Below are positions 1-64,000 of a DNA stretch of 64,000 bases, in pieces. The translations under genes were made by a program, and so were the position numbers. Under the pieces are notes generated by a model that ran no database searches, was not told the origin of the DNA, and worked only from the letters and a program-made list of their open reading frames with translations. The DNA lies in NCBI GenBank assembly GCA_030407315.1, contig JALQPE010002521.1, forward strand, positions 1 to 64,000, written 5' to 3'. Each line of letters starts with the position of its first letter. The stretch's first letter is position 1. This DNA is from Asparagopsis taxiformis. Its lineage: Eukaryota; Rhodophyta; Florideophyceae; Bonnemaisoniales; Bonnemaisoniaceae.

Positions 1-208
1 GGTTGGACCATGCCCAATAGAAACCGCTCGCGCGGTCTGAATTTTTACGCACAGTTTTTGGTGTCCTTCCAGTTGAACAAATTTGTTGTTAATACATTGT
101 CCCTCGCTGGCTAGCTGATTAGTACTCCCCTGCTACTTGAAAGGCATACCGCGTTACTCTGGTACCGTTTCAATCGTCAGCTATTCGACCCTCCTTGCGA
201 TCCCAACC
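1..208. other. Upstream flank of first gene
   Basis: No ORF, RNA gene or clear repeat is seen here. An in-frame TTG at 137 extends the downstream frame, but the first ATG is at 209, so this stretch is taken as 5' flank or UTR. The left end is the window edge, so any further transposon end lies outside view. Confidence 0.4.
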
Positions 209-3200
209 ATGAGCCTACGTCCCCGCCGAGGGGAAGCTTCTTCCAGCGCACGTCAACTAGTCATTCCTGCGATGTCACGCTCCGTTGCTTCTTCGTTGTC
301 GAATTACGTTTTCAAGATGATCAAGTTGCCTATTCTGGACATATACGTCCCCGATGAAACATCCCGGGAAGTTGACGACTCTCATGTTGACTTGTTGTTC
401 CGCAAGATGGTTATGGAAGGCTTCCAGACCTCTGCGGTGGGATGTATCACTGTTGTTTCCTTACCCTACCAATCCAGTGGAAGCCGCTATTACATCGTGG
501 ACGGACTCCATCGTCGCCGTGCTCTTTTACGATGCAAAGAAAAGGGGTGGAACGTTTTGGCGTCTGTGGTTGACAATGTCCCAGTACAAGAAGCTCAAAG
601 ACCTGACGGAGAAAAGATGACAATGGAGGACATGCTGTACCTCAGTCAGCGTTTGAATGAACTCGTCCACACGGTGTTACCGACCACAGTTCGAGATCGT
701 ATCCACGCGATCATTAGCATTTATAACTGCAATGTTAAATATGCCCGACCCGGTGAAAGAACTGTCGCTGATATGCCTGCATCACAGGTTGCGAACTGGT
801 TCTTCCAGCGCCACTTCAGCGGTATTCTGAAGAAGAGCACGGTATCTTCTATAGTGAATGTGGCGTTGAACATGAGGCGTTCACCCCGCACATACGCTGC
901 GTACAAGGCTTCCTCAGGAAGAAAGGAAAACGAAGTTGGAATCAGTCTTTTAATTCTCAAGGACACTGCTTTTACAAGGGCGGAGGATCGTGCCAGTGAG
1001 CTAATGGTCAAGTGCATTCACTACCGCAATGTCCAACTGCTTCCCACCTTCGGTCGTGTCCCGTCTTTCGACCTTCGGACGTACTTGACCTACATTCAAC
1101 AATATTACGAAGTCATTCGTGAGATGGCACGTGCCAGTAACCTGTCGACCGAAGACATCGCTGACCTCGAAGACTTGGAATCAGACGGAACGGATATGAT
1201 ACCAACGTGGAAATCCGTCTACAAACGTATGATTCAATACGAGGAAGAGCCCGTGCCGAGGAAACCCGAAAACCAGGAGGCACGGCTGGAGAGTTTTCGA
1301 TCCGTTCTTCGAGACCGCTTTGGAATTCAGTCCACTCGCCAGGTTTCATCCGAATCACACGGCCCGGATGAAGAAGAAGACGGCAATGGAGAAAACAAGG
1401 GGGTTCAAGACAAGCGCCAAGGTGGCGAACCAGTCACTCAAGCTATTATGCAAGCTTCGCAGTCGACTGGTGCTGCTCAACCAGCGACGAAGACTACGGG
1501 TGCTTCGAGACATGAACGTCGTTTAACCCAATTCGAAGACGTTATCATGGAACCTCTCCCAATCCCCATCTCTTCTGATGACGTCGTTATCGACGAGACC
1601 GTCGAGGAACTACCGTCCACTCCCGCATCAAAACAGGTGATACCCGAAACCAGCGCTGGGTCGGATGACGACATGGAGATTTCCAAGGATGCACCTGAGG
1701 AGGATGCACCTGAAAAGGATGCACCTGAAAAGGATGCAGATTCTCCACATCCCGAGCAACTGGGCTCCGAGGACGAGAACCGTTCTGAACCACCCGACGC
1801 GCATTCCACTCCCTCTTCACGGAATGAAATTGGTGCGGATGGTGCGGAAGATGGCACAGAAGTTCAGAAAGCTCCGGATTCAGCGTCGAAGGGAGCAAGT
1901 AAGACTGTATCTAACATCACAGTCAGCCGCATACCGCGTGACAGTACTACTCCACGCCCGTTTCCATGCTCTTTGGGAGATTACTGCGCTTTTCCTGGAA
2001 GTGCCGCTGTTCATAAATGCACCGCTTGCGGAATTAATCCGGTTCACAATCTATGTGACTATGCGCGAGTGCATCATCTCATCCCAAGGAAGTACCTCGC
2101 TGCAGGGGAGCGTGATATGGTCTTCGTTTGTTCCAGGAAATGTTACGATGGTGGGAAAGATGGTGACCCACCATCTTGGAAGCCGCCAGCGGGAGTAACG
2201 GAACAGGAAGCCTGGGAAGGGGATGACTTCAACCCATATGCGAAGGCCAGTTCCAGTACTGATTCGGTGGAAAAACCTCAGCAGCCCTCTGAACCCGCTC
2301 CTCAACAGACGGGGGCGAAGAGGAAATTTCCTTCTTCTCCAGGAGCTCCACCCGCGAAGCGGCGAGCTATATCATCCCCCCAATCTCTCTCTTTCCCTTC
2401 CCGTCTTACTCGTTCAAAGGCTAGATCTGCTGCTATTGCTGAGCACATCGCGTCACTTGATTCCCCATCTACTCCTTCGGTTACTCCTCGGTCTGCCTCT
2501 GGAACAAAGAAGACGAAGAAAGCAGCAATTGCTTTAAAGCAAGTCAAGCAAGGTAATGATGAGGGAGGAAGCATGGACGGCAATGAAGACTCCGGAGAAG
2601 AAAAAGAAGACGAGGATCAAATCACTCCTACGAGGTTGCAATCCAAAGGTTTCAAAGTACATCGGTACGAGGATCAGCAACCTGAGCCCCCATCATTTTT
2701 CACCAGTCATACTTCTGTAGAGGAGGCTGCTTCAATGGTGCGTTCCATTTCCAGTTTGCTGCATCCGGAACACCGCTCGGGATTTCATGTAACGGAGGGT
2801 GAGGTGGAAGAGTTTCAGCAGGATATAGAGTCCGTGGCAGGGGATACAAGTTCTTCAAGATTGGTTTACTTCGAGCGTGCCAGGGCCCGATTGGACTCTC
2901 TTGGTTATGTCGTCCTTGACGGCATCCTACAACCATCCGAGCTCAGCTCTACTATCCACAAACTCCTCGACTCGTTTTGTAACATGTTCGTAGATGGGCA
3001 GGATGGTGCTTGGGGGCCCATTCTGAATTCGGGTTCTTCCGACCAGGATGCGCGTGGTGGCCCGGATGAACAAAGGTTCATGACCCCATGCAAGGCTGTA
3101 GTGGAAGATCTGGAAAAGGATTCTACTTCCACTCTCGCGAGAGACAAGGCGGCCTTGGATGTTTTCTTTGCTATCATAGCAGAAAAGTTGCATCTAGAGG

Positions 3201-3820
3201 ATTCAACTCCGTCTCTGGACGGATTTGAAAAAGGCCCGAAGCTCCAGTTCGGGAAGACAGGGCTCAGGTTGCTTCTAACTGGATCTCGTTGCGAGCGCCA
3301 AGTCCCACATCTCGACTTCGTCTACCCTGGTCCTCCGTTAGAAGACGAAAACCGCTTCAACGGGACTCCTATTCCATTTCCGGATTATTCATTCATCGCT
3401 ACTGGTGCAATGGGCACTCCGCTTATTGTACGGCCGCGAAGCCATGCATTCCTTAACGCTCCCCATCGATCTGCAGCGGCCATATTTCCCCTTCTCAAGC
3501 CAGAATTGGTATGGATCCCACCGTATTCTGTTATAGTATGTCGTGGGGACCTCGAGCACAGCGGCCCGGGATGGAAAGATCACGAGCTGATGAAAACCAA
3601 GCTTGGGAAGAAATACAAGATGGTTTATCCTCATCATATTAGGGCCCATACCATGGCAATTCGGGAAACATCGGTCTTAGTCAACGATCTAGTCTATGCA
3701 CCGTTGAAGGACTCGCGTCCGGTCGCAAGACCAGATATGTACGAGTTACCCCACGACGTCGAGAGTGATACCAGCTCTTCTTCAGCTGGCAGTTCTGGGG
3801 AGGATTACATGGAAGTCTAG
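209..3820 (+). CDS. ParB-like / zinc-binding / 2OG-Fe(II) oxygenase-like fusion protein
   Basis: Intronless ORF of about 1,203 residues from the first ATG; a second possible ATG is at 272. Residues about 40-125 look like a ParB/Srx-type N-terminal domain, with the box VDGLHRRRALLRC near 97-109. The middle is acidic and low-complexity and includes three 15-nt DAPEK-type repeats near 1688-1737. A cysteine/histidine cluster at about 586-645 (CTACG, then VHNLC, then CSRKC) suggests a zinc fold. A bipartite KR-rich nuclear signal follows near 702-719. The C-terminal 270 residues start with GYVVLDG and carry HLD (H1034, D1036) and EHSG (H1117), the expected iron-binding HxD...H triad of 2-oxoglutarate oxygenases (PhyH or TET/JBP-like folds). 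Substrate is unknown. DNA-base or chromatin modification is inferred from the ParB-like part and the neighbouring transposase. Domain calls are by motif only; the oxygenase call is moderately sure, ParB likewise. Confidence 0.6.
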   Translation: MSLRPRRGEASSSARQLVIPAMSRSVASSLSNYVFKMIKLPILDIYVPDETSREVDDSHVDLLFRKMVMEGFQTSAVGCITVVSLPYQSSGSRYYIVDGLHRRRALLRCKEKGWNVLASVVDNVPVQEAQRPDGEKMTMEDMLYLSQRLNELVHTVLPTTVRDRIHAIISIYNCNVKYARPGERTVADMPASQVANWFFQRHFSGILKKSTVSSIVNVALNMRRSPRTYAAYKASSGRKENEVGISLLILKDTAFTRAEDRASELMVKCIHYRNVQLLPTFGRVPSFDLRTYLTYIQQYYEVIREMARASNLSTEDIADLEDLESDGTDMIPTWKSVYKRMIQYEEEPVPRKPENQEARLESFRSVLRDRFGIQSTRQVSSESHGPDEEEDGNGENKGVQDKRQGGEPVTQAIMQASQSTGAAQPATKTTGASRHERRLTQFEDVIMEPLPIPISSDDVVIDETVEELPSTPASKQVIPETSAGSDDDMEISKDAPEEDAPEKDAPEKDADSPHPEQLGSEDENRSEPPDAHSTPSSRNEIGADGAEDGTEVQKAPDSASKGASKTVSNITVSRIPRDSTTPRPFPCSLGDYCAFPGSAAVHKCTACGINPVHNLCDYARVHHLIPRKYLAAGERDMVFVCSRKCYDGGKDGDPPSWKPPAGVTEQEAWEGDDFNPYAKASSSTDSVEKPQQPSEPAPQQTGAKRKFPSSPGAPPAKRRAISSPQSLSFPSRLTRSKARSAAIAEHIASLDSPSTPSVTPRSASGTKKTKKAAIALKQVKQGNDEGGSMDGNEDSGEEKEDEDQITPTRLQSKGFKVHRYEDQQPEPPSFFTSHTSVEEAASMVRSISSLLHPEHRSGFHVTEGEVEEFQQDIESVAGDTSSSRLVYFERARARLDSLGYVVLDGILQPSELSSTIHKLLDSFCNMFVDGQDGAWGPILNSGSSDQDARGGPDEQRFMTPCKAVVEDLEKDSTSTLARDKAALDVFFAIIAEKLHLEDSTPSLDGFEKGPKLQFGKTGLRLLLTGSRCERQVPHLDFVYPGPPLEDENRFNGTPIPFPDYSFIATGAMGTPLIVRPRSHAFLNAPHRSAAAIFPLLKPELVWIPPYSVIVCRGDLEHSGPGWKDHELMKTKLGKKYKMVYPHHIRAHTMAIRETSVLVNDLVYAPLKDSRPVARPDMYELPHDVESDTSSSSAGSSGEDYMEV

Positions 3821-4103
3821 AATCTGTTAGTTACCGTAGACATTAGTTGATCTCTCGTATTTCAACGATTCTGTTGCTTGCTGCAACCAGTTGACTATTC
3901 CATAACTCTACGATATGTCTTCATAAACCGTCTCTTTTTTCATTCTATACATCAACTCTCCCAGCCAACCTGAGCTGAACAAACAGAGCGTGATATTGAA
4001 ATATACCTGTCCTGTCCCTTCCTCCATGTACACCTCCCTTCTCGTAGATACTTGTCTAGCTTTTAGTTACAGTTACAGTTCTATCATCTTTTAAAGCAGA
4101 GTA

Positions 4104-4338
4104 GAAGTAGGCTAGAACAAAGGTTTGGGACCTCTCATACTACTCCTCAGGTGTGCCTTGGCACTGCTACCAACGACCAGAACACCTCCACAGCGCCTTT
4201 TCCGTGGATGATAAAATTTGGTAATTTTTTGGGCTCCATGAATTACTCGAGTAAAAACTGATCTAGCTCCCGACAAAGACTAGATCAGTTTTTACTCGAG
4301 TAATTTTTAGAGCCCAAAAAATTACCAAATTTATCATC
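4104..4338. repeat. Direct-repeat copy 1 with long hairpin
   Basis: A unit of about 220 bp that recurs 412 bp downstream. Its second half (4207-4338) is a near-perfect inverted repeat with arms of about 55-58 bp around a loop at 4266-4278. The arms contain the self-complementary core TTACTCGAGTAA followed by AAAACTGATCTAG. It could be a MITE, a transposon end, or a 3' processing structure for the upstream gene. Confidence 0.85.
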
Positions 4339-4515
4339 TCCCAAATCGTCCGTTCTGACCACCACGGCAGCCTTTCTGCTCGCCACCAAACCTACTCCAC
4401 CACTCTCTACGTCTTCATCTACCTATCTGAACCGACCTCAATACACCTCACTCCGCGTCTTTGTGTGCCCGTCAGGCTATCATTTACTGTTGTACCATTT
4501 CTGGAAAGCTGGGCC

Positions 4516-4736
4516 GAAGTGAGCTAGAACAAAGATTTGGGACCTCCCATACTACTCCTCAGGTGTGCCTTGGCACTGCTACCAACGACCAGAACACCTC
4601 CACAGCGCCTTTCCGTGGATGATAAAATTTGGTAATTTTTTGGGCTCCAAAAATTACTCGAGTAAAAACTGATCTAGCTCCCGACAAAGACTAGATCAGT
4701 TTTTACTCGAGTAATTTTTGGAGCCCGAAAATTACG
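4516..4736. repeat. Direct-repeat copy 2 with long hairpin
   Basis: Second copy of the unit at 4104, with few differences (GCCTTTTCCG has become GCCTTTCCG, and the hairpin is slightly better paired in the middle). The inverted repeat runs from about 4618 to 4735. It lies about 330 bp before the transposase start. Confidence 0.85.
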
Positions 4737-4819
4737 TTCAATTTTTTTCCAGTAATTTTCGCACCTCAAAAGTTACGAAATTTCAGCATCTCGCAACATG
4801 TCTTTCTCACTGTTCAGCG

Positions 4820-4861
4820 AATGTCGAATAGAGTACTATTAAAGGAATCCTATTCGACATT
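4820..4861. repeat. 12-bp inverted repeat
   Basis: AATGTCGAATAG at 4820-4831 pairs perfectly with CTATTCGACATT at 4850-4861 across an 18-nt loop. It lies 200 bp before the transposase ATG and may be a transposase or regulator binding site; function not shown. Confidence 0.6.
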
Positions 4862-5066
4862 GAAATTTTACTGTTCGCTTCAGGTATTACGGAATCGTAT
4901 TACGTAATATGAAAAACTCTTGTAACGGTATTATGTGAGTGACTACTCAGTACCAGACTGCCCTCAACTTATGGTTGACCAAACGATTTCGTCCTAATCG
5001 AAACCATCCACTGTCTCTGAATCCATTTCCATCTTAGAACACCTTCAGATTCCCAGTTGTCACTTC

Positions 5067-8000
5067 ATGGGAAGACCAAGGAAGCCCCGTTCCGGTCTGC
5101 GCCTTCGTTACAACACTGTTCCGCATCCCCATAACCGATCTAGACGTTCGACGTCCAGAACCGTATCTGATCCTTTTGCACTTCGGCAAGATGACTCGAG
5201 ACCCTTTCAAGTCGATCGAGTTGCCTCATCCCTTGACTCACTCGCTACTGCACCAGGATCCGAGCCTAGTCTGCGATTACCCCTGGAAAGCCCCTCCGAA
5301 GTAGTTCCTACTTCGATGTCTCCCGAAGGCCTACTTCCGCAGGAAGGTAGCATTGCCTTCGCAGACAGCAATGGTATCCAATATATCGTTCCCCCTGCTT
5401 TGGAAGGTCATCAAGTTTTAAGTACTGTTGAAGATGAAGTCGTTTCCGTGCCATGCAGCGAGAACGCGACCAGGGGGCCTACTCATGACATCGAAACTGA
5501 TAGAACAGGAGGTTCCGAACATTATCCTGGCCATATTGATGAAGATGATACACATCCAGAATTTAATGATGTGTGTGCTGAAGATGAAGACCTTCTTCTA
5601 CAAGAAATGACACAATCGAAGCTTCTCCTCTCGTCCCCTTTCATCGAGGATACCTCGAATCCGCTCAAGGCACGCCAATATATGACGCAATGGACAACTC
5701 TGTATGCAGTAGCGAAGTTGACCGGATCCACGAAATGCACTGCCGCAGATCTGAATGAAGATCGCGTTTTGTTCGATTTCGCAAGGAAGGGTTCAACTGA
5801 AAAGCACGTTCAGAAAGGGCTACCTCATTATTCTACGATCACCCGAAAAGTTAGACCATGGCTATTCTTCAACGCCTGGTTGCGTTCGGAAACGGTGTAT
5901 TTCCCCGTGAATGTAGACCGCAGTGCAGCACGTATGGCATCTCAGGCCATTTTGCGAAGAAGCAAGATTGAACAGAACACCGCTGGCCAAACTGCACCAG
6001 TACTAATCGTTCCACCAAGTGAATACGCCCGAGAAGACATATCTACTCCAGAATTGTTCGATCTTGCCTGGCGCCATAACGTAGCCTCCAAGTCATTCGA
6101 ATCTGATGGGGTACCAACTATACATGGAAACATATATACGTCGAATCTGGGGAAATTCAGAGAGCGCTTCGTGAAAGGACAAAACCACTCTCTCAGTGCT
6201 GAGGAGATGGATGGTACACCCATCACTGCTTTCGGGGGTGGTACTGTCCAGGTCCGAGTTACCACTGGTCAACAAGCCAACCATCTGGACCCTAGTGCCG
6301 CCTCCTGCTTTCAGAAGAAATCAATTTCCTCCAACTCAGATTCTTTCGTGGCTTTCACGTCCTCTTCATGGGTGAACAACAGTAAGGCCTCTGATCAGCA
6401 GCAGTCCGTTTCTCCCCACTCCTTCGGGCCTGGTTTGGCACTCCGCAAAAAGTCCTTTGAGCAATTCGCTCGACCTGGAGATCATCTCACACTTTTATCT
6501 CCTGCTTCAGGATGTAACTTTACGTATACTACTGGGCAGCCTTTCATCGTCGGTCTTATAGTCAGCTCTCCGGGTCCCCCGTCTCCATTTCGCAAACTCA
6601 TGTTCTTCATCAATTCTGAAGGACTTTACACTAATATCGGTGGCAGTCGTGCGATTAACATTGTCATTTTATTGAGTCAGGGCACGAATAGCCTTCCCTG
6701 CCATCCGACAAGTATCCGTGGTGTTCTCGACTGTGGCACCACATACTATGTCTACCCTTTTCTTTTGTACTGCGATGACTTCAATGAGGCCTCTGGTAAG
6801 AGTGGTAGTGCTGGAGGATGTTATATGATCCCCATGGGGCTGCCCCTGGACTGTCGCCGGAATAGTTCTGCAGTGCGTATTATCGGTGTCACTGGTCCCG
6901 GTGTAAGTACAAACCATATTCTTCGACATATCTCTCGCGACATAATCCAGGGATGTACGACTGGTTTCCATGACGTAGATCCAGAGGGTAACGATTGCAT
7001 CATTTTCCTGGACTTTGTCGGTTTTGTATCAGACTATCCCGCATGTTCCCATGTTCTCGATGTCATGGGACACAATGCAGATTGTCCATGCCACTTGTGT
7101 TTCTTCGTCAGAGGAGGTAAACACGGGAAACATTCACAGTTCGGGTACGACACCAGTCTTCATTCTAGTTCGGATTCTCTATTCCGTACTTCAGAGAGAA
7201 CTCAGGCAGTTCAGTCATCACAAAGTACGGTGAGCATCATGAAATACCTGGAAATGAGTAAAGTGCAAAGCGCTACTGAAACTCCGATGCTTCTTATAGA
7301 GCAACTGCTTGATGAAACTAGGTCTAAAGGCCTCGTTCCATCTGGCACACCCCTTGGTATGGATTCTGTGAGCATCTCTGTTGTTCCCGCTATTATTGAT
7401 TCATACCGTTCCACATTTATTGGGATCGACCACCTCCTCCAAGGGCTTGCTAAGGATGCCCTGGACAATGCTTTTTCGTGCCTGCCTAGTGATGGTAGTA
7501 GAAGGATGGCAGAAAGTTTTATGGTAGATGCCCTTCACGTCCTAGGTCTCACTAACCAGAAGAGGATATATAACTTCACCTCGGGTGAAACAAATACAAT
7601 GGGAATCTCGGACAGATTTGCTTTACTTCTAGTCGCAGATCACTGTTTTGGGTTGGCTCTGAGCTTCCAGTCCGGGGAGTCTTCAGAAGGCTCTGGAGCA
7701 AGGTCTATCCGAGCTTCCGAGAAGCAAAGAGAACTTTCCCTAGAACTTGTTCGATTGCTATCCTCAATTGACGGCATAGAGTCAGTACAGAGCGCGACCG
7801 GACTATCGGCAGCTAAGCGTTTTCGAAAACTGCAACAGCTTTCGAAAGATTATGCAAAACGTGTAGATGACCTGCTCGTAACCGTTCCTCCCAGAAAAAG
7901 GAGTACGGTACCATCAAAGAAAAGAAAACTGAAAGGAGACGGCTCTGTGGTAATTGACGCCGACCAAAATGAAGTTGAACAGAAGACTACGGGATTCAGG

Positions 8001-9053
8001 GCAAGGAAGCTTTTGGACAATAAGCCAAACTTGCATAGACTCATTGAAGCTTTCGAACACACGGTTCCTCTACTCAACCATGCTCGTCAGGTGGCTGAAC
8101 TTTCCTTCGAAGCAACCCACCAACAGATGAAAAGAGGACTTGAACGTTGGGGAGGTTCTGACAGGCAGTTGGATGCAATGATGGCTGCACTTGGAAACCA
8201 CTGGAAGGGAAGGCTCAACCTGGCTCTCAACAATTTTTCAAATGCGCCACCAACTTCTGTTCAGCGAGATATCTCGAAACGATTCCTTCTCCGGGTCTTG
8301 TTCGGACGCGACCATTGTAAATCGATGGAGGATATCCCAGCAAGCACTCTACATGATCTTCGGCAGGACCCACTTCTCGAACATCTCAGGAAGTCTTCTC
8401 TCCCATGCTTCTCATCTCCTTTTTCATATTACTTTTGGTCTCCTGTGCGTTCCATATCAACCCAGCAGGACTTCACCTGTGGGCACAATTCAGATACTTT
8501 ACACATTTCTGGAATACTTTGCAAAGGTGCTCGACTTATTTCTATGCACCCTGCTTGCTCCACACCATTCTCTGGTACATCTAGAGAGTTTTTCAAGTGT
8601 CATGAAATAGCTTCCGGGTGTGTTGTACAAGCTTGCTACTCGAATTTGCTAAATTCTAAGATCTTACAGAAGACTTCTTCACCCTCCTTCTGGGCTGTAG
8701 ATACTGTCTTCGAACCGGCTTCGGGACAAGAACACGTCCTACCTCATCTCTCTACGAAGGACAGATCTTCCGGCGGAATTAATCCTCTATCTTATGCAAT
8801 TGTGCATTGTGTTTCCAAGAATAACTCCGATAATTCTAGTTTTACTGTGAATAGGGATTCAGGTTCCTGGTTCCTCCCTCTTACATCCGGGGTTCGAAAG
8901 GTTGGCTTGCTGCACAACTGCACTCCGTCACTTTGCAAAGTGGACAACAGGAGTGGAAGAGGAGGGATAACGCACGGTGGTCCTTCTTTCACAGAAGGAG
9001 GTTCTTTCTCTTTCATTACCAGAGCGGATGGTTATCCGCCAAGGACAGCGTAG
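5067..9053 (+). CDS. KDZ-superfamily (Plavaka-like) transposase
   Basis: Intronless ORF of 1,328 residues starting at ATG 5067. It matches the KDZ transposase layout: LLYCDDFNEASGKS at about residues 567-580 (acidic pair D570/D571) followed by MGLP, then a stretch ending SDYP with D656 and GHNADCPCHLC at about 668-678 (the Asp plus H-C-C zinc-like block typical of Plavaka/Zisupton). Later come IDHLLQGLAKDAL and FEATHQQMKR near 1014-1023, where the third acidic residue is expected. A basic KKRK signal lies near 941-957. The N-terminal third is acidic and low-complexity. It would catalyse cut-and-paste movement of a DNA transposon. Related hairpins lie on both sides (4.2-4.7 kb and 9.31-9.42 kb), so the element may run from about 4.1 to 9.4 kb. 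The ORF is unbroken, so it may be active or recently active. Exact KDZ subgroup is uncertain. Confidence 0.72.
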   Translation: MGRPRKPRSGLRLRYNTVPHPHNRSRRSTSRTVSDPFALRQDDSRPFQVDRVASSLDSLATAPGSEPSLRLPLESPSEVVPTSMSPEGLLPQEGSIAFADSNGIQYIVPPALEGHQVLSTVEDEVVSVPCSENATRGPTHDIETDRTGGSEHYPGHIDEDDTHPEFNDVCAEDEDLLLQEMTQSKLLLSSPFIEDTSNPLKARQYMTQWTTLYAVAKLTGSTKCTAADLNEDRVLFDFARKGSTEKHVQKGLPHYSTITRKVRPWLFFNAWLRSETVYFPVNVDRSAARMASQAILRRSKIEQNTAGQTAPVLIVPPSEYAREDISTPELFDLAWRHNVASKSFESDGVPTIHGNIYTSNLGKFRERFVKGQNHSLSAEEMDGTPITAFGGGTVQVRVTTGQQANHLDPSAASCFQKKSISSNSDSFVAFTSSSWVNNSKASDQQQSVSPHSFGPGLALRKKSFEQFARPGDHLTLLSPASGCNFTYTTGQPFIVGLIVSSPGPPSPFRKLMFFINSEGLYTNIGGSRAINIVILLSQGTNSLPCHPTSIRGVLDCGTTYYVYPFLLYCDDFNEASGKSGSAGGCYMIPMGLPLDCRRNSSAVRIIGVTGPGVSTNHILRHISRDIIQGCTTGFHDVDPEGNDCIIFLDFVGFVSDYPACSHVLDVMGHNADCPCHLCFFVRGGKHGKHSQFGYDTSLHSSSDSLFRTSERTQAVQSSQSTVSIMKYLEMSKVQSATETPMLLIEQLLDETRSKGLVPSGTPLGMDSVSISVVPAIIDSYRSTFIGIDHLLQGLAKDALDNAFSCLPSDGSRRMAESFMVDALHVLGLTNQKRIYNFTSGETNTMGISDRFALLLVADHCFGLALSFQSGESSEGSGARSIRASEKQRELSLELVRLLSSIDGIESVQSATGLSAAKRFRKLQQLSKDYAKRVDDLLVTVPPRKRSTVPSKKRKLKGDGSVVIDADQNEVEQKTTGFRARKLLDNKPNLHRLIEAFEHTVPLLNHARQVAELSFEATHQQMKRGLERWGGSDRQLDAMMAALGNHWKGRLNLALNNFSNAPPTSVQRDISKRFLLRVLFGRDHCKSMEDIPASTLHDLRQDPLLEHLRKSSLPCFSSPFSYYFWSPVRSISTQQDFTCGHNSDTLHISGILCKGARLISMHPACSTPFSGTSREFFKCHEIASGCVVQACYSNLLNSKILQKTSSPSFWAVDTVFEPASGQEHVLPHLSTKDRSSGGINPLSYAIVHCVSKNNSDNSSFTVNRDSGSWFLPLTSGVRKVGLLHNCTPSLCKVDNRSGRGGITHGGPSFTEGGSFSFITRADGYPPRTA

Positions 9054-9309
9054 AAATCTATGAAATTGTGTATTCGGTTTGGTTCGTCCTGTCAGAATGA
9101 TTTTTCTTGGATTCACTCATTCCTGTTCTACAGATACTACTTTTTGTACTTCTCCAGCCGAATATATGACTTTATTCCTTTCCGCACTCGTAAACTTGCA
9201 CCTGTTTGTCGCTAGACTACTTCCCTATCCTTTTCCGACGTATTTATTCCCCAGTCTACCTTCAGCTTCCTTATCCATTCGTTGAACTACCGTCAACCTG
9301 AACCAGCTG

Positions 9310-9417
9310 TGCTGCAGTAAAAAGTGATCTACCAAGTGCATCTTCCTAGATCACTTCTTACTGCAGTAAAAAATGATCTACCAAATGCATCTTCCTAGAT
9401 CACTTTTTACTGCAGTA
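9310..9417. repeat. Tandem pair of hairpins sharing a CTGCAG palindrome
   Basis: Two adjacent hairpins of about 55 bp, each with arms CTGCAGTAAAAAGTGATCTA-like and its complement around a short ATGCATCTTCC-type loop. They overlap at the shared CTGCAG. The arm is nearly the same as that of the hairpins upstream of the transposase (TTACT, four changed bases, TAAAAA, one change, TGATCTAG). Suggested to be the right terminal structure of the KDZ element or a related MITE. Confidence 0.75.
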
Positions 9418-10544
9418 ACTAGTCATTTTTTTCTAATTTTTCATCATTGGCTCCTTAGCCTGCAATACACGTTTCCGCTCAAAAGCGTGCAGCTATACGC
9501 CAGTGTTCTAGTTCATGACGTGTCCATGACGTGTCCATCTCGAGTCCATGCCGTGTCCATGAATCATCGATGATTTGTCTCTGATTTGTCAGTACGAAAA
9601 GCGCGCGCTTTCTCACTACGCAAGTGAAATACGCGACCTCTGGGCTCACTCTGCAACAGTATTTAAGGCTTGCGTCACGCTAAGCGCTATCGTCATCGCC
9701 TGTCGCATGGAGCACACCACCTACGCAGGATGGGGTCGCGGTGTGCAATCGCATCCCTACGGATGTGGTTCCGCCCCGCGGCCTCATCCTTCGATAAGGT
9801 TTTCCAGCTCATTTAGTCTTTTATCCATTCCTCCTACTGTCTTTTTCTGCGGTTCTTCGTTGTTCTTCTGCTAACGTACTTTGCTGCCTTTCCTACTTTC
9901 TGTTTCGTCTTTCTCCAGGGCTACTGTCATTACTACGTTTTCTAACTTCTAATCGAGCTTTTGGCATACCGTTTCTAGCACTAACCACTGTGTTATCCAC
10001 TTCTTTCCATCTCTGTGGCAGCAGAAGTTTCTGGGTTCTCTACAATACGTTTACTAAAGCTCTGGCTGCACTATCAACGGTATGTTCTCTCGCTTCTAAT
10101 CATGCTTCTAGCGTTGATGAAGTTACATTCCTAGCACTAACCATTGATTCATCTATTCTTTTCCTTCCAGGTGCCAACAGAAATTTCTGGCTTCCCCTCA
10201 TCTCTCTTTTCATGCCTATATGTATTTGTAGTTACTTTATGTAGAGCTAGCGTTTTGCTGTTTAGTGTCTACCATGGTAGCGTAGTTCATAGTTCCTTAG
10301 TGCAGTGTACAGATGATCTTCATGTCGTGAAAATTTTGGCGTTAGCTGCCCATTTACCTATTCCATATCCACTACACCATATCGTAAATCTTGCGTGCCC
10401 GCTACTGGCTGCACCCTAGTCTAATTCTTTATCCCTGTCCAGATTTCCATTCTTCCTAGATATCGTTTCAGTCAGACCTATCCGTCCTGCAGTTTCTCCG
10501 CAAAAGTGCGATGTGCCGCCCATTCTACCTTTCAGTTTCTACCC
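9418..10544. other. No gene recognised
   Basis: Short ORFs on both strands with no recognisable motif. A run of GTGTCCATG-type short repeats lies near 9518-9560. Otherwise nothing stands out. Confidence 0.4.
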
Positions 10545-10722
10545 AGAGCGCCCACCGGTATAACCACTCTACCCAGTGGACATGGACCACGCCCACCCGA
10601 CGGTACAACTACTCTACCCAGTGGACATGGACCACGCCCACCCGACGGTACAACTACTCTACCCAGTAAACATGGTCCACGCCAACCCGACAGTACAACC
10701 ACTACATCCAGTGGAAGTGAAC
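10545..10722. repeat. 45-bp tandem repeat, about four copies
   Basis: Units at 10545-10587 (diverged), 10588-10632, 10633-10677 and 10678-10722. The two central units are nearly identical. Because 45 is a multiple of three, the array gives open frames on both strands with 15-residue peptide repeats; there is no other sign that these are coding. Confidence 0.9.
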
Positions 10723-11522
10723 CGTACCCATTACAGTGCTCCACGGTGGAATAATTCCAGTGTCACGAGCAGGTGTGATAATAGAATATATCCGGGCTTT
10801 ACACAGTACTGTAGTTTGGAAACTAACCGCGCTTTGCCTTGCGCCGCACATGCCCAGTCAATGCTCCCTTTCCAAATTTTCGTTTGGCCAGTTCCACAAG
10901 TCAGCTTGGTCACGTCCCATGAGCAAAAAGTCACCTACTCTGGAATTATTCCAATGAATACAATAATCATACTTTGGTCACCGTCCATTCAGCGAGTGCT
11001 GCTTACGCCTGGTTTCAGACACCGGACCGTCACGGTGTGCCCATTATATTTTATAGTTTATTTCTACGAATCGCTCTGCACCTTCCACCACATATCGCAG
11101 TCACGGTGCACCCCATATCTAACTATACCCATATACAGTACTGGTTCCATTCCAACAGTCCGTGCCTGCGTGACTTGGCCCGTTCTAGTCAACCCGCCGT
11201 CCTGCTCATATATGGACGTGGTTCATTTCCATCCCTACGTGTCCTTCCGTACATGGTTCAGCCATCACCTCACGGCCACACCATAGTTCTGCTTGGTTCC
11301 TGCCTACTGTAAAACAAAATCGCCGTGCTGGTCTCAGCCCATGATTTTTTACATTTTTTTCGATGGGCCTTATCCAAACGTTGGGGATGGGCGTTCCGCT
11401 AAAATATGGTGACTAGTTCTACTGTACAATACGGCATTTTCCATGGAATATTCTCTATTTTTGCTTATGCTGTGTTCAGTGTGGACAAGTATCGCGGGCG
11501 GAGAAAGGTGTAAGTGAGAACA
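10723..11522. other. No gene recognised
   Basis: Several overlapping open frames (the longest about 236 codons at 10576-11286 on the plus strand) but no start context, domain or codon pattern that supports any of them. Treated as non-coding. Confidence 0.35.
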
Positions 11523-14500
11523 CCTCCGATCTACTTTCCAGATATGCCCATTCTCCAACTCCCCCCGAGCATCAATGAATGTGGCCCGGATGCTTGTGAG
11601 CAGTCTGCTACCTTTCAGTCTCCCTTTCGTACTTGGTTTCGTCGTGTCTTCTGCTACGCATGATCTAGATTCAAGTCGATGTAGTGTGCAATGTGCTCTT
11701 TTATGGCTTGTTTCCTATCATCTCGCTGGAAGTGTAGACTTGCCCCAGTACTTGACGCTACTATCTTGCTTCCGTATAGTCGTTTTCTTGTTCCGTATTG
11801 ATTCCTTCTTCGAACAGCTCCTATAATTCGCTTCAGTTAGCAGAAGTGATTGTCAATCCCTGCAAAATGCAGAAACCTGTTGCCAATCTCACCGTTTGAA
11901 AGTGTCTCAGCAGTTGAACCACATATTCAGATTACCTCGAGTATTAAATCTTCTCACATCTGGCCAGTGCATTCACGTAGATGTAATACGCGCGTCACGA
12001 AAGGGATCAATGGTGCCCGCAAACTGAAACTAATTGTTCCGCCTTTCACGTAGAACCAGAGGACAGTGCATCTCGGCTGAGACCCAACTGGAGGATACTT
12101 CAGGCTCCTAACAACTCTCTCTTATCACACTGCAATACTCAATCAAACCCCGTTCCCAATTGCACCGGAATCACAAGGGAGCTCGCCCATCTCACAAAGT
12201 CACTTCCATCCAAAAGCCAAGCTGTCGGCGCATCGGAGTCGCTAGTTCGTTGCATGCTTCGCAGAAGATATCTCCGAATTTTCGTCGTCATGGGAACCTC
12301 AACACTAGGTTTGTACGCAATGTACGAAAAGTTCAGACGTTGACCCGTTCGAAAGCCTGTTCGCGAGCAAATACGTACATATCAGCGGTTCTGCCGTTCC
12401 AGCCAGCATGTCACCGCTGATCTGTTCCGCATAATAAATAGCACTATTTCCCACAAACTTGACGTCCACTCGCAGAAGCACCGTGAGAAAATTATATAGC
12501 AGATATTGCAACAACAAACGGAGGTGTAAGTCGATGATCAAGGCAGTGCTGAGAGCGAAGATTGCAGATGTGACACTATCGCCGAAGTACGCGGAACGGA
12601 AATGAACGCTGAATGAGCTGATGCAGTTATTTCTTGGCGCGGTTCCGTGCCTGCTGCCAGGGGGAGATGCTCATTGTCCCGGCGTTCTACTGGTTGACAC
12701 TGGATTACTGCAGAGATGAGGATTCGCTATCATCTGGGAACGACTCGGAAATCACACGCATCTAACAACACAAAGGCTACAGAAGACATCTCCACAAACA
12801 GCAGGTACACAAGTCTCGACAGTCTGCCAGGTCGTCATGCTCCAACGAAATACGCATCCCCGCACTGAGCACAATGACATGCTGGACAGGTGACAAAATC
12901 AACTGTTAGATATGAGGTGGTACAAATGAGGTTGAGGAGACATGTCACGCGAGACGTATGGGCTGCCTGCCAAAGACAATGCGCGATGACGGGTCATTCG
13001 GGTGTCGACGTAGGCTGGACTTGACATTGAATTTGTCGGAACATGGCCGGCGCACGACAGTGAATGAAGACTGAAGTGGAGAGCGGTCTGCGCGATGATC
13101 GAGGTCGCGAGATAAGCATGTCGGCAGTGAGTGCGATTGGGAGTTGAAGTGTCTGTGAAAGCGTTTAAAAATATGGAAAAAGAGTGTCAAAAATTTAGGG
13201 AGATCGACATTTGAGACACTGAGATCAACATATACACTACTGAATCGCGGGAGTGTCGGATCGTTGAATGTCACACACGACTCTTCACTCGGCCGTATGT
13301 ACTTCAAGCTGACGAGTTTTGAGCCATTGTTGAGCGTATTCACCGTGTGCGCAGCGGAGTTCAGGCGATGGTCGGAGTCCTGGGCAGCGCTTGTTTGGGA
13401 TAGTTGAGCACGTTGATAGCGGATGTTTGACGCTGGCCAGCATGCAAAAAGTGTGCGCATCCATCCACCCGTCGCGCAGCGTCCACAGCAACATGTGGTC
13501 TGCAGCGGTAGTAGGTGAGCAATGCGCTCGACGCATTTATTGCAACTGCATCTGACGGCAGATGCCGATTGCGTCACGTGACTAGAATTGTTATGTGTGT
13601 TCTTGTGTGGATACATGCGTTTGGCAGTTTTTCCAGATGCATCGTGTATTCCACGCTGCGCAATACGTTCCATCAGCGTATCGTTGGACACATCCATCTG
13701 TGGGCTAAATCTAGTTCCACATGCGCTTCGCTCGCTCTTTTGTACTCTCAGCGCTGGTTGATATGCATTGCGCAGCATGATCTCAACACGTGCATCGTTG
13801 TTCCTCGAGAACGAATAGTTTATCCAGACTGCGTCAGCACCGTTGGTCTTCTTAGCACCTCACTCAAGTACTACGAAGCATGATACTGAAACGTTATCCA
13901 TGACCGTGTTTATTGATAAATGCTATAGTGGGACAAGTAGTCTATAATTGGTCATCGGTTTCACTGCGTCCCAAACTTCCACACTACTCCAGTTCCGTGC
14001 TCGTATGGTCACCGGTACGTGCACACTACATGACCGTTTCATCTTCGACATCATCGCTCATCCAGTCTGTAGACCGACATTCCCATCGCTCCTACCCTCG
14101 CTGCTTCACTTCCTCCCATCCAACTCGGTTGATCCAATGTTCCATTGCGGTAGAGCACATCAGCGTACCCAACTGTTCAGGTGCATTAGCGTGCTCCATC
14201 ATGGCCCAATACTCAATTCAATATCTGTTCCGGACAACCCGTCCCCGAACCGTGGACACGCTCAATGCATTCTTCTTCTTCCTCCCATCCCTAGCAATGT
14301 TTGCGAGATGGAGTGTGCGCTGCCCCCTCCCTCACTGCGCTCGTTCATGTGCAACGTGCGCGAGGGATGGTTGTCAACATAAACTGTATCTACGTCGTGC
14401 CTGGATGTACCAACTCATGCGATTCACCCTGTACGAACGCCGCCTCTGTTGCCTCATTGTGCAAGTAGCAACCTGCACAGAACACCATGAACGAACGGAA

Positions 14501-14745
14501 ACGATCTCTCACTACGTACATCGTCATCTGTTGAAATACCCCTTCGAGTCCTACTGCGAAACAACCAAGCTGTCGCGACGCTCTCTTGGATATGCGCGAT
14601 ATGCAGCGATGAACTGTGTTTCTGAACAGATCGGATGGTTGGCGGCATTGCGACCGTCTGCAGACTGTGCAACGCGCACGCAGGTATCGAACGCGAATTG
14701 TCGGGATGAATCAGTTGTGACTTGACCGCGACTGCGCGCGACGCG
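11523..14745. repeat. Segmental duplication, copy A
   Basis: Matches 27744-31405 in the same orientation, with an offset of 16,221 bp that shifts by one base near 12360. The first 300 bp differ by several percent. About 11.81-13.97 kb is nearly identical apart from a 440-bp insertion in copy B, and the last 770 bp are clearly more diverged. Weak ORFs on both strands lack known domains. A minus-strand frame near 12305-12541 has a faint ankyrin-like look, not enough to call. Confidence 0.9.
11575..11826 (+). CDS. Hypothetical 83-residue hydrophobic peptide
   Basis: ORF with ATG at 11575, preserved at the same place and frame in copy B (27796-28047) despite a dozen or so changes. The N-terminal part (MLVSSLLPFSLPFVLGFVV) is hydrophobic and could be a signal or membrane segment; further hydrophobic stretches follow. 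No family is recognised. Conservation between the two copies is the only support, and conservation of DNA alone would explain it. Confidence 0.2.
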   Translation: MNVARMLVSSLLPFSLPFVLGFVVSSATHDLDSSRCSVQCALLWLVSYHLAGSVDLPQYLTLLSCFRIVVFLFRIDSFFEQLL

Positions 14746-14899
14746 CGCTACGATGCAATATAATGATTTGGAAGAACACGCGCGGGTTTCGTGGGTGTTT
14801 TTTCACGGCACATTACTGATTTGCAAAATATGGGCACCGCCACCCAGAAATAGACTACACAGGGGACCGTACGTAAGAATGTCCGAATTTGCGAAAAGT

Positions 14900-15010
14900 T
14901 GACGAATAACTCACCTCTTACACTAGTCTTACAGTATGATCACACCACTTAAGCGTCTCATCGCCGACGGTCTCCAGGGAATAAAGACAAGGACTCTGAC
15001 TTCTTCAACA
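14900..15010 (+). repeat. Copia-1 5' LTR (short form)
   Basis: 111 bp, TGACGAATAAC...CTTCAACA. It lacks the 43-bp segment found in the 3' LTR after the same start. AATAAA at about 14980-14985. Confidence 0.9.
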
Positions 15011-15041
15011 GGTTATCGGCCCAGATGTTCCACTGCGCAGC
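15011..15041 (+). promoter_or_regulatory. Copia-1 primer binding site, half-tRNA type
   Basis: GGTTATCGGCCCAG directly abuts the LTR, and TTCCACTGCGC follows at 15027. Together these are complementary to the 5' half of an initiator-methionine tRNA, from the anticodon loop back through the D arm. Drosophila copia is primed by such a cleaved tRNA half; use here is inferred. Confidence 0.75.
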
Positions 15042-15071
15042 CCACCCGCCACCCATCTCTCCAGTGAAACA

Positions 15072-15211
15072 ATTCCCGCTCAGGCGACGCAACACTTCCC
15101 GATCCAGCGACGTACCACCTCCCGCTCCGGCGACGTACTATCTCCCGCTCCGGCGACGCAACAATTCCCGCTCCGGTGACATACCACCTTCCGCTCCGGC
15201 GACGCAACAAT
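15072..15211 (+). repeat. About six 22-24-bp tandem units in Copia-1 leader
   Basis: Degenerate units built on TCCCGCTCCGGCGACG, just before the gag ATG. This is leader sequence of the element, with no known role. Confidence 0.8.
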
Positions 15212-15232
15212 CACCACCCCGTCTCACTGACA

Positions 15233-15499
15233 ATGTCACAGAATCCTTCATCCCCCTCTCCCATCCAAGCCGCACGCCCGTCTCCAATCCAACATCAACT
15301 GGAGATACCCTCTCTGACTCACACGAATTACATCCCCTGGAAAATTAGCGTGGAGCACTTCGCACACGCGCAACAAGTCCATGACTACCTCCTTCATCCC
15401 ATTCCACCCTCCCCAGACCTTGCGATCAACAGCTCGCACCGAGAAAAACACACTCAGGCACAACTACTCGTTGTGTCTACTCTCTCTCTCCTGAAATAA
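15233..15499 (+). pseudogene. Copia-1 gag N-terminal part
   Basis: 88 codons from ATG 15233, alignable with the gag of the element at 36.5 kb (HTNYIPWKISV against HTNLIQWSLSI). It ends at TAA 15497-15499 just after a CT-rich run (15483-15491), while the rest of gag continues in another frame. A two-base slip in the CT run explains this. The stop and the next ATG overlap as TAATG, so re-initiation on the following frame is possible. Confidence 0.75.
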
Positions 15500-18400
15500 T
15501 GGAGCAATTCACCGACGATACACTGTCCGGACCCATACACATCCTCTGGGCAGCGATCAAAGATCTCCTCACAGCAAAAAATCCCGCCCACACTCCTGAA
15601 CACCTCCGAAGACAAGCCCGCGCCATCAAGTGGCAATCCTCCATGACGGTTATGGACTACATCACACAACATCAAAGTGTACGCAAGCTGATGATCCGTG
15701 CGAATTACCCCGAGATTGCTAACGAGAACACAACTATCAATTTCATACTCGAAGGCCTTGAAGACCATTCGGACTGGACATCTCTGCTACTCACTATCTC
15801 CGCGCACAATGATCTTCATCCCACTGCTCCGATCTCTCAGGCTCACCTCATCACATTAATGTTTAAGCATGACGAGATCAACAAGCGCTCAACGTCATCA
15901 GCAGGACCAAGATTTCGCAAACCAAACCCTCGCCAATTTCACCGTGGCAAAACCTCCCCTCGTCCCACTCGCAATGCACCCTCATTTCATTTTAACCCCA
16001 AGAACAATATCCAGCCACCCTCTGGCTATTTTGGCCAATGGTGCAAATACCATGGTTCTACTGGACACGACACGGACGCCTGCCGCTCATATGCAAGATC
16101 AACGCGCCTTGCTAACCCCTTTCCCAGGCAATCCCGCAAATACAACACCAAACCACAGCCTACCGCACACTACACTGAGCAGTACTCCCGTGATGACACC
16201 CAAGACAGTGACGATGAGGACGTACGTGACCAGTCATCCTCCTTCCTCCTCGACTCTGCCGCTAATCCCTCGCACCTAACCTCTCCACCCCCCGGTTTCG
16301 AAGCAGTATCCTCTTGCACAATAACTGCGGATGGCCACCCTGCCACTTCCACACATCGTGGTAACCTAACAATAGAGATGGACGATGATAATGCTCTCCC
16401 AACACACCCAGCGATAGTAGGCCCTGGCCTGAGGGCAAATCTTCTCTCTGTAGGGCATCTTACTAAAACAAATGACGTCGTCTTCCAGCGAAACCATGCG
16501 TTTATCACAGAACCAGCTCCTCCTCCACCTATTGACACAATTGTTGCCACTGCTCACCGTCGCAAAGACAACATGTTTGAACTTGTTGCCAGGTCTCCAC
16601 CGAACACTAAAATGACTAGCACGTCCACTGCTAATACTGCACGCGCCTTCCCTGTCCGCACTTCAACATCATCTCAAAAGATGCCAGTCTCGAAGAAACC
16701 CCTCCACAAACCACTAATCGCTCGAAACAAACGAGTTACTCCAGTAACTCGCAAATCCACTCGCGCACCCAAGTCCCACCCCCGTATCAACACGCGAGCA
16801 CGCTCCCGCATTCATGTCGAATTACCCTCGACAATCCGTGATTACCATTTCTGGCACTTGAAACTTAACCACATCCACCCCCACAAACTCCACCAAATGG
16901 CAAAACATCGCCTAGTTCCCAACCTGCCTCGCAGTCTCCTACGCACGCCCCCTCACTTGACATGTTCCGGCTGTGCTGTCGGAAAAACGGCTGCAGCCCC
17001 CTTTCGCAAGCACCCGCGTCGTGATCCCATAGGCTCACATCTCCACTCTGACATTTATGGGCCCCTTCCTGTAGACTCTATTCATGGTAACAAATACGTT
17101 GCCACCTTCCTCGACCAAGGCAGTCGATACCTGCACATATTCTGTGCCCCCTCGAAGTCCCTCGCCGCTGCTCATACAAGCACCCACGTTGATCATGTCC
17201 ATGCTACTACCCCTCATCGCATCCGACACTTCACCTCGGACAACGCCAAAGAATATTACACTCACGACCTCACCAATTTCTTTGCAGATTTACACATATG
17301 CACTCATCCAAGCGTTCCACATACACCACAAGAAAACGGTCTTGCAGAACGCATAAACCGCACTCTGTCAAATGACGCCCGATCCTGTCTACTCACTTCC
17401 AATCTCCCAGCATCACTTTGGGAATATGCTTTCCACTCATGCGTGGACACTTACAATCATACTATTCACACAGCAACAGGACGAATTCCACACTCCTTGT
17501 GGACAGGCACTACACCTGAAATACACACCCTGCTCCCATTCGGAACCGCTGGACATGTGCACACTCGGGCACCGCGAAACAAACTAGAGCCCCGCGCCAT
17601 TTTCGCGCATTATGTCGGTCGTCAAGACTACTATCACTACTATGTATACGACCCTATCAATGACAAAGTTTTTCGATGTAGGATTGCCGACTTCCAGGTG
17701 TACTATCCCGTCGATGATCCCGTCTGCACCTCTAGCCCACCATCAGTTCATCACACATCTACTCCGTACACCGAACTGAACTCCATCAACCAAGCCCGCC
17801 GAGCACCTGATGCTCCACAATGGGCACTTGCCTGTAATTCTGAATTAGACAGCCTTGAGGAACGTGGCATTCTCACCTACGTACCGAAATCAGACCTCCC
17901 TTCCGACACCAAATTACTACCAACCACTATGGTTTTGAAGCTCAAAAAGGACAAGGACGGTACCCCTCTCCTGCGCAAGGCACGTTGCACCATACGTGGC
18001 GACAGACAAGTACCAGGAGTGCACTACGACCCTACACAGCTCTCCAGCCCTGTTGCCCACCGCGATGCTATTCGCACATCCATCGCTCTAGCAGCCGCTC
18101 ACGGCTACCACATACACCACTGGGACCTTGAGTCCGCTTTCCTTCATGAGCTGTTCACTGACGACATCAACATATTTATTCGCCAACCCAAACGTTTTGA
18201 TGGCAGTGAAAAACACCCTGGCAAAATCGCAAAGCTTACTGGTAACATGTATGGCAGTAAACAAGCCTGTACCATATTCACCTCCGGTTTAGCGAAATTT
18301 CTCACGCTCTCCAACTTTGAGCGTCTATCATCAGACGCCTGCTCATTTGTCCTCCGCAGCCACTCCGACCGTTCGCATTTCGTCCTCCTGGTTATCACAG

Positions 18401-19365
18401 TGGACGACTTCCTCGTCACGTCCAACAGTCTGCAACTGCTCTCCAAGGTTAAAGATCAACTTCGCCAAAAGTACAAACTTAAAGACCTTGGCCGTGTTGA
18501 ACATATTCTTGGGTGGAAGGTGACGCACACTAACGCCGGCATCAAAATATCCCAACCTGATTATATCAAAACACTTCTCGAAAAGTTCCGCCTCGCCGAC
18601 GCCAAACCCACGTCATCCCCAATTGCGTCTGAGCTCCTTGCTCCGCATCAAACCTCTTCCAAACCCCTCAACACCTCAGAATACGACTACAAGGCACTCA
18701 TTGGCTCTTTGCGGTATCTAGCCGACTCCACTCGCCCAGAAATTTCGTTCATCGTAGGGCTCCTTGGACGCCACACAAAGGCTCCAACAACACACCACTG
18801 GCAGGATGGACTTCGTGTTCTCCGCTATTTGAAGTCCACTCCCGATAATGGCATACTATACAAGAACAGCTTCACCACTCCATTGAAAGCATACTCTGAT
18901 GCTGATTTTGCAGCCTTCCCGCTCACACGAAGGTCCACAACCGGCACACTCATCATGTATAATGATGCTCCAATAGCATGGCAATCTAAACGACAGTCTC
19001 ATGTCTGTCCGTCCACCCATACTGCAGAATACGTAGCTGCCTTCCATAGTGCGATGCATCTCACCACCATACGCAACTTCCTTGCTGAACTATCTCACGC
19101 TCCTACCGACCCAACGCCTCTATACATTGATAATACCGCATCTATAGCCACGGCAACCGCGCAATTCCCCACTCCCAATGCACGCCATATCGATGTGAAG
19201 TATCACTGGCTACGGGAGCAGATTGTCCAAGGTATCATCAAGCCTATACACATATCTTCCAATCTTAACCCAGCTGATGTCTTTACCAAATCCCTCAAAC
19301 CAGCGCAATTCACATCCAAACTACCTCTTCTTCGCCTCACAGTGCCCACGACGCGCGGCGACTGA
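15499..19365 (+). CDS. Copia-1 gag(C-terminal)-pol polyprotein
   Basis: 1,288 codons. Order: rest of gag; a C-H-H-C zinc knuckle (CKYHGSTGHDTDAC) near residue 181; a protease site LLDSAA near 250 (DSA in place of the usual DSG or DTG); integrase with HHCC near 450-495, then HSD (about 516), TSDN (about 580) and PQENGLAER (about 613); reverse transcriptase with TVDDF near 967 (the usual YVDD has T in place of Y); RNase H from YSDADFAAF near 1132. This integrase-before-RT order defines Ty1/copia. The frame is intact, but gag is broken upstream, so autonomous movement is doubtful unless re-initiation works. Confidence 0.9.
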   Translation: MEQFTDDTLSGPIHILWAAIKDLLTAKNPAHTPEHLRRQARAIKWQSSMTVMDYITQHQSVRKLMIRANYPEIANENTTINFILEGLEDHSDWTSLLLTISAHNDLHPTAPISQAHLITLMFKHDEINKRSTSSAGPRFRKPNPRQFHRGKTSPRPTRNAPSFHFNPKNNIQPPSGYFGQWCKYHGSTGHDTDACRSYARSTRLANPFPRQSRKYNTKPQPTAHYTEQYSRDDTQDSDDEDVRDQSSSFLLDSAANPSHLTSPPPGFEAVSSCTITADGHPATSTHRGNLTIEMDDDNALPTHPAIVGPGLRANLLSVGHLTKTNDVVFQRNHAFITEPAPPPPIDTIVATAHRRKDNMFELVARSPPNTKMTSTSTANTARAFPVRTSTSSQKMPVSKKPLHKPLIARNKRVTPVTRKSTRAPKSHPRINTRARSRIHVELPSTIRDYHFWHLKLNHIHPHKLHQMAKHRLVPNLPRSLLRTPPHLTCSGCAVGKTAAAPFRKHPRRDPIGSHLHSDIYGPLPVDSIHGNKYVATFLDQGSRYLHIFCAPSKSLAAAHTSTHVDHVHATTPHRIRHFTSDNAKEYYTHDLTNFFADLHICTHPSVPHTPQENGLAERINRTLSNDARSCLLTSNLPASLWEYAFHSCVDTYNHTIHTATGRIPHSLWTGTTPEIHTLLPFGTAGHVHTRAPRNKLEPRAIFAHYVGRQDYYHYYVYDPINDKVFRCRIADFQVYYPVDDPVCTSSPPSVHHTSTPYTELNSINQARRAPDAPQWALACNSELDSLEERGILTYVPKSDLPSDTKLLPTTMVLKLKKDKDGTPLLRKARCTIRGDRQVPGVHYDPTQLSSPVAHRDAIRTSIALAAAHGYHIHHWDLESAFLHELFTDDINIFIRQPKRFDGSEKHPGKIAKLTGNMYGSKQACTIFTSGLAKFLTLSNFERLSSDACSFVLRSHSDRSHFVLLVITVDDFLVTSNSLQLLSKVKDQLRQKYKLKDLGRVEHILGWKVTHTNAGIKISQPDYIKTLLEKFRLADAKPTSSPIASELLAPHQTSSKPLNTSEYDYKALIGSLRYLADSTRPEISFIVGLLGRHTKAPTTHHWQDGLRVLRYLKSTPDNGILYKNSFTTPLKAYSDADFAAFPLTRRSTTGTLIMYNDAPIAWQSKRQSHVCPSTHTAEYVAAFHSAMHLTTIRNFLAELSHAPTDPTPLYIDNTASIATATAQFPTPNARHIDVKYHWLREQIVQGIIKPIHISSNLNPADVFTKSLKPAQFTSKLPLLRLTVPTTRGD

Positions 19366-19516
19366 CGAATAACTTCCTTTCCGCGCCGCGTCCACTCCTC
19401 AGCTCTTCCTCATAACTGACCTCTTACACTAGTCTTACAGTATGATCACACTACTTAAGCGTCTCATCGCCGACGATCTCCAAGGAATAAAGACAAGGAC
19501 TCTGACTTCTTCAACA
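19363..19516 (+). repeat. Copia-1 3' LTR (long form)
   Basis: 154 bp. It starts TGACGAATAAC like the 5' copy, has 43 extra bases rich in CCGCGCCGCGTCC, then rejoins at CTGACCTCTTACAC. AATAAA at about 19488-19493. Confidence 0.88.
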
Positions 19517-19662
19517 AAAGTAAAGGCGTTCCCATGAACAAGTTTCGGCACAGCGTTGCCATGATATGACAAGTTGATTAGGTCAACCAAAATCGCCGTG
19601 GAAAAATGTGCATGAAACCCGCGCGGGTTGCCATCCAAATCCTTCTAATCAAGTGTATGTAC

Positions 19663-19920
19663 TGTTGGATAAATACCTTTATCCTCGTATAACCACTAAG
19701 TCACACCGGACATGTGGTTCATTGGTTTTACAGGTTATGGGCCCAGGCACTCCACTGGCACACTTCACACCATCCCGGGTTCAACTCCCGACGATTACAC
19801 ACAACTTCCCTCCTGTCCGGGCCAAAATAGGCAGGTCTAAATACCGTGAGTGTTGGATAAATACCTTTATCCTCGTATAACCACTAAGTCACACCGGACA
19901 TGTGGTTCATTGGTTTTACA
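19663..19920 (+). mobile_element. Miniature LTR element (TRIM-2), 258 bp
   Basis: Two essentially identical 70-bp LTRs (19663-19732 and 19851-19920), TGTTGGATAAATACC...GGTTTTACA, flanked by a perfect target duplication TGTAC (19658-19662 and 19921-19925). The 118-bp interior starts with the primer site GGTTATGGGCCCAG at 19733 and holds a tRNA T-arm-like hairpin CCCGGGTTCAACTCCCG at 19773-19789. No coding capacity; it must be mobilised by another element's proteins. It is at the very small end for LTR elements. Confidence 0.88.
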
Positions 19921-19925
19921 TGTAC

Positions 19926-20642
19926 ACAGTCGAAATGAGTATGATAAATCATCGATGATTTGAGATCGACATGCGGATCAGAATTTTATGATTTCTGCAG
20001 TTGCTGTCCCAACTGCCCGTCTCTATTTCGGAGCTCCATGCTGTCTGACACCTCAGTTATCGGTAGACTCCGCTCCACCGACGCCCTGCAAGTCCGTCAG
20101 CCATGGACGGGCGCGCGGATACATGAACCGTTAGTGGACGCGATGCACGTTGGGTTGAGGTTGGACAAAACTATCCTGTCTCGATGATACCGAGCGATGC
20201 GTTGTATTATTGATGCGGCACATTTGTTCGGCAGCGATGACACAGATGTTCACACTACCTGTGCGCAGTGCTGTGGCAGAGACTCCGGAAGGCAGTTGGG
20301 GTGTGTGTGAGGTCGCGATGGTGTTGCAGCGGGCGGTAGGAGATGTGGTTCGCATGGAATGCGAATGTGGTGCGTCTGCAAGTGGTACGTGTGAAATGAA
20401 GACGGCATAGGCTCCGCTGTCGTGTCATCGCTGTGCGTGGCATTGTAGAGCTGCAAGCGACTGCATCCATATGTACATTTCATCGTTCCTGCATCGCGTC
20501 GCATCGTACCGAGTGCATACTACCCATATATCAGGTGTGTGTCAATGGTGCTCATAAATGGCAGATGGTACATTTGATGTAATTAAAATTTAGTTCGTGT
20601 TCGAGTGTGTGCGCCAGCTGTGCCACATGAACGATCCAGTTG
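19926..20642. other. No gene recognised
   Basis: Short overlapping frames on both strands without recognisable domains. A stretch near 19965-20005 resembles 31443-31480 (GACATGCGGA followed by AT-rich sequence), probably a fragment of the same repeat. Contains the left target copy for Copia-3. Confidence 0.35.
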
Positions 20643-20647
20643 TTTGG

Positions 20648-21030
20648 TGTTCGTAGGCTACACTTGTTCGTAGGCTACACTATGTAGCCCACACTATTCA
20701 ATCTACATAAAAGGTAGGCTACAATATGAATCAATTTGTAGGTAACACTATATTCCGTTTTTGGTCACTCAGACGGAAGTTCCTACACTATGCTACCTAT
20801 GTTTTGAATTCGCTAGCCACCTAGGATTGTAGTTGTAGAAGCTAGAACTAGAATAAATAGGCGACTTGCTCCGGAGCCGAGGCAAGATCATCCACCATCT
20901 TTACCATCAACAACCACCTCATCAACACGATCATCCCCCAGCGCGAGTATTCGCGATACACCGGCGTACCGTGCGCCAATCAAAACCGAACACTTGTCAT
21001 TTTTAATTTCGGGAATCGTTTTTCCCATCA
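20648..21030 (+). repeat. Copia-3 5' LTR
   Basis: 383 bp. It holds a short direct repeat of TGTTCGTAGGCTACACT at its start, a TATA-like AATAAATAGG near 20852 and, downstream of it, a leader without ATG. Confidence 0.92.
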
Positions 21031-21149
21031 CTTGCAAGTCCGGGGAAACTTCTTTCCCAAAATCAAAATAATCTGAAAAAAGGGCAAAAAGGCAAAAAAA
21101 AAAAAAAGAAAGAAAGAAAAAAGCCAAAAGCTCATAAAAAAGCCAAAAG

Positions 21150-21192
<43 letters not shown>

Positions 21193-21356
21193 AAAGAAAA
21201 AAAGAAAAAGATTTTTACACGTGTGCAAAGGACTAATTTCACCCTGCGGTCATTATCCTATCAGATAATATCACTTTGTGGACATTTTTCCCCTGAATTT
21301 TCAAATTCTTGTATACTTCGGTATATTTTCACTCGCTGCAAATAATCGAAAGAAAA

Positions 21357-21420
21357 GTAAGTTGAAAAAAAAAACCAAAAGAAAAACATTTCAAAAAGGA
21401 GATTGCTAACCTACTTACAG
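21357..21420 (+). other. Predicted 64-nt intron in Copia-3
   Basis: Donor GTAAGTTG at 21357, branch-point-like TGCTAAC at 21404-21410 and acceptor CTTACAG ending 21420. Joining ...AGAAAA (to 21356) with TGGCTCG (from 21421) makes AAAATGG, a start codon in good context (A at -3, G at +4), for the zinc-finger ORF. Predicted from sequence only. Confidence 0.7.
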
Positions 21421-21845
21421 TGGCTCGTTGCAAGAGGCCCGAAAACGACCCCGCGGTCCTTCGCGAAAGGGCCCTCCGCAGCCGACCAGCCAATCGGGCT
21501 TCCGCTTCCTCAGCCAATCAGGCATCTTCCTCGACAGGTGGCCTCCAAGTATTGGACGACCGCGCATCTCGACACATTCACCGCGTCGCAACCGACAGGA
21601 TCGAAAAACGCACTGTAAAGCCAGCGAAGTGTAAGCTCTGTGACCGCACCTTCACCTCTCGCAAGCAGTTGCTTATTCATAGGGGATCTAAGGGTCACAA
21701 AAACAAATTAGAGAAGACCGAGTTAGAGAAAAAACCCCTCCGCTGCGATATTTGCGACATAGACTTCAACAGCGTGCACAACTTCGACAACCACCAATTT
21801 GGTGACAAGCATCGCAACGCTAGGCGCAAAGCAGAGAATAAGTAG
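21421..21845 (+). CDS. Retrotransposon-borne double U1/JAZ-type C2H2 zinc-finger protein
   Basis: 141 residues, begun by an ATG made at the predicted splice junction (A of 21356 plus TG of 21421-21422). The frame itself contains no ATG. Two zinc fingers have exactly C-x2-C-x12-H-x5-H spacing: C71, C74, H87, H93 and C109, C112, H125, H131. This is the long-linker spacing of U1C/JAZ fingers, many of which bind double-stranded or structured RNA. The N-terminal 70 residues are Arg/Ser/Ala-rich. The stop is 75 nt before the gag-pol ATG. Such an accessory ORF upstream of gag-pol is unusual for Ty1/copia elements. It may bind the element's RNA, aid export or packaging, or interfere with host RNA silencing; none of this is shown. 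Confidence 0.75.
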
Positions 21846-21920
21846 TACAATTAAAGGGTAATTCATACGATCAATTGAAACAGATCTGAATTAATTGTTC
21901 CCTTGTACCAACTGTACATA

Positions 21921-24900
21921 ATGGCGACCCCATACGATGACAATCCTACTTGGGTCGCTCTTGGAAATCTCAATACGTGCAACGACATACAAAAATCGAT
22001 GACAGGAGCTGCCGCTGCCCTTATCACACTAGAACCACCTGAAGACGAGTTCGCCACCACCTTTTGCGAATTATTCCCCCCGCAATTCCTGTTCCATAGG
22101 GACTGCTTACCCAACACAGCTCTCTTCTCCCACATAAGAGCTATCTGCGACAGCAATGGTCACCGAATCCCGAGACGATCTGGCCTAATGATCGCAAAAG
22201 CTATAGCAGAGAAGATGTACCCTGATGACCTCAAGCGAGAAGCATTACAACTAATCTCAGATTCTCGAAAGGACACTAGTCAGCCCGTCATTGTCACTTC
22301 CACAGATCGTGAGCCGGCACCACCGCAACATACTTATAATACGCCGGACATATCGCGTAAGGTTGACGATACCGCTCGTCACTTCTCAGAGAAACAGAAG
22401 TACAGTGGTATCCTTGGCGAGAATCCTAGTCTCCCAGAAACAAAAAACGCCTACCTGACATACTGTCATGACAAAAGTTTTTCTCCATCAGAAAAAGTAC
22501 AACTTGTCCATTATGCCTTACGTGGACCGGCTTGGACGTTCTGGTCCAGTCACATCCGAGATAACCCTGCTATCACTCAAATAGGCTCCGTATTCGATTC
22601 TCTCACGAACAAATTCGATACTGCGACTCACCAGAAGCAGATTGACCATATCATATCGTCACTGTCGATGAAAGAAACTGCCCATAAGTTACAATGCGGA
22701 ACTGTCCAAGCACTCGGACACATATACAACGAAATAGACCGGCTCAACCCCCAAGGGACAAAATCTAAACGTGGTGAAGTTTTCAAAACTGAACAACTCC
22801 TCCACGTAGTAGATAACTTCGAGTGGGCCCAGAATGCTAAGAAACGAACTCTTGGAGAGAACTTATCATTCGCACAGATATACTCCGAGCTATCTAGTTC
22901 AGCTTTACTCTGGGAAGAGTCCCAGCGAAAGAAGGGTTTAGATACGTCTATCACTAGTGACCACAGTCACTTTGCCGACCATATGACTTCCATTCACTAC
23001 GGTGCTAGGTATGCCAACCCGCACCATAAGCGTCACACCCGAAACTCAAGTTTCAAAAATCGCAACAAATCAGAAGTCACGTGCTACCGCTGTTATAAGA
23101 AGGGGCACTACGCATTCAACTGTCGAGAACAGAAACGCATGACTATGAACGACGCCGTGCGCAGCAGAATCCGAAACCAACATGAACATCCCGTCCAAGC
23201 TGCTGCCAAAATCCTCTTCGAGCTGACTGAACAATACGATGAGCATGAAGCAACCGAGGAACACAATAAGGATGACATAGCAGATGACACCTTCAATGAC
23301 TTCTTGTCAAGCTGTATATCGGACGAGAACAATGATGCACCGTTACCGTTTGGAGATATAATTCCAGAACACGAACAGAACTATCTATCCAAAATCTTCC
23401 ATGTTCAAATACCAATTCAGAATCTCAAACGATATCTCAACAATTCTATCCATGCATTCAAGGGAGCATTATTTGACACTGGAGCAGAAAAGACGGTCAT
23501 TGGCGTAAACCAAGCCCGTGCCTATTGTAATGAAGCAGGGATACCCTTCGAACCCTTCAAATCAAAATCAAAATTCTCTTTTGGAAACTACTCCACTTCC
23601 TCCATCGGATGGATGAACATTATACTTCCCACACCATCTGGATTCAGTACCATTAGAACTGACATCATCCCTCAAGATATACCACTTCTAATAGGCCTCG
23701 ATTCACTGGATAAAAACAAATGGAACGTTCTTACTGTCGAGAATTCCCTTCAATCCGTCCCTGAAGGTTGGAATATACCTCTCTCACGTAAACTCGGACA
23801 CATCTACATGACTTGGAAAATACAGTTTAAGAATTTTTTCTCCAAAGCCCAGTTGACACGAATTCATAAACACATGTTCCACCCCAGCTCCAAGAAGCTA
23901 TATGAGTTTCTAAACAAAGCATCTCCAGAACAAATGACGACCGAAACAAAATCGCTTATCGAAGATATCACAAAAAGTTGCCACCCTTGTCAATCTTTCG
24001 CACCGAAAGCCATCACTTTTCAAATCAGAGACAACGACAATGTCAGATTCAACCAGGAAATCAAATTAGACCTGATGTTTCTGGACAGCAAGCCCGTATT
24101 ACACATAATCGACTCTGCAACCAACTTCAGCGCGGCAAGGTTCATCCCGAAACAAGACACAACCACAGTTTGGAACACTTTTCTACAAGCATGGGCTAAC
24201 TGTTACATTGGATTCCCAGAAAGCATGCTCACGGACCAAGGATCAGTCTTCGTATCCAAAGAATGGACAACGTCATGTCATTCATCAAACATAGACCTTC
24301 GTCACACAGGGACAGAATCCCACAACTCACTAGGGAATGGAGAAACTTATCATGCTATGCTACGACGCATTTACAACAAAGTCAGACTTGAACACCCAGA
24401 TTTCTCTCCCGAACTCGTACTCTCGCTATCAACAAAAGCAATGAACGACACTGCAGGTCCCAATGGACTCGTGCCAACCCTTCTAGTATTCGGCGCCTTA
24501 CCGAACATACCGCATATCAAACCACAGTCAAAGTCACAACAGGAACGCCTTACAGCAATGAAGTCAGCAAGAAATGAATTTGCGAGAATCATCTCCTCTC
24601 AAAAATTGAATCGAGCTTTACGCAAAAACCCCCCTCCTTCCACAGACTTCGACATCAGTCCTGGAAACATGGTTTACGTATACCGAGAACGCTTTAAACA
24701 ATGGACAGGTCCTCATATTGTCATTAGCAACGACAGAAAACAGGTGCTGGTTGACCTCGGGGAAAGGCAAGGATCCCGACACTACAACATTTCAAGTGTC
24801 AAACCAGCACTATTCCCTTCCTCAAATCACTCTGAATCGTCGAAAATCTTCTTCACTGAAATAATTAACAAAGGGGACCCCCGCGAAAAACTTTTTGAAG

Positions 24901-26357
24901 ATGCGAAAAGAAAGGAAATTGAAGGACTCATCAATCGCGGAACTTTCAAAATTGTACTCCAAGAAGATTTACCCGAAAATGCAAATATAATACCCTCTCG
25001 TTTTGTACTCGCAATTAAGAATGGCGAAAACAACAAAGAAGTCCTCAAAGCTCGATTTGTCCTTGGAGGACATCGAGACAAAGAAAAAAGAACAATTGTT
25101 CACAATTCGACGACTCTGAAACAATCCTCAATCAGAATTCTCCTCGCCATGGCAAGCATATTCGGCTTCAAAATATGGTCCACCGACATTAAACAGGCTT
25201 ACCTACAGTCTGCATCTAAATTGAAGCGTGACGTTTTCATCAAGCCAAACATCATGGAGTTGAATCACGGAGAACTTCTACAAGTCATAAACCCTCTCTA
25301 TGGACTCACAGATGCTGGTGACTATTGGGGTGAAACATTGCATTCCCACCATGTTAAAGACTTACGAATGAAGCAGACTACAGGAGATTTCTCATTATTT
25401 TTCAAACATATCGGAAACAAACTCGTAGGAATGTCTGGATCTTACGTTGATGACATAATTCGTTGCGGAACGAATAAATTTGAACATTCATCACAACACA
25501 TGACCGCTTCTACCTTTGACACCAAAAAGCCCGAGAGAAATTCTTTTACCTTCACTGGACTACAAGTTAAAGACGGAAATTACTCAAAATCCTTATCGCA
25601 ATCAGAATATATCGGAAGACTTGAATTACTTAAATCCGATTGCTCTTTCGAAGACTTCCGATCCACGAGAGCAAAGTTGAACTGGTTAACGAACACTCGT
25701 CCGGACATAGCCTTCTCCGTTTCCAGATCTTCTACCGTCACCTCGAATACATTCCAGTCAAATCATATACGCGACATTAACCGCGTGATAAAACATTTGA
25801 AGAAAACGAAGTATCGCTCTCTTCGCTTCCCAAAACTTGATCAAGATTCACTGCGTATCACAACATACTCAGACGCATCATTCTCCAATAACGATGATAA
25901 TTCGTCCCAAATCGGATTCATAATATTACTCTCAGATGCCACGAACAATTGCGCTATTCTGAGGTACTCTTCATATAAATCCAGACGCATTGCCAGATCT
26001 TCTATGGCAGCTGAAACATTCGCTTTTGCTGATGCATTCGACGCTGCATATGCAATCAAGTTTGATCTTGAAAAAGTGTTAAACAAAAGTATCCCTCTTC
26101 TCATGTTGACTGATTCTAAGGCTCTCTTCGACGTCATTACAAGATCCAAATACACTACGGAAAAAAGGCTAATGATAGACATTGCAGCTGCACGTCAAGC
26201 CTACAACGAGAAAGAGATCAATAACATTGCCTTGATCAAATCCGAGTTTAACCCTGCCGATGGTCTAACCAAACTTGCATGCAATGAAGCTCTAAAACAA
26301 CTTTTGGAAACTCACAAGATCTCTCATCCCGTTGAACAATATGTGATCGAGCATTAG
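21921..26357 (+). CDS. Copia-3 gag-pol polyprotein
   Basis: 1,478 codons from ATG 21921, which is the first ATG in any frame for about 1.1 kb. Order: gag; CCHC knuckle CYRCYKKGHYAFNC near residue 387; protease LFDTGAEKT near 518; integrase zinc region H-H-C-C (CHPCQSF) near 690, acidic residues in IIDSATN (about 733), LTDQGSVF (about 770) and GNGETYH (about 800, variant of the usual QNGxxE); reverse transcriptase with SYVDDIIRCG near 1174; RNase H with YSDASFSNN near 1315. The integrase-RT order is copia-type, but motifs differ clearly from Copia-1, so it is a distant lineage. No frameshift or internal stop, so it is likely functional. Confidence 0.92.
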   Translation: MATPYDDNPTWVALGNLNTCNDIQKSMTGAAAALITLEPPEDEFATTFCELFPPQFLFHRDCLPNTALFSHIRAICDSNGHRIPRRSGLMIAKAIAEKMYPDDLKREALQLISDSRKDTSQPVIVTSTDREPAPPQHTYNTPDISRKVDDTARHFSEKQKYSGILGENPSLPETKNAYLTYCHDKSFSPSEKVQLVHYALRGPAWTFWSSHIRDNPAITQIGSVFDSLTNKFDTATHQKQIDHIISSLSMKETAHKLQCGTVQALGHIYNEIDRLNPQGTKSKRGEVFKTEQLLHVVDNFEWAQNAKKRTLGENLSFAQIYSELSSSALLWEESQRKKGLDTSITSDHSHFADHMTSIHYGARYANPHHKRHTRNSSFKNRNKSEVTCYRCYKKGHYAFNCREQKRMTMNDAVRSRIRNQHEHPVQAAAKILFELTEQYDEHEATEEHNKDDIADDTFNDFLSSCISDENNDAPLPFGDIIPEHEQNYLSKIFHVQIPIQNLKRYLNNSIHAFKGALFDTGAEKTVIGVNQARAYCNEAGIPFEPFKSKSKFSFGNYSTSSIGWMNIILPTPSGFSTIRTDIIPQDIPLLIGLDSLDKNKWNVLTVENSLQSVPEGWNIPLSRKLGHIYMTWKIQFKNFFSKAQLTRIHKHMFHPSSKKLYEFLNKASPEQMTTETKSLIEDITKSCHPCQSFAPKAITFQIRDNDNVRFNQEIKLDLMFLDSKPVLHIIDSATNFSAARFIPKQDTTTVWNTFLQAWANCYIGFPESMLTDQGSVFVSKEWTTSCHSSNIDLRHTGTESHNSLGNGETYHAMLRRIYNKVRLEHPDFSPELVLSLSTKAMNDTAGPNGLVPTLLVFGALPNIPHIKPQSKSQQERLTAMKSARNEFARIISSQKLNRALRKNPPPSTDFDISPGNMVYVYRERFKQWTGPHIVISNDRKQVLVDLGERQGSRHYNISSVKPALFPSSNHSESSKIFFTEIINKGDPREKLFEDAKRKEIEGLINRGTFKIVLQEDLPENANIIPSRFVLAIKNGENNKEVLKARFVLGGHRDKEKRTIVHNSTTLKQSSIRILLAMASIFGFKIWSTDIKQAYLQSASKLKRDVFIKPNIMELNHGELLQVINPLYGLTDAGDYWGETLHSHHVKDLRMKQTTGDFSLFFKHIGNKLVGMSGSYVDDIIRCGTNKFEHSSQHMTASTFDTKKPERNSFTFTGLQVKDGNYSKSLSQSEYIGRLELLKSDCSFEDFRSTRAKLNWLTNTRPDIAFSVSRSSTVTSNTFQSNHIRDINRVIKHLKKTKYRSLRFPKLDQDSLRITTYSDASFSNNDDNSSQIGFIILLSDATNNCAILRYSSYKSRRIARSSMAAETFAFADAFDAAYAIKFDLEKVLNKSIPLLMLTDSKALFDVITRSKYTTEKRLMIDIAAARQAYNEKEINNIALIKSEFNPADGLTKLACNEALKQLLETHKISHPVEQYVIEH

Positions 26358-26389
26358 TTGAACCGTCTTCGGACTTCCAGAGAGGGAAG

Positions 26390-26772
26390 TGTTCGTAGGC
26401 TACACTTGTTCGTAGGCTACACTATGTAGCCCACACTATTCAATCTACATAAAAGGTAGGCTACAATATGAATCAATTTGTAGGTAACACTATATTCCGT
26501 TTTTGGTCACTCAGACGGAAGTTCCTACACTATGCTACCTATGTTTTGAATTCGCTAGCCACCTAGGATTGTAGTTGTAGAAGCTAGAACTAGAATAAAT
26601 AGGCGACTTGCTCCGGAGCCGAGGCAAGATCATCCACCATCTTTACCATCAACAACCACCTCATCAACACGATCATCCCCCAGCGCGAGTATTCGCGATA
26701 CACCGGCGTACCGTGCGCCAATCAAAACCGAACACTTGTCATTTTTAATTTCGGGAATCGTTTTTCCCATCA
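26390..26772 (+). repeat. Copia-3 3' LTR
   Basis: 383 bp, with no differences seen by eye from the 5' copy; preceded by the purine tract AGAGAGGGAAG. Confidence 0.92.
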
Positions 26773-26777
26773 TTTGG

Positions 26778-27243
26778 ACCAGTGTGTGTTGAGTCATTGT
26801 GCCGGTACACGCGTTCGCCAGCCCGTGTACCGAAATGCTTGCAGCTGCATCATATATTCCACCAACTAATTGTTGCACGCATTTCTACATTCTCTATTCC
26901 ACTCTTGTTCTACACGTGCACCACTGTCGTAAGCACTCGAGTGTATCCTCCCGACTGAAAGAGTGGACCGGTCGGGGGTGATTACAAGCCTCCAGTCAGG
27001 GTGTTGTCACGATACGAAGATATTGGAGTGGACTGCGTGACGTCTTTGAATCCGGATTTGCATGGGACGCGTATCATACAATGATTGTAGTGCACCACCT
27101 TCAGTGGCCGTAGACGTTGTTCTTGCGATGCATCCCCTTTTTTTGTTGGTACTACCTAGTGGCGTCACACTACTGGACCATTGGCAAGTCAGGATATCAC
27201 AAACTGTTCCCCTTCAACTCTCGAAACAAACCACATAATTCTG
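26778..27243. other. No gene recognised
   Basis: Continuation of the sequence interrupted by Copia-3. Nothing recognisable on either strand. Confidence 0.35.
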
Positions 27244-27344
27244 TGTTACACTAAAAATAATTTCCCGGCTGCTCCCATTTGTTGTGCCTGCGCAGAAACT
27301 ACTGTAGAAGTGGCTTGTCACCAGATTACATAGATATCCCAACA
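27244..27344 (-). mobile_element. Solo LTR of the TGTTGGGATAT family, diverged
   Basis: 101 bp, TGTTACAC...ATCCCAACA, read on the minus strand as TGTTGGGATAT. It has a 5-bp target duplication TTCTG (27239-27243 and 27345-27349). It shares TGTTGTGCCTGCGCAGA with the LTRs at 29.4-29.8 and 36.0 kb but has extra bases and many changes, so it is an older insertion. Confidence 0.8.
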
Positions 27345-27743
27345 TTCTGTAATAAACCAAATTTGAAATTTTTGATCACCTGCCTGTTGAGCGTTACATA
27401 ATTGCTTCCGTTTCTGACTTCACTCTCATCAACAAACAATTGATCTGCAGCCAGCACATTAAAGCAGCTGCGAAATTGTTGACACAAACGTTGTTATCCT
27501 TTTTTTACCAGTAGTAGTACTCAGATGATTGAGCATATGTGCTTATCCCGAATCATTCCTTCCCATCCTCTGCATAAAAGACCTACTCAGACATGATTCA
27601 CTCTCTGGTACCACCCCCCCAACTCAAGACAGCTGCGCTTCTAAATGAAACTCTTCAACTTCATCATGTCCTGTTCACGTTCAAATCCTCGTCCACATTC
27701 ACGCACCCTCACCGTGCCAGGTGCTCCTCGTGAATCAGTCTAC
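27345..27743. other. No gene recognised
   Basis: Flank between the solo LTR and duplicated block B. Nothing identifiable. Confidence 0.35.
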
Positions 27744-30700
27744 CCTCCGATCTACTTTCCAGATATGCCCATTCTCCAACTCCCCCCGAGCATCAATGAA
27801 TGTGGCCCGGATGCTTGTGAGCAGCCTGCTATCTTTCAGTGTCGCTTTCGTACTTGGTTTCGTCGTGTCTTCTGCTACGCATGATCTCAACTCAAATCGA
27901 TGCAGTGTGCAATGTGCTCTTTTATGCCTTGTTTCCTATCATCTCGCCGGAGGTGTGGACTTGCCTCAGTACATAACGCTACTATCTTGCTTCCGTATAG
28001 TCGTTTTCTTGTTCCATATTGATTCCTTCTTCGAACAGCTCCTATAATTCGCTTCAGTTAGCAGAAGTGATTGTCAATCCCTGCAAAATGCAGAAACCTG
28101 TTGCCAATCTCACCGTTTGAAAGTGTCTCAGCAGTTGAACCACATATTCAGATTACCTCGAGTATTAAATCTTCTCACATCTGGCCAGTGCATTCACGTA
28201 GATGTAATACGCGCGTCACGAAAGGGATCAATGGTGCCCGCAAACTGAAACTAATTGTTCCGCCTTTCACGTAGAACCAGAGGACAGTGCATCTCGGCTG
28301 AGACCCAACTGGAGGATACTTCAGGCTCCTAACAACTCTCTCTTATCACACTGCAATACTCAATCAAACCCCGTTCCCAATTGCACCGGAATCACAAGGG
28401 AGCTCGCCCATCTCACAAAGTCACTTCCATCCAAAAGCCAAGCTGTCGGCGCATCGGAGTCGCTAGTTCGTTGCATGCTTCGCAGAAGATATCTCCGAAT
28501 TTTCGTCGTCATGGGAACCTCAACACTAGGTTTGTACGCAATGTACGAAAAGTTCAGACGTTGACCCGTTCGAAAGCCTGTTTCGCGAGCAAATACGTAC
28601 ATATCAGCGGTTCTGCCGTTCCAGCCAGCATGTCACCGCTGATCTGTTCCGCATAATAAATAGCACTATTTCCCACAAACTTGACGTCCACTCGCAGAAG
28701 CACCGTGAGAAAATTATATAGCAGATATTGCAACAACAAACGGAGGTGTAAGTCGATGATCAAGGCAGTGCTGAGAGCGAAGATTGCAGATGTGACACTA
28801 TCGCCGAAGTACGCGGAACGGAAATGAACGCTGAATGAGCTGATGCAGTTATTTCTTGGCGCGGTTCCGTGCCTGCTGCCAGGGGGAGATGCTCATTGTC
28901 CCGGCGTTCTACTGGTTGACACTGGATTACTGCAGAGATGAGGATTCGCTATCATCTGGGAACGACTCGGAAATCACACGCATCTAACAACACAAAGGCT
29001 ACAGAAGACATCTCCACAAACAGCAGGTACACAAGTCTCGACAGTCTGCCAGGTCGTCATGCTCCAACGAAATACGCATCCCCGCACTGAGCACAATGAC
29101 ATGCTGGACAGGTGACAAAATCAACTGTTAGATATGAGGTGGTACAAATGAGGTTGAGGAGACATGTCACGCGAGACGTATGGGCTGCCTGCCAAAGACA
29201 ATGCGCGATGACGGGTCATTCGGGTGTCGACGTAGGCTGGACTTGACATTGAATTTGTCGGAACATGGCCGGCGCACGACAGTGAATGAAGACTGAAGTG
29301 GAGAGCGGTCTGCGCGATGATCGAGGTCGCGAGATAAGCATGTCGGCAGTGAGTGCGATTGGGAGTTGAAGTGTCTGTGAAAGCGTTTAAAAATATGGAA
29401 AAAGTGTTAGACTATAAAGAATGTTGTGCCTGCGCAGACACTAGAGTTGGCATGTCGCCTGGTTATATGGATATCCCAACGGAGCGGAGCCGATTGGCCA
29501 GGGAGGAGATGAGGGATATGAATATCCCAACACGCCCCCGCTCCCTGGGCAAGCGGTGAAGCGGTAGGAGGCGTAGTAGCCTGAGGCGTTGGAGCCTGTC
29601 TTGAATAGATAAGAGTCTTGTTGTTGACTTGTCGTAGCGGGATTTGTCGTCGCTGTGAATTGATTGGCGGTAGTTGCGTCGCCGTGTTGAATAAATTATG
29701 ATGCAGCGGTGCTCGTGAGAATCGAACTCACGCAGTCCGGTTAGCGGTAACGGCCCATAACCTGTTAGACTATAAAGAATGTTGTGCCTGCGCAGACACT
29801 AGAGTTGGCATGTCGCCTGGTTATATGAATATCCCAACAAAAAGAGTGTCAAAAATTTAGGGAGATCGACATTTGAGACACTGAGATCAACATATACACT
29901 ACTGAATCGCGGGAGTGTCGGATCGTTGAATGTCACACACGACTCTTCACTCGGCCGTATGTACTTCAAGCTGACGAGTTTTGAGCCATTGTTGAGCGTA
30001 TTCACCGTGTGCGCAGCGGAGTTCAGGCGATGGTCGGAGTCCTGGGCAGCGCTTGTTTGGGATAGTTGAGCACGTTGATAGCGGATGTTTGACGCTGGCC
30101 AGCATGCAAAAAGTGTGCGCATCCATCCACCCGTCGCGCAGCGTCCACAGCAACATGTGGTCTGCAGCGGTAGTAGGTGAGCAATGCGCTCGATGCATTT
30201 ATTGCAACTGCATCTGACGGCAGATGCCGATTGCGTCACGTGACTAGAATTGTTATGTGTGTTCTTGTGTGGATACATGCGTTTGGCAGTTTTTCCAGAT
30301 GCATCGTGTATTCCACGCTGCGCAATACGTTCCATCAGCGTATCGTTGGACACATCCATCTGTGGGCTAAATCTAGTTCCACATGCGCTTCGCTCGCTCT
30401 TTTGTACTCTCAGCGCTGGTTGATATGCATTGCGCAGCATGATCTCAACACGTGCATCGTTGTTCCTCGAGAACGAATAGTTTATCCAGACTGCGTCAGC
30501 ACCGTTGGTCTTCTTAGCACCTCATTCAAGTACTACGAAGCATGATACTGAAACGTTATCCATGACCGTGTTTATTGATAAATGCTATAGTGGGACAAGT
30601 AGTCTATAATTGGTCATCGGTTTCACTGCGTCCCAAACTCCCACAACACTCCAGTTCCATGCTCGTATGGTCATCGGTACATACACACTACATGACCGTT

Positions 30701-31405
30701 TCATCTTCGACATCACCGCTCATCCAGTCTGTAGACCGACATTCCCATCGCTCCTACCCTCGCTGCTTCGCCCCTCCCATCCAACTCGATTGATCCAATG
30801 TTCCATTGTGGTAGAACACATCCGCAAACCCAACTGATCAGGTGCATTGGTGTGCTTCATCGTCGCCAGTTACTCAATTTAATATTTGTTGGGGACAAAC
30901 CGTCCCCGAACCGTGGACGCGCTTAATGTATTCTTCTTCCTGCCATCCCTAGCAATGCATTCAAGATGGGATATGTGCTGCCCTCTCTCTCACTGCGCTC
31001 GTTCATGTGCAAGTGCGCGAGGGATGGTTGCCAACATAAACTGTCTCTACCTCGTACCTGCATGCACCAGCTCATGCGATCCAGCCAATACAAACGCCAC
31101 TCCTACTGCCTCACTATGCACTTCACGTCTGCATAGAGCGCCATGAACGGAAGGAAACGTTCTTTCACTAAGTGCATCGTCATCTATTCAAGCATCCCTT
31201 CCAGTCATACGGCGATACAACCAAGCTGTCGCGACGCTCTCTTGGATGTGCGCGATACACAGCAATGAACTGCATTTCAAAGCAGATCAGGTTGTTGACC
31301 GCATCGCGATCAACCGCAGACTCTGCAATGCACACGCAGGTATCGAGTGCGATAGGTTGGCATGAATCGTTTGTGGCTTGACTGCGATTGTTCGCGACGC
31401 TCGAG
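27744..31405. repeat. Segmental duplication, copy B
   Basis: Same-orientation copy of 11523-14745, carrying the TRIM-1 insertion at 29405-29839 that copy A lacks. The filled and empty sites agree exactly with one 5-bp target duplication. From about 30640 on, identity to copy A falls noticeably. No convincing gene; a 277-codon minus-strand frame of copy A is broken here by the insertion. Confidence 0.9.
29405..29839 (-). mobile_element. Miniature LTR element (TRIM-1), 435 bp
   Basis: Minus-strand element in block B with target duplication AAAAG (29400-29404 and 29840-29844). The 5' LTR is 29763-29839 (77 bp, minus strand TGTTGGGATATTC...AGTCTAACA). The 3' LTR is best read as 29405-29532, because a purine tract (AGGGAGCGGGGGCG, minus strand) abuts TGTTGGG there. 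It then has about 51 extra bases relative to the 5' copy. The primer site GGTTATGGGCC lies at 29752-29762, followed by a T-arm-like GTGAGTTCGATTCTCAC. No ORF of its own. Same LTR family as the 5' LTR at 36017. Confidence 0.85.
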
Positions 31406-31460
31406 TTGGTCAAATGCCAACAACCATGCCGACGTATTAAGCTTGACATGCGGACGGGAA

Positions 31461-32340
31461 TTTGTAATTTTGGCAATTTCTATCGGAATACGCACTGAGG
31501 TAGTTGAGCATTACAAGGAACCAAGTAAACATTGCATCTTCAGAGTGGCAACGATGAGTGGCACGAGTGTGCATCTGTCGCTGATCGGTGTCTTGCAACA
31601 TGGGGCGCACGATGCAGATTAGATGTGGTCCGCGTGCGCTTCATCGACCTGTCTCCGGGCGCCGACGGGTAGAATCAGTTCATTTTCTCGTTTCCCTCCC
31701 ACCATCGTGCTTGTATCCTCAAGTGTTCATAGATTATTCGGGCAGCTACCGGGAGCCGCATCGGTAAAAGCTGCTGCACGCATTTGGGCTGAAGGACTAC
31801 ATACCTCGCACCCACCCAAGGCATCATTGCCGGATACAGTCTTTCGGCTGCGATTCATGGGGATTTGGCGTAATCGGCAATGGCAGCGACATGTTTGCCA
31901 CAATCGCAACGTGACTACACACTCGGACGACTTGGCCTCAACTGTTCGCAATATCGCCAGAACGTGGCAATAAATTGGGGACAGCGTCAATTCATGTCCC
32001 GCATCTGCCCGAGTTGAATGATTCAAATTAGATGAGTACACTATTCTATGCATCTGGCGATAGTGTACCCCATGGTACACTTTGTGCCATGCACCGTGAG
32101 GCAGTGTACACGAACCGTAGTCCCGGTATACGTTCCGGATGATACATGGACGACTACCCGAATACATCCAATAGAAACATAGTATGTTCAATCTCTGCAA
32201 ACAGGGTGCAGACACGTGGACGCCTTCCGACACGTCATAATGGCCCTTCAGCATGAGTTGGAACCGAGATATTTTACGATACTCCCAGTTCTGCCTCTAA
32301 TTAATACGCCTCCTCCCTCTTATACAGATGTATACTCGGT
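31461..32340. repeat. Dispersed repeat upstream of the NB-ARC gene, copy 1
   Basis: Parts of this stretch recur at 41280-42870 in the same orientation: 31461-31680 against 41280-41500, and 32025-32340 against 42540-42870 (shared CACCGTGAGGCAGTGTACAC and AAACAGGGTGCAGACACGTG). Short frames occur, with none convincing. Confidence 0.8.
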
Positions 32341-32399
32341 GGCAGCAATGCGCTATCTCGTTCCCTGTCTCGCAACTTGCTGAGCAAACTGTTCCTATC

Positions 32400-32885
32400 A
32401 ATCCATCTACTTCCGCTCCGTTACTTCGAGCAGCACACAACACTTGCATCAACTCCGCGCAGCCCAACACTGCACTGCACCGCACTAGCACCACATCACA
32501 CATCGCACCACAACTCGGCTCACAACTCTTCCGCGTTCGTACCGTCCATACGCCAACCGCCCATTGCTTCCATCCTTCCTTGCCTCCCCGTTCGTGCCAT
32601 TCACCTCGTCAACTGACAATCTTCTCCCCACCAGCTGCCTCAACTATTTCTATCAATCCATCCTTCTCCGCTCTTTTACTTCGCTCTCCAAACCATATTA
32701 GCAGGAATACCGCGTAACGCCGTACCTCAAATCATCTCAGCTCGCGCCACTTCTCTACTTCTCGACTTGCAACTCTTTCCTTCTTGTACCATCCATACAC
32801 CCAACGCCCACCACATCTATCTTTGCCTCTCCATCCGTACCATTCAGCTCTCCGACTAACAATCTTCTCTCTCTTCCCTCCGCCC
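32400..32885 (+). repeat. Imperfect duplication in a pyrimidine-rich leader
   Basis: Two related segments of about 240 bp (about 32400-32650 and 32650-32885) share CAATCCAT..., TACC.TCCATAC.CCAAC and CTGACAATCTTCTC-type motifs. They precede the ATG at 32900 and probably form promoter and 5' UTR of the NB-ARC gene. Confidence 0.55.
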
Positions 32886-32899
32886 ACACTTCTAGTATC

Positions 32900-35800
32900 A
32901 TGGATCATTCCTTCTCTCAACCAGACCATCCCGTTCCCAACTCCACCCGCTCCAACACCGCCACTCCACCGTCCCATCCAGTCTCTACATCTGACCACGC
33001 CCATCAAACGACCTCTGCCCCTCCCGCCGTAGCTGATTCCGCGCACACCGAGTCCCATCCACCGACCCAGCCCCCATCATCTCCCTCACTCCACCCAGTG
33101 TCCCACCCATCTCACCCGCTTCCCCACTCCACTCCCGCATTGTCTCCCGCCCAACCATCACGTACCCCACAGCCCGCCGTCTTTCACGTCCCCCGAAATT
33201 CCCGCCAGACTGTCCTAGACTTTTCCCGAAACTCCCGCACTCCAGAAAGCAAGGCCAAGCACGCCCTCCTGTCCGATGACCCAAACAATAACGCCATAGC
33301 TCTCGTCGGCATGGGTGGCACAGGGAAAACTACTATTCTGCGCGCCCTCGGCAGACGTGTAGACGTTTGGCAAAAGTTCCCGGACGGCGTGTGGTTCATT
33401 GAACTCGGTCACGACGCCAAAGTGCAGAGGCTGTTGGACCAGCTGGAGCAGATTGTCGCTGAAGCATTCCCAGATTTCCTCCCCAAATTCGTTCAACTCA
33501 CTGCAAAAGACAACACTCATGTGAACATGATAGAGAAACTGGTTGACCTACTCGTTCCGAAGCGCTTTCTCCTCATCTTTGACGACTTGTGGGATTTCGA
33601 TCCCACTGTCTACAAGCTGGTAGACACAGCGTGCAAAGCTGTCCAGGAAATGGATGGAGGAAGTTGCAAGGTGCTGACGTCGACTCGGAATGAGGCGATA
33701 GGTCGTTTACCGACGCATGATTTGTCAATTGGAGTGAGTCCTGCAGATGTGCGTAGGGAGACATGCATCGCAATTCTGTGCGGGTATGCTGGGATCGACT
33801 GTACCAGGCTTGCGTCGTGGTCATCGGGCAATCGTGATGCACTGGATAGCATTGTTGACCTATGTGCAGGACTACCACTGGCACTGAGTATAGCTGGGTC
33901 TGGGATGCAAGAAGTGAATGGTCGATGCACAGATGCGAGTGGGCCGAATGCCATTGTGCAATACTGGGAGAGTCTGAAGCGGAGTAGTGTAGAACTGCGT
34001 GATGAAGAGAGTGGGAGTAGACACGGGGGGCTGGATGCAGCTATCCAGACGAGCTTAGGGTCGCTGGAGAGAGGGTGGAAGGGGAAGAGCATGGGGGTGG
34101 GGGAGATGTTTCGATCGTTTTGCGTAGTGGAAAAGCAGATGTGTGTTCCATTGTGTGTGATCGAGAAGATATGGGGCGTAGAAGATGTGCTAGCAAGGGT
34201 GAGGATGTTTTCGAGACACAGTTTAGTATCACTGGATGAAGATGAGGGAGGGCTAGTGATGGGGATCCGACTCCATGATCTTGTTCACGATGTGTGTGTA
34301 GAAATGGCGGAGGGGAAGGAGGGAGTACGAGGGTGGCATTGTCGGGTCGTGGATGGATACCGGAGATCACTACGGACTAGTCAAGGGGTTGCTGAAGATC
34401 ATGCATCGAATGAAGTAGGATCGAGTACCGAGAGTGAAGAAGAAGAATGGTGGAAACTGAAGGGGACAGAGAAGTACATGAGCGACAACGTGGTACGACA
34501 CCTACTCGGAGCTGGGCGGGTGAGTGCGACGCTGAAGTTGTTGACGGATTATCGATGGATCGAGAAGATGAATAAGGATGAAGAGCGAGCACCGTTCCAG
34601 AAGGTCATCGGCGAGCTGGAACTGGTGCGAAGGCATTTGGAGGAAGAAGAGAAGACGGAAATTGGAAGAAGAATAGTCAGCGATTTGGATGTTGTAGCAA
34701 GAGTAATGGAGCGTTGCATGGCGCCGTATTGTATGAAGAATCGCAAAGAATGTACGTTTCAACTATTTGGGCGATTGCGCGATGTTGTTAGCGAGAGTGG
34801 GTTGGTAGAGCGAATATTGTGTAGTATTGAGAGATATGCGGAGCGGCCTTGGGCTCGTTGTGGGCCTGGAGTGTTGAGGAGTGGGAGAAGCTTGTTGCGA
34901 CGTGTACTGGAGGTAGAGGACGAGGGAGAATGCATGTGTGTGAGTGGGGGAGGGGAAGAAGTGATTGTGGGAGGGCGGAGGGGGAAGATTTGGGTGTTGG
35001 ATGGCCGAGATGGGAGGGTGAAGAGGACTCTAGTCGGAGGCAACCGTAGTCATATCGTGGGTGTGTATTTCGACTGCATTTCGGGGTTGATGTACTCATG
35101 CGATAGAAGAGGACAAGTCACGATATGGAAAGGGGTGAAGAAGTTACAATCGATACAAGCTCAAGTAGAAGACTGGAAAGAGAAGATCGGTTGTATGCAA
35201 GTGTTACCGTCGTCGAAGAAAGTGGTTCTGGGAACTACTGAAGGACGACTACTGGTTCTAGATACAACGAGCGGGAGAGTAGTTCGAACTGTCGCCGCGC
35301 ATTCTGATCGAGTGACTTCGCTGGCAATGGGAGGAAGCGAAACTGTGATGGTGTCTGAGTCGTATGGAAGGATTCGTGCATGGAATACGACAATCTTTGA
35401 CGAAAGCGGCACTGTATTCAAGGGGCTCAAAGGAATGGCGAAATGCGTAGCGTTAAGCGGTGATGGGAGGCTACTGGCCTCAGGGTCGTGGGAGGATAAA
35501 AACGTTCAGCTCTGGGACGTGCAGAGTGGCGAGCAACTATGGACATCGCCTCACGAGTACTTGGGACGAGCAGATTGCGTACTGTTCAGCGCCGATGGGC
35601 GTATGTTGTATTCTATCCACAGGGGAGAAAAGAAGGTATGGCAGGTGATGAATGGTGGCCGTGACGTGTCACTGGCGTACACTTTCTCCTTTCCGTCGCC
35701 TTTTGATCTCCGATCGGTCGGTCTGGGAGATGGCCCGGAACTTTTCTTGTTGACGGCAAATCGAGTACAAGTTTGGGATGCGCGACCATCGGGCAGCAGT

Positions 35801-36016
35801 GACAATTCGGTCGACACATTTCTTCCGCACATGTGGAGATTTGGAGTTTCTGAGGATGGATTGACAATGTTGACGTGCAATATCGTGTCGAGACGGATGG
35901 AGATACGCAACGTGTGTGACGTGTCGGAGCGCATCGATCTCGTCATTTCCAGTTTCAAATTCCACCGGCGTAATCACGCGGAGGTTGGTTTTCCATATTC
36001 TCTGGCCGTATCAAAC
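32900..36016 (+). pseudogene. NB-ARC / WD-repeat STAND protein, 5' part (interrupted)
   Basis: Open for about 1,039 codons from ATG 32900, then broken by a retroelement at 36017. The N-terminal 110 residues are Ser/Pro/His-rich without a known domain. The NB-ARC core is clear: Walker A GMGGTGKTT at about 137-145, Walker B LLIFDDLW near 222-229, a TSTRN sensor near 258, GLPLAL near 323-328 and an MHD-type LHDLVHD near 457-463. WD repeats begin near residue 675, with about six blades visible here (endings such as VQLWDV, RIRAWN, VQVWDA). STAND ATPases of this plan act as ligand-triggered switches, many in immunity or cell death. The frame continues after the insertion at 37751, and a TIR domain follows. 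The first 700 nt are C-rich on the coding strand; the rest is G-rich. Confidence 0.85.
35940..36016 (+). repeat. 77-bp direct repeat flanking the insertion, left copy
   Basis: Identical to 37674-37750. It is coding sequence of the WD-repeat gene and lies on both sides of the inserted element. It is far too long for a target duplication of this kind of element. Confidence 0.93.
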
Positions 36017-36464
36017 TGTTGGGATATTCATATAACCAGGCGACATGCCAACTCTAGTGTCTGCGCAGGCACAACATTCTTTATAGTCTAACAGGTTATG
36101 GACCCAAAACGCTAACCACTACGCCCTCAGCACACCGCACAACACCCCAATCCCACCTCCCTTCTCCCACCAACACCATCCACGCGCGACGCCCTACACC
36201 GCCGTGAAGCATCAACATACACAACGTGCGACGCCCTACACCGCCGGATCACCCACCACAGCCGCCCCAACAGTTTCAAAACGATCCATCAACATTCCCA
36301 ACCCTACCCCACCCCCTCCCATTTCCCAGGCGGCCGAAGACCGCTCAACACGGCGACGTCGATACGCCACACAACGGCGACGCCAACAGGAACTGGACAG
36401 ACTCCCGGACGATCTCTTCGCACAAGCTACAATTGAAGAGGAACACAATACAACTCCGGCCGCT

Positions 36465-37175
36465 ATGGCAAACCAAACGCCCACACCCTCTGCCAACAAC
36501 CCCAATCCCTCCCCGATACCCACAACCATCCCCCACTTCGAATTTCCCCCACTCACACACACAAATCTCATCCAATGGTCCCTCAGCATCCGCAGTTATG
36601 CATCCATTCACAACATCACACCATACGTCATTGGCCCCACACCGCCCGAGCCCAAAGACGCAAACGAACGCCAACTACACCACTACAGACTGTCCCTCGC
36701 TCGTCTCCTCATCGTCCCACACATTTCCCCACCCATACTCAAAAGTATTAGTCCAACAATACTATCCGGACACCCCTCGGGCATCTACAACTTCCTCAAA
36801 GACAAACTCTCCATCATCCCACCGCAGCACACCGAAACCAACTTACGACTCACAGCCGCCAGACTCCAACACACACCCGGAACTCCCATCACAGAATATA
36901 TCACAAGACACCGCGACCTCCGTGATACAATGCTACAGTCCGGATTTCCCAACATTGAAGATGACACCACAACCGTGCAGTTCGTGCTGGACGGACTTAA
37001 ACATCTTCCCAGCTGGACACCACTAATACGCGAAGTGGCCAACTTTCACAACTTCCACAACGGTGAACGACCAAACTTGGAACTCGTATTCACGATGCTA
37101 GTAGAACATGAACAAGCCGTCCCCATCCAACCAGTAACTACAACACACCATCCACCGTTGCCTCCTATCCCACCG
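36465..37175 (+). pseudogene. Copia-2 gag remnant
   Basis: Gag frame from ATG 36465, with HTNLIQWSLSI and a long alpha-helical region like the gag parts of Copia-1. It runs on in frame into foreign sequence to 37436 after a deletion that removed protease, integrase, reverse transcriptase and most of RNase H. The junction is near 37130-37180, judged by where the RNase H frame becomes alignable. Confidence 0.75.
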
Positions 37176-37179
37176 AACA

Positions 37180-37495
37180 TACCCTATCCGCCTTCCACAC
37201 TAGCCAACATGTATCATTCCTACGCAACATACTACAAGATCTGCGCCACCATAACAAGGCACCCACACCCATATTCATGGATAACGCAGGCGCCATCACC
37301 ACAGCTAACACGGAATTCCCCACCCCTAAATCGAAACATATCGATGTCAAATACCATTATCTCAAAGAAGAAATCCAGCGACAACATATCACACTACACC
37401 ATACTCCATCCCACACCAACGCTGCCGACATCATGACCAAAGCACTCAAACCTGCTCAGTTCACAGAAAAACTACCTCTCCTACGACTCACATAG
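37180..37495 (+). pseudogene. Copia-2 RNase H C-terminal remnant
   Basis: Out of frame with gag. Matches the end of the Copia-1 polyprotein (PTPIFMDNAGA, KHIDVKYHYLKEE, ADIMTKALKPAQF) and ends at TAG 37493-37495, right before CGGCGCGCGGCGAC and the 3' LTR. Confidence 0.85.
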
Positions 37496-37750
37496 CCCAC
37501 GGCGCGCGGCGACTGTCGGATGATCAATCCGTTATTTCCGCGCCGTGTCCACAGCGAGCCTACGTTGTCGGATGATCATACCACTAGCTGTAAGCACTAA
37601 GTCCACAGTATTTATACGCCGCCGATCACGCCGACTACAATAAAGTTATGTATCATCGTCTGCCTAGACAACATCGTCATTTCCAGTTTCAAATTCCACC
37701 GGCGTAATCACGCGGAGGTTGGTTTTCCATATTCTCTGGCCGTATCAAAC

Positions 37751-38458
37751 ACCCAGAAATTCGTTGCATACTCCTTTGACCGCCGTTGTGCTGTTTACAT
37801 CGCCAACGCGCTGAACGGAAATGTCTTGCGTACTCTCTCTGATCTTGAGGAATGGGCGTTATCGTTAACACGCGATGAACAAGATGCCCGATCAATTTTG
37901 ACCAGTTCCGGTCATTCGAGTAGCACGCCACGAGTTGGACCAATCCGAGGTGTTGGAATACTGTCGTTCAGTTCAGACAGTAATGTGATTTCAGCTTTCG
38001 CAGCCGCAAACTGGGACCCGAACCCGGACCCGAACCGATCTTACAGGTATCTGACGACTGTCGAGACAAAGTCTGTGGCTTGGAATATATCGTCAGGAGA
38101 ACCTACGGACGAAACACATCTGAACGGCGATATTACCGCAACGAGTAGCACAGCTACCCCTCGCTTGGTCTGCAATGCGCAGTTTAACGGACAGTCCTTC
38201 TGTTTTCCACCAAATATCAAGTACGAACACGGCCAATCGTCATTCATTATAGCCACTGTGGAGGATGGTGTGCGTGGAGCCCATTACGTCGCCAATACAC
38301 GCCGATTACACATATCAACAGGGCAGGGGGGTATGTGCTATGTCGATCTAATCACTGACAACACCCAACTTCCGCCGCGCAATCCACCTCCTCTTCCACT
38401 TCTCCCCGAGCCTCTGCCATCCCCGTCAAAGAACCAAATCACAAATTCCGGACCTTAA
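37751..38458 (+). pseudogene. NB-ARC / WD-repeat protein, middle part
   Basis: Continuation of the WD-repeat region after the insertion, in the same frame: the offset between the two 77-bp repeats is 1,734 bp, a multiple of three. At least two more blades are visible (KFVAYSFDRRCAVYIAN; VGILSFSSDSNVISAF), followed by a proline-rich linker (RNPPPLPLLPEPLPSPSK). It ends at TAA 38456-38458, which stands alone between this part and the TIR domain in the same frame. Confidence 0.8.
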
Positions 38459-38998
38459 GAACTCTCCGACGTCTTCATAAATCATGCCGGTCCCGACAAG
38501 TTATTCATTGCTGAACCGTTGTTTGATGCACTTGTCGCAAATGGTCTCAAAGTATTCTTGAACAAGAGGGAACTACATCCCGGGCAGAATGCTCCTCAGA
38601 AAATGGACGGTGCAATGGAGACGGCAAGGATAGCAGTGGTGATTCTGTCACCGCAATTCGCTGGTCGTCCATGGACCATGAAGGAATTACTGTGTTTCCT
38701 ACGACGCTTCAGGAGTGCTGGTGAAAGGGGAGTGATTATAATCCCTGTGTTCTATCGATTAACGCTGGAAGATTGTAGAAATGCACTGATGGTCACGGAT
38801 GGAGATGGGAACAAAGTGCTGATGACAGAAGAATTTCTGCAACGAATGGCGTGGAACAGCGAATATGGGATAGCAGACGTTGTGCAGGGTCTTCGGGAAA
38901 TGCGGGAATTACAGGTATTGAGAATTTTGAAAATGCGACAAACGGAGGCGGAAACGAGGCTGCGGAGAAGCGGGAGACGTTTATCGGAAGGATTGTAG
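38459..38998 (+). CDS. TIR domain, C-terminal part of the NB-ARC-WD gene
   Basis: About 177 codons after the stop, in the same frame. TIR features in order: DVFINHAGPDK (strand A), LVANGLKVFLNKREL.PGQ (BB-loop region), ARIAVVILSPQFAGRPW (strand D and box 2) and MKELLCFL. The Glu of KEL sits where NAD-cleaving TIRs have their catalytic Glu. A basic helix ends the protein. In plants TIR is N-terminal in NB-ARC receptors; here it follows the WD repeats. The upstream TAA may be a nonsense mutation, a readthrough site or a sign that this is a separate gene. The first in-frame ATG, at 38527, would remove the first strand. Confidence 0.8.
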   Translation, partial: ELSDVFINHAGPDKLFIAEPLFDALVANGLKVFLNKRELHPGQNAPQKMDGAMETARIAVVILSPQFAGRPWTMKELLCFLRRFRSAGERGVIIIPVFYRLTLEDCRNALMVTDGDGNKVLMTEEFLQRMAWNSEYGIADVVQGLREMRELQVLRILKMRQTEAETRLRRSGRRLSEGL

Positions 38999-41279
38999 AG
39001 GCAGTGATGATGGCGATGGGACGCATAGAAACGGGAAACCTTGCAGGTCCGAGTAGAGCGACGAGCTGAAGATATTTTACAGTAAAAAGTGTTCTGGAAG
39101 GTCGCTGTGTGTATCGGTCTATGTAGAGTATGTGTTCAGCGTGATTGGGAGCACATACAGGTCCATTCAGAATGACAGAAAGTCAATAACGCGATGTTGA
39201 AGAGTGGCAGTGTGGATGTGGGTGCACTCAACTCAACACTTGTTCCCAGAATTGCAACCACGATTATTCAACCATCGTTACGCAACGGCGAATCCAACGC
39301 TGTCGGGTACATGACAGTCGCAATACAACACGTGAAACGACGTCAACTCCGCTGAAGCATGCATTTCTTCTGAAGGAAACACTTTCGAGTCGTTCGCTAT
39401 TTTCTCCAATGAATGCGCCATCGATGGAAACCCTGGATTGCAATTCTTCACCGCGCCCGATGCTGACAATATCTAAGGCGGGATGATGTCTGCGGGGACC
39501 GGCAAAATGGCAGAGTAAAGAAGAGGGTACAAGTTGAGGATAGTAAAGTCGCTGGGTAGTTGTTCCGAGAAAAAAGGGGCATCGGAGATAGCATCGCGGA
39601 GAAGGTGGGGCATATGGAATATGTCGTTGAAATCAGTGACGCCATATTGGAGCAGAGGGAAAGTGGGAAGCCTGTGAGTCGCAGTACTGCGCAACGATCA
39701 GAAACCGCAGAGTGGCAAGATGGGGAGTAGTGACGGAGAATTTTCGAGGATCTTATTTCAGGTGATAGTAATGCGCCGGGAACAAGGCCTGACTCATGCG
39801 CCGGCAGGCTTCCCAGACACAGAGCATTGGTGACACTGGCGACGCATGTGATCGCGATGTCCGCAAAAGTTGCTGTTGAGTTTATTGACATACGTATGGA
39901 TTTGTCAAAAGGTCGTGCAGATGGTATGGAACTTGGGAAACGGATGCTGCTGTCAAATGTGGTCGCGTCCGAGTGGACAGACGAAAACCAATTCAAATTT
40001 CACAACAACCTTCATGCCGAGGTTGTTCAAGACTCGTCGATGTCAGTGAACGAATGTCACGATGTTGCACGCATGCTGGAAACGATAAATCGATACCGCC
40101 CATCAGGAAACATCATTTAGCTCTTGGTCAGCCACCCGTGTTCCACTCAAGTTCACAGAAGCAACGCATGCGCATCGGTAATCGATGTATCGCCTACCTC
40201 CACAGCACTCTTCGTCAGAAACGGCAACTAGAAGCGCTCAACTCCAACTGGTCACATTTGCTCCCCACGTGGACATGCCACTGATCGTCGCGCTTGCAGC
40301 ATCGGCATGGGAAACCACCAGCGGACAGACCCCACACAGTCTAGTTGTGTGCCGCTATGTCGAACACAGTCGTGCACAGATGGAAAAGGGTGAAAGGCTA
40401 TTCATACGCGCTTGGTCCTCTAATAGGTCTGTTAGAGTTCCAATTGGCGCGCGATGCAGCTGCGACACAGCTATGCAGAATATGTTCGGCGCGCAATGAA
40501 AACGGTCAGAGTCTGGCGATGCAAGTTGTCAAGTCATGAAGCATCAATCATGAAGGAGCGGATGCGCTGATTGCGTGGCGGCGGCGAGTTGTTGATGCGA
40601 GCGTTGGATGCTGCATTGGCGGTGATGTCGTGACTCGAGCCCAGGTCTCGATTCCTGAGCTCTGGATTGCGGCGGCTGCGTTCAAGCGAGTGCAGTGTTG
40701 GCTGCGTTTGGTGCCGAATGGCAAGCGTGTTGGGACAGCTGTCTGGAAAATTTGAGAGATCGGAAATGAAATTGAGAAGATTGGTTTTCGAGGCACGCAG
40801 AAAGTATTTCAACTTCGAAACGTCAGCTGAGGAACGAAAGTCTGGCAGGTGCAGTAGTGTTCCTGTATGGTAGGTGCCACCGGAACCGCTCAGATGGGAA
40901 AAGACACTGACCCAAGCCCGTGTTAAAAATTAAATTTTTAGTTTACTGCAGCCACCACGCTCTGCTGGCGGGAAGCATCACTCCGTCGAGGTTGCCATTC
41001 CAGCCCTCCCGAGCAGTGCAGCACAGTCCGCATCGTCCACACGTAACTATTTTTGACATCCTCCCTCCATCCCTAGCTTACCTTATCTCACATAGTTTGG
41101 CTACCCCGGGGCACCCATCACATGCGATGGTCAAAGCGATGCTGAAAGAGCCGCTAGGCCCTGGGTTGGCCAAGTTATTACTGGCAAAACCTGCATTAAA
41201 CATGCGTTCTAATAGGCACGACTATTGCCTTTTCGGTTCCCGAAGTTCTGGGTCGACTAGCGGAAAGTGGGGAGGATGT
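38999..41279. other. No confident gene; possible gene relics
   Basis: Several short plus-strand frames look mildly protein-like (39827-40120, 97 codons) but are broken by stops on both sides and match nothing I recognise. They may be remains of a neighbouring gene of the NB-ARC cluster. Confidence 0.3.
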
Positions 41280-42870
41280 TAATTTCAGCAACTTGTATCG
41301 GAATGCGCTCGACTATAGTTGAGCATTACAGCGATGCAGACATTCCAACTCCAAAGCGGCAATGGTGAGTGGCACAAATATGCATTTATCGCCGATTGGG
41401 GTCTTGCAACATGGGGCGCACGATGCGGACTAGACGTGGTGAGAATGCGCGTCATCAATCCGTTTCCGGGCGCTGACGGGCAGCATCAGTCCAATCCTCG
41501 GAGGAGAAAGTAGAGAAACCGTCGAAATGCCACATGATACGGGCGAGTTGTCCTGCGTAACTCATGCACACCACTGCGACGTATTATGTCTGAAATAGTG
41601 GCGAGTTGTGGCAGATGGATGGGTGCGGAAAGATGTTTCGATCCTATAGCGTGTAATGCGGTGCGATAGAGAAAGAATAATCAACTGCGAACTGGTACAT
41701 AAGAAGAGAGCTGGAGATTGGAGAGGGGCGTCTGTCAATGGATTGCGAGGTGATTTAAAATTTGGGAAGTGGAATAGAGGAGCTGAGCATTTAGCGAATG
41801 ATGCCGTGCTACAACATATGTTTGGATCATTTAGGATTACGGGGAAGTAGATGAGCGTATGAGTAGGTAGGCTTAGATTGAGCGGCTGCAGATTACGAGG
41901 GATACTCATGCTAGCGGAATAATAATATCGCGAAACAGTTTGGCATCGAAAGTTCGAGAAGAGCGAATAGAACATGGATCGTGGAAATGGGTGCGACTTG
42001 AAGCCCGAAAAGAATCGATAGTGGAATTGGAACATCGCAAAAGATGAAGGCAACACAGGTCGTGGACGACGCACGTAGGGATCTGAGTTCTACCTATATC
42101 GCATCTCATACAATTACCACGGCTACCCCCTCACAGGTTGTGTCGGACACGCGAGCTGAACGCCTACCACAATTGCAAACAATGTGTCAATACGCGCGCG
42201 CAGTCACACGATGAACAATCGCCCCCATTCCAGAGTTCCAGACGATATAGTTAACATGCGGAATCTGGAGCTGTTGCTACTAGGCAGTAGAAGGGAAGTT
42301 CGACTCGGTCGGGTGATGGATGCTGTCGTGATTGCCTGCAGACGCATATTTCGAGCGCAACATGTCGTGATTTTTCGGCGGCGATTGGAGCGGATATGGC
42401 ATGATCGATAACACCAGCATCACATTTGCAACCATCGGAACGCGACTTTGGAACGGGAAGACCTGATCTCGATTGTTGGTAGTGTTGTCGGAAGGTGGCA
42501 GTTAGTGCTGCGTCGAATCAAGTCTTTCATCCGCTCGAGTGCAACAGTTCAAATTAGATGAGTACACTACTGGATGAAATTCGCGCAAGTGTGTTATACG
42601 ATACACTGGGTACCATACACCGTGAGGCAGTGTACACGAACCATAGTCCCGGTGTACTTTCCGCATGATACATAGACTTCTTACCACCCGAATACATCCA
42701 ATAGAAATATAGAATGTTCAATCTCCGCAAACAGGGTGCAGACACGTGGACGACTCCCAACACGCCGTATTGCCCTTCAGCATCAGTTGGAACCGGGATA
42801 TGTTACAAACTCGCAGCTCTGCCTTCAATTTTAATACGCCTCCTCCCTCGTGTACAGGTGTATATTCGAT
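41280..42870. repeat. Dispersed repeat, copy 2 of the NB-ARC upstream region
   Basis: Diverged, same-orientation relative of 31461-32340, with insertions of several hundred bases in the middle. It ends close to where the NB-ARC leader would begin, but no second NB-ARC gene follows. Confidence 0.75.
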
Positions 42871-43735
42871 TGCCGAATAAACTGTTAACATCTCACCACT
42901 ACTGCCTGGGCACCAGAACTTGATATTGATATCACAGGTCATAAAGGACCAGATGAGAAGAACGCAGTTCTTTTACTGCAGGGCTGGCTGAAAATCATTC
43001 AGGCTCAACCCAGGGGTAGGAGTACTGTAGTCCTTCAGGTAAATTAACCTGCCAAATGCGTGTAGCGAGAGGCCCCTGGGTTGGCCTGTAAAGGAAAGAG
43101 AACATGCTAAAAGGGCTACGGGAGGGTGGGACTGAATAGAAACCGGGGTGCAGAACAATACCTGAGGAGCGATTTGGACGCAGTTGCGTTCTTGCAATGC
43201 GCTTGTATCTTCGACAATACAAAAACCCGTGCCAGTGATCTGCAGGGTAATGACGCATGGGTTGGCGCACACGTTTTTCACATACGTTCACCGCCGCCCC
43301 CGCCGCATGATGCGTTTTGATTGCATCCAACTTGGATAGTTTCGTTCTAATAATCTTGGTTGCATACTGTATCTGAAACGCGTATGCAGTGTCGAAAATC
43401 TGACGCACGAAAAACAAGCCGTGCCTCAGCTATCGTTTTGAAGTTAAAATATCTTAACGTCATTTCGCTTCCGTTCAACGCCCAACACTCGATGTAAACC
43501 TCGATAAGATCATGAGTAGAACGCAGTATAACTGCCGGGTTTACGGGAAACGTTCCGGACAGCTACTGGGGGGTAGGAGTTCTGTAGTCCTTCAGACCGA
43601 GAGGCCTGCCTGAGCGTGTAGCGGTAGGCCCCAATACCCAACTTACTTGAGAGCAAGTGGGTTCTGCGCTGCGAGCTAAGGGCCAGTGCCCAAGTATGGG
43701 CAGCTGGGTTGATCAAAGAGTGGGACGCAATGACT
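42871..43735. repeat. Diverged direct repeat pair beside the recombinase
   Basis: 43013-43080 and 43568-43634 share GGGGTAGGAGT.CTGTAGTCCTTCAG and a GCGTGTAGCG..AGGCCCC ending. They lie just downstream of the minus-strand recombinase and could be terminal or split repeats of its element. Confidence 0.6.
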
Positions 43736-45017
43736 CTAGCGACATGCGTGTTCCCAGCGCCTCTGCCTTCCACTGGACGGCTGAAATTTCTTCAGCGTCG
43801 GCGACCTTCCACGCTCCACAAGCAAACAGCACTCATTCACAGTGTCTGTGCAGGAGGTGTCAGATGCTCGGCAAGCCAAATGCCAACTACGCTTGCGAGG
43901 AGGCGTGTGAGACTGGCGCGGTGGTAGATGGTGTCGGTCAACTTGGGGCAGCTGTGCACACTGCCCTCTGCTCAGGGGCTCAGCGTTTTTATGCACGCTG
44001 GCCGTGAGATTACGGCTCCGGTGTGCGCGCAACAAGTCATTGCCAGATAGACGGGTGTAATTCCTTGGCGGGTTGTTCATACCTCGATACTCGCTCTCCT
44101 TAGCACAAACGCCCTTGGGGGCTGGAAGGGTAGGTACTTCATGGAAGGACTGGTGACTGGAGAGAAAATCTTGAGTTGCTGTCGCAAATGAGTCGATGGT
44201 TTGTTCTTGGTGCCTGGTTAGATTGAGGTTTTGCACGATCGCGCGCCCATTCGCCAGATAATGGCGCAGTGATTGGATGCTGTCCCATCGCCCGTGGATT
44301 GCTATCGTGGTAGCTTCCATGCCGGCACAGTAGTCGTGCAAGGCGCCGCCGATGCGAGCCGAATGCGGGGTGAGATTGGCTGGGAGGCCGAAAAAGGACG
44401 CCGCTTCTTTCAGTTTACCTAGATAACGGGAGTACGAGATGGGGAATGCGCGTCCAGACGAGTCACGGTTAGTGGAGTACCTGTGCAGTAGGTCTATGAC
44501 GGTTGAATTTCGGATGGCTGTGAATTGCAACGGACCGGTTTTGGCATCCTTGATGTTGACCCCAACGATAGAAGCCGAGAGATGCTTCGTTCGGGTATCC
44601 CCGCGCAGTGATATATCCTTCCATCTAAGGCGGAGGACTTCCGACGCGCGGAGGTAACCTCCCCACGCAGTGAGAATGGCTCCTGCCACCTCGTGCTGGT
44701 TTTGGCATCTCAGGTAGTGAACTATCGCGAGTAGAAGGTGATGAGTGAGCGGAAGGGCCGCGTGCGGTGGCGCCATCTTTGCCCAACCCTTGAGCGCACG
44801 GCGGGCACGAGGTAGCTTGCGGTTGAGCTCGGGCGCGGCTATACATAGGTGCGAAATCAAGCTGACCATTTCCTGCTTCCGACCTGCTGACGGGTCACGG
44901 AGCGCTTGATCTTGTATGTAGTCCCGCAGCTGCGAATCAAGCACGAACGGGGTCGAAGGTGTAGGACCAGCCGGGGTGGCGATCGCTAAGGGAGTTCTAG
45001 AATTGCAGCCGTGTCAG
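43736..45017 (-). CDS. Tyrosine recombinase (DIRS/Crypton-type)
   Basis: Open for about 425 codons on the minus strand, with no ATG near the start; numbering from the GTG at 44944. All catalytic residues are present: R99 (GYLRASEVLRLRW), K135 (KDAKTG), H194-x-x-R197 (PHSARIGG), H217/W220 (HGRW) and nucleophile Y229 (SLRHYL). Such enzymes cut and rejoin DNA through a 3'-phosphotyrosine. In eukaryotic mobile DNA they occur in DIRS-like retroelements and Cryptons. No reverse transcriptase is seen next to it, so a Crypton or a truncated DIRS-like element is possible. The 160 residues after Y229 look unlike the family and may be a read-through tail. The missing N-terminus may lie in an upstream exon, or the copy may be 5'-truncated. 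Confidence 0.75.
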
Positions 45018-45930
45018 GGCGAGGTGAACCGTAACGCGCTGGTTGAACTTGCGTTCGCGCGTCGCTCGGTCGCGCTGGCGAACGGGTGGTACAACGGCGG
45101 AACGCGTAGGGAACGATCGCAACACGGGATTCGCGGGCCGGCGCAAGCCGTGATCTCAGGGTGAGATCACCGAGTAAACTCGAGCACAACGCGATCCACA
45201 CAGGGGTCGTAAATCCCTGGCCTAGTGGCGTGCGACGCAACGCGCGCTATCGCGGTGCGACGCGGTTCGACGATCGGTTTATGCGCAGCGCGCACGCGAA
45301 CGTCGGCGATCGTGAGCAACCCGCACGCAACGTTTCAACGCAATCGGTCATCGCGATTCGCTAAACGCTTAACTCGTAGCTGCGAAGATGCTGGCTGTTT
45401 ATTGGTAAGGTGCGAAGCTGAACGACCATTAATAGCTAACTACTAAAGGACAGGCTGTCCTACCGTGGCCGGCCGGCGGCCGCTCGCTCGCACGCGAAAA
45501 AGGGAAATATTTGGGAAAAAGACTTTCGTCATAAAAAACCCAAAAAGGGAAATAAAGGGAAATTCGTCGAAATCGCTACACGTGGCGCCGGGTTCGCAAT
45601 CGCACGCGTTCGCGCAGGTGCACCGTGGCACGTAATCGGTTCGCCACGCGTACGCTCGCTTACTAACTAACTCAGCGCGGATGCACGCGGACTCAACTCG
45701 TCGATATCGCTCAACCCGCGTTCGCGTTAGCGGCATAAAGTGCACCACACTCCCCCCGACTAACATCACAGCGCGTCCCCGCGCGTCATCTCTTCCTGCG
45801 TATCCTTTGCCTTTTCCTTCTCTCTGTCCACTCTTCTCCTGTCGATCCTCCCCCTCTCTTTCTATCCTTCTTTCTCCTCGGTCACTCGCATTCGTTGTTT
45901 CGCTCGTCGTCGCACGCGGTCGCTTTCGCC
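45018..45930. other. CG-rich leader of the gag element
   Basis: Sequence with very many CpG and GCGC motifs, unlike its surroundings and like 61.8-64 kb. Contains GGCCGGCCGGCGGCCG at about 45467-45482 and a pyrimidine-rich stretch at 45780-45890. No boundary of an LTR could be fixed by eye. Confidence 0.4.
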
Positions 45931-46857
45931 ATGGCGCAGGACGGTGATACTCTCCCCAGCTGGCTGCGCGCCAGCGTTCCTTCCGGTGAAGAAGCTGCGA
46001 CGCCGATACGTTCGCCATCGGCGGCTCCGCGTCCCGCTTCGCCATCTCCTATGAGCCCCGAGAGCCCATTTTATCTGTCAATGGCCCAAGCTTCGTCTGC
46101 CAGCGCGCCGGTTGCCGCGTCGTCAAGTGCGCATAACGCGGATAATGTCGGTGCGTCATCGGGTGTTGTTGCGACAGTGGATGTAACCGCTACACCCGCG
46201 GCTGGGAGTCGTGCCAACGTTGGCGTGCCTCTTCGTTCCGTACCTGCCCCTTCTTCCGTGTCGCTCCCTTCGGCCGCGCAGCGCGTCCCCGTCGCCGCTC
46301 CGCGTGCGCGTTACGACGACCCTTCTGCGTTCCGGTTCCTGCCGCGCGCGATGCCAACTTGGTCCGAATTGAGTCGCGTCCAATATTTTCCTCGGCGTTT
46401 CCTATGGACGCGTATCGCCGATGTCAACCGCTATGCGGTATTACCTGGCCACAAGAACGCGCAAACCGTATGGGATGCGCGACGCGAGGCGGCGTGGTGC
46501 GACTTGGCTGTACCTTCGAACCTTCCTTGCGACACTTACTTCCTGGAGGACGCGGCGGATGAGCGGTTGGTGCGTCACTTGGCGCGTCTTCGCACAATGC
46601 GCCGCGACGAGTTCGCGCATCTTGACCCCTGGGCGGCGGCGCCTAGCGCCGGTTTCTTGTTGGGCGGCGGCGTCCCCTGGAATGATGTTGAACGGGAGGG
46701 AGAAGTTAGTGAGCCTTGGTTTTTCGACGCGGGGATGCGCTCCGAGGCGCGTCGTGAATTGCGCTTGCGTCGCACGACCGGTTACTTCGTTACGCATCGC
46801 GACGTCGAATTTCGCGAGTTCCTTCTTCCCGCGCTACGACCCGCGCGACTGGCCTGA
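45931..46857 (+). CDS. LTR-element gag, N-terminal part
   Basis: 308 codons from ATG 45931 in good context (GCCATGG). The first 120 residues are Ala/Ser/Pro-rich; the rest has no named motif but the base composition and setting fit a gag of the Ty3/gypsy type. Near 46820 the protein-like reading moves to the +1 frame (FPRYDPRDWPDAPE) and continues to TAG 46979-46981, while this frame ends at TGA 46855-46857. Either a one-base indel or a programmed shift would join them. No pol frame is seen nearby. Confidence 0.45.
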   Translation: MAQDGDTLPSWLRASVPSGEEAATPIRSPSAAPRPASPSPMSPESPFYLSMAQASSASAPVAASSSAHNADNVGASSGVVATVDVTATPAAGSRANVGVPLRSVPAPSSVSLPSAAQRVPVAAPRARYDDPSAFRFLPRAMPTWSELSRVQYFPRRFLWTRIADVNRYAVLPGHKNAQTVWDARREAAWCDLAVPSNLPCDTYFLEDAADERLVRHLARLRTMRRDEFAHLDPWAAAPSAGFLLGGGVPWNDVEREGEVSEPWFFDAGMRSEARRELRLRRTTGYFVTHRDVEFREFLLPALRPARLA

Positions 46858-46987
46858 CGCTCCCGAATCGCTGTCCGTTCCCCTGCCGTGCGTCTTCCAT
46901 TATGCACCATCTGTCCTTCTTGGTCTTGATGTTCCGGTCGAGACGCGTTCCTACTTCTGGGCCGTGGCGCTTAGCGAATAGGTCGTG

Positions 46988-48733
46988 ATGGTGGCCTGCG
47001 CCTGGCTTCATGTCGCGTTCGTCGAGCGTCGTTTCGTTCGCTTGAGCGGCCGGCTCATCGCCGGTATCGAGAGCGTTGGCGCTGCGGCGGTCGTTCGTGG
47101 CGGCACCTATTCAGTCGCGCACTTAGAAAGTCTCTTGTCGGAGCATCGCGCGTGTCCATGGGACGAGACGCCTGTCTTCGACGTGGCTCCTGGCGTGGAC
47201 TTAAATGAAGGTGGCCAGTGGCTACCGTGGAGCGCGGAACGCGGCGTCGTGGATTGGGCGCATGGCGCGCTCGGAGTTCACAGGCATACGGAGATCCCTC
47301 ACTTGCTATTGAAGTCGCCGCGCAACCCTTCACGTAGCGCGTTCGCGCATCTAGAAGCGGGCGACGTCGTTACCGTGGATGCTGTCTTGTCGGCGTTGTC
47401 TTCTAACGAGTTGCATGTGATGCGCGCAACGAACTCGCGGGAATATGCGCAGTACCTTGGGATGGCCGCGTTGTTGGCCGTTGAGCGCCGGCGATTCCGC
47501 GATGGGCGCTACTCGTTGTTCTCCGAAGCACCACGGGCTCCTATCGACGTTGCGCAGTTAGACGCGGCGTTGCGTGCGGAGTACGTAAAGGTGTACAACG
47601 AGTTACAAGAACTGAAGAAAGCCACTCAAGGTCAAGGCGCCGCCAACATGCCTGGCGAAGCGGGTGCAAGTGCGGCGACGGCTAGCGGCGCGGCATCGGG
47701 TTCGGCGGTTGTTGGCGAGGGTGCGGAAGCGCCCACGGCGGTGGCTGGTGACGACGCTGGTGCAGTCGCTGGTTCGTCGGTGGCAGACGGGCTACAAACT
47801 CAACTTTCTTTGGCCAAGCAGGGTCGAGATGAAGCGTTGTCGCGCGTGACGTCGGTCGCGCAAGCTCGCGACGAGGCTTTGGGGCGACTTAGCGCGGCCA
47901 CCAGAGCGCTCGACGAGGCAATCAAGGCGCGCGATGATGCGTCTGAGGCACGTGACGAAGCCGTGTCGGTCCTGCGCGAGACTCGGAAGACGTTGGCGGA
48001 ATCGGAGGAGCGCGAAGCCGCGCTAAAACGCAAGGTCGACGAAGACGCTGCGCGTATTGAGCGTATGCACGAAGACATCGGGAAGCTGCAAGGTCGTGCA
48101 GCGGCGTACAGGAAGGAGGCTGAGGGTGATCGGGCGGCGCTAGCGAACCTTCGAACTCGCTGTGACGCTGCGGTGACTGCTCAGCAGACGGCGCAGAGTG
48201 TGCTCGTCGAAGTCGAAGCCAATTTGGAAGCAGAAAGGGGGCGGTCGTCAGCTCGTATCGCTGCGGTGCGCGACGAATATCGCGCGCGAGAAAGGGATAC
48301 CGTGCTCAAGGTTCAAGACACTATCGAACGCGCGCACCGGTTGGGTTCGGCGTTGAACGATGTCGTTGGCTTCCTGCAGCGGTCCCCGACTGGGTCCGTG
48401 GGCGAGAAAGAGTCAGCTGGCGAAACGCAGTCCGTGAGCGAGTTGCGCGCAGAAGCGGTACGTGGCGTTGCGGGGAGCGTTGGCTCAGGACGCGGCGGTG
48501 CACGGCCCATGACGCGTTCGCGCGCGGCCGCGGCTTCGACGGGTCGCACAAGTATTCCTCCCCTTCGGATTGGCGTACATGATGGGCGCGTCGTTCGGGT
48601 GTTGAATCCCGAACGGCGACGCGGTCACCAGGCAGATACGGCTTCGAGCCGCGCTCGTTCGCGCAATACGGCGGGTAGTTCGTCAAGCCGTCACACGCGT
48701 CGAGACGATGACACGCGCGCACCCCCGTCCTGA
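46988..48733 (+). CDS. LTR-element gag-like protein with long coiled coil
   Basis: 581 codons from ATG 46988, in the frame that the upstream part shifts into and separated from it only by TAG 46979. Residues about 275-450 form a long heptad-rich coiled coil with a repeated RDEAL/RDEAVS pattern. The C-terminus is Arg/Ser-rich and basic (TRSRAAAAS, SRARSRN), fitting nucleic-acid binding. No zinc knuckle, protease or polymerase follows. AATAAA occurs at 48775-48780. Probably part of a non-autonomous or deleted LTR element; could also be a host gene. Confidence 0.4.
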   Translation: MVACAWLHVAFVERRFVRLSGRLIAGIESVGAAAVVRGGTYSVAHLESLLSEHRACPWDETPVFDVAPGVDLNEGGQWLPWSAERGVVDWAHGALGVHRHTEIPHLLLKSPRNPSRSAFAHLEAGDVVTVDAVLSALSSNELHVMRATNSREYAQYLGMAALLAVERRRFRDGRYSLFSEAPRAPIDVAQLDAALRAEYVKVYNELQELKKATQGQGAANMPGEAGASAATASGAASGSAVVGEGAEAPTAVAGDDAGAVAGSSVADGLQTQLSLAKQGRDEALSRVTSVAQARDEALGRLSAATRALDEAIKARDDASEARDEAVSVLRETRKTLAESEEREAALKRKVDEDAARIERMHEDIGKLQGRAAAYRKEAEGDRAALANLRTRCDAAVTAQQTAQSVLVEVEANLEAERGRSSARIAAVRDEYRARERDTVLKVQDTIERAHRLGSALNDVVGFLQRSPTGSVGEKESAGETQSVSELRAEAVRGVAGSVGSGRGGARPMTRSRAAAASTGRTSIPPLRIGVHDGRVVRVLNPERRRGHQADTASSRARSRNTAGSSSSRHTRRDDDTRAPPS

Positions 48734-49579
48734 TTCTTGCTCCGTTCAGTTAGCACGCATTACATTCTCCTTGCAATAAACTCGTCTTGTTGGTATCCAC
48801 GTGTCGCCCTTCCCGCCTCTTGGTTCCTCCACTTGGTACACGCGCTGTAGTGTGACGCTGGGGGCCGGCCGGCACTCGGCGTGCCAGATCATGAGGCACG
48901 CAAGCGTCGGTGTGCCTTCGGTAAGGACGCGCGTGTCGTGGCTCAAAGCCGTATGTGCCCGTTGTCCACGTCGCCGTTCGGGGACAACCGGATGAAGTCG
49001 GCCATCAGCACGTGCCGATATTTCCAGTATGCGTTGGGTTGCGTGTGTTGTGGAACTTGAGAGGGGGGTGAACGGGGTGAGTTGGGGCGGCCGGTACGCC
49101 GGAGCGCGATCGTCGTAATGCGTTCGCTTCGTCGGTTCGTCGCGCGTGGTTCTCGCCGCACGGGTTAATTCCATCGCGCGTTCGCTCGCGGTCGCGTCAT
49201 CGGTTCGTTGCTACGCGCCTTCGTTTTTCGCCTTCGCGTCGCCTCGCTTGCTACCTACGTTCGTGTCTCACTATCGCATCCGCTGTTCCATGGCTAGAGC
49301 GGGGCGAAAGGGCCTTATTCGCGGGCTCCCGTGTGGGTCGCCTCTTTCTTTTTGTAGACTAGGCCTCATTCTCCGCGCTTTCGCTGAGGGGGAGATGCGC
49401 GCGTGAATGCCACTATATTCTCGGTGGAGACCGGCGTACGTCCAGGTGACTGCGTCTTTCCACCGAGTTCGAGATGCTCGCTGGAGTCTGCGCGTGTTGT
49501 CGTCCAATCAAATGACGGCAGCGAGGGACGGCTTGTCACGGTGTGGGGGTCAGTGTGGCGGCGGCGCAATCCAGGTCGT
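48734..49579. other. CG-rich 3' region of the gag element
   Basis: No gene. Contains GGGGCCGGCCGGC at 48864, like 45467, and many GCG-rich motifs. Likely the 3' UTR or LTR of the element; limits unknown. Confidence 0.35.
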
Positions 49580-49790
49580 CTGTGTTCTCGGAAATGGACG
49601 CGGACGTCCACAACCTCTAGTACACCTAGTATTACTAGGCGGACGTCCATGTTCTCCAGTATTTTTGGATGTCCGCCTAGAACTGGACGTCCATGCGGTC
49701 TAGTACGTCTAGTATTACTAGGGCGACATTCAATGTTTCTAGTACCACGGATGTCCCCCCCGGGATGGCCTTCCGCCATGTCTATGTCCA
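49580..49790. repeat. GGACGTCC / CTAGTATTACTAGG palindrome cluster, left
   Basis: At least three GGACGTCC palindromes (about 49602, 49652, 49686) and two copies of the perfect inverted repeat CTAGTATTACTAG within 200 bp. It begins with TCTGTGTTCTCGGAAATGG, which recurs in reverse orientation near 61.74 kb. Confidence 0.85.
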
Positions 49791-49899
49791 CCTAGGACGG
49801 GCGCCGGTTCAGAAATTCAAAAATTTCGACCCCAGAAATTTCTGCCGCCGTGCTCGACATGGATGTCCGCATCCATCACGGCGACCACTCTATTTTTCC

Positions 49900-51044
49900 T
49901 TGTCGGTCGACTCCAATTTCGTCTTTAATTTTTTTCATCCTCTCGCTCACACCCCCTTCCTGTTGGTGCTCACCTCCCCCGTACTGTACCTCAAACACCC
50001 CCAATACCACTCTAGCACGCATTTTCAGATACCTATCCCCGCTTCCACGGTGCACACCTCCATTCCATACCTACTTTTCTGCTCTACCGTACAGATTTCG
50101 TATAACCAGTCCTCATACTACCTCAGAATAGGGCAAAACACCCCCTATCTCCTCGACCATGCTCTCCCCCATCACCTTTGAAACGTATTGTTCTTCAGTA
50201 CCCTCTCTCCTCTACCCTCAACCCCTCTCCTTCGCCCTCTACACAAACTTCCCCTGCAGCTTACTCTTCCAAAACCTCTCACTCCCCATCCCGTACCCGA
50301 CCTGCTCCACCCCTCCCTCCCTCAGCTGCTCCATGCCCCCACGCCATCCGCATCTTCGATACCGTATACACCACCACCACCGGCCCACGCTCCCGCACTG
50401 CGGGGTGGCTCCCCCGCCGTATCCCCAGAAACCTCCCCGCTCTGAAACACATATCAACCCCCCACTTCGCACCCTTCCTCCCACTCCCCTCCCTCCCCAA
50501 ATACAATAAACCCCTTCTTCTCCATCACATCCCCACTCACCACAGCCAGAACAGACGCCACCCCCTCCCCTTCTTTCTCCTCACTTTCCTAAAACCCCTC
50601 CTCTCGGCGCCTTCAACCGCACCCTCCTACGGTCCCACCTAAACACCTCCTCCGCCCTCACTACCCCAACACCCCGCAGCGTCTCCCCAATCCCCATAAT
50701 ATGCTTGTCGGCACTCCTCTCCGAATCACAATCCATTCTAAACCCGCACTCCGTACATTTCCACCTCCCCCTGTACCATCCCAAGATTCCATCCCCCCAC
50801 AGAACACATCCTCATACCACAGAAGAATTTTCTTCCTCTCATACCTCATCCTTAAAACCTCCATCAGCTCCATGTAAATTTCGATGAAAATATTTTCTCT
50901 ACTATGCAATCTCAAACATGTATGAGCCTATGCCTTTCCGCTTTGTCAACCCTGAATATTGGTACTCATGTATTCATAAAATAGGGCCACCCACATCCCT
51001 ATCCCGTTCTGCAAGCTTTACAAACCACTAGACGCATACTCCAC
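49900..51044. other. Pyrimidine-rich stretch with a broken minus-strand frame
   Basis: About 1 kb in which the plus strand is mostly C and T. Plus-strand frames (50178-50642 and others) are low-complexity. On the minus strand 50915-50581 two frames, joined at a G-run near 50770, read as a helical stretch followed by KCTECGFRMDCDSERSADKH, a single C-x2-C ribbon half. Not assignable. Confidence 0.3.
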
Positions 51045-51529
51045 AACTATACAACAACACTACTCGCTATTTCAGACGACGCGGTACACAAGTAGCGTAG
51101 TGTCAACCTTCCGTGACGCCTTCCCTGATGCGTACAAGTGGGAAACAAGTCTAGACGTATATCAGAAGTGAGTGCGGGAATTTTCGGCACAGGAGATGCT
51201 GGGCCACCAAATTGATTTTTCGGAAATTTTAGAATTTCTGGGCTGGCCAGCAATGCAATCGAGCTGGACATCCACCGGACGTCCATTTCAGGTTGGTCGC
51301 GAGAGGGTGGGGCGGGACCATGATGAAACAAGGACCAAGACCTTTCCCTGACGTGTTGAGCCTGAAATCGACCCTTCGTGAGACGCGATTTTGGCTTACA
51401 GTTGGTGCTAATAGAAGCCAGTGATAGCCCCGATCGGGGCGGCAGCCGGCTCCGGCTTACAGTTGGTGCTTACAGACGCCAGTGATAGCCCCCGATCGGG
51501 GCCGGCGGTCGGTTCCTGGGGCCGTTGTG

Positions 51530-54150
51530 GCCAAATTAGACACCCTGATTTGAATTAAAATTTGGGCTATTCTCAAAAACATGCACATGTGAACATGTTT
51601 TTGAGATGGGGGTGTGCCGTACGGCACAATCGACCGCCCAAATCGTTGATTTTTGCAAGATTTTTTGTGCCCGAAATTTTAGAATTTCTGGGCTGGCCAG
51701 CAGTGCATCTGAGCTGGACATCCACCGGACGTCCATTTCAGGTTGGTCGTGTGCTGCCTACATCCACGCATTGCAGAAACTAAGCCAGCGGGTTCACTAC
51801 TAATACAAAGTACACGGAATATGAGTAACGTGATAGGTGAGTAGTGTTTGTGTTGAGGGAGTAAGGCGGGACCATGATGAAACAGGGAAAAAGATGTCAC
51901 CCAAGCATAACTTAGGCTTCAAGCCTGGAATCGAACCTTCGTAAGACGCGATTTTGGCTTACAGTTAGTGCTTACAGAAGCCAGTGATGGCCCCGCTCGG
52001 GGCGGCGGCCGGTTCCTGGGGCCGTTGTGGCCAAATTAGACACCCTGATTTGAATTAAAATTTGGGCTATTCTCAAAAACATGCAGATGTGAACATGTTT
52101 TTGAGATGGGGGTGTGCCGTACGGCACAATCGACCTGCCCAAATCGTTGATTTTTTACAATTTTTTGTGCCCGAAATTTTAGAATTTCTGGGCTGGCCAG
52201 CAGTGCAATCGAGCTGGACATCCACCGGACGTCCATTTCAGGTTGGTCGTGAGAGAGTGAGGCGGGACCATGATGGAACAAGGACCAAGACCTGTCCCTG
52301 GCGTATTGAGCCTGAAATTGACCCTTCGTAAGACGCGATTTTGGCTTACAGTTAGTGCTTACAGAAGCCAGTGATGGCCCCACTCGGGGCGGCGGCCGGT
52401 TCCTGGGGCCGTTGTGGCCAAATTAGACACCCTGATTTGAATTAAAATTTGGGCTATTCTCAAAAACATGCAGATGTGAACATGTTTTTGAGATGGGGGT
52501 GTGCCGTACGGCACAATCGACCCGCCCAAATCGTTGATTTTTCACAATTTTTTCTGCCCGAAATTTTAGAATTTCTGGGCTAGCCAGCAATGTAATTAAG
52601 CCGGACATCCACCGGACGTCCATTCTGGGTTGTTCGTGTGCTGCTCACATCCACGCATTACAGCAACCACGCAGGCGGGCCCACTGCTCATACGAAGTGC
52701 ACGTAGTATGTGCAGCACGATGGATGAGTAGTGTTTGTCGTGAGAAAGTGGGGTGGGAGCATGTCGAAACAAGGACCAAAACTTTGCCCTGGCGTATTGA
52801 GCCTGAGCCTGGAATCGATCCTTCGTGAGATGTGGCTTTGCTTACAGTTGATGCTTACAGAAGCCAGCGATGGCCCCGCTCGGGGCGTCGGATGGCTTCT
52901 TCTGGGGCCGTTGTGGCCAGATTAGACACCTTGATTTGAGTTGAATTTTGAGCCATTCTCAAAAACATGCACATGTGAACATGTTTTTGAGATGGGGGTG
53001 TGCCGTACGGCACTTTCGACCGCCCAAATCGATGTATTTTTGCATTTTTTTCTGACTGAAATTTTAGAATTTCTGGGCTCGCCAGCAATGCAATTGAGCT
53101 GGACATTCACCGGACGTCCATTTCAGGTTGGTCGAGTATTGCACATGGATACAGTTTTGCAGCTATTTCTCAGCCCAACATTTTAGAATTTCAGGGCTGA
53201 CCAGCAATGTAACCGAGCCGGACTTCCACTGGACGTCCATTTCAAGCTAGGCGAGTGCTGCACATTTGCTCGCATCGCAGCAACTAAGCAAGTGTTGAGA
53301 GCACCGAGATGCCATGCAGACAAGAGGGAATCGGCTGCAAACGGCTTCCCTGGTCGGCGGCTGGATGTCTGGATGTGAATGGCTGCAAGCATGGAAATCT
53401 TGCTACCGCACGGCGCATACACACTGCAGCAGCACATCACTGACGCATGCGAAAGTTGGGTGCTGCAGTGCGTGGTTGTTTGTGTGTTTGTGTGTGTATG
53501 ACGAACCTTGTGGTATCCCTAGGCGTGCACTGGTGCAAAAAGTTTGGACTGCCCCATCGGTCGTACTTTGACGCATTTACATGCATCGGAGAACGACCAA
53601 GGAGGTAGAGCAGCAATCGCTGTTGGCTGAGCGTCCAAACTAGAGGGCTTTGGGCAATGGTTCTATAGCAGTCATTTAAAGGACGCCCACCGTTGATGAC
53701 TGAGATCCACGGTGTGTTTAGTATTCATGGTGTTGTCCTGCATTGGCGGACGTCGAAGACGAGTACTTCCAGTGAGCGTCCAAGGTGAACAGCTCAGCAG
53801 AGGATTATGATGTGGATGTGAAGGCATGGATGAGGCCAGCAGGAACGTTTCTGCAAGATGGGCGTGAGTGGGTAAGTGAGCGGGGAGGGGCCGCTCGGGG
53901 CGCTTGGTAGCCTCTGGGGCCGTTGTGGCCAAATTAGAATCAAGCCTATGTCCGGCGGACGTCCTGAATTGCTTTATTTTTTGGGCTATTCTCAAAAACA
54001 TGCACATGTGAACATGTTTTTGAGATGGGGGTGTGCCGTACGGCACTTTTGACCGCCCAAATCGATGTATTTTTGCATTTTTTTCTGACTGAAATTTTAG
54101 AATTTCTGGGCTCGCCAGCAATGCAATTGCGCTGGTCATTCATCGGACGT
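51530..54150. repeat. Palindrome-rich units of the left arm
   Basis: Five units of about 215 bp at about 51531-51748, 52031-52248, 52420-52633, 52918-53135 and 53926-54150, embedded in longer repeats spaced 390-1000 bp. Each unit holds TCTCAAAAACATG paired with CATGTTTTTGAGA around CACATGTGAA, then the perfect 14-bp palindrome GTGCCGTACGGCAC (51614, 52114, 52501, 53000, 54033), GAAATT..AATTTC, and a GGACGTCC near the end. Confidence 0.9.
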
Positions 54151-54383
54151 CTATATGTGCTCAAGCGATTGCTGTCTGCTTCAAATACTTGAGACATTAT
54201 TGCCCCACACGACATAAAGTCCCCTAACATGCGACGCCCATCAAACATAAACAATTTCATCCTCTTACTACATTCTAGTCGCACACATACATCCATCTCC
54301 AAACAAAAAATGTCATTTAAACACCACCAGTTCCGCTTCATCGTACGCCAATACCGCCCAGTCGCCCAGCAGACAAGCTAGCC

Positions 54384-54737
54384 GTGCAGAAAATAAGCAC
54401 CGCCATCTACGACGGAAACGACTGGATCTCATCATCGCTCTCAGCATTTCCAACAAGCCCAACATGTTTCCCCTACGTCACCCTCCAAAACGATACCATT
54501 GTATACTTCTGCATTCTCCGTCAATTGCATTCATTCAATCTGCGCAATGAATTCTTCAATCTCGAAGCCGGCCGGGTTTTCTGCCTATCCTGCAATAATG
54601 GCATTGGAGAAAGTTCTCTAGCAATGGCCACTAAAGCCTTGATGCAACTACACGGTGCTGATTGCTTCTATCGCTTCCTCAAATCTGTCGACATTTACAA
54701 CATACCATCCATCCGACACATTTCCAAACTAAAATAG
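54384..54737 (+). CDS. Hypothetical ORF in the foldback centre
   Basis: 117 codons from a GTG; open further upstream without ATG. Contains a CLSC and a YDGND motif; the latter has a relative at about 55982-56003 (SIYDGNER). No family is recognised. May be a fragment of a captured host gene. Confidence 0.2.
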   Translation: MQKISTAIYDGNDWISSSLSAFPTSPTCFPYVTLQNDTIVYFCILRQLHSFNLRNEFFNLEAGRVFCLSCNNGIGESSLAMATKALMQLHGADCFYRFLKSVDIYNIPSIRHISKLK

Positions 54738-56780
54738 ACTGTTCATTGACAAACTCGTGTGTAGCCCCATTTAGACCACTCACCACTGGTATCTGCTGAG
54801 TCACCGCGCACTGCCCTGGTGCTCCCTCCTGAATTCGCTTGGGCTGTCTCAATACATTCCGTACTATGCCTATGAAGCAGTCCCGTTATGGATCAGCGTT
54901 CTGCGTGTTCAGCACATCATCCCCACGTTACCAGAGCTGCAATTTCTCAGCGGTACGGGTATCATCAATCCTTAGCACAGATGTGATACAGCAGCCGATG
55001 CAGGTCAATTTCTAGACTCATAATTTTGCACTCAAGAAGGGAGATCGGTATGGAAATTGTCCAGGCATAACAAACCGCCTGTCCTGCTCTCCTGCAGAGC
55101 AAGCTCCATCGATCCAGTTGATCAGGAACCTGACGACATGTACTCGGCGTTCGTTCCGGACGCGGAAAGGGCAAATTTTTGTGTGGCGTTTGCAGATTCA
55201 GTCGCAACGGGAAGCGATGAAACTTTCCGCATGGCGTTTGACGGCGGTTTATCTGAGACAGACATCGCGCGATCGGTGTTTCTGTCCAGATGAAGCTGGA
55301 GATCAATGCCGTATTTGAGCTGATAATTGGAGCAAAGATTTGAAACAAATTTTCTGTGCAAATTTACGACGCGACACGGCAGAGGGTGGATAACTCAACG
55401 TTAGATGTTATTGGTTGAGCCAACATTACAAGACCGTACCGACGACACGCGCAATCATTGATTTTTCGCTCATTGCTTAGAGAGCAAAACTGTCCAATGG
55501 TCGTATCAAGTTAGACCAGCACATATTTCCGCAACATCTTGGTGGAACGAAGTCGGTGCTCACGAAAGCCTGAGAGCTGCCTTGAGTCGAGGCTTTTGTA
55601 CGCCGCCTTATCTGTGGTAGTTTCATACTGCGTTGTTTCACCATTGGACTTGTGCCACGCACACTTGGATCTCTCTCCATACGTACGTGTAGATAAGATG
55701 TGAATTGAGCTACAATAGCATACCAAACTGGAAACCAGTATCTACATGCTTTGTGAGAATATAATGCCTCTTCCTCGAGAAAAGGCCTCCTTCGGAGTAC
55801 TAGATTTCATCCAACCATATCCATCCATCTCCCATCGCTTCAGCATGAAATCATCACCTTCCATCCATCGCAACGTGCGTCTCTATCCAAACACCACTCT
55901 CCACACATCTCCCCGATCTTTCAGTCCGACCGTACCCGGCGGCGGCCGAGAGTAACGTACTGGCCATTGTTAAAAGCATCTACGACGGCAATGAGCGCAT
56001 ATATTAAATCCTTCTCTATGTGAACAGAGACCCTGATTGCCTCTCGTTTGTGGCAGAAATCAAACAAACACAAAGTGGGAGGATTTGTCTTGTTCCGACA
56101 CCTGTCAAACCCCGATGCGCAGCACCAGGTAATCTGAATTGAAGGCGGTCGTATGCGGCCTGGAGCTCGGAGCCACGGTGCAAAATATGAAACAATACGT
56201 TTTGTAACCCCCCTACTGCAACTCGTCCATGCGAGAAGCAAAAGCTGCAGATTTTTAGCAAGTATCGATAGCTACAAAAAACCACTGCAACGTTTATTCC
56301 AGACTTGTATAAATTTTCATTAGCAATTACATTACCAAACACGAATAGTATTGCATTAAGATTTTTATGAGAATGACAGGGGTCAGCGGCCGGGTTCCCT
56401 CCAGCTCAGCTTAGCTCAGCTCCGGATGCAGATGTGGTGAAGGGAAGAGAGAACAGTCAGATATTCTACCATAATCTGATTTGATTTGCAATCCGAGAAC
56501 TTCTTGACTCCCAAATGGTGTAAACAGTATCCCTGCATATTGGCATCGACCAAAAGAACTGCAGCACTAACTCAATTTTCATTGCAGAGATCAGCACAAC
56601 GTATTCGTCTTGAGTGTCACAAGTTGCTCTTAGATGGCGCTAGCTCGAAGCTAGGAGAGTTGGTAGTTGTGCCGAGTCGGCGTCTTCGGTTTGATCGCTC
56701 GTGTGAATCATTTATGATATGATATGATATCCAAGCAAAATGGCAGGCAAGGAGATACAAAGCCACGCAACAATCAAGCT

Positions 56781-56916
56781 TACCACATTCCCCAGCCAGA
56801 ATCACCATAGCAATCCTTGCAGTCTGCATCCCACAGATCATCTTACGCAGTGCGTGCTGCCCAGGTCGTTATTCGGCCCTATCCAGAAACACTTTCAGGC
56901 CTAGTGCAACCAGTAG
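56781..56916 (-). pseudogene. TIR-domain relic at the arm boundary
   Basis: About 45 codons on the minus strand match the TIR part at 38.5 kb: LVALGLKVFLDR against LVANGLKVFLNK, and MQTARIAMVIL against METARIAVVIL. A TAA lies in the middle (minus strand of about 56869-56871). The match starts at the very edge of the inverted-repeat arm (GGACGTCC at 56933), so the first part of the domain is missing. Shows that a relative of the NB-ARC-WD-TIR gene was once here or was captured. Confidence 0.75.
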
Positions 56917-56929
56917 ATCTGAAATGGAA

Positions 56930-58703
56930 ATGGACGTCCGGTGAATGACCAGCGCAATTGCATTGCTGGCGAGCCCAGAAATTCTAAAATTTCAGTCAGA
57001 AAAAAATGCAAAAATACATCGATTTGGGCGGTCAAAAGTGCCGTACGGCACACCCCCATCTCAAAAACATGTTCACATGTGCATGTTTTTGAGAATAGCC
57101 CAAAAAATAAAGCAATTCAGGACGTCCGCCGGACATAGGCTTGATTCTAATTTGGCCACAACGGCCCCAGAGGCTACCAAGCGCCCCGAGCGGCCCCTCC
57201 CCGCTCACTTACCCACTCACGCCCATCTTGCAGAAACGTTCCTGCTGGCCTCATCCATGCCTTCACATCCACATCATAATCCTCTGCTGAGCTGTTCACC
57301 TTGGACGCTCACTGGAAGTACTCGTCTTCGACGTCCGCCAATGCAGGACAACACCATGAATACTAAACACACCGTGGATCTCAGTCATCAACGGTGGGCG
57401 TCCTTTAAATGACTGCTATAGAACCATTGCCCAAAGCCCTCTAGTTTGGACGCTCAGCCAACAGCGATTGCTGCTCTACCTCCTTGGTCGTTCTCCGATG
57501 CATGTAAATGCGTCAAAGTACGACCGATGGGGCAGTCCAAACTTTTTGCACCAGTGCACGCCTAGGGATACCACAAGGTTCGTCATACACACACAAACAC
57601 ACAAACAACCACGCACTGCAGCACCCAACTTTCGCATGCGTCAGTGATGTGCTGCTGCAGTGTGTATGCGCCGTGCGGTAGCAAGATTTCCATGCTTGCA
57701 GCCATTCACATCCAGACATCCAGCCGCCGACCAGGGAAGCCGTTTGCAGCCGATTCCCTCTTGTCTGCATGGCATCTCGGTGCTCTCAACACTTGCTTAG
57801 TTGCTGCGATGCGAGCAAATGTGCAGCACTCGCCTAGCTTGAAATGGACGTCCAGTGGAAGTCCGGCTCGGTTACATTGCTGGTCAGCCCTGAAATTCTA
57901 AAATGTTGGGCTGAGAAATAGCTGCAAAACTGTATCCATGTGCAATACTCGACCAACCTGAAATGGACGTCCGGTGAATGTCCAGCTCAATTGCATTGCT
58001 GGCGAGCCCAGAAATTCTAAAATTTCAGTCAGAAAAAAAATGCAAAAATACATCGATTTGGGCGGTCGAAAGTGCCGTACGGCACACCCCCATCTCAAAA
58101 ACATGTTCACATGTGCATGTTTTTGAGAATGGCTCAAAATTCAACTCAAATCAAGGTGTCTAATCTGGCCACAACGGCCCCAGAAGAAGCCATCCGACGC
58201 CCCGAGCGGGGCCATCGCTGGCTTCTGTAAGCATCAACTGTAAGCAAAGCCACATCTCACGAAGGATCGATTCCAGGCTCAGGCTCAATACGCCAGGGCA
58301 AAGTTTTGGTCCTTGTTTCGACATGCTCCCACCCCACTTTCTCACGACAAACACTACTCATCCATCGTGCTGCACATACTACGTGCACTTCGTATGAGCA
58401 GTGGGCCCGCCTGCGTGGTTGCTGTAATGCGTGGATGTGAGCAGCACACGAACAACCCAGAATGGACGTCTGGTGGATGTCCGGCTCAATTGCATTGCTG
58501 GCCAGCCCAGAAATTCTAAAATTTCCAAAAAGTCAATTTGGTGGCCCATCATCTCCCGTGCAGAAAACTTTCGCACTCATTTCTGATATACGTTTTGACA
58601 TGTTTCTTACTTTTAAGCATCAGGAAAGGCGTTACGGAAAATTGGGACTACGCCACTTGTGAGCCGCGTCGTCTGAGATAGCGAGTAGAGTTTGTTGTAT
58701 AGT
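56930..58703. repeat. Right arm of the foldback element
   Basis: Reverse-complement copy of 52565-54150 plus the outer end matching 51045-51300. GTGCCGTACGGCAC palindromes at 57038 and 58072. Near-identity of about 1.5 kb between the arms points to recent formation or ongoing conversion. Confidence 0.9.
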
Positions 58704-59215
58704 ATTTATATTGTATTCTAAATGTGCGTTCGAGACCTCGTTTGTAATGTTCTCGTGGTTTTGTGGGTATCAGTTTTGTGCTCACTTCTGGCAGCCCAAT
58801 GGTGGAATGTGCCTGAGCGATCAATCATCACCTACTGCTAGGTCATACATTTTGCTGGAAACGTTTGCTTGGAAGGACGAATGACCGCCGTGGGAGATGG
58901 ATTTTCAATTAATTCATTTGAAATAATAAAATTATATTAATTGCGAACTTCATGGAATAAGTTTGTGCTTTACAGTAGATATTACAGGGATCATTTAAGG
59001 GAAGCAAATGGATTGTGATATATATGATTATACCATTTCGATGTTCTCGATCCGGATCTCATCATTCGGGAGTTCAGAGACCATGGCTTGGGCCATTATT
59101 AATCTCAATACCGGCGATGATATGGAGTATGCACAGCAGGACTTAAGCTGACGTTGAAAGCTGTCCAGTCGACGCCGCAGGTTAACCTGTGGAATTCCAC
59201 TTCTCCGCCGTCACT
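58704..59215. other. No gene recognised
   Basis: AT-richer stretch between the foldback element and the exon-like array. No ORF or repeat of note. Confidence 0.4.
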
Positions 59216-59219
59216 GGCT

Positions 59220-60700
59220 GAGGTTCTTTGGCCGTGTTTCCTTTCTTTGGTGTAGAGGATAGAACGACGGTGAGTATGGCAGTTTGGAGAGTATGCAGCG
59301 AGGGAAGGGTGTGTTTTGAGTCGTACTGTTGTCGTTGATGCGATATAGATTCAATAGAAGCTTCGTGAGTCATGGTTTGCATGTTGTGAACGATGGGAGG
59401 CAGGTAAGTAAGTGAGTCTCGCGGGTGTGCAATAAGGGATGCATGGGTTTTTAGTCTGACTGTTCTGGTTCATTTTGATGTTGTATAGGTGGTGCAGGAA
59501 TAGTGATGAAGTAAGGTAAGTTTCATTGAGGTTAAAGACGGGTTTCGCGATGAAATGGAATGCTGACTACATTTTTTCGTTGCACGATTTGTGACTTATT
59601 GGTTGTATTGTTTGTATGATGTAACGAGATGAAGAGGTTAAGTGCGTCCTGACTCAGGATTCACCCTCGGAGGGTACGAAGCGAGGGAAGTGTTTGTTTT
59701 GAATTTGACTGTCGTCTTTTATGCAATATTTATTTATTGGGAGCTTAGTGATTCATGGTGCATATTTGCTGAAGGGTGGAAGGGAGGTAGGCGAGCATTT
59801 GAGGGGTGCAGTGAGTGGAATGTGGTGCAGTGAGTGGAATGTGGGTTTTGAGTCTGACTGCTGTGGTTGATGCTGATTTTGTGTAGGTGATTCTGGAATG
59901 GTGATGACGGAAGGTAAGTTACATTGAGCGCCTAGTTAAGTTGCGCGAAGATATGGAATGCTGACTACATTTTTTTGTACAACTTTTGACTTATGGTTTC
60001 TATTGTGTGCAGGATACAACGAGGGTAAGTGAGTTCTGAGGGTATGCAGCGAGGGAAGCATGGGTTTTCAGTCCGACTGTTGTTGTTGATTTCGATTTTT
60101 TGTAGGTGATGCAGGAATGGTGATGACGGAAGGTAAGTTGCATTTAGCGCGCAGTCCGGTGGTGCGAAGATGCGGAATGTTGACTTCATTTGTTGGTTGT
60201 GAGATTTTTGACTTTTGGTCTGTATTTTGTGTAGAATGAAACGAGGGTAAGTGAGTTCTGAGGGTATGCATCGAGGGAAGTGTTTGTTTCGAATCTGACT
60301 ATTGCAGTTGATGCGATATTTATTCATTGGAAGCTTATCAAGTCATGGTGCGTATTGTGTCGAGCGAAGGAAAGTGCGGAAGTTTTGAGAGTATGCTGAG
60401 AGGGACATGTGGGTTTTGAGTCCGACTGTTGTTGTTGATTTCGATTTTGTGCAGGTGATGCAGGAATGGTGATGACAGAAGGTAAGTTTCATTGAGCGCC
60501 AGGATGTGTTTTGCGAAGATATGGACTGCTGACTATGATTATTCATTGCAAGGTTTTTGGATCATGGTTTGTATTTTGTGTAGGATGGATGAGAGGTAAG
60601 TGAGGAAGTTTCTAGGATATCTGTCGTGGTAAGCGTTGCTTTTGAGTCTGACTGTTGTGTTGATTCTGATGTTGTGTATGTGATGCAGGAGTGGTGAAGC
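59220..60700 (+). repeat. Array of 27-nt and 12-nt exon-like modules with splice sites
   Basis: Diverged tandem repeats in which AG-bounded 27-nt segments (59489-59515, 59887-59913, 60106-60132, 60455-60481) and 12-nt segments (60013-60024, 60235-60246, 60584-60595) are each preceded by a T-rich tract ending TAG or CAG and followed by GTAAGT. Spacers of 81-102 nt (one 208) would be introns, with TGCTGAC-like branch sites. Weaker copies lie at about 59250, 59620 and 60676. One reading phase is open through three of the four 27-mers and two of the three 12-mers. No start or terminal exon is identified. Confidence 0.65.
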
Positions 60701-61042
60701 AGGAACGGCAGGACTGAAGGAGAGTGAAGAAGGGATGTAGGAAGATGGGGAATGAAGCTGTGAGGTGTTTCTGGTATGTGTATATTTTGGGGCATACGAT
60801 AGAAGTGAGAGTGGGTTTCAAGTGGTGTAAGATTTTGCTGACCATGTTCGTGTTTGATGTCTTGATGATGTAATGGGCTGGGGTGGTGTCGAGGAAAGCG
60901 GGGATGGAATTGGGAAGGAGCGGATTTTTGTAATCTAGGTCGTGAGGGTTCTTGCAGTATGTGCGGATGGTGGTGCATGGCGTTCGGATGGTAGGGAGAA
61001 CGTGATAGTGAGGGAGATGGGTGATCGACGATATGCTGACAG

Positions 61043-61201
61043 GTATTTTGTATTCTGGCTGGATACGTATTTCGTATTCTGGCTGGATACGTATTTCGTA
61101 TTCTGGCTGGATACGTATTTCCTATTCTGGCTGGATACGTATTTCCTATTCTAACCGGGTATTTATTTCCTATTCTGACCAGATATGTATTCCCTATTCT
61201 A
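61043..61201. repeat. 24-bp tandem repeat, 6.6 copies
   Basis: Units of GTATTTCGTATTCTGGCTGG plus ATAC; the first four are nearly identical and the last two and a half are diverged. Confidence 0.95.
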
Positions 61202-61325
61202 GAGAGACGTGTTGTATACGAGCAGTTTCCTAAATGAGAGAATAAAATACGGTCCGATATGGGACCTGAATTTACCATCCGCTGTAATTTCTTCCCTCCC
61301 GGTTTTCGCTGATATATTGTATACT

Positions 61326-61626
61326 GGATGTCGGGTCCTAGTATTCCGCCAAACGTACTAGAGAAAGTGGATGTCGGGTCCTAGTATTCCGCCATATGTA
61401 CTAGAGAAAGTGGATGTCGGGTCCTAGTATTCCGCCAAACGTACTAGAGAAAGTGGATGCCGGGCCCTAGTATTCCGCCATATGTACTAGAGAAAGTGGA
61501 TGTCGGGTCCTAGTATTCCGCCAAACGTACTAGAGAAAGTGGATGTCGGGCCCTAGTATTCCACCATATGTACTAGAGAAAGTGGATGTCGGGTCCTAGT
61601 ATTCCGCCATATGTACTAGAGAAAGT
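61326..61626. repeat. 43-bp tandem repeat, seven copies with 86-bp alternation
   Basis: Exactly 7 x 43 bp, GGATGTCGGGTCCTAGTATT...GTACTAGAGAAAGT. Units mostly alternate between CCAAACG and CCATATG in the middle, so the higher-order period is 86 bp. Confidence 0.95.
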
Positions 61627-61775
61627 GGACGTCCGCATCCAAAAAATTTTTATTTTTTTTTGGACGCGGACGTTCATTTGTTCTAGTAAATCTCGGGGCC
61701 GACTAGGACCCGTACTAGAGAGACTGGACGTCCGCGTCCACTTCCGAAAACACAGACGGTGCCCCTTCGCCAACA
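61627..61775. repeat. GGACGTCC palindrome cluster, right
   Basis: Continues the 43-bp array. Has GGACGTCCGC twice, a GGACGCGGACGTTC arm, TACTAGAG, and ends with TTCCGAAAACACAGACGG, the reverse complement of the start of the cluster at 49.58 kb. Confidence 0.85.
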
Positions 61776-62189
61776 ATTTTCTCGTGGGACAATTTTTGCG
61801 GGACGGTCAAATTGCTATTCCGCCGGGCCAGACTGCGCACCCAATTTCGGAGCCGCTCCCCTATTTTCGCGCGAAACCCATCGCTGGTTCCAGCGCATCG
61901 CACATCTCCTAGAGTCAGTCAGAGAGTTAGTCGGTGCCGGGCTTGCACGCATTTTCCAGGTTGTGCGCCGACATACGTGAGCGCGACTCTCAGTACGTGA
62001 CATAGCGCGACCTCTGCGTGGCGGTAGGCGGTTATTGAGGATTGCATAGCGTGGGCGACGAGTAGCTGCAGGGCAAACGAAGAGTAGTTGCGTGGCGAAC
62101 GAAGAGCGGTCGAAGCGCGGGCGAGGAGTGATACGTGGTGTCTCCTGGCAGTCTTTGGCGCGACTTGCGCGGCGGTTCCCGAACCTCGT

Positions 62190-62252
62190 ACAGGTGGTCA
62201 GCGGGCGGCGCCTAGGGCGTAAGCGAGTGGGTTCGATTCCCACGCATCGACG
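62190..62252 (+). other. tRNA-like fragment with a consensus B box
   Basis: GTGGGTTCGATTCCCACGC forms a perfect T arm (pol III B box GGTTCGATTCC). The upstream sequence does not make a credible D arm, anticodon arm or matching acceptor stem, so it is not called as a tRNA gene. Confidence 0.4.
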
Positions 62253-62756
62253 GCGTTCTGCGCGACGCGTGTTAGCACCAGCAATACAAAACGTTCGTTT
62301 GTAGGCTCGCACAAGCGTTCAACTTCCCAGTTAGTCTAGCCCAGTGTGGATTGCCTCCGTGCGGATAGCTGACGCGAGTAGTAACGCGACGCGCAAGCGA
62401 CGAATCATGTGCGGCCTGTCGGACGAGTGCGTCAGCGGCTCGCGAGCGGCGTCGCTCCATTGCGTGCGGCGACCGTTCCAAGTCATTCAGCGATAGAACG
62501 TCAATTGCGCAGGGCGCGGTGAAACTTCGTCTGACGTCGCGACTGACGTTTTCGTGCGGTGTCACGTTATCGACTGAACCGGTTCGAGAATACTGGGCGC
62601 TGCGGGCACACGAAATAGACGGCAAGGATGATATGTCGGCGCGCTTTTTCGCATACGCGTTGGAGCGAGCCTCATGGTCCTGGCCCGTTTTCTCCATGAG
62701 ATCTGCAGGCGTCCTCCTTGGTTCGTATGCCGCTCTTGGCTCGGCGGTTCTGCACG

Positions 62757-63360
62757 TTAGTTGCGTGGCGGGCGATGGCGCGTCCTCTTGTCCGCTAACC
62801 GCGAACTGGAGCGACTGGGTGGCGTCAGGCGCGGTTTGGTGACGCTTGTCGCTTCCGGCGTGCGCTTCTTCGGCGGGGGTCCCCGGCGGTCGCGTGACGT
62901 AGCGTGGTCGGGCTCGGTGTCGCGTCCGGCGGCGCTCGAAGCGGTTCGCTTTAGGTCCTTGCGAAAACGTGCCACAATGGGTGCGGGTAGTGAGCCCACG
63001 GGTTCCCAGGTATCATCGCGCGGCGAATATCCTTTCCAGCGCACTCGGAAAACGGCTTCCCCAGCATCGTCAATGCCTTCGGCCATGAGTTTGTCAATCA
63101 TAAATTCGCGCGTTCCGTACCCAGACTCTGGGCTAACTTTGCGCGAAGCTTCGAGGTCGCGTTCGCTGCGTCGCGTAGCGTCGCTAGCGGCTTCCGTTGC
63201 GGTAGCATCTTCCTCGTCGTCTAGCGGGGAAGGCGCGGGCGTCGCAATACGCGGTGCGACACGGATGCGGTCGGAACTAACGAGCTCGGGCACGCCATCT
63301 ATTACGATTTCGTAGGTATGGCCGCGACAGCCTATTACAGGGAAAGGGCGGAGACGGGGT
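62757..63360 (-). pseudogene. Chromovirus chromodomain / integrase C-terminal part
   Basis: Minus-strand frame with HTYEIVIDG just after the integrase, then a chromodomain about 60 residues further (FMIDKLMAEG, FRVRWKGYS, DDTWEPVGSLP) and a basic tail (PPPKKRT). Chromodomains at this place mark the chromovirus branch of Ty3/gypsy and steer insertion to histone-marked chromatin. It is one frame away from the integrase part; the shift lies near 63355-63362. Confidence 0.8.
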
Positions 63361-64000
63361 AGTCCAATTTCGACGCACGCGCTCCTTCGTCTCGCTGCGC
63401 TCGAGTCGTCGCTCCCGCGCGGGTATCCAAGTAGACTTGGTCACCCACCTTGATTTCCTTGTTCACTGCGCGTACGCCGCGGTCGAAATCCCGTTTATAC
63501 CGCGCTTGCGCCTTCTTCAGCGCGTTTGCTGCGCGCGCGTAGGCGTCCGATAATCGCGCTAGAAATTCCATGCGGAGAAACGGCGTGCTGCGAATCGTGT
63601 CCACTTGTTCCATTCCCAGCGATACGGGGTAGCGTGTGAGCGTAAGTTCGAACGGCGACGTATTCGTCGAGCGGTGTATCGCGCGGTTGTAAGCGTACGC
63701 TAGCGCGTCTAAATGCTCGTCCCAATCTCTGCACTCTTCATCTACATAATGGCGCAGCGTCGCGACGATGGTGCGGTTCATGCGCTCGACTTGTCCGTTC
63801 GATTGCGGATGGTACGTTGTTGTGAATATGTTTCGCGTACCCATCAGCGCGCAAGTCTCCTGAAACAGCTTCGAGCGGAATTGCGGCCCATTGTCCGAAA
63901 GTAGCGTGCGCGGCGGTCCATAGACGAACACCCAATCTCGGCAAAATGCCTTCGAAGGCATTTTCCGTTGCGATCGCAACGGCGAGCGCGGATACGCGTC
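63335..64000 (-). pseudogene. Ty3/gypsy (chromovirus) integrase, partial
   Basis: Open from the window end, so the start is unseen. Carries the second Asp of the catalytic triad (TLLSDNGPQFRSKLF), the Glu (HPQSNGQVERMNRT) and the typical ACA-type YAYNRAIHRSTNTSPFEL. It ends in SALSL and TAA at 63335-63337 instead of running into the downstream part, so the gene carries a one-base frameshift. Protease, reverse transcriptase and RNase H should lie beyond 64000. Confidence 0.88.

Follow-up and report, generated by a model that had tools for sequence, protein, structure and literature searches.

It has long been asked how LTR retrotransposons share a single RNA between reverse transcription and the synthesis of several translation products. 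In the barley Ty1/copia element BARE1, RNA is partially spliced at a 104-nt intron and the spliced RNA makes Gag only (PMC3735527). In Rice tungro bacilliform virus (RTBV; Caulimoviridae), P4 is expressed by splicing that joins a uORF already present in the leader to a distal ORF (PMC5902531). A 2005 paper stated that introns 5' of gag were as yet unreported for LTR retroelements, Ogre being no exception (PMC1142308). Among the matches listed in our search of the post-2005 literature no such intron appeared either, and an LTR-retrotransposon start codon made by splicing was not found in titles and abstract openings among the matches listed (for two of the queries, the best 12 of 1,558 and the best 12 of 218). 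Building a start codon only through splicing makes for a very clean mechanism: a single molecular event sets which protein can start. Here we describe an element in which an AUG-free leader and a splice-made AUG would let splicing select between a zinc-finger (ZnF) protein and gag-pol, a design that would be common to many families; we put the probability of this reading at about 0.8.

The element lies in a 64,000-nt stretch of Asparagopsis taxiformis DNA, hereafter the window, and is a young Ty1/copia retrotransposon with an identical LTR pair. Both LTRs are 383 bp in size, run from TG to CA on the forward strand (20648..21030 and 26390..26772; 100% identity) and are flanked by a TTTGG target-site duplication (20643..20647, and 26773..26777 directly after the 3' LTR). 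Gag-pol is a single forward ORF of 1478 amino acids (21921..26357) that begins at the first ATG of the unspliced leader. A Pfam search identified an integrase domain (rve) at residues 725-796 (4.7e-7; 30.4 bits, slightly under the curated cut-off of 32.6) upstream of RVT_2 at residues 1016-1234 (1e-19; 71.6 bits, cut-off 31.6). The order of rve and RVT_2 in one ORF, together with the paired LTRs, bore out the Ty1/copia assignment made in the initial annotation of this DNA. The letters directly 3' of the 5' LTR are CTTGCAAGTCC and do not begin with TGG, the usual start of a primer binding site at this position; no tRNA genes were found within the window. An Rfam scan of the leader gave no match close to a gathering score, and a hairpin (GAATT-TTCA-AATTC) was predicted at 21295-21308.

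No ATG occurs in any forward frame of positions 20802-21920, which are bounded by the last ATG before gag-pol, at 20799, and by that of gag-pol itself, at 21921. No other neighbouring ATGs in the window are as far apart as these 1122 nt (mean gap 56, runner-up 796). Base composition predicts 15.9 ATGs in this stretch, dinucleotide shuffles contained 10.4 +/- 2.5 with 0 of 2000 being ATG-free, and the opposite strand carries 19. The initial annotation had placed the ATG-free stretch at about 20,806-21,920 and the chance expectation at about 17; the stretch was confirmed with its start corrected to 20802, and the excess of expected ATGs stands at the recomputed values. Because the sole TATA-like match in a scan of the LTR, AATAAATA at 20852..20859 (forward strand; a putative promoter core by pattern alone), sits within the stretch, the leader of a transcript would correspond to approximately its last 1040 nt. 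The leader 5' exon (21031..21356), the ZnF ORF (21420-21845, every frame) and the 75-nt spacer between the ZnF stop and gag-pol (21846..21920), all on the forward strand, are ATG-free.

Two relatives in which a ZnF ORF was not seen, L073 and L074, also have ATG-free leaders (about 700 and 630 nt), and the absence of AUG thus mainly serves gag-pol and is not specific to a switch. Among 20 aligned copies of the window family, 6 carried extra ATGs, as did both left-out copies; these were mostly old copies, and one of them, L041, adjoins an intact gag-pol. For the window element, the proposal that gag-pol is the only start available to unspliced RNA stands, whereas in four families (L068, L069, L070/L079 and L072/L082) one or more weak-context AUGs lie within the ZnF ORF before gag. 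In addition, copy L070 has a leader ATG upstream of its 5' splice site, and L075 has an ATG-TGA between ZnF and gag.

A 64-nt intron is predicted in the leader (21357..21420, forward strand), with GTAAGT at 21357, TGCTAAC at 21404-21410 and CTTACAG ending at 21420; its GT..AG ends and a branch motif at normal distance conform to the U2 type. Its removal would join AAAA to TGGCTCG, resulting in ATGGCTCG, in which position -3 is A and position +4 is G. The terminal A of the 5' exon would supply the A of the ATG, and exon 2 (21421..21845, forward strand; supported by Pfam, CCHH residues and dN/dS) begins with the second base of the divided start codon and runs to the stop. This ATG is the sole possible AUG of the 141-codon double ZnF ORF, and splice-made initiation is likely. 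The splice motifs and the junction agree with the earlier claim of a ZnF start codon created in good context by a 64-nt intron; support for the start codon is strong, and the deliberate switch that had been read into it is what we infer. One long transcript would carry a roughly 1-kb AUG-free leader, and ribosomes would scan unspliced RNA to the gag-pol AUG at 21921. Removal of the intron would create AUG at the junction A|UGG, and the spliced RNA would instead yield a 141-aa double ZnF protein, with termination 75 nt before gag-pol. Splicing would then decide whether an accessory protein bearing fingers of RNA-binding type is made or the polyprotein for structure and replication.

In the 20 aligned copies, GTAAGT and TGCTAAC were kept in all and the 3' AG in 18; this alignment left out L056, L057 and the fragments L061-L067, and L053, L054, L059 and L060 span only part of the leader. 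The ZnF ORF is disrupted by an insertion in L056 and L057, the 5' splice site being kept in the former and lost in the latter, and of the side copies L076, L080 and L081 retain both junction motifs and L077 lost both. In L055, changes fell at 0 of 32 positions in splice signals and, within the intron body, at 9 of 33; since conservation is also high in the leader upstream of the intron (6 of 114 changed), the splice signals stand out only against the intron body and the ZnF. Searches for the spliced junction, and hence for intron-less genomic copies, gave 0 matches in the window family, 0 of 35 places in L068/L069/L072-type families and 0 matches in the L085 family. Spliced retrocopies had been considered as indirect proof of splicing, and their absence from the families searched is neutral to slightly negative in that respect.

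The arrangement was compared in nine ZnF-bearing families, Ty1/copia and Ty3/gypsy, chosen by ZnF protein matches with their leaders unseen. In eight of them, an exon ending in A is followed by an intron with splice signals and an exon starting with TG in the ZnF frame, so that an ATG would exist only after splicing; the refuting outcome named in the initial annotation, relatives lacking conserved splice sites, was not what these eight families showed. The predicted spliced proteins begin MARCKRPENDP (window family), MARTKRASNDP (L068), MARCKRANNDP (L069), MPIKRAAKDP (L070; MPYKRAANDP in its relative L079), MAGPRSFS (L071), MARAKRTSNDP (L072 and L082), MDKIIVFS (L075) and MSSSDEED (L085), and frames open upstream of the junction lack such similarity (LCRK in L069, PIIQKLTLQS in L072). 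A purine is present at -3 of the junction ATG in 8/8 families, and all eight introns, with lengths across families of 51-169 nt, contain a candidate CTAAC or CTGAC, with 15-44 nt separating the closest one from the intron's end. When the same segments were shuffled, the splice-made-ATG model arose in 9 of 8000, with a pattern set after the motifs were seen and with L068 fitting several 5' splice sites. The exception, L086, has an ATG within exon 1, 7 nt upstream of its 5' splice site. AG|TGG was present in 35/35 places found for L068/L069/L072-type families and CWGCAG|TGTCTAGC was matched exactly in 73 of 75 L085-type places; for the 59 L071-type places the read-out did not include the base before TG, and they were counted neither way. 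Superfamily calls relied on RVT_2 for the window element and on RVT_1, RNase H and integrase H2C2 for the L071 type (from copy C2012). A long forward open frame was not found in the L075 downstream piece (L084). C193 (L078) was rejected as an element, having a host-like 450-aa multi-finger frame with many ATGs.

The AG|TG junction always gives an in-frame GTG in unspliced RNA, which would be consistent with ZnF translation starting at the conserved GTG (21420) or through some other non-AUG mechanism, with the intron motifs coincidental. GUG is a poor start codon in eukaryotes, and this explanation accounts neither for a branch motif and a 5' splice site whose distances vary, nor for the rarity of the model among shuffles, nor for the exon-1 ATG before the intron of L086; we regard it as very unlikely. 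Across the families compared, a splice-made start codon appears to be a design common to many families in the Ty1/copia and Ty3/gypsy lineages of this genome. Its occurrence in several families and two superfamilies suggests strong selection for a pre-gag accessory protein and offers a directly testable system.

The fingers of the ZnF protein span residues 71-93 and 109-131 (about 21630-21698 and 21744-21812) and passed the curated cut-offs for zf-met (1.2e-11; 45.0 bits, cut-off 21.2) and zf-C2H2_jaz (1.8e-11; 44.4 bits, cut-off 22.6). Relative to a diverged subfamily, dN/dS was 0.16-0.22 at a dS of about 0.3, and the ORF is under purifying selection; this selection, like the layout and its recurrence, is directly observed. 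A reading in which the AUG-free leader reflects nothing but ribosome scanning as far as gag-pol, with the ZnF ORF as a captured, decaying passenger, is highly improbable. The leaders of L073 and L074 would fit such a passenger, as would neutral evolution among old copies (dN/dS 0.82 for L055 vs L058, 1.19 for L055 vs L059) and values that are not low among close ones (11 nonsynonymous to 1 synonymous change for L048 vs L053), but the low dN/dS between subfamilies, two intact CCHH sets that do not vary among six families sharing 34-40% identity, and the lack of internal stops in the best-scoring ZnF places argue against it. The fingers are of the same type as those of JAZ/zf-met C2H2 proteins (PF12171, PF12874; PDB 1zu1, named RNA binding protein ZFa), from which the protein differs in being short, two-fingered and retrotransposon-encoded. 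A PDB search with the ZnF profile returned ZNF524 as top match and many further DNA-binding fingers that match about equally; an RNA-binding role may be proposed.

That splicing of the leader occurs, and is partial or regulated, we infer. There is a substantial, though less than even, chance that splicing is constitutive, the ZnF ORF being an ordinary intron-containing gene and gag-pol being made from residual unspliced RNA with no regulated switch. The splice signals of the window element are canonical, no sign of regulation was seen here, and ATG-free leaders exist without a ZnF ORF. Full splicing, however, would starve gag-pol behind the ZnF ORF unless reinitiation were efficient; the families searched yielded no intron-less retrocopy, from which the copied RNA would be unspliced; and in three families a predicted structured RNA lies directly against the 5' splice site.

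Beyond this genome, a search of viral contigs found no relatives in other species, and a search of genome contigs gave one locus with pol (L087), in which just 360 bases precede the match. Two proteins were recovered by a protein search, P0001, which is 93% identical and has V as its first residue, and P0122, which belongs to a copy of the L071 type; since the two may come from the same or a near species, they may not be independent. By pol, the nearest named relative was from the red alga Chondrus crispus.

Like the window element, BARE1 is a copia element; partial splicing splits its RNA into pools, as may happen here, but its intron is located immediately beyond gag and creates a stop codon; the element has no accessory gene, and its splicing gives rise to no start codon (PMC3735527). 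Ogre and Diaspora (Ty3/gypsy) share a long leader before gag, with a 550-codon ORF of unknown function in Ogre and predicted splice sites in Diaspora whose relevance was unknown according to the 2005 paper (PMC1142308). RTBV is a reverse-transcribing element in which leader splicing likewise gives a separate protein and unspliced RNA has other roles (PMC5902531). In the window element, unlike RTBV, AUG is absent until the junction is formed, with no pre-existing leader ATG in 20802-21920, and the ZnF ORF, next to a short intron, precedes gag-pol. An exon-1 ATG used in the RTBV manner was present in L086 alone among the families examined. In retroviruses, Rev, Rex and Tat are small RNA-binding regulators made from spliced mRNA, and Gag-Pol is made from unspliced RNA. 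We know of no sequence relation between these proteins and the ZnF protein. By analogy, the latter might be a Rev/Rex-like feedback factor that binds its own leader and lowers splicing. A full retrovirus-like early/late switch is doubtful, though conceivable: dsRNA-binding-type fingers made from spliced RNA would bind a cloverleaf at the 5' splice site and block splicing, unspliced RNA for gag-pol and packaging would accumulate, and the module would have reached Ty1/copia and Ty3/gypsy elements by common descent or exchange.

The element at 20648-26772 carries two identical LTRs of 383 bp (20648-21030 and 26390-26772) with TTTGG flanks on either side, and is therefore a recent insertion. Its single gag-pol ORF (21921-26357) encodes 1478 amino acids, in which an integrase match (30.4 bits, slightly below the cut-off of 32.6) precedes an RVT_2 reverse transcriptase, an order that assigns the element to Ty1/copia. 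Among the matches listed (best 120), identity to gag-pol reached 56%, and two of the relatives, at 40% and 35% identity, were proteins from the red alga Chondrus crispus. The sequence directly 3' of the 5' LTR, CTTGCAAGTCCGGGGAAAC (21031-21052), does not start with TGG, the usual beginning of sequence after a 5' LTR, so an internal stretch of a tRNA, or a different primer, may serve for priming. Just upstream on the same strand (15499-19365) lies a different, second Ty1/copia-type polyprotein of 1288 amino acids with RVT_2 and gag_pre-integrs matches. Two direct-repeat pairs, 99% identical, were seen outside the element (29405-29480/29763-29838, 76 nt; 19663-19735/19851-19923, 73 nt).

The leader contains a predicted 64-nt intron (21357-21420, forward strand) with the GTAAGT, TGCTAAC and CTTACAG motifs named in the initial annotation. 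Joining the exons across it gives AAAATGGCTCG and would, as had been claimed, create the sole start codon of a double zinc-finger (ZnF) ORF at 21420-21845 on the forward strand, which holds no ATG in any frame. The claim of an ATG-free leader ahead of gag-pol was likewise borne out: 20802-21920 has no ATG, whereas base composition predicts 15.9 and the opposite strand has 19, and dinucleotide shuffles contained 10.4 ± 2.5 ATGs, with none of 2000 reaching zero. The resulting ATG gap (20799 to 21921, 1122 nt) is the longest in the window, where the mean gap is 56 and the next longest 796. In the likeliest mechanism, removal of the leader intron would create an AUG and thereby a subgenomic mRNA encoding the ZnF protein, and unspliced RNA would be translated into gag-pol. 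Judging from sequence, we give splice-made initiation of the ZnF ORF a probability of about 0.8; regulated switching between the ZnF protein and gag-pol has roughly even odds.

A leader search of the genome (141 Mb, 3156 contigs) found 29 places of the window family. Twenty copies were aligned, four of them (L053, L054, L059 and L060) spanning only part of the leader. The splice signals were well kept, GTAAGT and TGCTAAC being present in all 20 copies and the final AG in 18, with CTG at the 3' splice site in L059 and L060. Counting leader ATGs across copies, also proposed in the initial annotation, gave a divided answer: 14 of the 20 had none before gag, and L041, L052, L055, L058, L059 and L060 had one to four. 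Two copies whose ZnF ORF is interrupted by an insertion were kept out of the alignment; L056 retained the 5' splice site and L057 had lost it. Long A-rich tracts in the leader (21075-21215) vary in length among otherwise near-identical copies. Comparison of the ZnF ORF with a diverged subfamily (L055, L058, L059 and L060; dS about 0.3) gave dN/dS of 0.16-0.22, which points to purifying selection on the ZnF protein. Changes in L055 numbered 0/32 in the splice signals, 9/33 in the intron body and 43/419 in the ZnF ORF; the leader upstream of the intron (6/114) was conserved too. For close copies against the window element dN/dS was not low (0.23 to 0.87 where both counts exceeded 1; small numbers), and L048 and L053, two such copies, differed by 11 nonsynonymous changes and one synonymous change. 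Ratios of 0.82 and 1.19 within the old subfamily are as expected of dead copies.

A genome search with the ZnF protein revealed many further places at about 28-42% identity. Family representatives were picked from the match lists with their leaders unseen beforehand, this choice being the blind element of the comparison. All of the first five (L068, L069, L070, L071 and L072) had a predicted intron immediately 5' of the ZnF ORF, with the exon ending in A and the next beginning with TG in frame, such that ATG would exist only after splicing; the later-fetched L075 and L085 had the same layout. The junction motifs were retained in loci L079, L082, L076, L080 and L081, and both were gone in L077. 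The exception was the ninth family, L086, whose ATG sits within exon 1 and precedes the 5' splice site by 7 nt; a frame-compatible 3' site was found on reading the sequence by eye, and by our reading its ZnF ORF would be split by the intron and its start codon genomic. The comparison across relatives suggested in the initial annotation thus found the layout in eight of nine ZnF-bearing families, the families being our own informal grouping on ZnF sequence, in which L068, L069, L070 and L072 are visibly interrelated. In these eight, predicted 5' splice sites were GTAAGT, GTAAAT, GTGCGT or GTACGT (more than one candidate fits in L068), predicted introns measured 51 to 169 nt, and every family had a CTAAC or CTGAC motif 15-44 nt before the intron end and a purine at -3 of the splice-made AUG. 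A model of A, 5' splice site, branch motif and AG followed by TG, in frame with no stop, fitted 8/8 real junction segments (203-321 nt) and 9/8000 shuffles, a figure that expresses rarity and is not a blind test, since the pattern was set after the motifs had been seen; L086, which follows a different model, was excluded. Among places found by pattern, AGTGG occurred in 35/35 and ATGG in 0/35 of the L068, L069 and L072 types, and 73 of 75 places of the L085 type matched CWGCAGTGTCTAGC exactly.

Contig C2012 has a ZnF ORF that shares 99% identity with the one in L071, followed downstream by a 466-amino-acid stretch (L083) matching RVT_1, RT RNase H and integrase H2C2. By these matches the L071 type is Ty3/gypsy; as the window family is Ty1/copia, both superfamilies carry the ZnF module and its predicted split start codon. 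We infer that L075, L085 and L086 are LTR retrotransposons. On contigs C2334, C1556/C1557, C2674, C465 and C1881 these elements form regular head-to-tail arrays that repeat at nearly constant intervals of about 6446, 5950 and 6786 bp, as if tandem copies shared LTRs. The leaders of L068, L069, L072 and L079 have in common a palindrome-like motif, AGTCTAGACT, possibly a dimerisation or primer-related site. A host-like open frame of 450 amino acids with several fingers of similar type (C193:103200-105800) may be where the captured ZnF module came from.

That unspliced RNA starts only at gag-pol, as had also been claimed, agrees with the ATG-free leader of the window element but does not extend to four families (L068, L069, L070/L079 and L072/L082), in which the ZnF ORF contains one to three AUGs, at least one in frame per copy. 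All nine have a pyrimidine at -3 and no G at +4, and because of them unspliced RNA may yield some shortened ZnF protein or depend on leaky scanning. The ZnF ORFs of the window element, L071, L075 and L085 have no ATG; L075 has ATG-TGA between ZnF and gag, and L070 has a leader ATG that is missing from its relative L079. L073 and L074 (pol family 52% identical, no ZnF ORF seen) likewise have pre-gag gaps without ATG, of 696 and 628 nt, so the most plausible reading of the missing AUGs is that gag-pol needs ribosomes to scan to its start, and that the split start codon builds on this need. In these two loci (L073 1128-1194, L074 882-948) a leader pair of GTAAGT and AAG/TGG would make ATG GTT ATA TAA, a three-codon ORF that might be a vestige of the same arrangement or a coincidence. 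No intron-less genomic copies were found in the window family, the 35 places of the L068, L069 and L072 types or the L085 family, an absence that would follow equally from packaging of unspliced RNA alone and from splicing that never occurs.

The ZnF protein scored above the Pfam cut-offs for zf-met and zf-C2H2_jaz. A six-family ZnF profile gave weak matches to PDB chains, with ZNF524 first, the RNA-binding protein ZFa (1zu1) second, many DNA-binding fingers and ZMAT2 lower in the ranking, so that RNA binding is a reading and not a result. Fold prediction for the 140 nt upstream of, and adjoining, the 5' splice site gave a common four-way junction in 5/5 sequences from three families (L069, 970-1121; L072 and L082; L070 and L079) and in 2/750 of their shuffles, the shape having been defined only after the folds were seen. 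Its hairpins lie at similar positions (-83 to -87, -46 to -52 and -32 to -37) and differ in sequence; the last stem is AU UA UA GC CG in L069 and GC CG CG AU AU in L079, the changed pairs staying complementary between families. The middle hairpin is weak in L070, and the best folds of the window element, L071, L075 and L085 lack the shape. Fingers of dsRNA-binding type, together with RNA structure beside the 5' splice site of their own mRNA, suggest that the ZnF protein might feed back on its own leader, a model we regard as rather unlikely.

A literature search returned, among the matches listed, no description of a splice-made start codon in LTR retrotransposons. In the copia element BARE1, partial splicing separates RNA pools, a 104-nt intron just past gag giving a Gag-only RNA (PMC3735527), and in RTBV leader splicing expresses another protein, P4, by fusing a leader uORF to ORF IV (PMC5902531). 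Unlike the layout predicted for the window family, neither of these systems builds its start codon at the splice junction.
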